A stretch of DNA of 39,167 nucleotides, taken from positions 1 to 39,167 of the forward strand of contig JAYEKW010000103.1 of assembly GCA_034716895.1 (NCBI GenBank), read 5' to 3'. The notes beneath the pieces were generated by a model. It was not told the DNA's origin. It saw only the letters and a program-made list of their open reading frames with translations, and searched no databases. Positions 1 through 39,167 of this stretch are shown one piece after another. How positions within the stretch are numbered: position 1 is the first letter of the stretch; every line of letters starts with the position of its first letter. The DNA is from Candidatus Neomarinimicrobiota bacterium (GTDB lineage: Bacteria > Fidelibacterota > UBA8477 > JABMPR01). The translations under genes and the position numbers were made by a program.

Positions 1-543
1 GTAACTTGCAAAGTGTAGGGTGATGTTTTGAATTTAATGAACACTTTAGAACTGCAATTGGTATTATGCAGATACTATTACAGTTTTCCACAACGAACCA
101 TGAATATCTTTGTAAATTCCGTTTGTTTCGTTGTAGAAAAAGAGTTTAGAGACGGACACTAAATAGTATATCCAAAGCTGGAGGAATACTTTACTTGTCA
201 TACGGCAAATATTTCCTCATAAAGAGACACCTATTGTAATCGAAACTTGGTTCAGTTTTTTAGAATAAATAGGGGTAACTCTATATTTATCACTTCCGCA
301 CCTGTTGATACCTGACTGGGCTATTCTTTCTGCATACATTATCAGTCCATACTTTTCTGAAAATAAAAATATTTTCCTCAAGATTTTCTCTAACAAAACG
401 ACGCTCATAGTAGCTATGCTTCGATTCCTGGAATAGCTACCTGGTTTCTGTGGCACATGATTTGAGACATATCGTCTGATGAACATTTTCCTGGATTTTT
501 TATTCGGGGACAACTTTGAAAAATAACAGCTGGAGAACGCACC
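1..543. other. Non-coding leader region upstream of the STAS gene
   Basis: I recognise no gene here. Open frames are short and match no family I know. The one visible structure is a hairpin at 410-440, with perfect 8-base arms GTAGCTAT and ATAGCTAC. The last part must carry the promoter and ribosome-binding site of the STAS gene; GGAG at 532-535 is a good Shine-Dalgarno sequence for the ATG at 544. Confidence 0.5.
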
Positions 544-828
544 ATGAGCACGACGCCCGTCACTATTACACCCGAAGCTGATATTGTTGGAAACGCCACT
601 TACGAGCTTAAACGAGAATTTTCTGAGTTAATTAAAAGTGGTCAACTGCAAATTAGATTGGACCTTGCCAAAGTTACCTTGATCGACTCATTAGGAATAG
701 GGGTTCTGGTAGCTACCAGAAATTCCGTCCGTCAATCCGATGGCGAATTTAGCATTATTAATCTCTCAGCTGATTTAACTCAGCTCTTCTCCAATATGGG
801 GATTATCGAGTTTCTGAATATCAGCTAA
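544..828 (+). CDS. STAS-domain protein, anti-sigma-factor-antagonist type (SpoIIAA/RsbV-like)
   Basis: This is a single-domain STAS protein of 94 residues, the usual size for SpoIIAA/RsbV-like antagonists. The conserved phosphorylatable serine lies in DSLGIG at about residue 49. In this family the unphosphorylated form binds an RsbW-type kinase and frees that kinase's other partner, often a sigma factor; phosphorylation by the kinase switches this off. GGAG at 532-535 supports the start. A strong terminator follows at 885-918, so the gene is probably transcribed apart from cheA, which begins 175 bases downstream. A candidate partner kinase is the RsbW-like protein at 17467-17904, on the far side of the chemosensory cluster. 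That pairing is inference. STAS proteins also sit in chemosensory clusters without a known sigma factor. Confidence 0.85.
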   Translation: MSTTPVTITPEADIVGNATYELKREFSELIKSGQLQIRLDLAKVTLIDSLGIGVLVATRNSVRQSDGEFSIINLSADLTQLFSNMGIIEFLNIS

Positions 829-884
829 CCCGATCAAACGATGTGATTGGACATGACACTAGACCCTACTACAAACCTTTTTAG

Positions 885-918
885 CCCAATTCGAAGTTCG
901 AATTGGGTTTTCTATTTT
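885..918 (+). terminator. Rho-independent terminator after the STAS gene
   Basis: The arms CCCAATTCGAA (885-895) and TTCGAATTGGG (897-907) are perfectly complementary over 11 bases and are followed by TTTTCTATTTT. It lies 57 bases after the STAS stop codon and about 85 bases before cheA. Confidence 0.85.
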
Positions 919-1003
919 GGGATATTCCTCAAACCAGGGAAAATCGAGATCCCTGTTTTCGTTAAAAGTATTGAACAATCAATAAACAGCTTCGGAGGTA
1001 AAC

Positions 1004-4000
1004 GTGGCTCCTATTGAGAATGATGAAATTCTAGAATTATTCCTGGAAGAATCAACCGACAATATCAACGGCCTTGAAACTGACTTTCTTGATATAGAGG
1101 AAGCGGGGGCGGACATTGATGATGATCTTGTAAATAAAGTTTTTCGGGCAATCCACTCCATCAAGGGTGGAGCCGGTTTTGTCGGATTGACAAATATCAA
1201 AGAACTCTCCCACAAGATGGAAAACATCTTGAATATGATCCGTAACCGTGAGTTGGTTCCCACAGGAGATATTATCAGCGTCTTACTCGCTGGTACTGAT
1301 CGTCTGGCACACCTGCTGGAAAATGCCCTGGAAAGTAATGAGATCGAAATTGATGATACTCTCAAACAACTAGACGACAGCCTATCAGAAGATAAAGAAG
1401 TGCAACAAGCAATATCTGAAGGTGATATCAATATCAAGATACCTAACAGTGATGACTCAATAAGTATCCCAACTTTGGATCTTTCCCAATTCAAAAAGGG
1501 TGGTAATGAAATTTACTTCGCAATTTTTGATATGGTGCGTGATATCGAACGCAAAGGTCACAATTATCTAGAGTTTGTCAAAGAACTCGAAGATACCGGC
1601 AGCATTATTAAACAAGAGTTAGACCTAAGTGCTGTTGGAACTTTGGATGAAATGGGTGATGATATAATCTTGCCTATGTGCATTTTGTTTGCCAGCATTG
1701 TGGGACCTGATATAATTGACTCCATCATGGAGCTTCCCGCTGAACGAATCTATCAACTTGACGAAAACAATGTACTCCATTCTATTGTTGAGGAGGAAGC
1801 TATTAAAACTGATGCACCAGAAGTAATTGCCCCCCCCCCTGCTATACCCACACCTGAGCCTGTAAAAGAGAAACCTGCAGTTAAGTCCAAACCTGCAGCA
1901 AAAAAAGCTACTCCAGCAAAATCAGCTAACAAATCAAAACCAAAGGCTGCAAGTGCCCAAACTGGAAGTCTTCGTGTGAATATTAAGGTGCTTGATGAAC
2001 TCATGACCCTGGCTGGAGAGCTGGTGCTTACCCGGAATCAATTGTTGCAATCAATAGGTGGTCATAACCAGGATCAAATTGAGAAATCAAGTCAACGGGT
2101 AGACCTGGTTACCTCCGAACTCCAAACTGCAATTATGAACACAAGAATGCAGCCTATTGGAACTGTGTTCAATAAGTTCAAACGGATTGTGCATGATATG
2201 TCCAAAGACCTCAACAAGGAAATTGAGCTGGAGATCGAAGGAAAAGATGTTGAGATGGATAAGACTATCGTCGAATCCATTGCTGACCCCATGACCCATT
2301 TAGTCCGCAATTCTGTAGATCACGGTATTGAGATGCCAGATGTTCGCCGTCAATCCGAAAAAGCACTTCCCGCCAAGATTCATTTAAATGCTTATCATGA
2401 AGCAGGTCAGGTAATTATTGAAATTACTGACGATGGTGGTGGTATTGATCCTCAACGTATCGCTGAGAAGGCCATTGAGAAGGAGTGGTTCACAGCAAAC
2501 GAAGTGAAGGAAATGTCAGATAGTGAACTGGTTAAACTAATTCTACGACCTGGTTTCTCCCTGGCGAAAGAAGTCACCGATATCTCTGGACGAGGTGTGG
2601 GTATGGATGTGGTAAATTCTAACCTCACCAAGCTGGGTGGTACCATCGATATTAATTCAACAGTTGGTGTAGGAACCACCATTCGCGTTAAACTGCCCCT
2701 CACCCTGGCCATCATTCCAAGTCTCATAGTCGCCACCGGAAATGAACGTTTCACCATTCCTCAAGTCAATTTGGTCGAGTTGGTTCGCATTCCCCCGGAA
2801 CAGGTTAAAAAGCGGATTGAAAAGGTTGACAATGCCAGCGTTATCCGCCTGAGGAATGAGCTCCTGCCCCTGTTGCGTCTGAGTGAAATCCTCGGAATGC
2901 CAAAAATGTTTATCAATAATGCTGGCAACAAAGTAGAGGATAAACGAGAAATCATTCATGATCGTCGCTCAAAAACTATCGAAGATGCAATCGTAGGTGA
3001 AGAGGCAGAGAGTCAGGATTCTGAAAACCGTTCAGAACCCACTGATCGTCGTGGATCATCACAAAGTGCTGTTAATATTATTGTTGTAAATGCCGGTGAT
3101 ATAAATTACGGCTTGGTGGTTGATGAACTATTGGACTCGGAAGAAATTGTTGTAAAACCGCTGGGCTACCATCTTCGTGATGTACAGGCTTACGCTGGAG
3201 CAACAATCCTGGGAGATGGAAAGTCAGCACTCATTCTTGATATTGTTGGCATCAGCAACATGATGTCGCTAAGGTCTGTCAAGGATACTGCCAAAGATAA
3301 GATCATTGCTAAAAAGGTTGATAGTAATAAGCATGCTCAGTCCCTGCTTATTGTCCGCAATGCTGCAACAGAATATTTTGCTATTCCTCTTGGTCTGGTC
3401 TCCAGGCTTGAAAAAATACATAGAAGTGAAATCGAATCGCCTGGTGGTCAACTCTCCATTAAATATCGTGGTGCAAACCTGCTACTTTTCCGAATAGAGG
3501 ATACAGCAAAAGTTGGCAATATTGAAGATGTAGAATGGCCCTATGTTATTGTGTTTCAACAAGGTGGCCGGGAAGTTGGAATTATTGTTTCCGGGATTGT
3601 TGATGCCATAGATATCTCAGTTGAAATCGACAACCAGACTTTCCGTCAACGTGGTATCCTGGGATCAGCACGGATCATGGAACAAACAACCATGCTTTTA
3701 GATTTATATGGCCTGGTAACTCCTGAGCCGGAAGCTACGCCAGTACCTCAACGTGTAGCGGTCTCCGATTCAATACCTGCGGCAGAAGATGCCCATAAAT
3801 CCTACATCCTGGTTGTAGAGGATTCCGAATTCTTCCGTAGTCACTTTAAGTCAGTTTTAAATGATGCGGGATATGAGATTTTGGAAGCTGAGGATGGGGT
3901 TGATGGCATTCGCGTCTTTGAGGAACATGCGAGTGAAATAAGTCTCATTCTCACAGACATAGAAATGCCCAATATGGATGGGGTTGAAATGACTAAGAAT

Positions 4001-4180
4001 CTACGCCAGAACACTGATTTGGATACTCTGCCTATCCTTGCATGTACATCAGTTGCCGGGGAGATGGCCGAGACTAGAGGCTTTGAGGCTGGGTTGGATG
4101 AATACCTGATCAAACTGGACCGGGAACAGTTGATTGAGAGAATTGGGCATTATTTGGAGCATGGTCGGGGAAAATCATGA
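1004..4180 (+). CDS. cheA: Hybrid chemotaxis histidine kinase CheA with two CheW modules and a C-terminal receiver
   Basis: CheA takes signals from chemoreceptor arrays, autophosphorylates on its Hpt histidine and passes phosphate to receiver domains and CheB. The order in this 1058-residue protein is: Hpt domain with the phospho-acceptor His51 in HSIKGGAGF; a P2-like region at about 150-270; a Pro/Ala/Lys-rich linker at about 272-325; the dimerisation helices; and an ATPase with N box HLVRNSVDHG (about 431-440), G1 DDGGGID (about 476) and G2 GRGVGMD (about 529). A first CheW-like module follows, interrupted by a charged insert around 635-695. A second CheW-like module spans about 777-905 and a complete receiver starts near 934 (VVEDSE, acceptor Asp in LTDIEMPNMDG, Lys in YLIKLD). 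Translation starts at GTG, five bases after GGAGG at 994-998. E. coli CheA has about 654 residues, one CheW-like module and no receiver. No cheY gene is nearby, so the fused receiver may be an output or a phosphate sink. Confidence 0.95.
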   Translation: MAPIENDEILELFLEESTDNINGLETDFLDIEEAGADIDDDLVNKVFRAIHSIKGGAGFVGLTNIKELSHKMENILNMIRNRELVPTGDIISVLLAGTDRLAHLLENALESNEIEIDDTLKQLDDSLSEDKEVQQAISEGDINIKIPNSDDSISIPTLDLSQFKKGGNEIYFAIFDMVRDIERKGHNYLEFVKELEDTGSIIKQELDLSAVGTLDEMGDDIILPMCILFASIVGPDIIDSIMELPAERIYQLDENNVLHSIVEEEAIKTDAPEVIAPPPAIPTPEPVKEKPAVKSKPAAKKATPAKSANKSKPKAASAQTGSLRVNIKVLDELMTLAGELVLTRNQLLQSIGGHNQDQIEKSSQRVDLVTSELQTAIMNTRMQPIGTVFNKFKRIVHDMSKDLNKEIELEIEGKDVEMDKTIVESIADPMTHLVRNSVDHGIEMPDVRRQSEKALPAKIHLNAYHEAGQVIIEITDDGGGIDPQRIAEKAIEKEWFTANEVKEMSDSELVKLILRPGFSLAKEVTDISGRGVGMDVVNSNLTKLGGTIDINSTVGVGTTIRVKLPLTLAIIPSLIVATGNERFTIPQVNLVELVRIPPEQVKKRIEKVDNASVIRLRNELLPLLRLSEILGMPKMFINNAGNKVEDKREIIHDRRSKTIEDAIVGEEAESQDSENRSEPTDRRGSSQSAVNIIVVNAGDINYGLVVDELLDSEEIVVKPLGYHLRDVQAYAGATILGDGKSALILDIVGISNMMSLRSVKDTAKDKIIAKKVDSNKHAQSLLIVRNAATEYFAIPLGLVSRLEKIHRSEIESPGGQLSIKYRGANLLLFRIEDTAKVGNIEDVEWPYVIVFQQGGREVGIIVSGIVDAIDISVEIDNQTFRQRGILGSARIMEQTTMLLDLYGLVTPEPEATPVPQRVAVSDSIPAAEDAHKSYILVVEDSEFFRSHFKSVLNDAGYEILEAEDGVDGIRVFEEHASEISLILTDIEMPNMDGVEMTKNLRQNTDLDTLPILACTSVAGEMAETRGFEAGLDEYLIKLDREQLIERIGHYLEHGRGKS

Positions 4181-4261
4181 GAGTGATGTTTGTGCCACCC
4201 TTCTTCGCTCTACAAGCTCCGCTGGGCAGGCAGATGAAACACAGATCTAGTGCTCAAGGAT

Positions 4262-4304
4262 CCACCCCCTCTGTCCTACGGACATCTCCCCAGGGGGGAG
4301 AAAG
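4262..4304 (+). repeat. Dispersed repeat, copy 1 (CCCCTCTGTC...ATCTCCCC family)
   Basis: The stretch reads as CCACCCCCTCTGTCC, a short spacer ACGGACATCTCC and a CCCAGGGGGGAG end. The reverse complement of the same layout occurs at 38497-38549, upstream of the U32 peptidase gene, and a more diverged version at 15089-15127. It lies in the 235-base gap between cheA and cheW and codes for nothing recognisable. Confidence 0.65.
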
Positions 4305-4371
4305 TTCCTGCCATCGCACAAATTATTGCAAGCCTGGATAACATGTTAACAGCACAAATTAAACCCTTAAT

Positions 4372-4404
4372 AACTCTGCGCCCTCGCGCACTCTGCGGTA
4401 AAAC
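4372..4404 (+). repeat. Short GC-rich dispersed phrase (CTCTGCGCCCTCGCGCACTC)
   Basis: The phrase CTCTGCGCCCTCGCGCACTC followed by TGCGGTAAAA ends just before cheW and is unlike the AT-richer genes around it. A related core, CTCTGCGCGCTCTGC, appears at about 8184-8198 in front of the second receptor gene. It looks like part of an intergenic repeat family. Its function is unknown. Confidence 0.4.
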
Positions 4405-4415
4405 GCCCTAAAATA

Positions 4416-4889
4416 ATGGTGGACCAAGTTATGAATACGACTCAAAATGATACTGCCAAAGAACTAACCATTTTCCAGGTCGCCGATATTTCCTGTGGTC
4501 TTGATATTGCCGATGTCCAGGAGATCAATAAGCATGTTGACATCACCAAAGCTTTTGGAGCTCCCGATTATGTCCGGGGGATCATTAATCTGCGAGGCGA
4601 GATTGTCACTGTGATTGATCTCCGTCAGAAATTTGGCATCAAGCAAAAAGAGTTGAACGAGAAAATGCGAGTCGTCATCGTGGAATCCCAAGGTGAAAAC
4701 ATGGGACTCCTGGTAGACCGTATCGATGACATTGTTGTAGCTGACCCAAAGCTCATTGAACCACCCCCCTCAAACGTCTCAGGGGTTACCGGAGAATATT
4801 TTACCGGCATTTTAAAAACTGATACTGCTCTTATTTCAATACTAGACATTCATAATCTGCTCTCAATTGAGAAGAATAAAGGTGGGTAA
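4416..4889 (+). CDS. cheW: Chemotaxis coupling protein CheW
   Basis: This is a single-domain CheW of 157 residues, the standard length. It couples receptors to CheA in the signalling array. Recognisable family features are the first strand with the VADISCGLDIADVQEI segment, the core YVRGIINLRGEIVTVIDLR, and a C-terminal half with MGLLVDRIDDIV followed by the TGEYFTGILKTD strand. The start is uncertain. ATG at 4416 has no clear Shine-Dalgarno sequence, while a second in-frame ATG at 4431 is preceded by GGTGGA. The gene follows cheA by 235 bases, a gap filled with repeat material, so it may have its own promoter. A stretch near its 3' end (TTTTACCGGCATTTTAA) recurs exactly in the receptor scar at 7950-8084. 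Confidence 0.95.
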   Translation: MVDQVMNTTQNDTAKELTIFQVADISCGLDIADVQEINKHVDITKAFGAPDYVRGIINLRGEIVTVIDLRQKFGIKQKELNEKMRVVIVESQGENMGLLVDRIDDIVVADPKLIEPPPSNVSGVTGEYFTGILKTDTALISILDIHNLLSIEKNKGG

Positions 4890-4946
4890 TTATAAAGCAA
4901 TTTAAGAAAATAGTTTTAAGCCGAATATTAGAAGAAGGAGTTTATT

Positions 4947-5912
4947 ATGAAGCATTTTACTAGGGTCTTATTGATCTTACTATTACTGGCTGTTACGGCA
5001 TTCGCAGGAGATGGAAAAACCGCTGGACTCGTATTTTTCGACTATTCCCACGACACTGCTGATGATGCCGCAAATGGCTTTGGGTTTCATCGTGTATCCT
5101 ACAGCTATCAACGTGAATTATCCGAAGGTATCAGCTACAAATTCCAAACTGATATTGATACGAAAAGCAGCCCTTTTAATGTGTATTTGAAATATGCTAA
5201 AGTTGACTGGAAATCTCCCATGGGAAAGTTGACCATTGGACTACAAAGTATGAATGTTTCCAATGTCCAGGAGAAAAACTGGGGCTATCGATCCATTGAA
5301 AAATCAGCCATGGATCACAATAAATGGTCCAGTTCAGCTGATATGGGAATAGCTTATTCAAAAACTTTAGCCCGTGCCATTTATCTCAATACCATGATCT
5401 TAGATGGTGCCGGATATAAACATTCTGAAGATGACTCCCATAAAAAAATCTCGGTTCAGGCCATCTATGGTGAGACAAAAGTGGGGAAAAAGGATGTTTT
5501 CCAGCTTGGTGCTGTTCAAACATATGAACCTTACGATTTTGAAGTTGATTCGGTAACCATAGAAAAGAAAAACAAGCTTGTTACCGGAGTATTTGGCACT
5601 TATGCAGGGAATGGTATAAGAGTTGGTGCTGAATTTAACATACTTAACGATTCCAGGTTGGGAAAAACTGAACAGCTGATCTCAGCCTATGCAAACTATC
5701 GCCTGACAAAGGGGTTTGAGGTTTTTAATCGTTACGATCTGCTCAATCCCGATACTGAAACAAGTGACAATGGCGAGAGCCTCTTTATCGCAGGTGCTGT
5801 CTATTCACCAGGTAAAGGATTGAAGATTATACCTAATCTTCATTATGAAATGTATGCAGACAGTGCAGTTCATCCGCACACTAGTAACCTGGCTTTTGAG
5901 ATTAAGCTATAA
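4947..5912 (+). CDS. Predicted outer-membrane beta-barrel protein (porin-like)
   Basis: The 321-residue product begins with a clear signal peptide (MKHFTRVLLILLLLAVTAFA, likely cleaved before GDGKTAG). The rest alternates polar and hydrophobic residues in short strands, as in porins: FHRVSYSYQREL, ISYKFQTDIDT, VYLKYAKVDW, GKLTIGLQSMN. It has many aromatic residues and ends in LAFEIKL. This points to an outer-membrane barrel, but I cannot assign a substrate. The start is supported by AGAAGGAG ending at 4940. It lies 57 bases after cheW and 36 bases before the first receptor gene in the same direction, so co-transcription with the array genes is likely. An inferred role is to admit or bind a ligand sensed by the receptors. 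Confidence 0.75.
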   Translation: MKHFTRVLLILLLLAVTAFAGDGKTAGLVFFDYSHDTADDAANGFGFHRVSYSYQRELSEGISYKFQTDIDTKSSPFNVYLKYAKVDWKSPMGKLTIGLQSMNVSNVQEKNWGYRSIEKSAMDHNKWSSSADMGIAYSKTLARAIYLNTMILDGAGYKHSEDDSHKKISVQAIYGETKVGKKDVFQLGAVQTYEPYDFEVDSVTIEKKNKLVTGVFGTYAGNGIRVGAEFNILNDSRLGKTEQLISAYANYRLTKGFEVFNRYDLLNPDTETSDNGESLFIAGAVYSPGKGLKIIPNLHYEMYADSAVHPHTSNLAFEIKL

Positions 5913-5948
5913 TGTTTTACGTAAACTTAAGGAATAAGGAGATAAATT

Positions 5949-7913
5949 ATGACCTGGTTTAATAATCTTTCTGTAAAATTTAAATTAATTTTTAGCTTTG
6001 GGAGCGCACTCGGACTCCTTACCCTTATTGGTATTGGGGGGGTGTGGGGAATTTCTGGAGTTAGCAGCAAAAGTACTCACACAATAGAACACTTCCTCCA
6101 ACTCAAGGATATCAACCGGCAGATTGATATTACCATGCTCCAGGCTCGTCGCGATGAAAAAAATTTCCTCGCGCACAAAGATGCAAAAGATATCGGCAGA
6201 GTTGAACAGCAGATAAATTCTCTTATAGAGCTGACAGACAAAGCCAAAGAACTCCACATTAGTCAGGATGAAGATGAGAATCTGAGTATCATTGCCCAGC
6301 TGGCTGGAGAATATGTGACTGCATTTCATGTGGTTACATCAAAAATACTGGAAAAAGGCGCAGGCGATAAAGGACTTGTCGGTGAACTTCGGAAAAATAT
6401 TAATGACTTGGAAACCAGACTAAAGCAGTTGAACTCACGCCGTCTGGAGATTGACATGCTCATGTTACGTCGGCATGAAAAAAATTATCTGCAGGAGGGA
6501 ACATCAAAATATCTGGACCAACACGCCGCCGAAATTGTCACTATTAATAAACATATTGATCAAAGTGGATACCGTCCTTCGACCACCAGAGAACTGAAAG
6601 GCCTTATATCAGCCTATGCAGAAGGATTGGATAGAATTGCCCGTATTGATGAAGAAATCAAAAACAATACTTATTTATTCCGAGGGACTATTCGTAAATT
6701 AGAACCTCTTATCCAGGCTGGTATTGAATCCGCTAGCCTTGGAGCAGAAAATGATATCGTAGAATTTCATGCTACAGCACGTTCAATTGAAACGATCATT
6801 ACCGTCGCTGTATTTGTCGGTATTATTCTGGCCATGCTACTTGGCTATTTTACGCTAATGGCTTTAACTAAACCTATTGAGAAGCTTGTTACCACCCTGA
6901 ACCTGGTCGGTGAAAACGATTTCTCTGCCCGTGTTGATCTTAATACTACAGATGAACTTGGCCAAATGGGACAAATCCTTAATGGCGTCATCAAGACGCT
7001 TCAATCAAATAAATCACAACAACAGGAAGTTCAAAGCCAGGTACAATTGAGTACGGGTGATTTGAATTCTGCCGTTTCACAACTTACAGCTGTTGCGACT
7101 GATATGGGTGAAAAATCAAGGAGCATTGCGGACCAGTCCAACATGGTGGCTGCTGCTGCTGAGGAAATGAGTACCAATATGGATACGATTTCCCAGGCTT
7201 CCCAAGGCTCACAGGAAAACCTAAACTCGGTATCTGGTGCTACTGAGGAAATGACTGCCACTGTAGCTGAGATTGCCCAAAACGCAGAACAAGCTCGCGA
7301 GATTACCAACCAGGCAGTCCAGAATGTAGCCACCGCCAGTGGACGTGTGGATCATCTTGGTACAGCTGCCAAGGATATTAGTAAAGTAACTGAAACGATT
7401 GTTGAAATTGCCGAGCAGACCAAATTACTGGCTCTAAATGCCACAATTGAAGCTGCCCGTGCCGGTGAAGCAGGTAAAGGCTTTTCTGTTGTAGCCAACG
7501 AAGTCAAAGAGCTGGCTAAACAGACCAATGATGCTACAGCTGATATTTCTCAGAAAATTGAAGCTATTCAAAGTGGAACCGATGGAACGGTGCAAGAAAT
7601 TGCCTCCATCTCAACTGTGATTGGTAAAGTGAATGATATTGTCAATACCATTGCCACCGCTGTAGAAGAGCAAAATGTAACCACCCAGGATATTGCAGGA
7701 AATATTGGTCAGGCTACATCTGGTATGAATGATATTGTCAATAATGTGACCCAGGCTGCTGAAGCATCCCGGGAGATTGCATCTAACATTGCTACAGTCA
7801 ATTCTGATATCAGCCAGGTCAAACAGACCGCTGATGATTTGAATCAGACGTCTGCTGCTATTGGGAGTACTGGCGATCAACTCACTGAGATGGTCGCACA
7901 AATGAATAATTAG
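5949..7913 (+). CDS. Methyl-accepting chemotaxis protein with HBM-like sensor domain
   Basis: This is a transmembrane chemoreceptor of 654 residues. Membrane segment 1 is at about 12-34 and segment 2 at about 284-306 (VAVFVGIILAMLLGYFTLMA). The periplasmic part is all-helical and carries two copies of the motif R-R-x-E-K-N-F/Y-L (RRDEKNFL and RRHEKNYL), the hallmark of helical bimodular (HBM) sensor domains. Known HBM receptors such as Pseudomonas McpS bind small organic acids; the ligand here is unknown. A HAMP domain follows at about 307-358, then the long signalling coiled coil with the hairpin tip around [20 protein letters not shown]. There is no C-terminal CheR-binding pentapeptide. The signalling domain closely matches those of the next two receptors, so the three probably share one array. 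Confidence 0.93.
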   Translation: MTWFNNLSVKFKLIFSFGSALGLLTLIGIGGVWGISGVSSKSTHTIEHFLQLKDINRQIDITMLQARRDEKNFLAHKDAKDIGRVEQQINSLIELTDKAKELHISQDEDENLSIIAQLAGEYVTAFHVVTSKILEKGAGDKGLVGELRKNINDLETRLKQLNSRRLEIDMLMLRRHEKNYLQEGTSKYLDQHAAEIVTINKHIDQSGYRPSTTRELKGLISAYAEGLDRIARIDEEIKNNTYLFRGTIRKLEPLIQAGIESASLGAENDIVEFHATARSIETIITVAVFVGIILAMLLGYFTLMALTKPIEKLVTTLNLVGENDFSARVDLNTTDELGQMGQILNGVIKTLQSNKSQQQEVQSQVQLSTGDLNSAVSQLTAVATDMGEKSRSIADQSNMVAAAAEEMSTNMDTISQASQGSQENLNSVSGATEEMTATVAEIAQNAEQAREITNQAVQNVATASGRVDHLGTAAKDISKVTETIVEIAEQTKLLALNATIEAARAGEAGKGFSVVANEVKELAKQTNDATADISQKIEAIQSGTDGTVQEIASISTVIGKVNDIVNTIATAVEEQNVTTQDIAGNIGQATSGMNDIVNNVTQAAEASREIASNIATVNSDISQVKQTADDLNQTSAAIGSTGDQLTEMVAQMNN

Positions 7914-7949
7914 GGCGAAAACAAAAGATACAGTGAGTGAGATCACAGG

Positions 7950-8084
7950 ATGAGAATTTTTAGCAATCTAAAAATCAGGGAAAAAATCACGATCCCATTT
8001 ACTGGGATTCTCATTGTGGCTGGTGAATCTTTTACCGGCATTTTAATACTGACGAAACCGCTAGAAGTATCTGAGAATTTATAA
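7950..8084 (+). pseudogene. Receptor N-terminus remnant joined to cheW-like sequence
   Basis: A 44-codon frame begins MRIFSNLKIREKITIPFTGILIV, which matches the start of the following receptor ([17 protein letters not shown]) in register. It then switches to GESFTGIL and stops. The DNA of that second part contains TTTTACCGGCATTTTAA, identical to the cheW stretch coding FTGIL at about 4798-4816. After one shift of frame it keeps reading like the CheW tail (NTDETARSI against KTDTALISI). It therefore looks like the scar of a lost receptor gene plus a cheW fragment. Expression as a small protein cannot be excluded, but no good ribosome site is visible. Confidence 0.6.
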
Positions 8085-8192
8085 AATGTGCCCTAAATCC
8101 ATTAAATACAACCACATATAGTGAATAATCCTAAATCCATATATATCAACACATCGCGTCATTTCGATGAACTCAATACAACGCTCTGCGCG

Positions 8193-8232
8193 CTCTGCCC
8201 GCCCGCACGAAGTTATACGCAGGCGGGCGAGA
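8193..8232 (+). repeat. GC-rich hairpin upstream of the second receptor gene
   Basis: The arms GCCCGCCCGC (8197-8206) and GCAGGCGGGC (8219-8228) pair with one mismatch around the loop ACGAAGTTATAC, and flanking CTCT/GAGAG extend the pairing. The base composition contrasts sharply with the surrounding AT-rich DNA. There is no T-run, so this looks like an inserted repeat rather than a terminator. Confidence 0.6.
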
Positions 8233-8289
8233 GGGACTTTTTGCGGGGGCGTCAATACTGGAAGACAAAAAAAGATAGGAGAATTGTTC

Positions 8290-10341
8290 ATGGCATTGCA
8301 ATTAAATTTACGTGGTAAAATTACCATTCCATTCGCAATTCTTCTGTTGGGCACAATCATCCTTTTCGTGAGTACTTTTTATTTCACCTTCTCAAACATT
8401 TTGGACCAGCTCTCTGCTCGAAGCACCCAGATTAATGCAGGGACTATGGAAAATGACATTGAACAGATCAGTAATAAAGCCTTAGGAATAGCCTCAATTT
8501 ATGCGAGTTCAGCAATAACAAGAGAAGCTTACCGTCTTCACGAATCTGGTAAGCCTCATGATGAAGTGATCTCACAATTATCTGAATTCATGACAAAGAA
8601 CAAAGCCGCATTTGATTCCCAAACGGGAGGAAATCTCAGGGTTCACTTCCACCTACCCCCGGCTCAATCTCTGCTAAGAATTTGGGATGGAAGTGGCGGA
8701 GATGATCTTTCCTCTTTCCGTAATACGATCCTGGATATTTCCAGAAATCATAAACCTATCACTGGCATCGAGGTTGGCCGAGGTGGTTTTGTAATCCGCG
8801 GCCTGGCACCTGTGTTTGCTGAAGATGGCCATTATTACGGATCTGTAGAAACGCTCCTGTCAATTTCCAGTCTGCTCAAGGTATCACGTATCTATGAACA
8901 TGAAGAATTTGCGATTTACATGCAGAAGAACCAGCTTGAAATAGCTACAAAATTCAAGAAAAAAGTTGCTGCCAATTCGGACATTCAGGAAAAAAGTAGA
9001 GGTAACTTCATCTTCTTTGCCAGTTCTTCTGATAAGTTTATCACTGAAAAAGTGACTGAGGAAATGCTGAGCGAGGGATCACATGAACGCACATCTGTTA
9101 AATTTGATGGTGTTTATCTCAGCACATTTCCTATCAAAGATTATTCTGGGAAAACCGTCGGTGTTGGCGTCTACCAGATGGAAGATGTGTGGTTAGAAAG
9201 TCAGATTTCCTCTCGAATGAAATGGGTGATTTTAATCTTTTCCCTGGTGATGGCTGTTGGAATCACTTTCACTGTGTTATTGGCAAAAAATATTTCAACA
9301 CCCATTTTGGATATTAATGCGGCTGCTATAGCAATAGGTGATGGTGATTACTCGGAAGCATTGAAAATTTCAAGGAATGATGAGCTTGGTGAATTAGCCA
9401 AGACCCTTAACAAAGTGGCTCATACACTCTCAACATCAGATAAACAGCGGATTGAGGTCCAGTCTCAGGTTCAACAGAGCACCGAGAATCTTGGGATGGT
9501 AAGTACAACGCTTCAGGATTTGACCAACCGAATGAGTAGTAATTCCAGCAGTATAGCCGAGCAATCCAATATGGTAGCAGCTGCGGCTAATGAGATGAGC
9601 ACCAATATGGATTCTATTGCTCAGTCTTCTCAGAACTCACAGGAAAATATGAACTCTGTTGCCAGTGCAACAGAAGAAATGACAGCGACTGTTTCTGAAA
9701 TTGCCCAAAATGCTGAACAAGCGCGTGAAATAACGGCTGAAGCAGTTCAAAGTGTAACCACTGCCAGTGAGCGAGTTGACCAGCTTGGTCTCTCAGCCAG
9801 AGAAATCAGCAAAGTGACTGAAACCATTATTGAGATTGCTGAACAAACCAAGCTGTTAGCCCTAAACGCCACCATTGAAGCAGCTCGAGCAGGAGAAGCA
9901 GGTAAGGGATTTTCTGTAGTAGCCAACGAGGTTAAAGAGTTGGCCAAACAGACCAATGATGCAACCGCTGATATCTCAGAAAAAATCGAAGCCATTCAAT
10001 CCGGGACTGACGGCACCATCGGGGAGATCAAGTCGATCTCCTCAGTTATAGATAAGGTCAATGATATTGTAAATACCATTGCCACCGCTGTAGAAGAGCA
10101 AAATGTAACGACCCAGGATATTGCCGGGAATATTGGTCAAGCTACCTCAGGTATGAATGATATCGTAAATAATGTTAGCCAGGCAGCCGAGGCTTCTCGT
10201 GAAATCGCAACCAACATTGTTACGGTAAGCACCGACATTGGTGATGTGAAAGAAGCTGCAGGCAACTTGAATCAAACTTCTGTTACCATCAAAAATACAG
10301 GTGATCTATTAACTGATATGGTTGCAAAGTTTAATAAATAA
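8290..10341 (+). CDS. Methyl-accepting chemotaxis protein with dCache_3-like sensor domain
   Basis: This chemoreceptor has about 683 residues. The frame is open further upstream to 8167, but that part reads through the GC-rich repeat hairpin. The ATG at 8290, preceded by AGGAG near 8277-8282, gives the typical receptor start [20 protein letters not shown]. Membrane segments lie at about 10-36 and 311-331. The periplasmic domain contains [24 protein letters not shown] and [18 protein letters not shown], the pattern of the double-Cache type 3 family. A HAMP domain and signalling coiled coil follow. Cache domains bind small ligands outside the membrane; the ligand here is unknown. Its signalling domain is almost the same as in the next receptor, even at the DNA level in patches, which suggests recent duplication or gene conversion. 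Confidence 0.93.
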
Positions 10342-10443
10342 ATGGAGAGTTATGCTATTCATGTGGCGGGTATTCTTCGTATGAACAACTCCCATATTAC
10401 CGGAGGTGCCCGCTGGTTTAATATCCACCGGGGTAATATATAA
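10342..10443 (+). other. 33-codon small frame with hairpin between receptors 2 and 3
   Basis: An ATG directly after the stop of the preceding receptor opens 33 codons (MESYAIHVAGILRMNNSH onwards). I recognise no family. The second half holds a hairpin with arms ATATTACC and GGTAATAT, with further partial pairing inside. This may be an intergenic repeat or a structured spacer in the receptor mRNA. Translation is doubtful, since a frame this short arises easily by chance. Confidence 0.3.
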
Positions 10444-10464
10444 AAATCACAAGGAGATTTTCTC

Positions 10465-12561
10465 ATGAGTAATTTCACAACCAAGTTGGGCAAGGGATTC
10501 GGTTTATTGGATCGATTCAAAATCTCAACCAAAATATTGGCACTTATCATCGTTCCCAGTTTGGCTGCTTTCGTGTCTCTGACAATGGTTCTGAGTGAAA
10601 AGTCCAACGATCTAGAGGTGACAGCAAAGGTTAATTCCCTGGTTGAATATGTTGTCAATACCAGCAGCTTATTGCACGAATTGCAAAAGGAACGGGGAGC
10701 CAGCGCTGTTGTAATCAGTAGTAAAGGAACTCAGATGCGTAGCGAAATCGAGGTTCAAAAACGTGATACTGATGCTGCCCTGGCTAATTTTAATAAATTC
10801 CAGGAAACTTTTAATCCTGGTGATTATAGTCCGGATTTTAAAGATGACTTGTCTCAGTTTAAACGGCTCCTGCTTGATATTACTTCAAAGCGAAATGCTG
10901 TCACTACTTTGACGATCTCAAAGTCAGATGCCGTTAAATACTATACAGCCATTAATAGCTTGATGGTTAAGTCTTTTCAGCAGGCAGGCTTATTGGCCAA
11001 GCACAAAGATTTGCTTATTCCCGCTACTGCCATGATCAACTTTATCTCGGCTAAAGAATATGCAGGAATTGAACGGGCACTCATGTCTGGGATTTGTGCA
11101 GCAAATGTAGCCATTGATCTGGCGACTTTTGAAAAATGGATGATGGTTTGGAAAGGCCAGGCAGCCCTCCTTAACAATTTCGCTTATCAGGCTGAACAAA
11201 GTGTAAGTGATTTTTACAAACAAAAAATGAGTGGTCCTGAAAACGCCGATGTTGTGAAAATTCGGAACATTCTATTGGAAAAAAGTAACTCCGGTCGGTT
11301 TGGCTATAAAGGCATCGAAACATTCGCTACAACAACCCGACGAATAGATATCTTAAAACAAGTTGAGGATTATCAGGCAAACTCGTTGGTTGAACATTCC
11401 AATGACATTTTGAAAACATCTCAATCCACAATGACAAACTTGATCTATGCTGCTGTTCTCATGGCTATTATGATCATCTACTTTGGGTTTATTATTTTGA
11501 ACATGATCACCAGTCAGCTAAAAAATCTGAATGCAGTAACTGAAGACATGGCCTCCGGTCAAGCCAATTTAAAAGATAGACTTCCGGTCAATACAGATGA
11601 TGAATTAGGTATTTTGGCCCGTTCCTTCAATCAGTTTCTTGAGAAACTCGAGAAAAATGATGATACTCAAAAGGTTATTCAGCGAGGTGTCCAAACAGAA
11701 ACAGAAGGACTGGGCGCCATAGTTTCAGATCTCACTACTGTATCCGGTCAATTGTCAGACCGTTCCAGCAACATTGTAGATCAATCAAACATGGTGGCAG
11801 CAGCGGCTGAAGAGATGAGTACAAATATGGATTCTATTGCTCAGTCCTCTCAAAACTCACAGGAAAACATGAACTCCGTTGCCAGTGCAACAGAGGAAAT
11901 GATGGCAACTGTTTCTGAGATAGCTCAAAATGCTGAACAAGCGCGTGAAATAACGGCTGAGGCAGTTCAAAGTGTGGCCACAGCCAGTGAACGAGTTGAC
12001 CAGCTTGGTCTCTCAGCCAGCGAAATCAGCAAGGTTACTGAAACTATTATTGAGATTGCAGAACAAACCAAACTGTTAGCGCTAAACGCCACTATAGAAG
12101 CTGCTCGTGCTGGAGAAGCAGGGAAAGGATTTGCTGTGGTTGCCAATGAAGTTAAAGAGTTGGCTAAACAGACCAATGATGCAACCGCTGACATCTCAGA
12201 AAAAATTGAAGCCATTCAGTCCGGTACAGATGGTACCGTTGCTGAAATTGGATCAATTTCAACTGTTATCGATAAAGTAAATGATATTGTAAACACCATT
12301 GCTACAGCTGTTGAAGAACAAAATGTTACCACCCAGGATATCGCAGGAAACATTGGTATGGCGACTGGCGGGATGAATGATATCGTAAATAATGTTAGCC
12401 AGGCAGCTGAGGCTTCACGGGAAATTGCTCAAAATATCTCAGTTGTGAACAACGATATAGGTGCTGTTCAGGAAACCAGTGAAACTCTAAAAACAACCTC
12501 CACTGCTATCAGAAGCACAGGTGATCAGCTTGGAGATATGGTCGCTAAATTTGATCAATAA
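10465..12561 (+). CDS. Methyl-accepting chemotaxis protein with NIT sensor domain
   Basis: This chemoreceptor of 698 residues starts at an ATG preceded by AAGGAG (10451-10456). Membrane segment 1 is at about 24-45 ([20 protein letters not shown]) and segment 2 at about 325-347 ([20 protein letters not shown]). The periplasmic part has [20 protein letters not shown], the signature of the NIT domain, proposed to sense nitrate and nitrite. HAMP (about 348-400) and the signalling coiled coil follow, including the tip around [20 protein letters not shown]. There is no C-terminal CheR-docking pentapeptide. Nitrate sensing is a family-level expectation and has not been shown for this protein. Confidence 0.92.
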
Positions 12562-12603
12562 GCGATTGAAATCTGAATGTGATTTTAGTGAGGATAAATA
12601 ATC

Positions 12604-12644
12604 AAGGAGGTAAAATAAATTTGGAAACAGGAATATTCATTTGA
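12604..12644 (+). promoter_or_regulatory. Strong Shine-Dalgarno site and possible 7-codon leader coupled to cheB
   Basis: A near-perfect AAGGAGGT at 12604-12611 lies 30 bases ahead of the cheB start, too far to serve it directly. It is ten bases ahead of a TTG at 12621 that opens seven codons and ends at TGA 12642-12644. That stop overlaps the cheB TTG start in a TTGA arrangement, the usual layout for translational coupling. The alternative is that AGGA at 12629-12632 serves cheB alone. Confidence 0.4.
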
Positions 12645-13747
12645 GTCATAAAGTAAGAGCACTGGTCGTTGACGACACAGTTGTTTATCGAAAAATCATA
12701 AGTGATCTCCTTGGTGAGCATCCAGATGTTGAGGTTATTGGTACAGCAGCAAACGGTGAGATGGCTGTTAGCAAGGCCAAACAGCTTAAACCAGACCTGG
12801 TGACTCTCGATCTTGAAATGCCCGTAATGGATGGCTTAGAGGCTCTACCACTCCTTAAAAAAGAAAATCCGGATATGGCTATCCTCATGGTCAGTGCCCA
12901 CACAACAGCTGGGGCCAGAACCACCATGAAAGCTCTCCAGGCTGGAGCTATGGATTTTATTGCCAAGCCAGACCGTTCATCCATGGAAGCCAGTCGATTA
13001 GAGATTAAACAACAGCTCAATAATATACTTCGGGGAGTCGTTTCCAAATTTAAAGTACAAGCCGCTTTAAACGGACGTACATCAGGAGCACGTTCAAGTC
13101 TTGAACCAGCTCTACCCAAGGTAGCTCCACAAGCTGATTCCATCTCATCCAGAATGGCCAAGATTACGCAACATATCCGCCCTGAGGTGATTGCTATCGG
13201 AATCTCAACTGGTGGACCACAGGCATTAACCAAAGTTATTCCTCGTTTACCTGCAAATTTGAAGTTACCAGTAGTCATAGTTCAACATATGCCACCTGTA
13301 TTTACCCGGGCATTGGCCGACTCATTGTCCAAAACCAGCCCACTTGATATAATTGAAGCGAGCAACAATCAGAAACTTGAGCCGGGAAAAGTTTATATAG
13401 CTCCTGGCGGAAAACAAATGAAGGTAGTCAAAGAGACTGGGTACGGAAAAATCGTCATCACGGATGATCCTCCTGAGAACCACTGTAAACCATCTGTAGA
13501 TTATTTATTCCGCTCACTATCTAATGCTTACAAAGGAAATGTCCTCAGTATAATTATGACCGGCATGGGTAAAGACGGTGTGACAGGTATGCGCCTGTTA
13601 AAACGCCATGGTGCCAAAACAATCGCCCAGGATCAACAATCCTGTACTGTTTTTGGGATGCCTATGGAGGCTATTAAGGCTGGGGTTGTAGACAAAATTA
13701 TAACCCTTGAAGATATTGCTAAAGAGATTTTGGCTGGAATAAAGTGA
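12641..13747 (+). CDS. cheB: Protein-glutamate methylesterase/deamidase CheB
   Basis: CheB removes methyl groups from receptor glutamates and is activated when CheA phosphorylates its receiver domain, giving adaptation together with CheR. The 368-residue protein has an N-terminal receiver (VVDDT; acceptor Asp57 in TLDLEMPVMDG; Lys in FIAKPD), a linker, and a methylesterase domain. The catalytic triad is visible as Ser189 in GISTGGPQAL, His216 in VIVQHMPP and Asp312 in MTGMGKDGVTGM. The start is TTG. No ATG or GTG lies between the in-frame stop at 12611 and this codon, and the receiver begins at once (SHKVRALVVDD). It lies about 80 bases after the third receptor gene in the same direction. The usual companion cheD is absent. 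Confidence 0.94.
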   Translation: MSHKVRALVVDDTVVYRKIISDLLGEHPDVEVIGTAANGEMAVSKAKQLKPDLVTLDLEMPVMDGLEALPLLKKENPDMAILMVSAHTTAGARTTMKALQAGAMDFIAKPDRSSMEASRLEIKQQLNNILRGVVSKFKVQAALNGRTSGARSSLEPALPKVAPQADSISSRMAKITQHIRPEVIAIGISTGGPQALTKVIPRLPANLKLPVVIVQHMPPVFTRALADSLSKTSPLDIIEASNNQKLEPGKVYIAPGGKQMKVVKETGYGKIVITDDPPENHCKPSVDYLFRSLSNAYKGNVLSIIMTGMGKDGVTGMRLLKRHGAKTIAQDQQSCTVFGMPMEAIKAGVVDKIITLEDIAKEILAGIK

Positions 13748-13756
13748 TTATTTCTG

Positions 13757-13864
13757 GACACGAATGGCACTAATCAACTCGAATTTTCACGAATGATTTG
13801 TTATGAATTTAGATCATAAAAATAGACAATTATGTGTTCCGTTCCCTTCGTGGGATTCGTGTCT
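13757..13864. repeat. Inverted-repeat element between cheB and cheR
   Basis: The outer arms GACACGAAT (13758-13766) and ATTCGTGTC (13855-13863) are perfectly complementary, and weaker pairing continues inwards (GGCACTAA against CCCACGAA in the reverse complement). It fills nearly the whole gap between the cheB stop and the true cheR start at 13889. It resembles a small non-coding mobile element or long hairpin. No transposase is present. Confidence 0.6.
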
Positions 13865-13888
13865 AACCCACAGAAACACATTTTTTTC

Positions 13889-14722
13889 ATGAAAAAGATC
13901 AGTCCAGGTGAAATAAAGATATTCATTCCCTATGTAAATAAACTTACAGGGATTGTACTCGATCAGAGCAAGGCATATTTGATTGAGAGTAGGCTTGGAC
14001 CACTCGTAGATTCAATAGGATGTGATACCTACAGTCAACTCTATACCAAAGCCCGTAGCGATGCCAGCAAACGTATCGAAAAGTCCATTATTGATGCAAT
14101 CACCACCAATGAGACCTATTTCTTTCGAGATAAAGCACCTTTTGATCTGCTCAAATTTAAAATCATTCCTGATCAGATTGACAAAATAAAAACAACCCGG
14201 GACATGCGTCCCTCCCTGAGTATTTGGAGCGCAGCATGTTCTACCGGTCAGGAGATATACAGTGTGGGTATGGTTTTGAAGGAGATCATCCCGGATATCT
14301 CAAGATGGCAAATTACCCTGAGAGGTACTGACATATCAGACGCTGCTGTCCTGCAAGCTAGTGGCGGGCGTTATAGCAAAGTGGAAGTCGAACGAGGAAT
14401 GGCTCCTGCGCAAATTCAAAAATATTTTAATCAAGAAGGCAATCAGTGGAAAGTTAAAGATGACCTTAGAGCCATGGTCCAATTTCGTAAGGGTAACCTT
14501 CTCCAGCCTATTCTGGGAATGCCAAAATTCGACATCGTTCTTGCACGTAATGTTGCGATCTATTTCAGCATGGATAACCGGAAGATTATGTACTCACAGC
14601 TTGCCAACCAACTCAAGCCTGGAGGGGCACTCATGATTGGAGCATCTGAATCACTGATGGGCATTTCAGATCGGTTCCAGCAGCAAAATTATATGAACTC
14701 AATATTTTACGCATTAAAATAA
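13889..14722 (+). CDS. cheR: Chemotaxis protein methyltransferase CheR
   Basis: CheR methylates receptor glutamates using S-adenosylmethionine. The frame is open from an ATG at 13832, but that extension reads through the inverted-repeat element. The ATG at 13889 (MKKISPGEIKIFIPYVNKLT) gives 277 residues, the normal CheR length. Visible family motifs are the N-terminal helical domain, TNETYFFRD at about residue 73, the SAM-binding SAACSTGQEIYS at about 114, the acidic GTDISD strand-end and FDIVLARNVAIYF. The expected Asn-Val after the LAR motif is present. It follows cheB in the same direction. No receptor in the cluster has a C-terminal docking pentapeptide, so CheR must recognise them directly. 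Confidence 0.93.
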   Translation: MKKISPGEIKIFIPYVNKLTGIVLDQSKAYLIESRLGPLVDSIGCDTYSQLYTKARSDASKRIEKSIIDAITTNETYFFRDKAPFDLLKFKIIPDQIDKIKTTRDMRPSLSIWSAACSTGQEIYSVGMVLKEIIPDISRWQITLRGTDISDAAVLQASGGRYSKVEVERGMAPAQIQKYFNQEGNQWKVKDDLRAMVQFRKGNLLQPILGMPKFDIVLARNVAIYFSMDNRKIMYSQLANQLKPGGALMIGASESLMGISDRFQQQNYMNSIFYALK

Positions 14723-14730
14723 TGATCAAT

Positions 14731-14912
14731 CTAGCCTGCATTATTCATGAATTATTGCCACGAAGACACTAAGTCACGAAAAGTATTAAAGTTATGAACA
14801 AGGTCATTTTAAACAGTATTATTTGTATCTGTGAGTGATAATTTTTGATAAGCATATATTTTATTAAACTTTGTGTCTTGGTGACTTAGTGGCTATGAAT
14901 TATTTAGGCTAG
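14731..14912. repeat. 182-bp imperfect inverted-repeat (MITE-like) element after cheR
   Basis: The ends CTAGCCT (14731-14737) and AGGCTAG (14906-14912) are perfect terminal inverted repeats. Inside them both arms carry TATTCAT or ATTCAT and then a phrase built from repeats of CACNAAG: GCCACGAAGACACTAAGTCA on the left, and GCCACTAAGTCACCAAGACA when the right arm is read in reverse. The middle is AT-rich. It begins eight bases after the cheR stop. There is no open frame for a transposase, so it would be a non-autonomous element or a long structured RNA. Confidence 0.7.
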
Positions 14913-15088
14913 ACTTGAAAAATAATTGCATGAATACGTTTTGATGAGTATTAATTTTATACAATGCAAACTGGAAGTACCCTCCTGTCGTAGCTCCCAT
15001 ACGACGTGTCGGATAATGGGTTGAGGTGAATTAAGAACTTGTAGTGTTATGACCAAATTATCATGTTAAAGATCATCAATTCAATAGA

Positions 15089-15127
15089 ACCTCTACACTG
15101 CTACGCAGCACCTCTACACGGGGAGGA
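15089..15127 (+). repeat. Dispersed repeat, diverged copy (ACCTCTACACTGCTACGCAG type)
   Basis: The layout ACCTCTACACTGCTACGCAG, then CACCTCTACACGGGGAGG, resembles the repeats at 4262-4304 and 38497-38549: a CCTCT start, a short inverted core and a GGGGAG end. It lies 40 bases before the PilZ gene. The rest of the gap from 14913 shows nothing recognisable apart from CGTAGCTCCCATACG, a small imperfect hairpin. Confidence 0.4.
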
Positions 15128-15163
15128 TTATTCCCGTAGTATAACATATAATTAAGGAACAAA

Positions 15164-15517
15164 ATGGCCTTAGATAAACGTAAACGCTCCCGTGTTCCAT
15201 TTGACGTGGATGTCCATTTCAATACTTCTGAGGATCAGATTCGCTCTAAAAAGCTACAAGATATCAGCATGAGCGGTTTATACTTTGAATCAGATATCAT
15301 CGTTCCACTTGGTACGACAGGGACAGTTAAACTCCACCTTGAATCCGGGGAACAAACCATCATAATTACAGCAAATGGGAAAGTCACGCGATCCATTCCG
15401 GCTGAGCAAAATTCACCAGGTGGTATTGGCGTAGAATTTACTGAAATTGATACGGATAGTTCTATTCACCTCTTCAATGTAATCCGGTACCAACTGGGTG
15501 ATGATTCTCAAACCTAG
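15164..15517 (+). CDS. PilZ-domain protein (predicted c-di-GMP receptor)
   Basis: This is a stand-alone PilZ protein of 117 residues. The two c-di-GMP-binding motifs are intact: R-x-x-x-R as RKRSR (residues 6-10) and D-x-S-x-x-G as DISMSG (33-38), followed by the family's beta-barrel and closing GGIGVEF strand. Binding should therefore be possible. Such proteins pass c-di-GMP levels to motility, surface or secretion machinery. The start is supported by AAGGA about seven bases upstream. It sits between cheR and the EAL-HDOD gene, separated from each by an inverted-repeat element, so it is part of the chemosensory neighbourhood but may be transcribed on its own. Its partner cannot be told from the sequence. 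Confidence 0.88.
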   Translation: MALDKRKRSRVPFDVDVHFNTSEDQIRSKKLQDISMSGLYFESDIIVPLGTTGTVKLHLESGEQTIIITANGKVTRSIPAEQNSPGGIGVEFTEIDTDSSIHLFNVIRYQLGDDSQT

Positions 15518-15732
15518 TGTTAAGTTAAGTCTGTTCCTCACGGTGTGGTAAGAAGCCGCAGGAGTTTTTGGGGATAACAAGGCGAATATTTTGAGCATAG
15601 CCACTTGTGTTGAGCTTGTCGAAGTATAGCTATAATCCAAATATTCAACGTGGTTCCTGAGCACTGCCGAAGGGCAGTTAGGCGCAAAAAGAACGAGACT
15701 CACTTGCGATATATCAGGGTTAACTTGACACT
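15516..15732. repeat. 217-bp imperfect inverted-repeat element after the PilZ gene
   Basis: The terminal arms AGTGTTAAGTTAAGTCTG (15516-15533) and CAGGGTTAACTTGACACT (15715-15732) are complementary at 15 of 18 positions. Further inward, CGAATATTTTGAGCATAGCC pairs loosely with the segment around CTATAATCCAAATATTCAAC. The apex holds GTTGAGCTTGTCGAAG, a phrase that recurs elsewhere in the window. The left arm starts inside the PilZ stop codon. No coding capacity is visible. Another phrase, GCAGTTAGGCGCA (near 15675), recurs at 26276. Confidence 0.65.
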
Positions 15733-15833
15733 GGGACGATGTCTATGATTTTAATAAATATTCAAGATATCACAATGAACCGTAGATATTCAAAGCGTAG
15801 GCATTCAATTCAAAAAGGACAGGTACTTTATAC

Positions 15834-17045
15834 ATGTCGCTAATAGTTGGAAGACAGCCAATCCTTGATCAAAATGGTGTAACTTTCGGTTACGAGTTAC
15901 TCTATCGTGGAGATGTCGATCATGCTTTCGATAGTCTCCATGAGGATGAAGCTACCTCGCATGTGATCAATAACTCCTTTTATAATACAGAATTTGGGAG
16001 TCTCACATCAGGGAAAAAAAGTTTCATTAATTTTACGACCCAACTGATTCTGGATGAGATGTGGCGGGTTCTCCCCAAACAACAAGTCGTGATTGAGTTC
16101 CTGGAAAACATTAAACCGACTGCTGAAATTATTACTGCTGCTGAGATGATTAAAAGCCAGGGCTACACGTTGGCTCTGGATGATTTTGAATATGCCCCTG
16201 AACTGGAACCATTGATCGAATTAGCTGATATCATCAAAGTAGATTTCACCATCAGCGATATGCATACTGTTGAGCAATTAGCCAAAACTTACCTGCCCCA
16301 GGGGAAGATCCTGTTGGCCGAAAAGGTGGAGACTCTAAAAGAGTTCAAAGCAAGTCGTGACTGGGGATACACCTTGTTCCAGGGTTATTTCTTTGCAGAA
16401 CCAGAGATCATTGAGTCAGAACAAATCCCCGAATCAAAAGCATCTAAATTGCAATTGATGCAAAAGATTCATAAGCAAGATATTGATTTTGGTGAATTGG
16501 TTGATGTCCTGAAAACTGATCCTAGCTTAACCATGAAACTATTAAAGTACATCAATTCAGTCTCAATGGGTATTCGCCATGAGATCACCAATCTGCGACA
16601 AGCCCTGGCCCTGATCGGTCTTGTAAATTTTAAAAAATGGGCGACAGTGCTCACCATGGCTTCCATATCAGATGATAAACCGAAGGAATTGATGAAACTT
16701 TCATTGTTGAGAGGTCGTTTCTGCGAAATCCTAAGTGAAGAATTAGGCCTGGAAGATCAAAGTTCTGAATATTTCCTAACTGGGATCTTTTCTCTGATGG
16801 ATGCCGCGTTTAACAAACCCATGGAAACAATTGTGGCTGACCTGCCACTGTCAGATGAGATCATCGACACCCTATTGGGTAATGAGACTAAAATTCAGAA
16901 TGTCCTGAAGCTTTCTCAATTACTCGAAACGGACGGCGAGATAGACGATCAACTCAGGTTATTGAACAATAAGATATCCCAATCCAAATTGTTTGATGCC
17001 AACCGAGATGCCATAACCTGGGCCGATGAGATCTTGCGACTATAG
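15834..17045 (+). CDS. EAL-HDOD protein with degenerate EAL domain (YuxH type)
   Basis: The 403-residue protein joins an N-terminal EAL-like domain to a C-terminal HDOD domain, the YuxH architecture. The opening VGRQPILDQNGVTFGYELLYRG is typical. The EAL signature itself is ELL (residues 21-23), and the canonical DDFGTG metal and catalytic motif is DDFEYA, so c-di-GMP hydrolysis is unlikely and binding is uncertain. The HDOD half shows LVDVLKTDPSLTMKLLKYIN and ITNLRQALALIGLVNFKKW. HDOD proteins are regulatory and contain no assured catalytic activity. The gene closes the plus-strand chemosensory region. Next to PilZ it points to c-di-GMP-linked signalling, most likely as a scaffold or sensor. 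The start lacks a strong ribosome site, although AAAGGACAGG lies about 15 bases upstream. Confidence 0.88.
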   Translation: MSLIVGRQPILDQNGVTFGYELLYRGDVDHAFDSLHEDEATSHVINNSFYNTEFGSLTSGKKSFINFTTQLILDEMWRVLPKQQVVIEFLENIKPTAEIITAAEMIKSQGYTLALDDFEYAPELEPLIELADIIKVDFTISDMHTVEQLAKTYLPQGKILLAEKVETLKEFKASRDWGYTLFQGYFFAEPEIIESEQIPESKASKLQLMQKIHKQDIDFGELVDVLKTDPSLTMKLLKYINSVSMGIRHEITNLRQALALIGLVNFKKWATVLTMASISDDKPKELMKLSLLRGRFCEILSEELGLEDQSSEYFLTGIFSLMDAAFNKPMETIVADLPLSDEIIDTLLGNETKIQNVLKLSQLLETDGEIDDQLRLLNNKISQSKLFDANRDAITWADEILRL

Positions 17046-17177
17046 GGAGATTTGCTTCGCCCAAGGACAATGCTGATATATTGATACAAGGATAAATCCC
17101 AACACCATAAGGTCATGGAAGGCGTCTCCTTCTGACTGTATTTTACCTCTGCTTAATTGGATCTTTATTGCAGGTGG

Positions 17178-17370
17178 AATAATACCAAATTCAGCTTCAA
17201 AGGTGCGCTATAAGTTCAAAATATTTTTTCGTTTAGAAGCTTCATAATTTGAAGTATAGCGATAGCTATGGTGAAAAAATTAAGTGTGATATACTGAGTT
17301 CATCGAAGTACACTAAAACGGGAAAAATGCAGAAGTTTAGTGCATGTTTGAGGTCCACTTGGTATAATTC
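17178..17370. repeat. 193-bp imperfect inverted-repeat element after the EAL-HDOD gene
   Basis: The arms begin GAATAATACCAA (17178-17189) and end TTGGTATAATTC (17359-17370), with one mismatch. Pairing continues inwards: CTTCAAAGGTGCGCTATAAG and the TTTTTTCGTTTAG that follows match, loosely but in order, the reverse complement of the right arm (CCTCAAACATGCACTAAAC, then TTTTTCCCGTTTTAG). The apex holds several smaller hairpins, including one with the GAGTTCATCGAAG phrase. It lies in the gap between convergent genes (17046-17466); the rest of that gap shows no gene. Confidence 0.65.
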
Positions 17371-17466
17371 ACTCTGGTATGTTAGAATTCATGTCCAGTA
17401 AGCCTAAGTACCTTTGTGGCTATATACGTAAAATATACTTGCGGTTAACATGGGCCGGTCTAATAG

Positions 17467-17904
17467 TCAAGCGTTGGGCTCTCGTTTAGAAATTCTTGTT
17501 TTGATTTTAACTTCATTTCCCGTTTCATTAAAACGAATCTGCTTAGCATAATATTCTATTATAGGCAATCCCCGGCCACTCTCTGAATCTGGAATTGCCT
17601 TTTTGGGAATCCCGGGAGTGTAAGAAAAACCCTGGCCTTCATCCCTTATTTGAATATAAAAATATTGGTCATCCCAGCTTAGCTTAAGAAATATCTTTTT
17701 TTTTGCATCATACCCACTGCCATGCTTAACAGCATTCATCAAAGTTTCTCGTAGAATCAGTTCAAGTGAAAAATCATCATAATTTGAGAATTTAGCTGCT
17801 AACGTTTTTTTTACAGAAACTACTGCTCGGTCGACATGATCTACAGTGGCAGAAATCGTGATCTCAATTTCTGATGGTGATTGATGATCTGTAATCCTGG
17901 ACAT
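17467..17904 (-). CDS. RsbW-like ATP-binding protein (anti-sigma-factor/serine kinase type)
   Basis: This is a small GHKL ATPase of the RsbW/SpoIIAB type, 145 residues from the ATG at 17904. It shows N box ETLMNAVKHG (about 53-62), G1 DEGQGF (about 88-93) and G2 SGRGLPII (about 109-116). Members phosphorylate STAS antagonists on serine and sequester a sigma factor or other partner. The frame is open to 17958, but the later ATG leaves a ten-base gap to the upstream gene instead of a 44-base overlap and gives a normal family length. It is transcribed directly behind the HEAT-receiver gene, so the receiver could control it. The STAS protein at 544-828 is a candidate substrate. No sigma factor gene is visible nearby, so the final target is unknown. 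Confidence 0.85.
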   Translation of the reverse strand: MSRITDHQSPSEIEITISATVDHVDRAVVSVKKTLAAKFSNYDDFSLELILRETLMNAVKHGSGYDAKKKIFLKLSWDDQYFYIQIRDEGQGFSYTPGIPKKAIPDSESGRGLPIIEYYAKQIRFNETGNEVKIKTRISKREPNA

Positions 17905-17914
17905 AGTTAAATAG

Positions 17915-19549
17915 TTACTTCTGCCTGACAGACTTGATTGCTTGATCAATTTGTTCAACAGTGAATGGTTTATTCAAGATCATGTTGACTCCAGCATTTT
18001 CTGCTCTCTCATGATCATCTCCCTCACTCTGGGTGGTCACCATAATAATGGGTAGCTCCTCTGACGAATATTTCTCTCGGATACTCCGAGTTAATTCAAC
18101 ACCAGTCATAAGCGGCATATTCAAATCTGTAAAGACAACATCTGGTTGTTCCTGCACGATATATATTAAAGCTTCTTGAGGAAATTCAAACACTTTCGCG
18201 TCAATATCAAGTTTATGAAGTGTTTGTCTGAAAATATTCAGAATCATCTTCGAATCATCTACAACCACAACTTTTAGCTCGGATTGGCTTGGTTCTTTTT
18301 CAGCTGGATCCAGGGCATTAGCCCAATTCTTTTGCCCAACTTTCAGAAACAGAGCGGCATAATAGTCCCGTGTGTCAGGATGGGCTTCCTGTAGCAGATA
18401 TTGCTCTGCTTGTGACTGAAAAGTTTCGTATTGATAAAGTGAAGTCACCATGTCATCTGCAAACGCATTGATGAAAGCTTCACAAATGATCGCACATTCA
18501 TGAGCATCATCTTCAATTAGATTCTTGATACCCTTGAGAACAACTTTATTGTGATTGGCATTCAAAGCCCGCGCGGCAGCAACCCGCACGGAAGCATCTA
18601 TATCAGACAAGCCATTAATTATCGTAAACAAACCTTTGTCAATCGATAGAAACCCCAGTGCTTCATACGCGGCAAAGCGAATATTCGGATCTTTTGGTGA
18701 ATGTCGCAAAACCTTTTTAATCGGTCGAACTGCGAGGGGATCACCTATTTCGCCCAACATATTTAGGGCTTGAATCACAAAGTCAGTGTCTGGGGACATG
18801 AGATTATTCATTAAGTGTGGAATATAATTACGAGGGTTCGCCCGAAGCAGGGACTTGGCTCGATTCCTGGTGGAGGCCGATCCACTGTGTAAACTATCAA
18901 CAATGACATTGTGGGCACTGGGAATCTTCATCTCATAACAGGTTTGGAGAATTGTTCGATCGAGTTCTTCGTGGTGACCCATGATCTGACTCAAGCCATT
19001 GACGGCTCCTTGATTCTCCACGGCTCCGATACTGGTCACAATCGGAATCCACCCTTGGGAGTCTTTAAAATCGACCAATGCAATCATCGCATTGATTGCT
19101 TCACTTGATCCTATCTCAACCATAGCTTTGAGTGAATTGGTCCGGCAGTTAGCCGAGGAGCAAGCTTTGTAAAGGTTAACCAAAGCTGAGACAACCCCTG
19201 AGGGTTGAATTTCAACTGCCAAATCAATCAACATGTCTTTATTCCCCAAGGCCTCTTCCTTGAGAATTTTGATCAAGCTATCAGGGTGATCAATTATTTT
19301 TTCAAGCAATAGGTTATAGAGTTCATCCAAATCAAAACTTTGATTGGATAAAGGGTCACTGAGATAGGCCAAGACCATAATTGAAAATTCGGAGTCATTT
19401 TGATTAATCTCCATGAGAAATTTCCGATGCGTCAACTCATTCGTTTGAGCTAATTGATCAACCAGAACTTTGATCTTAATCAAATCCTGTTTGCATAAAT
19501 TATCTCTTAACTCTCGGATTAGAGCTTTCTCAGACACACTTTGTCCCAA
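17915..19549 (-). CDS. HEAT-repeat protein with C-terminal receiver domain
   Basis: The 544-residue protein has a long helical-repeat region (about 1-400) with HEAT-like units, for example DPLAVRPIKKVLRHSPKDPN then IRFAAYEALGFLS, and ASVRVAAARALNANH. A complete receiver follows at about 424-543: VVVVDDSK, acceptor Asp in VVFTDLNMPLMTG, and Lys in MILNKPF. The repeats probably bind a protein partner and the receiver would switch that binding on phosphorylation. No kinase is adjacent; CheA of the neighbouring cluster is a possible donor. The only start near the frame's beginning is TTG at 19549, directly after an in-frame TAG; a GTG four codons later is an alternative. The next gene downstream is the RsbW-like ATPase, ten bases away, suggesting a two-gene operon. 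I know no named family with this exact role. Confidence 0.8.
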   Translation of the reverse strand: MGQSVSEKALIRELRDNLCKQDLIKIKVLVDQLAQTNELTHRKFLMEINQNDSEFSIMVLAYLSDPLSNQSFDLDELYNLLLEKIIDHPDSLIKILKEEALGNKDMLIDLAVEIQPSGVVSALVNLYKACSSANCRTNSLKAMVEIGSSEAINAMIALVDFKDSQGWIPIVTSIGAVENQGAVNGLSQIMGHHEELDRTILQTCYEMKIPSAHNVIVDSLHSGSASTRNRAKSLLRANPRNYIPHLMNNLMSPDTDFVIQALNMLGEIGDPLAVRPIKKVLRHSPKDPNIRFAAYEALGFLSIDKGLFTIINGLSDIDASVRVAAARALNANHNKVVLKGIKNLIEDDAHECAIICEAFINAFADDMVTSLYQYETFQSQAEQYLLQEAHPDTRDYYAALFLKVGQKNWANALDPAEKEPSQSELKVVVVDDSKMILNIFRQTLHKLDIDAKVFEFPQEALIYIVQEQPDVVFTDLNMPLMTGVELTRSIREKYSSEELPIIMVTTQSEGDDHERAENAGVNMILNKPFTVEQIDQAIKSVRQK

Positions 19550-19607
19550 CTATGTTTTCATTCTTTGCATTGTATTGTACATTTCATACGTTGAGACAGC
19601 CTCTTTG

Positions 19608-19690
19608 TACCGCGGAGAGGGGTCGAACCTCCACAAGCTGAGCTTACTAGATCCTAAATCTAGCGCGTCTACCAATTCCGCCACCGCGGC
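19608..19690 (-). tRNA. tRNA-Leu (anticodon UAG)
   Basis: Read on the minus strand, the gene starts GCCGCGG at 19690, has the D-arm GCGGAATTGGTAGACGC, and an anticodon stem CTAGA/TCTAG around the loop TTTAGGA, so the anticodon is UAG (reads CUA). There is a long variable arm as expected for leucine, the T-arm GGAGGTTCGACCCCTC and a 3' acceptor strand CCGCGGT with discriminator A. The first pair is G-U. CCA is not encoded. It lies 58 bases upstream of the HEAT-receiver gene on the same strand. Confidence 0.93.
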
Positions 19691-19735
19691 CGGAAAATTG
19701 CGTCGCAAGATAGGAGCTGAACTACTTGATACAAC

Positions 19736-19765
19736 AAAAAGCCCCGGTTAAAACCAGGGCTTTTA
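19736..19765 (-). terminator. Terminator after the cohesin-like gene
   Basis: AAAAGCCC and GGGCTTTT are perfectly complementary, with GGT/ACC pairing further in and one C-A mismatch. Flanking A and T runs make it usable in both directions. It lies between the end of the secreted-protein gene (19790) and the tRNA-Leu gene, and separates the two transcripts. Confidence 0.8.
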
Positions 19766-19789
19766 AAATGCATGTATAGGGGGGGCTAA

Positions 19790-21076
19790 TTACTTGAGTA
19801 GCACCAATTTTTTGGTTGCGTTGTAACCAGCTTTACTGCTCATACGATAGAGATAAACTCCTGATTCAACTCGAGCACCACTTCTGCTCAAGCCATCCCA
19901 CATTGTGGTATAAAAACCGGGTTGCACTTCACCGGAAACCAGGGTCCGGATCTCCTGACCCAGCAGATTATAAATTCCCACATGAATCTCAGAAGCTTCA
20001 GGTATGCTATACTCGATAGTTGTGGTAGGATTGAAAGGATTGGGGTAATTCTGAGAAAGTGCGAACTCGGTGGGCATTTCTGTCTGATCATCCACGCCAA
20101 CGGTAACGGAGAAGATACCATCACCTCCGTTGCTGGGTAGTGGGATTCCACCTTCTGCAGCTACAATGAGTTGAGAAATTGAGAGCGGAATATCTTCCAT
20201 GGGTGTATTCGCAGCGATCATGAAAACAACTTCTGCAATGGCACCCTGCCCTGGGGCGATCTCAGCACCGCTGAAATTAACGCCCAGTAACATGGACTGT
20301 CCATTAACCTCATTTGAAACAAAGTCGAAATCTGCTGCACGTCCCAAGCCAACCACTGACTCAATGCTCAGATAGTCAACAGCATCGATTATGTTAAGCT
20401 GGATACCTTTGACAGGTACGGCATTGTTCATTTCAATTTGGATTGGGGTAGATAGATAACCGGGAGTACCACCACCGGCACCAAGAGTGACCTCAATACC
20501 ACCGACAGTGAGAAAACCGTTCAGCCAGGTTGTATTGACAGCGTTCCCGTCAGGATCGGTCACAACCAGCAGAAATTGAGGATCAGCATTCAAGATCTCG
20601 TGGAATCTGAGGTCAATGATCTCATCGGTAACAGCATCAGGGATCAGGTAGATAATCTCACATATTGGACCATTGCCAGGAATAACAGCATTACCACCGG
20701 CATCATAGATCACGATGCTTACAGTCGTATCACGATCGTTAAAGACAACATTGTAATCGCCATCCCAGATACCATTTCCATTCAAATCTGTTAAATCTTC
20801 GTTTGGTGTCCAGATACCATTGTTATCAGCATCATCAAATTCTTCAGCTGCACATCTGCCAGCTGGTACCACGGTAAAAACTTCCAATTGGTTGGGAAGA
20901 TCTTTGATACTGAACTGAAGGCCAGCTACTATCTCTGTATTTGTCAAATTGACGGGGATAGTTGCCATACCACTTAAATTCTCTGTGGATGTTCCGATAA
21001 CGGATACAACTGTCTCGCCGAAGCCAAAACTGGCTAACAAAACAAGAGTGGTGATAATTAGAAAGCTTTTACGCAT
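19790..21076 (-). CDS. Secreted protein with two cohesin-like modules and a C-terminal sorting domain
   Basis: The ATG at 21076 has GGAGGGA five bases upstream, so it is preferred over one 33 bases earlier; this gives 428 residues. A signal peptide covers about 1-20 (MRKSFLIITTLVLLASFGFG). Two beta-sandwich modules of cohesin type follow: TATIPVNLTN-like and IQIEMNNAVPVKGIQLNI segments, each ending in a VTVG-type strand. The first holds an Asp/Asn-rich insert (DADNNGIWTPNEDLTDLNGN, then GIWDGD) that looks like calcium-binding loops. The last 75 or so residues form a Por/type IX-like sorting domain: QNYPNPFNPTTTIEYSIPEA, then VYLYRM and a lysine-rich end. The protein should be exported and attached to the surface or released. 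No dockerin partner is in view, and enzymatic activity is not evident. Confidence 0.82.
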   Translation of the reverse strand: MRKSFLIITTLVLLASFGFGETVVSVIGTSTENLSGMATIPVNLTNTEIVAGLQFSIKDLPNQLEVFTVVPAGRCAAEEFDDADNNGIWTPNEDLTDLNGNGIWDGDYNVVFNDRDTTVSIVIYDAGGNAVIPGNGPICEIIYLIPDAVTDEIIDLRFHEILNADPQFLLVVTDPDGNAVNTTWLNGFLTVGGIEVTLGAGGGTPGYLSTPIQIEMNNAVPVKGIQLNIIDAVDYLSIESVVGLGRAADFDFVSNEVNGQSMLLGVNFSGAEIAPGQGAIAEVVFMIAANTPMEDIPLSISQLIVAAEGGIPLPSNGGDGIFSVTVGVDDQTEMPTEFALSQNYPNPFNPTTTIEYSIPEASEIHVGIYNLLGQEIRTLVSGEVQPGFYTTMWDGLSRSGARVESGVYLYRMSSKAGYNATKKLVLLK

Positions 21077-21267
21077 ATTTCCCTCCACATGCACGAGGTT
21101 GATTTTCATTCAATCTAATACAAGGACTGGTTCGATATATTGATTCTGGTCACAGTCTATGCAGTTTCGATTTACGAGTTGAAAAATAATGTCATCGCGT
21201 GTCGATACAAATCATATTTGGCAGTGACAAACCTGTAACACAATTGTTAGTGATCTCCCTGACACAC

Positions 21268-24200
21268 TTACTTACCATGACATTTCTTGTATTTTAAACC
21301 ACTTCCACAGGGGCAGGGATCATTTCGTCCCACCTTGGCTTCCACAGAAATGGGTTTTTGTTTTTGAGGCGGTCCCGCCTGCGATGATCCGGCGGCACTG
21401 CCTTGTTCAGTCTGGGGAAGCGCATTCAAAAAGCCCATATTCGATGATTCAGCGTGCTGCGAAGAAAGGTTTCGCGCTCGTCTCATGCGATTCTCTTTTT
21501 CATCAACAATCCGGGCATGGAAAAAGAGTTTAAGCACTTCTCTGTCAATAAAATCCAACATTTTGACAAAAAGTTGGTAGCCCTCTTTCTTATACTCGAT
21601 CAAAGGATCTTTTTGTCCCACGGCTCTGAGGTTAATGCCCTCTTTCATCTGATCCATCTCGTAGAGGTGCTCGCGCCACTTCTCATCAATAACCCGCAGA
21701 TAGACAAATTGCTGCAAGCGCTTGAAATTCTCATTACTACCAGTGATCTCAGCCTTTTCGTTGTAAGAATCCCAAAGTAGTTTCTGAATAAGCTCACCCA
21801 GTTTATCCGGATCGAGATCTACAGCAGGTGCATCCGGAAGTTGAACCAATGCAGTTGCACTCAGATCAAGGACCAAACCGTTCCAATCCCAAAGTTCTAC
21901 ATCTTTCTCCAGCTCTGTGTATTTGTCCACAACACTATCAGCAAAATTCTCAATGACTTCACCGTATTCCATTTTTAGATCAAGGCCATCCAGAGCTGCT
22001 TGTCTACGGTCATAGATCACTTCACGTTGCTGATTCATGACGTTGTCGTATTCCAGCAAATGCTTTCTGATACCGAAATTACGAGCTTCCACCTTTTTCT
22101 GAGCACGCTCGACCGCTTTGGTGACCATGCCAGCCTTGATGACCTCACCTTCTTGAAGACCCAGCCGATCCATAACGCTGGCCACTCGATCAGAGCTGAA
22201 AAGCCGCATCAGATCGTCTTCCAAACTAAGATAGAACAGTGAGGCTCCTGGATCCCCCTGCCGTCCAGAACGACCTCTTAGCTGTAGATCGATCCGTCGC
22301 GATTCGTGCCGCTCAGTACCCAGGATCTTAAGACCACCCAGCTCAGTCACTCCCGGTCCTAACTTGATGTCAGTACCACGACCGGCCATATTGGTAGCTA
22401 TGGTAACCGCATGTGCTTGACCAGCTCGAGCCACGATCTCAGCCTCCCGTCCATGCTGCTTTGCATTCAGAACATTATGAGGAATTTTAAGTCGCTTAAG
22501 CATTCTTGCCAGTGTCTCAGACACTTCTACGGTGATCGTACCTACCAACACGGGTTGACCAGATTGATGAGACGCTATGATCTCTTCGATTACAGCATTG
22601 AACTTTTCACGCCGGGTTTTATAGATATGATCATCTTGATCGTCACGAATAATGGGCCGATGAGGCGGAATTTCCACAACACCCAGCTTATAAATAGAGA
22701 AAAATTCTTCAGCTTCTGTTACAGCGGTACCGGTCATACCAGCCAGTTTTTTATAGAGGCGGAAATAATTCTGAAGAGTGATGGTTGCCAAAGTCTGTGA
22801 TTCTTTTTCGATCTGAACCTTTTCTTTGGCTTCGAGAGCCTGGTGGAGACCATCGCTGTAGCGTCGACCATGCATAATTCGCCCGGTAAACTCATCAACG
22901 ATCATGACCTTGGCTTCTTGAACAACATAATCCACATCTTTCTCAAACAGTGAATAGGCTTTGAGAAGCTGACTTAAATTGTGAATGGTATCTGAACGTT
23001 CACCGTGTAAGGCGTACAGTTTTTCTTTCTGTTCGTTGGCTTCCTGAAGCGATAGTTCAGTGTTCAGTTCCAGATCTGTCAGTAAAGTTGGAAGATCAGG
23101 GATCACAAAACGATCCGGATCATTGGGAGATAATGCTTCGCGACCTTTGTCTGTCAGATCGACACTATTTTGCTTTTCTTCAATAACGAAAAACAATTCC
23201 TCATCCAATTCGGGCAGCCGTTTGTCACGGAGATAATCATTCTCGATCCTCTGCCGTAATTTCTGGATTCCGTGTTCCTGATATAATTTTTGGAGACGGC
23301 GATGTTTGGGACTGCCCCGATGAGCCTTCAGGATCAATTCACCGGCTTCGTATTCTGTTTTGGGATCTTCCAATAGCTTTTCTGCATCGCTCATGATGGT
23401 ATTTACCAATGTGGTTTGACGCCGCATGAGACTCTCTACCAGCGGACGGAGATCTGTATAGCGTTGGGCAATTGGCGAATCCACAGTTCCGGAAATGATC
23501 AGGGGTGTCCGGGCCTCATCGATGAGCACGCTATCCACTTCATCAACAATGGCGTAATAGTGACCTCGTTGAACCTGATCCTGCTTACTGATAGACATAT
23601 TGTCTCGCAGGTAATCAAACCCGAATTCACTATTGATACCGTAGGTCACGTCGCAATTGTACATTTCCTGGCGCTCGGGAGGGGACATCTGATTAAGGAT
23701 CACTCCAATGCTGAGCCCCAGATATTTGAGGATTGCTCCCATCCACTGAGAATCACGCTGAGCCAGGTAGTCATTGACGGTGATGATATGGACACCTTTG
23801 CCAACCAGCGCATTCAGGTAGATCGGCATGGTGGCAACCAGCGTTTTGCCTTCACCAGTCTTCATCTCTGCGATTTTGCCCTGGTCCAGTACAATGGCTC
23901 CCATGAGCTGAACATCGTAGGGAATCATATCCCAGGTCAATTCTTGTCCCGTAACCTTGATGGTCTGCCCCATGAGCAGGGTTGCTCCGCGTTTTACAAC
24001 AGCGAAAGCCTCAGTTTGGATCTCCTTCAGCCAGTCCTGCTCAAGATCATAAACAGCGGTTTGAATTTCTTTGTGATCCTGACCCTCATCCGTCAGACGA
24101 GTCTCCAGTTTGGCAACCTCGTTCTGAATATGAGTTTTCCAAGCTTCAGTCTTGGCAATCAGACTCTCCTGTGTAGCATCTGACAGAGCTTCGTAATGTT

Positions 24201-24288
24201 TATTGATCTGATCAACAATGGGTAATAATTGTTTGGTCTCGCGGTCGGAACTGGTTCCGAATATCTTGGTAATAAAATTAGTAATCAT
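21268..24288 (-). CDS. secA: Preprotein translocase ATPase SecA
   Basis: SecA drives protein export through SecYEG using ATP. The 1006-residue sequence has Walker A MKTGEGKT (about 142-149), DEVD at 249-252 within the VDEVDSVLIDEARTPLIISG box, the TNMAGRGTDIKLG and QLRGRSGRQGDPG motifs of the second ATPase lobe, helical wing/scaffold regions with EYDNVMNQQREVIYDRR, and a C-terminal zinc motif CPCGSGLKYKKCH. E. coli SecA has 901 residues. The extra length lies partly between the two ATPase lobes (around 300-390), as often seen in the FCB group. No strong ribosome site precedes the ATG. The upstream gap of about 400 bases contains a foreign gene fragment, so the promoter may lie within or beyond it. 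Confidence 0.97.
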   Translation of the reverse strand: MITNFITKIFGTSSDRETKQLLPIVDQINKHYEALSDATQESLIAKTEAWKTHIQNEVAKLETRLTDEGQDHKEIQTAVYDLEQDWLKEIQTEAFAVVKRGATLLMGQTIKVTGQELTWDMIPYDVQLMGAIVLDQGKIAEMKTGEGKTLVATMPIYLNALVGKGVHIITVNDYLAQRDSQWMGAILKYLGLSIGVILNQMSPPERQEMYNCDVTYGINSEFGFDYLRDNMSISKQDQVQRGHYYAIVDEVDSVLIDEARTPLIISGTVDSPIAQRYTDLRPLVESLMRRQTTLVNTIMSDAEKLLEDPKTEYEAGELILKAHRGSPKHRRLQKLYQEHGIQKLRQRIENDYLRDKRLPELDEELFFVIEEKQNSVDLTDKGREALSPNDPDRFVIPDLPTLLTDLELNTELSLQEANEQKEKLYALHGERSDTIHNLSQLLKAYSLFEKDVDYVVQEAKVMIVDEFTGRIMHGRRYSDGLHQALEAKEKVQIEKESQTLATITLQNYFRLYKKLAGMTGTAVTEAEEFFSIYKLGVVEIPPHRPIIRDDQDDHIYKTRREKFNAVIEEIIASHQSGQPVLVGTITVEVSETLARMLKRLKIPHNVLNAKQHGREAEIVARAGQAHAVTIATNMAGRGTDIKLGPGVTELGGLKILGTERHESRRIDLQLRGRSGRQGDPGASLFYLSLEDDLMRLFSSDRVASVMDRLGLQEGEVIKAGMVTKAVERAQKKVEARNFGIRKHLLEYDNVMNQQREVIYDRRQAALDGLDLKMEYGEVIENFADSVVDKYTELEKDVELWDWNGLVLDLSATALVQLPDAPAVDLDPDKLGELIQKLLWDSYNEKAEITGSNENFKRLQQFVYLRVIDEKWREHLYEMDQMKEGINLRAVGQKDPLIEYKKEGYQLFVKMLDFIDREVLKLFFHARIVDEKENRMRRARNLSSQHAESSNMGFLNALPQTEQGSAAGSSQAGPPQKQKPISVEAKVGRNDPCPCGSGLKYKKCHGK

Positions 24289-24398
24289 GGCGTTAAAATA
24301 ATTTTGTCGCGGGGCTTTAGAAGTGCTTTATTGAGTTTGATCAGATTTTAGGTGGATATTATCCCGTTGACCTGCGGTTGCAGTGGTAGATAACGGTT

Positions 24399-24696
24399 TT
24401 GTCCAGGAGCCCATTCACGGGTGAGCTTGCTGCTGTTCTGGATGGTTTCACCATCACCAATGGGAGTGGAACCCTGAATGATGAGGGCCACCGTATGGGT
24501 GGTGGAATTGCCTGCCGGTTCGGCTCAAATTCAACCAGCATCAATTCAATCTTCCGGGATAACTATCCCACAGAAATCGGGTTTTACAGATCCACCACTT
24601 CCAACCATGTCTCGATTCACTATTCAGATATCGCTGGTGGCGAGCCAGGTGTGGTGACCAATGGAAACGGAACGTGACCTGGGCACGCTCCACCGT
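24399..24696 (+). pseudogene. Decayed fragment of a right-handed beta-helix secreted protein
   Basis: The plus-strand frame (92 codons) contains AVLDGFTITNGSGTLNDEGH then RMGGGIACR, nearly identical to AVLNGFTITNGSGTLNDSGH then RVGGGIACR in the beta-helix gene at 34349. It jumps at once to NSIFRDNYPTEIGFY...YSDIAGGE, which in the intact gene lies about 140 residues later. The frame then breaks: after NGNGT a single missing base turns the expected GTVTW into a stop, while VTW is still readable in the next frame. So it has an internal deletion, a frameshift and no start of its own. It fills the gap between nusB and secA, opposite in direction to both. Confidence 0.8.
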
Positions 24697-25124
24697 TAGA
24701 TCATTGAGATCTTTCCATCAGCCAGGGCATCATTCAGGATGGCATCCAGAATGCCATTCACAAAACTACTGCTCTCGTCAGTGCTGAAGACCTTGGCAAT
24801 TTCGATTGCTTCAGAGATGGATACTTTTGGCGGGATATCTTTAAAATAAAAGAATTCCGTGAGAGCCATCCTCAAGATCAACCGATCAATGAGCGCGATA
24901 CGGGTCAAATCCCAATTTCTGGACTTACTCGCGATCAGCTCATCATATTCCTGACGATGAGCCATAATACCGTTCACCAGCTCCCGGGCAAACTTGAGCA
25001 GATCCTCTGTGAGATCCGCGTTATCTGCTAACAGGTTAAAAGTTTGATCCAAATTATCATCCTGGATCTCATGAGCATATGAAACCTGCACAACAAATTC
25101 CCGGGCTCTGCGTCGTTCTTGCAT
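24696..25124 (-). CDS. nusB: Transcription antitermination factor NusB
   Basis: NusB binds boxA RNA with NusE (S10) and supports antitermination of rRNA transcription. The 142-residue protein has the all-helical family pattern: RRRAREFVVQVSYAHE at the N-terminus, WDLTRIALIDRLILRMALTE in the middle, and IPPKVSISEAIEIAKVFST then SSSFVNGILDAIL at the C-terminus. Length and all signature blocks are normal. It starts 20 bases after the end of the leucine-dehydrogenase-like gene on the same strand, so the two are probably co-transcribed. Its 3' end abuts the beta-helix gene fragment. The more usual neighbour, the riboflavin gene ribH, is absent here. Confidence 0.95.
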   Translation of the reverse strand: MQERRRAREFVVQVSYAHEIQDDNLDQTFNLLADNADLTEDLLKFARELVNGIMAHRQEYDELIASKSRNWDLTRIALIDRLILRMALTEFFYFKDIPPKVSISEAIEIAKVFSTDESSSFVNGILDAILNDALADGKISMI

Positions 25125-25144
25125 GAATTATGGCCTGATCCTTT

Positions 25145-26239
25145 CTATAACTTCGAAAACAGACGAGTACCGGAGCGGTGCATCTGCTTCAGACGACCGA
25201 TCTTACGAATACGCTCTTCTGCCAGATTATCTGCTGCATCCATGGTGGGAATACCTTCATCTTCTGATCGCTTAAATATCTGCTGTAAAATCTCGTATAT
25301 GTGATTTACGCGACTATAAGAACGTTTTTCATTGTAGCCTTCAAATTCACCATAAACATTGATGACACCACCAGCGTTGATGGCATAATCAGGAGCATAG
25401 AGAACACCACGGTCCAACAGAATCTTTCCGTGTTTGTCATAATCAGACAAAATATTGTTAGCCGCTCCAGCGATCACCTGACATTTCAGACGATCAATGG
25501 TTTCATCATTCACGATCGAACCCAGGGCACAAGGTGCAAAAATATCCATATCCACATCATAGATTTCATCTGGAGCTACAGCAGTTACATTTTTAATCTT
25601 CAACATCTCTTTGATGCGATCTTCTTTAATATCGGTGACAATGATTTTGGCACCGGCTTTTGACAAATGTTCTACCAGATAGATACCAACATGACCAAGT
25701 CCTTGAACAGCAATGGTTTTTCCTTCTAGACTATCCGAGCCATATGCTTTGTTAGCTGAGGATTTGATCCCAACATAAGTACCATAAGCTGTAAATGGTG
25801 AAGGATCTCCTGAACCACCAAGCTCAGGACTGAGACCAGCGACATAATCGGTTTCTTCGTGAACCCATTCCATCATCCGGGGGGTGGTATTTACATCTTC
25901 AGCGGTCACATAGCGGCCACCAAGACTATCAACAATGCGACCAAAGGCTCGGAATGTAGCTTCATTCCCAACATCCCGGACACGTCCAAGGATCACTGAT
26001 TTGCCACCGCCAAGATTCAAGCCGGCCAAGGCCGATTTGTAGGTCATTCCTTCCGAAAGACGCAGTACATCTCTTACAGCATCCTGTTCATTCTCATAAT
26101 TCCAGACCCGGCAACCACCCAGGGCTGGGCCTAAGCTGGTATTGTGAACCGCAATAATCGCTTTTAAACCGGTTTCATCATCCTGACCAAATAGTACCTG
26201 TTCGTGGTGATTCAATTCTGGTGCATCAAAAAATCCCAT
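25145..26239 (-). CDS. Leucine dehydrogenase-like amino-acid dehydrogenase
   Basis: Leucine dehydrogenases deaminate branched-chain amino acids to 2-oxo acids with NAD+. The 364-residue length fits that family rather than the longer glutamate dehydrogenases. Visible features are LGPALGGCRVW, the catalytic lysines Lys68 and Lys80 in MTYKSALAGLNLGGGK, the loop around DVNTTPRMMEW, and the Rossmann motif GLGHVG at 180-185 followed by an acidic residue (VTDIKED), expected for NAD. Phenylalanine or valine dehydrogenase cannot be excluded, since all share this fold and these residues. It is followed by nusB after 20 bases. Upstream, after a 203-base gap with repeats, is an acyl-CoA dehydrogenase. 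The neighbourhood suits branched-chain amino-acid or short-chain acyl-CoA breakdown. Confidence 0.85.
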   Translation of the reverse strand: MGFFDAPELNHHEQVLFGQDDETGLKAIIAVHNTSLGPALGGCRVWNYENEQDAVRDVLRLSEGMTYKSALAGLNLGGGKSVILGRVRDVGNEATFRAFGRIVDSLGGRYVTAEDVNTTPRMMEWVHEETDYVAGLSPELGGSGDPSPFTAYGTYVGIKSSANKAYGSDSLEGKTIAVQGLGHVGIYLVEHLSKAGAKIIVTDIKEDRIKEMLKIKNVTAVAPDEIYDVDMDIFAPCALGSIVNDETIDRLKCQVIAGAANNILSDYDKHGKILLDRGVLYAPDYAINAGGVINVYGEFEGYNEKRSYSRVNHIYEILQQIFKRSEDEGIPTMDAADNLAEERIRKIGRLKQMHRSGTRLFSKL

Positions 26240-26323
26240 TATGTTCTCCTTTAATTTTTATCCTATTTAACTGGAAGCAGTTAGGCGCACGACTCCAGCC
26301 ATCGACACATATCCAATTAAGCC

Positions 26324-26391
26324 CTTCGAGAGCACTTCGATGAAACTCAGTAACCACCTTAGGGAAACGAATCTCGCTGAGGCTCTCGGAG
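26324..26391. repeat. Inverted-repeat segment between the leucine and acyl-CoA dehydrogenase genes
   Basis: CTTCGAGAGC (26324-26333) and GCTCTCGGAG (26382-26391) pair with one mismatch. Between them lies CACTTCGATGAAACTCAGTA, a member of the TTCGATGAACTCAG phrase family that also occurs at about 8163 and, reversed, at about 17290. The neighbouring GCAGTTAGGCGCA at 26276-26288 is shared with the element at 15516-15732. No gene is seen in this 203-base gap. Confidence 0.55.
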
Positions 26392-26442
26392 CATAACTCC
26401 TTCCGACTATTCTTATTTAAATCCACGCGGGCTGAATATTCA

Positions 26443-27585
26443 TTAATCTGCTAAAAGATGCCTGCTAATGACCAAACGTTGAATCTCGTTGGTTCCTTCA
26501 TAGATCTGAGTGATCTTGGCATCACGCATCATACGCTCAACCTCAAATTCACGTATATAGCCATATCCCCCGTGAATCTGAACGGCTTCTGTAGCAACAT
26601 ACATGGCAGTGTCGCCGGCAAAAACTTTAGCCATAGAGGCTTTCTCACCGATATTCTTACCCTTGTCTTTTAACCAGGCTGCCCGATAGACCAGCATACG
26701 ACTGGCATCAACCCGAGTCGCCATATCGGCCAATTTGAATCCGATACCCTGAAACATCCCGATGGGCTTACCAAACTGTTGACGCTCCTTGGCATACTGA
26801 ATGGAACGATCCAACGCTCCCTGGGCGATTCCCAATGCCTGAGCAGCAATGCCGATCCGGCCGACATCCAAAGTGGCCATGGCAATCTTGAAGCCCATCC
26901 CCTCTTCACCGATCAGGTTCTCTGCCGACACTCGGCAATTTTCGAAAATCAACTCGCTGGTGTCAGATCCCCGGATACCCAGCTTGTCCTCTTTTTTCCC
27001 GGTGGTAAAGCCAGGCAATCCTTTTTCAACAACAAAGGCTGAGATGCCACGATGCCCGGCTGCTTTATCAGTTTTTGCAAAAACAATGACAACATCTGAA
27101 CTAATACCACTGGTAACCCAATTTTTAACACCATTGAGAATATAGGAATCTCCGTCTTTGGTGGCCGTGGTCAACATAGCTTTGGCATCAGACCCTGACT
27201 GGGGTTCACTCAGGGAATACGCACCCAGCTTTTCACCACTAGAGGTCAATGGCAAATATTTCTTTTTCAGGAATTCCGATCCGAATTTGATCAAGGGATT
27301 AGAAAACAAGGAATTGTTCACTGACAAAATTACGCAGGTCGAAGCATCAACCCGGGCGATCTCTTCCAGAGCAATTACGTGACTGACTGCATCCATTTCA
27401 GTGCCACCATAAACTTCTGGAACTTGCATTCCAAGAAAGCCCAATTCACCCAGTTTCTTGATGATCTCTGTGGGAAATTCTGCTTTCTCATCCCGCTCCA
27501 TGACCCCTGGTTTGATCTCAGCTTCAGCGAAATCCCGAATGGTCTCCTGGACCATCTTCTGTTCTTCAGTTAATTCAAAATTCAT
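26443..27585 (-). CDS. Acyl-CoA dehydrogenase (short-chain type)
   Basis: This FAD enzyme oxidises acyl-CoA to trans-2-enoyl-CoA and hands electrons to electron-transfer flavoprotein. The 380-residue protein is full length. It has the family start MNFELTEEQKMVQETIRDFA, FAD-binding YSLSEPQSGSDA, WVTSGISSDVVIVFAKT, the RQQFGKPIGMFQGIGFKLAD helix and IHGGYGYIREFEVERMMRDA. The catalytic base is Glu363 in IYEGTNEIQR, the position used by short-chain and bacterial butyryl-CoA dehydrogenases. The substrate could equally be a branched acyl-CoA, given the leucine dehydrogenase next door. No etfAB genes are in the window. It lies 92 bases behind the 3-hydroxybutyryl-CoA dehydrogenase gene, with a perfect palindrome in that gap. 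Confidence 0.92.
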   Translation of the reverse strand: MNFELTEEQKMVQETIRDFAEAEIKPGVMERDEKAEFPTEIIKKLGELGFLGMQVPEVYGGTEMDAVSHVIALEEIARVDASTCVILSVNNSLFSNPLIKFGSEFLKKKYLPLTSSGEKLGAYSLSEPQSGSDAKAMLTTATKDGDSYILNGVKNWVTSGISSDVVIVFAKTDKAAGHRGISAFVVEKGLPGFTTGKKEDKLGIRGSDTSELIFENCRVSAENLIGEEGMGFKIAMATLDVGRIGIAAQALGIAQGALDRSIQYAKERQQFGKPIGMFQGIGFKLADMATRVDASRMLVYRAAWLKDKGKNIGEKASMAKVFAGDTAMYVATEAVQIHGGYGYIREFEVERMMRDAKITQIYEGTNEIQRLVISRHLLAD

Positions 27586-27634
27586 ATTTTACCTTTTGTC
27601 ATAATTCAAATATTAACTACAACGCCTGACTAGT

Positions 27635-27660
27635 TAGAGACGCGATGCATCGCGTCTCTA
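27635..27660. repeat. Perfect 26-bp palindrome (half-site TAGAGACGCGATG)
   Basis: TAGAGACGCGATG is followed immediately by its exact reverse complement. It lies in the 92-base gap between the 3-hydroxybutyryl-CoA dehydrogenase and acyl-CoA dehydrogenase genes. Without a T-run it is not a classical terminator. From memory, repeats of very similar wording occur between genes in cyanobacteria and other phyla, so it is probably a dispersed palindromic repeat. Confidence 0.75.
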
Positions 27661-27677
27661 CAATGATCATATTTTTT

Positions 27678-28532
27678 TTAATGATAGTCGTAAAAACCTT
27701 TACCTGATTTACGACCCAGTTCATCGGCTGCCACCATCCGTTTCAAAAGAGGACAAGGCCGATATTTGGGGTCTCCCAAGCCAGTGTGTAACACCTCTAG
27801 TATCGAGAGGCAAACATCCAAGCCGATCAGGTCTGCTAAAGCCAGGGGACCCATGGGGTGCGCCAGACCCAGATGCATGATCTCATCAATAGCTTCTTTG
27901 GTTGCGACCCCTTCCATCAGGGCAAAAACCGCCTCATTGATCATGGGCATGATGATCCGGTTGGCGACAAACCCGGGATAGTCGTTGGCTTCTACCGGTA
28001 CCTTGGCCAGAGCTTTGGCAAGTTCAACCGTGGTGGCCACTGTTTCATCACTACAGGCATGTCCCCGGATGATCTCCACCAGTTTCATTATGGGCACTGG
28101 ATTCATGAAGTGCATCCCGATCACCTTATCCGGTCGCTTGGTCTGGGCAGCAACCTCAGTAAGGGAGATTGACGATGTATTCGAGCTTAGGATCACCTCA
28201 GGATTCACAATGGCATCCAGATCCCTAAAAAGTTGAAACTTAATTTCCCTGTTCTCGGTGGCTGCTTCAACTACAAAATCGCTAGCTGCCAGATCCTTGA
28301 GTTCTGTAGTAGTACTGATCCGCGCCAGGACAGCCTCCTTGTCAGCCTCTGTGATCCGTTCTTTTTTAACCTGTCGATCCAGGTTTTTAGTGATGGTCGC
28401 AAGTCCCCTGTCCAGAAATTCCTGTTTGATATCAACCAGGATCACATCATAGCCGGATTGAGCAAAGACGTGGGCAATCCCATTACCCATGGTTCCGGAA
28501 CCGATCACACCAACTTTTTTTATATCCATCAT
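27678..28532 (-). CDS. hbd: 3-hydroxybutyryl-CoA dehydrogenase
   Basis: This enzyme interconverts (S)-3-hydroxyacyl-CoA and 3-oxoacyl-CoA with NAD(H). The 284-residue single-function form is typical of hbd rather than of the large fused FadB. Features are the nucleotide-binding [10 protein letters not shown] (from residue 11), acidic VDIK at the end of the second strand, [13 protein letters not shown], the catalytic His141 in [26 protein letters not shown] and the C-terminal [11 protein letters not shown]. The start could be either of two adjacent ATG codons; GGGGG just upstream fits the second one (28529) slightly better. It begins six bases after the thiolase stop codon, so the two form an operon and catalyse consecutive steps of beta-oxidation or butyrate-type metabolism. 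Confidence 0.94.
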
Positions 28533-28538
28533 AACCCC

Positions 28539-29735
28539 CTATAGTCGTTCAACAATAATGGCTGAAGCTTCGCCGCCACCAATACAAAGTGATGCAAGAC
28601 CAAAATGAGCTTCCCGGGCTTCCATGGCATGCAGCAATGTGGTAAGAATACGAGCACCAGAGGCTCCAATGGGATGCCCCAACGAAACAGCTCCACCATT
28701 GACATTCACTTTGGTATGTGGAATATTCAATTCATCCATGGCTACCATCGTGACTACTGAGAACGCCTCATTGATCTCAAATAAATCGATCTCACCCAGG
28801 GTCATCCCGGCCTTTTTAAGTACACTGGTTATGGCTTTGACCGGTGCAGTCGTAAACCATTCCGGTGCCTGGGCTGCTGAGGCCTGGGCAACCACACGAG
28901 CCATGGGTTTTAAACCCCGGCGTTCAGCCTCACCTTCACGCATGAGGATCAAAGCGGCGGCACCATCATTGATCTTGGAGGCATTGGCAGCAGTAATGGT
29001 TCCGTCTTTGGCAAAAGCCGGACGCAGCTTGACCATTTTCTCAAAATTTCCCCGACCGGGTTCTTCATCAGTATCAAAGAGTATGGGGTCACCTTTACGT
29101 TGTGGAATCTCTACCGGAGCGATCTCATTGTCAAAAGCACCTGTTTTCTGGGCTTTTTGAGCACGCAGGTAACTTTCCTTGGCAAAGGCATCCTGAGCTT
29201 CCCGGCTGTAATCATATTCTGTAGCACACAATTCTCCGCTGACACCCATGTGAATATCATCATAAGCATTTAGCAAACCATCTCTGAGAACTCCATCGAT
29301 CATTTTTCCATGACCCAGTCGCTGACCAGCTCGGGCACCCGGTAAATAATACGGGACATTAGACATACTCTCCATACCGCCAGCTACAACAACATTTGCA
29401 TCGCCTACCTGGATGGCTTGGGAGGCCAGCATGACAGCCTTCATGCCTGAACCACAGACCTTGTTGATGGTCATACATTCAGTAGAATTTGGGAGACCTG
29501 CGTACAGTGCAGCCTGACGAGCTGGGGCTTGCCCTTCACCTGCAGTTATAACATTTCCCATGATGACTTCATCTACGTCCTCTGGCAAAACTTGACCAGC
29601 TTCAAGGGCAGCTACAATAGCGCTGGCACCTAATTTTGTCGCAGGAATAGCAGCTAAACCACCCTGGAAAGCTCCTACTGGAGTACGTTTTGCACTGATA
29701 ATAGCAACTTTTCGAATGGCTCTGACTCTACTCAT
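28539..29735 (-). CDS. atoB: Acetyl-CoA acetyltransferase (thiolase)
   Basis: The enzyme condenses two acetyl-CoA to acetoacetyl-CoA or cleaves 3-oxoacyl-CoA. It has 398 residues and the complete catalytic set of thiolase II: nucleophile Cys94 in NKVCGSGMKA, His354 in SLGHPIGASGARI and Cys384 in CIGGGEASA. KRTPVGAFQGGLA, GGMESMSN and NEAFSV are also as expected. The ribosome site AAGGAA lies about seven bases upstream of the ATG. It is the first gene of the tight pair with hbd, followed by the acyl-CoA dehydrogenase. Whether it serves biosynthesis or degradation is not decided by the sequence, but the acyl-CoA dehydrogenase and leucine dehydrogenase neighbours favour degradation. Confidence 0.93.
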   Translation of the reverse strand: MSRVRAIRKVAIISAKRTPVGAFQGGLAAIPATKLGASAIVAALEAGQVLPEDVDEVIMGNVITAGEGQAPARQAALYAGLPNSTECMTINKVCGSGMKAVMLASQAIQVGDANVVVAGGMESMSNVPYYLPGARAGQRLGHGKMIDGVLRDGLLNAYDDIHMGVSGELCATEYDYSREAQDAFAKESYLRAQKAQKTGAFDNEIAPVEIPQRKGDPILFDTDEEPGRGNFEKMVKLRPAFAKDGTITAANASKINDGAAALILMREGEAERRGLKPMARVVAQASAAQAPEWFTTAPVKAITSVLKKAGMTLGEIDLFEINEAFSVVTMVAMDELNIPHTKVNVNGGAVSLGHPIGASGARILTTLLHAMEAREAHFGLASLCIGGGEASAIIVERL

Positions 29736-29878
29736 GATAATTCCTTATTTATTTTCTTAATCCTGGGACTGACCAAACCCGTGTGCTGCGTGGCAAAATA
29801 GATCTTAAACCAATCTTTTAGTCATCATATTTAATTGCCACTTATCCAAGGACAAAAATCGTTCCAAACCAAACCTCC

Positions 29879-30880
29879 TTATTGGGAGGGCGTTTCAGTG
29901 CAATCGCTATTTTTTTCGTTGGACTGATCATAGGCCGCAATGATGCGTTTGACCAGTTTATGTCTTACAATATCGTTCTCATCGAATTCAACGAAAGAAA
30001 TACCCTCGACACCTCTCAGAATTTTCACCACCTGTAATAGACCGGATTCTTCATGTCTTGGCAGATCGATCTGGGTAGGATCTCCGGTTATGATGATCTT
30101 GGAATTCACACCCATTCTGGTCAGGAACATTTTCATTTGCATGGTCGTGGTATTTTGAGCTTCATCCAGAATGATAAACGCATTATCCAGGGTGCGTCCT
30201 CGCATATAGGCCAGCGGGACGATCTCAATAGTCTTTTGATCCATGAGAATATGCACTTTATCATGGGGCATCATATCGAATAGGGCATCATATAACGGTG
30301 CCAGATATGGATCGACCTTCTCACGCAGATCTCCGGGAAGAAAACCGAGGCGCTCACCAGCCTCTACAGCAGGACGCGTTAGAATGATCTTCTTGACCTC
30401 GCGATTCTTGAGAGCTGAAACGGCAAAAGCAACCGCCATATAGGTTTTTCCCGTACCGGCAGGTCCCAGGCCAAAAACCATATCACTGCTTACTGCTGCA
30501 GCAAAGTAACGTTCCTGTCCAGGAGTCCGTGGTTTAATCACTTCAGAACGGGTAAAAAGGACTACTGAATCAAGACCGGTTTCACCCAGTGATGATTGGC
30601 CACTTTGACTAAGCTGAATAATGGTCAACACATCATCTTTATCGAGAGATTTCTTTCGATTCAGAACTGCCATCATTTCCAGGACAATTGTTTCAACTAG
30701 CTCAAGCTTAACCTGATCACCGCGTACAATGAGTTCATCACCACGGACATAGAGTGAAACTTCCAGCTGATTTTCGATTAATTTTAGGTTGTTATCGTTT
30801 GCGCCGAGTAATTCAACGGGGTTAACCTCCCGGATTGGCAGGCGTTTTTCAGAGTTAGATTTAGCAATTGTCAAACCCAT
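29879..30880 (-). CDS. phoH: PhoH family ATPase
   Basis: PhoH-like proteins are cytoplasmic P-loop ATPases linked to RNA metabolism; many lie next to ybeY. The 333-residue protein has an N-terminal KH-like region (about 20-75), RTPGQERYFAAAV, Walker A GPAGTGKT (139-146), RPAVEAGERLGFLPGD and Walker B FIILDEAQNTT (about 232-242), then SKIIITGDPTQIDLP. All blocks of the family are present at the usual length. It is separated by 143 bases from the thiolase gene, and no ybeY follows in this window. The role in phosphate starvation that gave the name is not well supported for the family as a whole. Confidence 0.93.
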   Translation of the reverse strand: MGLTIAKSNSEKRLPIREVNPVELLGANDNNLKLIENQLEVSLYVRGDELIVRGDQVKLELVETIVLEMMAVLNRKKSLDKDDVLTIIQLSQSGQSSLGETGLDSVVLFTRSEVIKPRTPGQERYFAAAVSSDMVFGLGPAGTGKTYMAVAFAVSALKNREVKKIILTRPAVEAGERLGFLPGDLREKVDPYLAPLYDALFDMMPHDKVHILMDQKTIEIVPLAYMRGRTLDNAFIILDEAQNTTTMQMKMFLTRMGVNSKIIITGDPTQIDLPRHEESGLLQVVKILRGVEGISFVEFDENDIVRHKLVKRIIAAYDQSNEKNSDCTETPSQ

Positions 30881-30955
30881 AAGGCGGGCTGAGATTAATT
30901 TGTAAAGTAGTGTTTTCCAAACAAAATATGGTTGAGATTTGAAGGCCTCCCAGAA

Positions 30956-33900
30956 TTAAAACTCAGCAAAATAGTGACTCAAATTTACTTTTTGGGTTAA
31001 GCCTATTTTTTTACGAATGCGGTGACGGTAAATTTCAACAGTATTCAGCTGAACATTTAAAAGGTTAGCAATTTCTTTTGATGAAAGGTTTAGACGGAGC
31101 AGAGCACAAACTTTGACCTCCCGTTGAGAAAGTTCACTGTGGTTTTGTCGCAGATTTTCAAAAAAATCAGGATGCACTTCCGTAAACCACTTCTCAAATT
31201 CATCCCAGTCCTGATCAGATATGAATAAATTTTTAAAATATCTGACAACTCCATTAAAGCGTTTGCGCATCTCATTGGCATCCATCTTTTGGATATCCTT
31301 GAGTTCTTTAAACAGGTTGTTCATGATTTCCTGTTTTTCGGTGGCACAAATTGATTTGCTCACCAGTTCTCGCTTTAAATGATCAACCTTCAGCTGCATT
31401 TTTTCAGTTTCAACTTTTTGACGTTCTTCAATTTCAACTTTTAACTCAGCCGTTCGCTCCTTAACCAGTTTCTGCAGTTTTCTTTTCTCGGCCTCCACCC
31501 GCTTGATTCGGAGACGAACATAGACAAAGACCATCAAAATTAATATCAGAGATGTCAATAATCTGAACCACCAGGTTTCCCAGAAGGGTGGCAGAACCGT
31601 AATGGCCAGGGACACTCCTGCCTCATTCCATAAACCATCATTGTTGCTGGCTTTCACATGGAAAACATAATCCCCCGGCTCCAAACTGGTGTAAGTGATA
31701 TCATTATCGGAGCCAGCTTGAATCCAATCCTCATTAAAATTATCAAGCTTATAAGCATAACGATTGCGTTGGGGATCAGAAAAATCAAGGGCAGCGTAGG
31801 TAAAGGAGATTGTTTTATCCTGGTGTCCTATTGTAATGGCTTGAGTTTCGGTGATTGAGCGAGTTAAAATTCTGCGACCATCTGACATTTCCCCAATAGG
31901 AACATCCACATAATTAATCTTAAAATCAGTAATGACAACTGGTGGAATATGGGGATTGTTTAGAATAGAATCGGGATGAAAGCGATTAAAGCCGTTAGCA
32001 CCCCCGAAATACATAAATCCCTTTTTATCCCTTAAGCTGGAGCCATACAAAAATTCATTACCCTGAAGTCCATCATCCCTGGTATAACGATTAAGAAAAC
32101 CTTTCTCAGGATCAGCTTTCATCAATCCATCATTGGTAGACAACCAAAGAAATCCATGATCATCTTCCTGAATACTATAGATAATGATATCTGTATTTTC
32201 AAAACCTAGATCCAATATTGAAAATTGTTTACGGGTAGGGTCAAGCTTATTGAGACCACCCCCTCGTGTTCCAATCCAGAGATTGTTATGGGTGTCTTCA
32301 TAAAGTGCCAGAACACTATTACTCCCTGGACTATTACTATTATTTGGTGAGTGTTTATATGCTGTAAAACTCTCGGTTTCTGGATCATAGCGATTCAGTC
32401 CCCCCTGAGTAGTACCTATCCAAAGAACACTGTCCTGATCCTCCAGTAGGGCCATTATGCAATTTCCACTTATACTGGAGCTGTCACCTGGGTCATGTTG
32501 ATAAATACTAAAATTATTTGCTTCTCGATTAAATCTGTTGAGCCCATTATCTTGGGTGCCAACCCAGATGGTACCTTTACTGCTCTCAAGAAGAGCATGG
32601 ACCGAATGTCCGCTTAGACTGTTGGGTCTTTTGCTATTATGATATAGATGCAGGCGCTGTCCACTTTGAGGATCAACTTGTGAAAGGCCAGCGACAGCAG
32701 TTCCAATCCAGACCATACCAAATTGATCAATCATAACTTGCATGGCATAAGTCATACTCCAGACACCCCGTTTGCTATCATCCGACTGGTAATATCTGAA
32801 ATCCCCTGATACAGGATCATATCTATTCGTTCCTCCTGGCAGGGTCGTAAACCAGATGTCACCCGTTTCATCTTCGTCAAAAGAGTAAACACCATTACCG
32901 CTAGGTCCCTGTGTATTGCCAGACTCGTGATTGAATTGCTCAAACCGGATTTGATTGGGTTTATAAATGCTAATCCCTTTAGACTCAGAGCCGGCCCACA
33001 CCAACCCCTGCTTATCAATAAAAACAGAAAGAATGATCTTGTCATTAATACTTGTGGGGTTGGTATCATCATTTCGATGATAAGTAAATTGTTCTGTGAG
33101 TGGATCAAAAACAGTTACTCCACCAACAGTAGCCATCCAGAGTTTACCCGTTTGATCCTGAGATATTGAAAATATATAATCTGTGCTGATCCGGTCAGGG
33201 TAATTAGCGGGGTCATAATGATTCACGGTCCCATCGTTCAAATTAAATTTTGTCAAGCCATAGGTAAATCTAGATACCCAGACATAATCATGCTCCCTAT
33301 CCTTTAGAATGGATTCTATCACTCTGGCACTTGAATTAGAAGGCCAGAATTCTTCATTCTTGATATTGGTAAACTGGTGTGATTGTCGATCAAATGCGGC
33401 TACAGATCCATTACCCATACCTATTAGTAATGTACCTGGGGATATTTCAGATATAGCTGAGACATGGTTTGCAGGGAGGCTGGCATCATCACCCTCGATG
33501 TGGTAATACCGAGTAAACCTCTGGCGATCACTATTAAAACGATTCAAACCATTCTGGGTGCCGATCCATAGCATTTGGTCAGAATCTTCGAAGAGACAGG
33601 TGACCTGGTTGCTACTTAAGCTACTGGTATCTGAGCGATCATGACTAAAATTATTAAAGCGCTCGGTATCCCTATTGTATTTTGCTAGTCCACCATTCTC
33701 AGTGCCGACCCATAGGATGGTTTCATGATCTTCTAGAAGTGTCAGAACCCTGTAACCAGGCAAGCTGGTTGAATCTATGGGATCATGATTAAAATATTTG
33801 AATTGATAACCATCATAGCGATTTAAGCCAAAGCGGGTTCCAAACCACATAAAGCCCTTGGAATCTTCATAGATAGCATGAACTGCACCTTGGGAGAGCC

Positions 33901-33997
33901 CATCTTCGACGGTGAGATGGTCAAATTTTAGAGGGTTTTCCTGAGTGTAGCAAGTGATAGATATAACTAGCAAAAGTAATAAACGATATAAAAACAA
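30956..33997 (-). CDS. Membrane regulator: two beta-propellers, Y_Y_Y domain and LuxR-type HTH
   Basis: The 1013-residue protein starts with a signal peptide (MFLYRLLLLLVISITCYT). Fourteen two-component-regulator propeller units follow, recognisable by repeats such as LLEDHETILWVGTENGGLAK and LLEDQDSVLWIGTTQGGLNR, enough for two seven-bladed propellers. Then come a Y_Y_Y immunoglobulin-like domain (about 700-800; YAYKLDNFNEDW, YTSLEPGDYVFHVKAS), one membrane helix at about 808-828, a long coiled coil and a C-terminal LuxR-type helix-turn-helix (LSQREVKVCALLRLNLSSKE, TVEIYRHRIRKKIGL). In Bacteroidota hybrid regulators the same outer part usually carries a histidine kinase; here kinase and receiver are absent. 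So it is predicted to pass an outside signal directly to DNA. The divergent secreted beta-helix gene at 34349 is a plausible target. The ligand is unknown; these sensors often bind glycans. Confidence 0.88.
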   Translation of the reverse strand: MFLYRLLLLLVISITCYTQENPLKFDHLTVEDGLSQGAVHAIYEDSKGFMWFGTRFGLNRYDGYQFKYFNHDPIDSTSLPGYRVLTLLEDHETILWVGTENGGLAKYNRDTERFNNFSHDRSDTSSLSSNQVTCLFEDSDQMLWIGTQNGLNRFNSDRQRFTRYYHIEGDDASLPANHVSAISEISPGTLLIGMGNGSVAAFDRQSHQFTNIKNEEFWPSNSSARVIESILKDREHDYVWVSRFTYGLTKFNLNDGTVNHYDPANYPDRISTDYIFSISQDQTGKLWMATVGGVTVFDPLTEQFTYHRNDDTNPTSINDKIILSVFIDKQGLVWAGSESKGISIYKPNQIRFEQFNHESGNTQGPSGNGVYSFDEDETGDIWFTTLPGGTNRYDPVSGDFRYYQSDDSKRGVWSMTYAMQVMIDQFGMVWIGTAVAGLSQVDPQSGQRLHLYHNSKRPNSLSGHSVHALLESSKGTIWVGTQDNGLNRFNREANNFSIYQHDPGDSSSISGNCIMALLEDQDSVLWIGTTQGGLNRYDPETESFTAYKHSPNNSNSPGSNSVLALYEDTHNNLWIGTRGGGLNKLDPTRKQFSILDLGFENTDIIIYSIQEDDHGFLWLSTNDGLMKADPEKGFLNRYTRDDGLQGNEFLYGSSLRDKKGFMYFGGANGFNRFHPDSILNNPHIPPVVITDFKINYVDVPIGEMSDGRRILTRSITETQAITIGHQDKTISFTYAALDFSDPQRNRYAYKLDNFNEDWIQAGSDNDITYTSLEPGDYVFHVKASNNDGLWNEAGVSLAITVLPPFWETWWFRLLTSLILILMVFVYVRLRIKRVEAEKRKLQKLVKERTAELKVEIEERQKVETEKMQLKVDHLKRELVSKSICATEKQEIMNNLFKELKDIQKMDANEMRKRFNGVVRYFKNLFISDQDWDEFEKWFTEVHPDFFENLRQNHSELSQREVKVCALLRLNLSSKEIANLLNVQLNTVEIYRHRIRKKIGLTQKVNLSHYFAEF

Positions 33998-34091
33998 AGA
34001 GAACCCCCTTAGTTGTTACCCTGATGATAAACTTAATTGCTATCCCTCAATATATGACAATATCTATAAAATAAAACTGTGGGGAGTAAAG

Positions 34092-34172
34092 GTGAGAATG
34101 GTGGGATACAATAATTTAGTGTTGGTGATGGTTGTGAAAGGGCGTATCGCGATACGCCATACCTCGGCATGA
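34092..34172 (+). pseudogene. Short interrupted signal-peptide-like frame
   Basis: The leader GTGGGGAGTAAAG (34079-34091) directly precedes a GTG start and a short frame MRMVGYNNLVLVMVVKGRIA that stops after 26 codons. The same 13-base leader occurs at 36907-36919 in front of another truncated signal-peptide frame. The frame runs into the palindrome at 34141-34158, as if an inserted repeat had cut it off. The 351-base gap it lies in (33998-34348) otherwise must hold the promoters of the divergent regulator and beta-helix genes. Confidence 0.4.
34141..34158. repeat. Perfect 18-bp palindrome GGCGTATCGCGATACGCC
   Basis: This is an exact palindrome with no loop. It lies between the divergent regulator and beta-helix genes, so a dimeric regulator binding site is conceivable. 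However, the GC-rich wording and position inside a broken frame fit a dispersed palindromic repeat better. Confidence 0.6.
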
Positions 34173-34348
34173 CAATGGTCTTTCCTGGATGAGCTCACCC
34201 ATATTCTAATCTTCCACAATTCGCACGTTGTACGGGTTTTGTAAAGGTGACAAAATCAGCTCCTGATTGTAAAATACCAGCGAATCACAATCAACCCGGT
34301 GTCGTCAGAAGTTGTTTCTGCATAGATACCAAATAGGAGGAGAGTCAC

Positions 34349-36898
34349 ATGAGAGTACTGCCAACGATTCAGGTTTTGGGAACACTAATGCTAGGGATGA
34401 TGCTTCCCTTAATGGTGTTCGGAACCATTCAGGAACAAATCGATGCAGCGGTAGAGGGGGAGATTGTTCTGGTCTATCCTGGCACCTATGTGGAGAACAT
34501 TAACTTCAATGGTAAAAACATCACGCTTCGATCAACCAATGGACCTGAAGCAACAATTATCGATGGAAATGGGAATGGGAGTACAGTGACCTTTGCTTCA
34601 GGTGAAACAAGTGCCGTTTTAAATGGATTCACTATTACGAATGGTAGCGGAACACTTAATGATAGTGGTCATCGTGTCGGGGGTGGCATAGCCTGTCGAT
34701 ACAATTCAACTCCAACGTTAATGAACCTCATCATCGAGGGCAATAATGCTGTCGGTGATTCAGCAATGGGTGGTGGGATTTTATGTTCCATGGGATCAGA
34801 TGCCCACATTCAAGATGTCATCATTCGCAACAATGAAGCGGATTACTCCGGTGGTTTTTGTGCTTATGAAGCAAGTCCTAGCCTACAACGAGTAGATGTC
34901 TATGGCAACCATGGTCGAGTAACTGGTGGAGGTCTCACCTTCTGGACTTCAGCATCACGGGTTAGTGAGGTACAGGTGTATGATAATACCGCTTTCTATT
35001 CTGCTGCAGGTATCTGGGTTCATAGTCTTGGCACACCTGTTTTTAATCAGATCACGGTAACCGGCAATGCCTGCACTTATTCAAATACATCATACATTAC
35101 GGCTGGCGGAATGGGTGTTAGTGGTGGATCCGCCCCCACGCTCATTAATTCGATTCTATGGGATAATTATCCCAATGAAATTGAGTTCTACGCTTTAATG
35201 GCGGCAAATCAGGCAGGTATCTACTTTTCAGATATCGAAGGGGGTGAAGCAGCCATTGAGATCAATGAAAATGGGACTGTCACTTGGGGCTTGGGAAATA
35301 TTGATCTTAATCCAGAATTTAGAAATACTGACATTGGAGATTTCATACTGGAAGATGGTTCCCCCTGTATCGATGCAGGAATATCTCTATTGGTTGTAGA
35401 TGGCGATACGCTAATTGATATGACTATTCCTGAATTTTGGGGAGCAAATCCTGATATGGGTGTTTGTGAATCTCCAAGACCAATCATGGTCCTTAGAGTT
35501 CCAAGAACATTCTCTGGCATTCAAGCAGCCATTGATTATGCAATTGATGGTGATACAATTCTGGTGGCAGCAGGTACCTACTATGAAAATATCAATTACT
35601 TGGGTAAGGATGTTGTGGTGATGTCAGAATCTGGACCTGAGTTAACCATCATTGATGGTTCGCTGGATGATACTGCTACTGTGCTTATCGTGAATGGAGA
35701 AAGTCGCTCAGCCGTCCTGGATGGATTCACAATCCAGAATGGCAGTGGCTTTGATAAATATGGAGAAGCATCAAATGAACGTTATGGTGGTGGGGTATGT
35801 GTACGCTTTGTATCCAGTGCAACCTTAAAACATCTCATCGTCACCAACAATTCTGTCCCTAACGGTCCAGAACCATCAGCTGGAGGTGGCATCGCTGTAG
35901 CTTTTGCATCAGATCTATTATTAGAAGATATTCTTATACACAACAACACGGCAAAACATGGCGGCGGATTTTTCTCATATCACGCTTTTCCAGAATTAAA
36001 AAATGTGACCTTTCGAGATAATCATGCTGCGGGCTGTGGTGGAGCCGCAGGGTTTGAAACAAGTACGCCCACAATTAACCATATTCTCGTGTACAATAAC
36101 ATTGCGAACGAAGGGGGTGGTGGACTCTTCTTCCTCGAGCAATCCGAAGCTGTCCTAAATCAAGTTACTATCTACGGGAATGATGGTGTCCTGGGAGGTG
36201 GTGGAATACTGGGAATTGATGATAACGATGTGTATTTAATTAATTCTATCTGCTGGGGCAATACACCCGATCAGATTGAATCATATATATACGGGTACCC
36301 ATATTACTGGACAGCGAGTCATTTTGGCATAGCATTTTCTAATGTACAGGGTGGTACTTCTCAGGTGGATTTACAGACAGGTGGATTATTGTTTTATGAA
36401 AATAACCATGTCCTTGATCCTCTATTCACAGATGTAATTGGGGGAGATTTTTCTTTAACTGAAAGCTCCCCTTGTGTAGATACTGGAACCGCTTTTTATG
36501 TTTGGGAAAATGATACGTTGATAGATCTTTCATCAGATGATTACCTGGGTACAGCACCAGATATGGGGGCTTATGAATATGATGAAACGGTTAGCATCGC
36601 CAGCTTGCCTGCTGTGCCCCTCCACTATGCGCTTCATCAAAATTACCCCAACCCCTTTAACCCGACAACGACCATTCGTTACGATCTACCAGAAGCATCT
36701 GACGTAGAGCTGTTTATCTATGATGTCCGGGGTCGTTTAGTCAATACCCTTACAACTGAACACCGACCTTCTGGAGCATATCAAGCGCAGTGGAACGGGA
36801 TTAATCAGACTGGTAATCCAGTGAGCACAGGTGTGTATTTTTGTCGTCTGGAAGCTGGATCATATAATAAAACCATCAAAATGCTTTTCTTGAAATAG
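34349..36898 (+). CDS. Secreted right-handed beta-helix protein with C-terminal sorting domain
   Basis: The 849-residue protein starts after AGGAGG (34335-34340), has a signal peptide (MRVLPTIQVLGTLMLGMMLP then LMVFG), and then two tandem homologous modules of right-handed parallel beta-helix type. Each begins IQ-x-x-I-D-x-A followed by GTYxENINxxGKxxxxxSxxGPExTIIDG (about 28-75 and 385-435) and runs through many Gly/Asn-rich turns (GGGIACR, SGGFCAYEASPSLQRVDVYG, GGGFFSYHAFPEL). The last 75 or so residues are a Por/type IX-like sorting domain, HQNYPNPFNPTTTIRYDLPE, ending in KTIKMLFLK. Such helices are often found in polysaccharide-binding or -cleaving proteins, but I see no clear catalytic residues, so lyase activity is not claimed. 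It is divergent from the propeller regulator. A decayed relative lies at 24399-24696. Confidence 0.88.
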   Translation: MRVLPTIQVLGTLMLGMMLPLMVFGTIQEQIDAAVEGEIVLVYPGTYVENINFNGKNITLRSTNGPEATIIDGNGNGSTVTFASGETSAVLNGFTITNGSGTLNDSGHRVGGGIACRYNSTPTLMNLIIEGNNAVGDSAMGGGILCSMGSDAHIQDVIIRNNEADYSGGFCAYEASPSLQRVDVYGNHGRVTGGGLTFWTSASRVSEVQVYDNTAFYSAAGIWVHSLGTPVFNQITVTGNACTYSNTSYITAGGMGVSGGSAPTLINSILWDNYPNEIEFYALMAANQAGIYFSDIEGGEAAIEINENGTVTWGLGNIDLNPEFRNTDIGDFILEDGSPCIDAGISLLVVDGDTLIDMTIPEFWGANPDMGVCESPRPIMVLRVPRTFSGIQAAIDYAIDGDTILVAAGTYYENINYLGKDVVVMSESGPELTIIDGSLDDTATVLIVNGESRSAVLDGFTIQNGSGFDKYGEASNERYGGGVCVRFVSSATLKHLIVTNNSVPNGPEPSAGGGIAVAFASDLLLEDILIHNNTAKHGGGFFSYHAFPELKNVTFRDNHAAGCGGAAGFETSTPTINHILVYNNIANEGGGGLFFLEQSEAVLNQVTIYGNDGVLGGGGILGIDDNDVYLINSICWGNTPDQIESYIYGYPYYWTASHFGIAFSNVQGGTSQVDLQTGGLLFYENNHVLDPLFTDVIGGDFSLTESSPCVDTGTAFYVWENDTLIDLSSDDYLGTAPDMGAYEYDETVSIASLPAVPLHYALHQNYPNPFNPTTTIRYDLPEASDVELFIYDVRGRLVNTLTTEHRPSGAYQAQWNGINQTGNPVSTGVYFCRLEAGSYNKTIKMLFLK

Positions 36899-36906
36899 AC
36901 TTGATG

Positions 36907-37102
36907 GTGGGGAGTAAAGTGTAATGACAAGGATTAAGAATGGGTTAATCCTAAGTACCATCTTAATCATTGCACTGCTGTTGCCCTATACTTGCGTATT
37001 GGGACAAAGCCCAAAATGATGCAGAAAATTGGTATCTCTCCAGGTTGGGAATTTGGTTTGTTTCAGACCGGGAATCGTCGATGTCACCAGGCCGGGATTT
37101 GA
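36907..37102 (+). pseudogene. Small secreted-protein frame split by a -1 frame change
   Basis: After the leader GTGGGGAGTAAAG, an ATG at 36924 opens a 31-codon frame that is a good signal peptide (MTRIKNGLILSTILIIALLL then PYTCVLGQSPK) and stops at TGA 37017-37019. A second frame starts at ATG 37016, overlapping that stop, and runs MMQKIGISPGWEFGLFQTGN to TGA at 37100-37102. The overlap falls on C-CCA-AAA, which has the form and phase of a -1 slippery heptamer. Either the gene has decayed by a one-base change or the two frames are joined by frameshifting. The product would be only about 60 residues. Confidence 0.45.
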
Positions 37103-37125
37103 ATCCCGGCCTAGGGGAGTTTTTT
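37089..37125 (+). terminator. Strong terminator reading into the end of the U32 gene
   Basis: The arms AGGCCGGGATT (37089-37099) and AATCCCGGCCT (37102-37112) are perfectly complementary over 11 bases around a TG loop, followed by AGGGGAG and six T residues (37120-37125). It would end plus-strand transcription from the beta-helix region. It overlaps the stop codon of the convergent U32-family gene (37111-37113). Confidence 0.7.
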
Positions 37126-38421
37126 GCGCATTACCGTAAAATCACCAGGATTATGATCAAAGGGGATATATCCCAGACCGGTTCCTCCATGAACAACCTC
37201 AACGGGACGTTTTTTGTTATTAAATAACTCATCGATTATGATATCTACAGTTTTGTCAGGAGAAATAATTTCGATGGAGTCCCCCACCCTGATCTGATTC
37301 TTAATTTCGAATTCCAGGAGCTGTGTACCAGCATTCCAACCCGTCACTAGACCGGCATTCTGATGGGTGAAATCCTGAGACGAAGGATCTACATAGTTTT
37401 GGCCGTACTCCTGGGGGTTTTTAGTGTAGAATCCAGAAATGTAACCCCGGTGAGCGATTCCGATAAGATCCTCTAAATTTTTCGAGTCGAATGGCTTACC
37501 TGTCTGCATATCATCTATGGCTTTACGATAGGATCGAGCCACCATGGCAGCGTAATAGACTGATTTTGTGCGGCCCTCTACCTTATAGCTCACGATTCCA
37601 GCATCACGCATTTTCTGCAACAATTCGATGGAGCATAAATCCTTGGCATTCATCATATAGGTGCCGTGTTCATCTTCCAGCATATTGAAATACTGTCCGG
37701 GACGTTTGGGTTCTTCCAGAAAGAATCCATCACCAGGAGATTGATACTTTTCGGGCTGGATGATCTCTTCACTTTCCAATTCGAGTAAACTCGGCGTCTT
37801 TTGGCCAAAATTATAACCCCAGCGGCAGGAATTGGTACAAGTCCCCTGGTTGGCATCCATGTTATTCATATAATTGGTAATGAGACATCGGCCTGAGTAA
37901 GCAATGCATATTGCACCGTGAACAAAGGCTTCCAATTCAACATCCGGGACTTTTTTATGAATCTCTGTAATCTCTTTCAGGCTGAGTTCCCGGGAGAGGA
38001 TGATCCTGGAAGCCCCCTGATCTCTCCAGAAGGCGGCACTGGCCCAGTTGGTACAATTAGCCTGGGTTGAGAGATGAATATCTAGATCGGGGAATTCTTT
38101 ATGAGCCAGGTGGATCAATCCCGGATCAGCCATGATCACAGCATCTGGTTCATACTGGAGCATACGTTCCAACTCAGCCATGAACCCTTTGATCTTGGCG
38201 TTATGAGTGTAAATGTTCATGGTGAGGTAAATTTGCTTGCCCAGGTCATGGGTATAGGCAATGGCTTCTACCAGCGATTCCTTGCGGAAATCATTTTCCC
38301 TGGTCCGCAGGGAGTAACGGGGAACACCAGCATATACTGCATCTGCACCATAAGCAAAAGCATATTTGAGTTTATCAAAATTACCTGCTGGCAGTAGTAG
38401 TTCGGCAGTTGTTTTACTCAT
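37111..38421 (-). CDS. trhP: U32 peptidase-family protein, TrhP/YegQ-like (tRNA wobble-uridine hydroxylation)
   Basis: TrhP (YegQ) proteins act in prephenate-dependent hydroxylation of uridine 34 in tRNAs; older annotation calls them U32 peptidases. From the ATG at 38421 the product has 436 residues and starts with ELLLPAGNFDKLKYAFAYGA then DAVYAGVPRYSLR, the standard family opening. The core has EAFVHGAICIAYSGRCLITN followed by NQGTCTNSCRW, with four cysteines (about 172, 179, 195, 199) that could hold an iron-sulfur cluster. The frame is open to 38562, but that part reads through a dispersed repeat; another ATG at 38460 is possible. Paralogues RlhA (23S rRNA) and UbiU share the fold, so the exact substrate is less certain than the family. 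Confidence 0.8.
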   Translation of the reverse strand: MSKTTAELLLPAGNFDKLKYAFAYGADAVYAGVPRYSLRTRENDFRKESLVEAIAYTHDLGKQIYLTMNIYTHNAKIKGFMAELERMLQYEPDAVIMADPGLIHLAHKEFPDLDIHLSTQANCTNWASAAFWRDQGASRIILSRELSLKEITEIHKKVPDVELEAFVHGAICIAYSGRCLITNYMNNMDANQGTCTNSCRWGYNFGQKTPSLLELESEEIIQPEKYQSPGDGFFLEEPKRPGQYFNMLEDEHGTYMMNAKDLCSIELLQKMRDAGIVSYKVEGRTKSVYYAAMVARSYRKAIDDMQTGKPFDSKNLEDLIGIAHRGYISGFYTKNPQEYGQNYVDPSSQDFTHQNAGLVTGWNAGTQLLEFEIKNQIRVGDSIEIISPDKTVDIIIDELFNNKKRPVEVVHGGTGLGYIPFDHNPGDFTVMRKKLP

Positions 38422-38496
38422 GGTCTTAGTCCAATCTGAATTATTAATCACATCTAACATGTTCAGTTTAAACTGATACTCATCTGATTGCACGAA

Positions 38497-38549
38497 TTTT
38501 CTCCCCTCTAGGGGAGATGTCACGACCAGCGGGAGTGACAGAGGGGTTG
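38497..38549 (-). repeat. Dispersed repeat, copy 2 (reverse orientation)
   Basis: TTTTCTCCCCTCTAGGGGAG, ATGTCACGACC and GACAGAGGGGTTG match, in order, the reverse complement of the copy at 4262-4304. It lies immediately upstream of the U32-family gene and explains why that open frame extends too far. Confidence 0.65.
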
Positions 38550-38592
38550 CTTGGCAGATCACAAACTATCTTATTTATGGCTCATCGTCAGA

Positions 38593-39166
38593 ATGCGTAC
38601 CTCAGAGTTAATTGGATTGTCAGGAAGTTTCCATCTTTTACTCAGATCCAGATTCCCTGAAGGGGAATAATCAGAATAGCCACGGGTGTAACCCGTGGTA
38701 AATGAACCACAATAATTGCAACCCCGGAGGGGTTGAACAATACTAAAGCAAATTTTTTTCATCAAATTTTACCCAGCATATTTCATAAAGAAATGCACCT
38801 TTTGTACGCCCTCATGAAATATGCGTGCTTTCTCATGTTCTATTGAAACCAGTTTAGTCGCAACGGAGTTGCTCCGGAAACTGGTTGGTATGGTGACTGG
38901 CCTGCTTTTTAACGTATTCAATTAAATCATCCTTTGTAGAGAATATGATCTGATACAATATGTGGGTGTCACGGTTGACAGGGTTAAACTCCTTCAGAGT
39001 TTGTTCTGTTTCTTGATTCTAGGTACTACGGGTTGCACCCGTAGCTATTCATATTTAATCCATTTCGACAAAGCTCAATGCACCGCCTTCGGGATATTTC
39101 TTTAGCAGATAAATCAGGTCTCATTCACCATTTTGACGCTTCTTCCTATGACCCCAGGTACGCATT
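38593..39166. repeat. About 574-bp gene-free zone of nested inverted repeats
   Basis: No gene is visible here. The outer pair is AATGCGTACCT (38593-38603) and AGGTACGCATT (39156-39166). Next inside, the reverse complement of about 38661-38700 (ACGGGTTACACCCGTGGC, TATTC) matches about 39026-39052 (ACGGGTTGCACCCGTAGC, TATTC). Further in, CAACCCCGGAGGGGTTGAAC corresponds to AAACTCCTTCAGAGTTT. Two local hairpins occupy the middle: GCATATTTCAT/ATGAAATATGC (38776-38824) and AACCAGTTT/AAACTGGTT (38847-38886). The order of pairs is symmetric, as in one large imperfect palindrome. The window ends one base later, so the element may continue. Confidence 0.6.
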
Positions 39167-39167
39167 T

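Follow-up and report, generated by a model that had tools for sequence, protein, structure and literature searches.

The window analyzed here, a stretch of 39,167 bp, is contig C103 of a Candidatus Neomarinimicrobiota MAG that totals 3.45 Mb in 258 contigs. It carries genes for CheB, CheR, PilZ, an EAL-HDOD protein, and, in convergent orientation, a HATPase, all with Pfam support. A preliminary description had placed a different long inverted repeat in the gap behind each of the first four genes, and we find something at each of these positions, although only three of the four (E2, E3, and E4) stand far above chance. The features are as follows.

13757..13864, no strand assigned: E1, gap after cheB; weak imperfect inverted repeat of the phrase type (GACACGAATGGCACTAA / TTCGTGGGATTCGTGTC)
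13832..14722, + strand: cheR (PF01739); the likelier start is 13889, an equivalent ATG being used in relatives
14731..14734, no strand assigned: left target-site duplication of E2, CTAG (copies aligned with flanks)
14735..14908, + strand: E2, gap after cheR; MITE of 174 bp, CCTG...AGG, with (CACNAAGN)n phrases in its arms and IS1380-type ends (multicopy, fold)
14909..14912, no strand assigned: right target-site duplication of E2, CTAG (copies aligned with flanks)
15514..15734, + strand: E3, gap after pilZ; palindromic element with terminal inverted repeats (TIRs) CTAGTGTTAAGTTAA...TTAACTTGACACTGG and the phrase GAGCTTGTCGAAG at its tip (relatives in own genome, fold)
17180..17182, no strand assigned: left target-site duplication of E4, TAA (copies aligned)
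17183..17364, + strand: E4, gap after the EAL-HDOD gene; MITE TACCAAAT...CTTGGTA with a 23-nt phrase of the ACTGAGTTCATCGAAGT type in its 3' arm (multicopy, arm covariation)
17365..17367, no strand assigned: right target-site duplication of E4, TAA (copies aligned)
17403..17462, + strand: E5, solitary right end from a further MITE-like family whose TIR, in the inward direction, is AAACCGGCCCATGTTATCCG (alignment, genome matches)

For E2, the limits first given (14731-14912) are right to the nucleotide, both 4-bp duplications being included, whereas those of E3 (15516-15732) fall two bases short at either end. As originally described, the sequences differ from gap to gap, E2, E3, and E4 representing separate families, and we found no coding capacity in any of them. 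The predicted folds of E2 (z = -6.5), E3 (z = -3.2), and E4 (z = -6.1) were each equaled by 0 of 200 shuffles. An Rfam search of the window returned a tRNA as its sole match and no curated structured-RNA family for the elements.

The CheR protein is 82% identical to those of two other Candidatus Neomarinimicrobiota MAGs (L109 and L110). The gene order is cheB-cheR-pilZ-EAL in L110, with gaps of tens of bases apart from ≈200 between pilZ and EAL, and cheB-cheR-EAL in L109, again with gaps of tens of bases; none of E1 to E4 is present in these gaps. L109 has no pilZ between cheR and the EAL-HDOD gene. The cheB-cheR gap is much shorter in both relatives than in the window, and because cheR probably starts at 13889, E1 lies inside the true gap. 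Upstream, at 5949-12561, three consecutive methyl-accepting chemotaxis-type genes (one Pfam-checked) share 300-bp stretches that are 74 to 88% identical and represent a recent tandem duplication.

E1 has neither the multicopy state nor the significant hairpin of a MITE. Its 17-nt arms match at 82%, its fold (z = -1.1) is equaled by 26 of 200 shuffles, and its self-inverse alignment score is matched by 21 of 200. We found no further copy in its own genome or 19 relatives and saw no target duplication; two 3-mismatch matches in the genome do not make it a convincing member of a phrase family. E1 is probably a decayed insertion remnant.

Copies, target-site duplications, and a candidate mobilizer

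E2 is short and noncoding (174 bp, no open reading frame) with inverted ends, and its self-inverse alignment score is 36 versus 17 ± 2. One of its phrases, CACGAAGACACTAAG, has 130 genome matches at two or fewer mismatches compared with nine for a reversed control. Our literature search found no paper about either CACGAAGACAC or GAGCTTGTCGAA, and a phrase scan of viral contigs gave 18 matches. The host genome holds at least 23 full-length copies at 97 to 99% identity and about eight more that are split or at contig edges, a lower bound because 40 of 85 candidates were scored. In an alignment that takes in the flanks, the invariant stretch is CCTG...AGG, and the 4 bp immediately to its left match the 4 bp to its right exactly in 20 of 22 copies (chance 1/256 per copy). 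The flanking bases vary (CTAG, TTAA, TTAG, CTAA, ATAG, ATAA, CTAT, and TAAA; mostly YTAR). Since the flanks are equal within a copy and different between copies, they are target-site duplications.

The E2 family is patchily spread, being abundant in two of 20 genomes of the family, whereas the remaining genomes searched have none or short phrase matches only (G017). In the sister genome G016, 40 or more matches were recovered at 89 to 93% identity, likewise with 4-bp duplications. Two of the G016 copies (L193 and L204) have unequal flanks, TTAG/CTAA and CTAA/TTAG, which is the pattern of recombination (inversion) between copies. E2 copies are also nested within copies of E3 (C77), E4 (C86 and L196), and E5 (L037/L029). 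One copy (C212, L045) was considered as an autonomous element, but its 550-bp insert is noncoding and 93 to 97% identical to a palindrome-rich repeat of ≈550 to 600 bp (CAACCCCGGAGGGGTTG, ACCCGTGG) at the contig end of the window, 38572-39167. Single-mismatch TIR matches in G000 (C37, C257, and C48) proved not to be element pairs.

A candidate mobilizer is found in G016, where contig C30 carries cttaaCCTGAATAATTCATAG followed by a 397-residue open frame that matches IS1380 transposase profiles (NF033539, E = 1.5e-100; PF13701, 2.7e-138). The end of this element, ttaaCCTGAATAATTCATAG, is identical in 16 of 16 nucleotides to the right end of E2 read inward and adjoins TTAA. The contig breaks within the transposase gene, so this is the one end visible and the second lies off the contig. 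Judged by this sequence match, the G016 IS1380-family element is the probable mobilizer of E2, replacing IS5 or IS701, which had been guessed early as the parent from the YTAR duplications. A PF01609 search of the window's own MAG recovered no IS1380 gene.

E4 occurs at about twenty places in its own genome and has matches in six of the 20 genomes searched. The family ends are TACCAATT...AATTGGTA, flanked by an exact 3-bp TWA duplication (TTA or TAA) in 18 of 20 copies and, when more copies were aligned, in 30 of 37; the extra 23-nt phrase in the 3' arm is a feature of the window copy. We found no parent element. A PF01609 search of three draft genomes placed only nested IS4, IS1182-like, and IS5 elements at E4 ends, and these were rejected as parents because they are themselves nested in E4, the IS4 with an 11-bp duplication (GATTGTAAAAC). 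In G019, the three kinds are each inserted in E4 copies (L303, L310, and L312), as if the hairpins were landing sites. A G016 copy (L196 1-160, contig C65) contains a minisatellite made of five or more tandem units of GTGTGCCATACTGAGTTCATCGAA, a 24-bp version of the window copy's phrase, and has an E2 nested beside the repeats between TTAG duplications. This minisatellite copy lies in a matching neighborhood, with a HATPase-like gene (31% identity) and then an identical tRNA.

The left CTAG of E3 includes the TAG stop codon of pilZ. E3 has several relatives in its own genome, the best at 84% over 149 bp, with common ends CTAGTGTTATGTTAAGC...TTAACNTGACACTAG. Most have CTAG at their ends, and because nearly every copy has it at both, a duplication and a palindromic end are indistinguishable here. 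In some copies the GAGCTTGTCGAAG phrase is missing and the tip has a plain CATAGCC...TAGCTATAG, which makes the phrase look as if it was inserted later. The C77 copy is split by the nested E2, and no parent element was found. Certain short phrases (GCTGAGTTCATCGAAGTA; GCCTGCCTGCGTGGAGACCGACTTCGGCATAGGCAGGC) recur as insertions in more than one MITE family, at the tips or in the arms, E3 and E4 tips included (e.g., L089, L091, and L096), a modular exchange between families. The E5 region (17402-17466) matches more than 20 places in its own genome at 83 to 92%; where an E5 end adjoins the remnant of a transposase gene (L308), it points away from that remnant. The three MITE families differ in age, with E4 older than E2.

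We consider it likely, with a probability of roughly 88%, that a different nonautonomous MITE was inserted in the gap behind each of cheR, pilZ, and the EAL-HDOD gene and that the gap after cheB probably holds a decayed remnant, the elements having moved by cut-and-paste with transposases supplied in trans and being tolerated between genes. The families would differ in their signatures, namely IS1380-type ends with a 4-bp YTAR duplication for E2, CTAG ends for E3, and a 3-bp TWA duplication for E4, and an IS1380-family element such as that of G016 would be the likely mobilizer of E2. What we observed directly is that the elements are multicopy, have duplications, and occur nested, that two relatives lack them, and that a transposase gene adjoins ends of the E2 type. 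The transposition reaction itself and neutrality for the host are what we infer.

Hairpin arms and copy positions

The arms of E4 covary strongly. Among 19 copies, both sides change in 26 of 53 predicted pairs, and 94.0% of cells are paired compared with 84.7 ± 0.6% after shuffling (0 of 500) and 38 to 49% in slid controls. Among 37 copies, with a pairing register that favors neither strand because it was set by aligning the consensus with its reverse complement, Watson-Crick pairs changed on a single side 54 times to G-U and 11 times to A-C (p = 6e-8), and the 26 unpaired columns, few as they are, showed no matching mutational bias (24 versus 21). Because G-U pairing on one strand corresponds to A-C mismatching on its complement, the excess points to just one of the two, as a single strand, as the target of selection. 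For both E2 and E4, one strand also folds better (-46 versus -26 kcal/mol for E2 and -54 versus -31 for E4).

These data suggest present or past selection of the E4 hairpin in single-stranded form. We consider it possible, though only tentatively, that in the mobile element E4, and perhaps also in E2, selection acts on the hairpin in this form, as transcribed RNA or as a single-stranded DNA transposition intermediate, beyond the double-stranded ends alone. DDE transposases of the IS1380 and IS5 kind act on double-stranded ends, however, and E4 copies show no orientation bias with respect to host genes; the events were counted on an arbitrarily rooted tree of paralogous copies among which recombination may have occurred. 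Somewhat more doubtful is the specific version in which the 158-nt hairpin of E4 is selected on one strand, as RNA or single-stranded DNA, and spread needs a structured transcript or single-stranded intermediate plus the TWA-duplicating ends. If the wobble bias holds, it would provide a test, from sequence alone, of single-strand selection on bacterial MITE hairpins, which is usually debated with predicted folds as the only evidence. E4 does not become a regulator of the host through this covariation; the hairpin is a property of the element and not of these genes.

Correction of one arm by the other at the DNA level, through template switching or hairpin repair, could also keep palindromes matched without selection. 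The 39 double Watson-Crick to Watson-Crick changes on the E4 tree would fit such a process, as would the slippage-type length variants in the arms of G016 E2 copies. It would restore Watson-Crick pairs, however, with no favoring of G-U over A-C expected on one strand, and we regard it as unlikely.

The preliminary description had proposed targeted insertion or a shared role in 3' ends, mRNA stability, or termination. Long stable RNA hairpins do follow soon after three stop codons here, and a weak terminator-like match lies within E3 (15544). A scan for intrinsic terminators (G+C stem plus U-run) nevertheless found none at E1, E2, or E4, and the two relatives have the same genes without elements. 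Where both neighbors could be called, E2 copies occupy 11 tandem, six divergent, and five convergent gaps, with five same and six opposite orientations in the tandem gaps (read by hand); E4 copies occupy nine tandem (five same, four opposite) and six convergent gaps. With such mixed gap types and orientations, a position 3' of a stop codon is no rule, and closeness to the stop, although true of the first three gaps, does not extend genome-wide. Spread across the genome, the copies of E2 to E4 resemble parasites that have landed there rather than signals marking the ends of genes. Terminators or mRNA-stabilizing structures after each operon gene are thus highly improbable, as are other regulatory RNAs, with no Rfam match and no position or orientation bias, and ends and target are specific to each family. 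Insertion stands, given the copies, the duplications or conserved ends, the nesting, and the empty sites in relatives; the targeting of gene ends does not. Single-copy status without compensatory changes, which would have counted against the elements, is found in E1 alone; E4 has many such changes. The tempting view of the elements as 3'-end regulators of a chemotaxis operon is thereby removed.

To our knowledge, REPs are not flanked by target duplications of this kind. Spread of REP/BIME-like repeats by a RAYT (Y1) transposase is the least probable reading, for despite the short palindromes with common phrases and the separate ≈550-bp palindrome-rich repeat of similar look at 38572-39167, the units here are 158 to 220 bp with target duplications, whereas REPs are palindromes of 20 to 40 bp (PMC3733652).

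Relation to known mobile elements

The nonautonomous insertions described here belong to a known kind, the MITEs, and the families are new. A poorly studied marine phylum thereby gains several sequence-defined families whose target specificities and relative ages can be stated, along with a candidate IS1380 mobilizer for E2. Of the new facts, the E2 family with its YTAR duplications and this likely mobilizer are the most secure. Bacterial MITEs such as Correia/NEMIS, ERIC, and RUP (reviewed in PMC2229807) share the size of 100 to 200 bp, the intergenic location, TIRs, target duplications, and transcripts predicted as long stem-loops. They have other sequences, and most have TA at their termini in contrast to the 4-bp YTAR or 3-bp TWA duplications here; the strand-specific covariation measured here is a further difference. 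BrickBuilt of Porphyromonas gingivalis (PMC4596501) is a MITE with a minisatellite, like the G016 copy of E4, but it has a 23-nt unit, IS5-type TIRs, irregular duplications, and an unrelated sequence.

The exact 3-bp TWA duplications of E4 recall the IS5/PIF-Harbinger group, as PIF/Harbinger elements make TWA duplications (PMC4482050), although we found no E4 transposase and the ends TACCAATT match no IS here. E2 most resembles the IS1380 family and its MITEs, prokaryotic relatives of piggyBac, in the 16-nt end identity, the TTAA neighbor, and 4-bp duplications around a TA core. It differs in preferring YTAR over TTAA alone, in lacking a transposase, and in its 174-bp length with arms of 8-bp phrases. 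The piggyBac target is TTAA and rarely TTAG, CTAA, or TAAA (PMC10813416), and all four are present around E2 copies.
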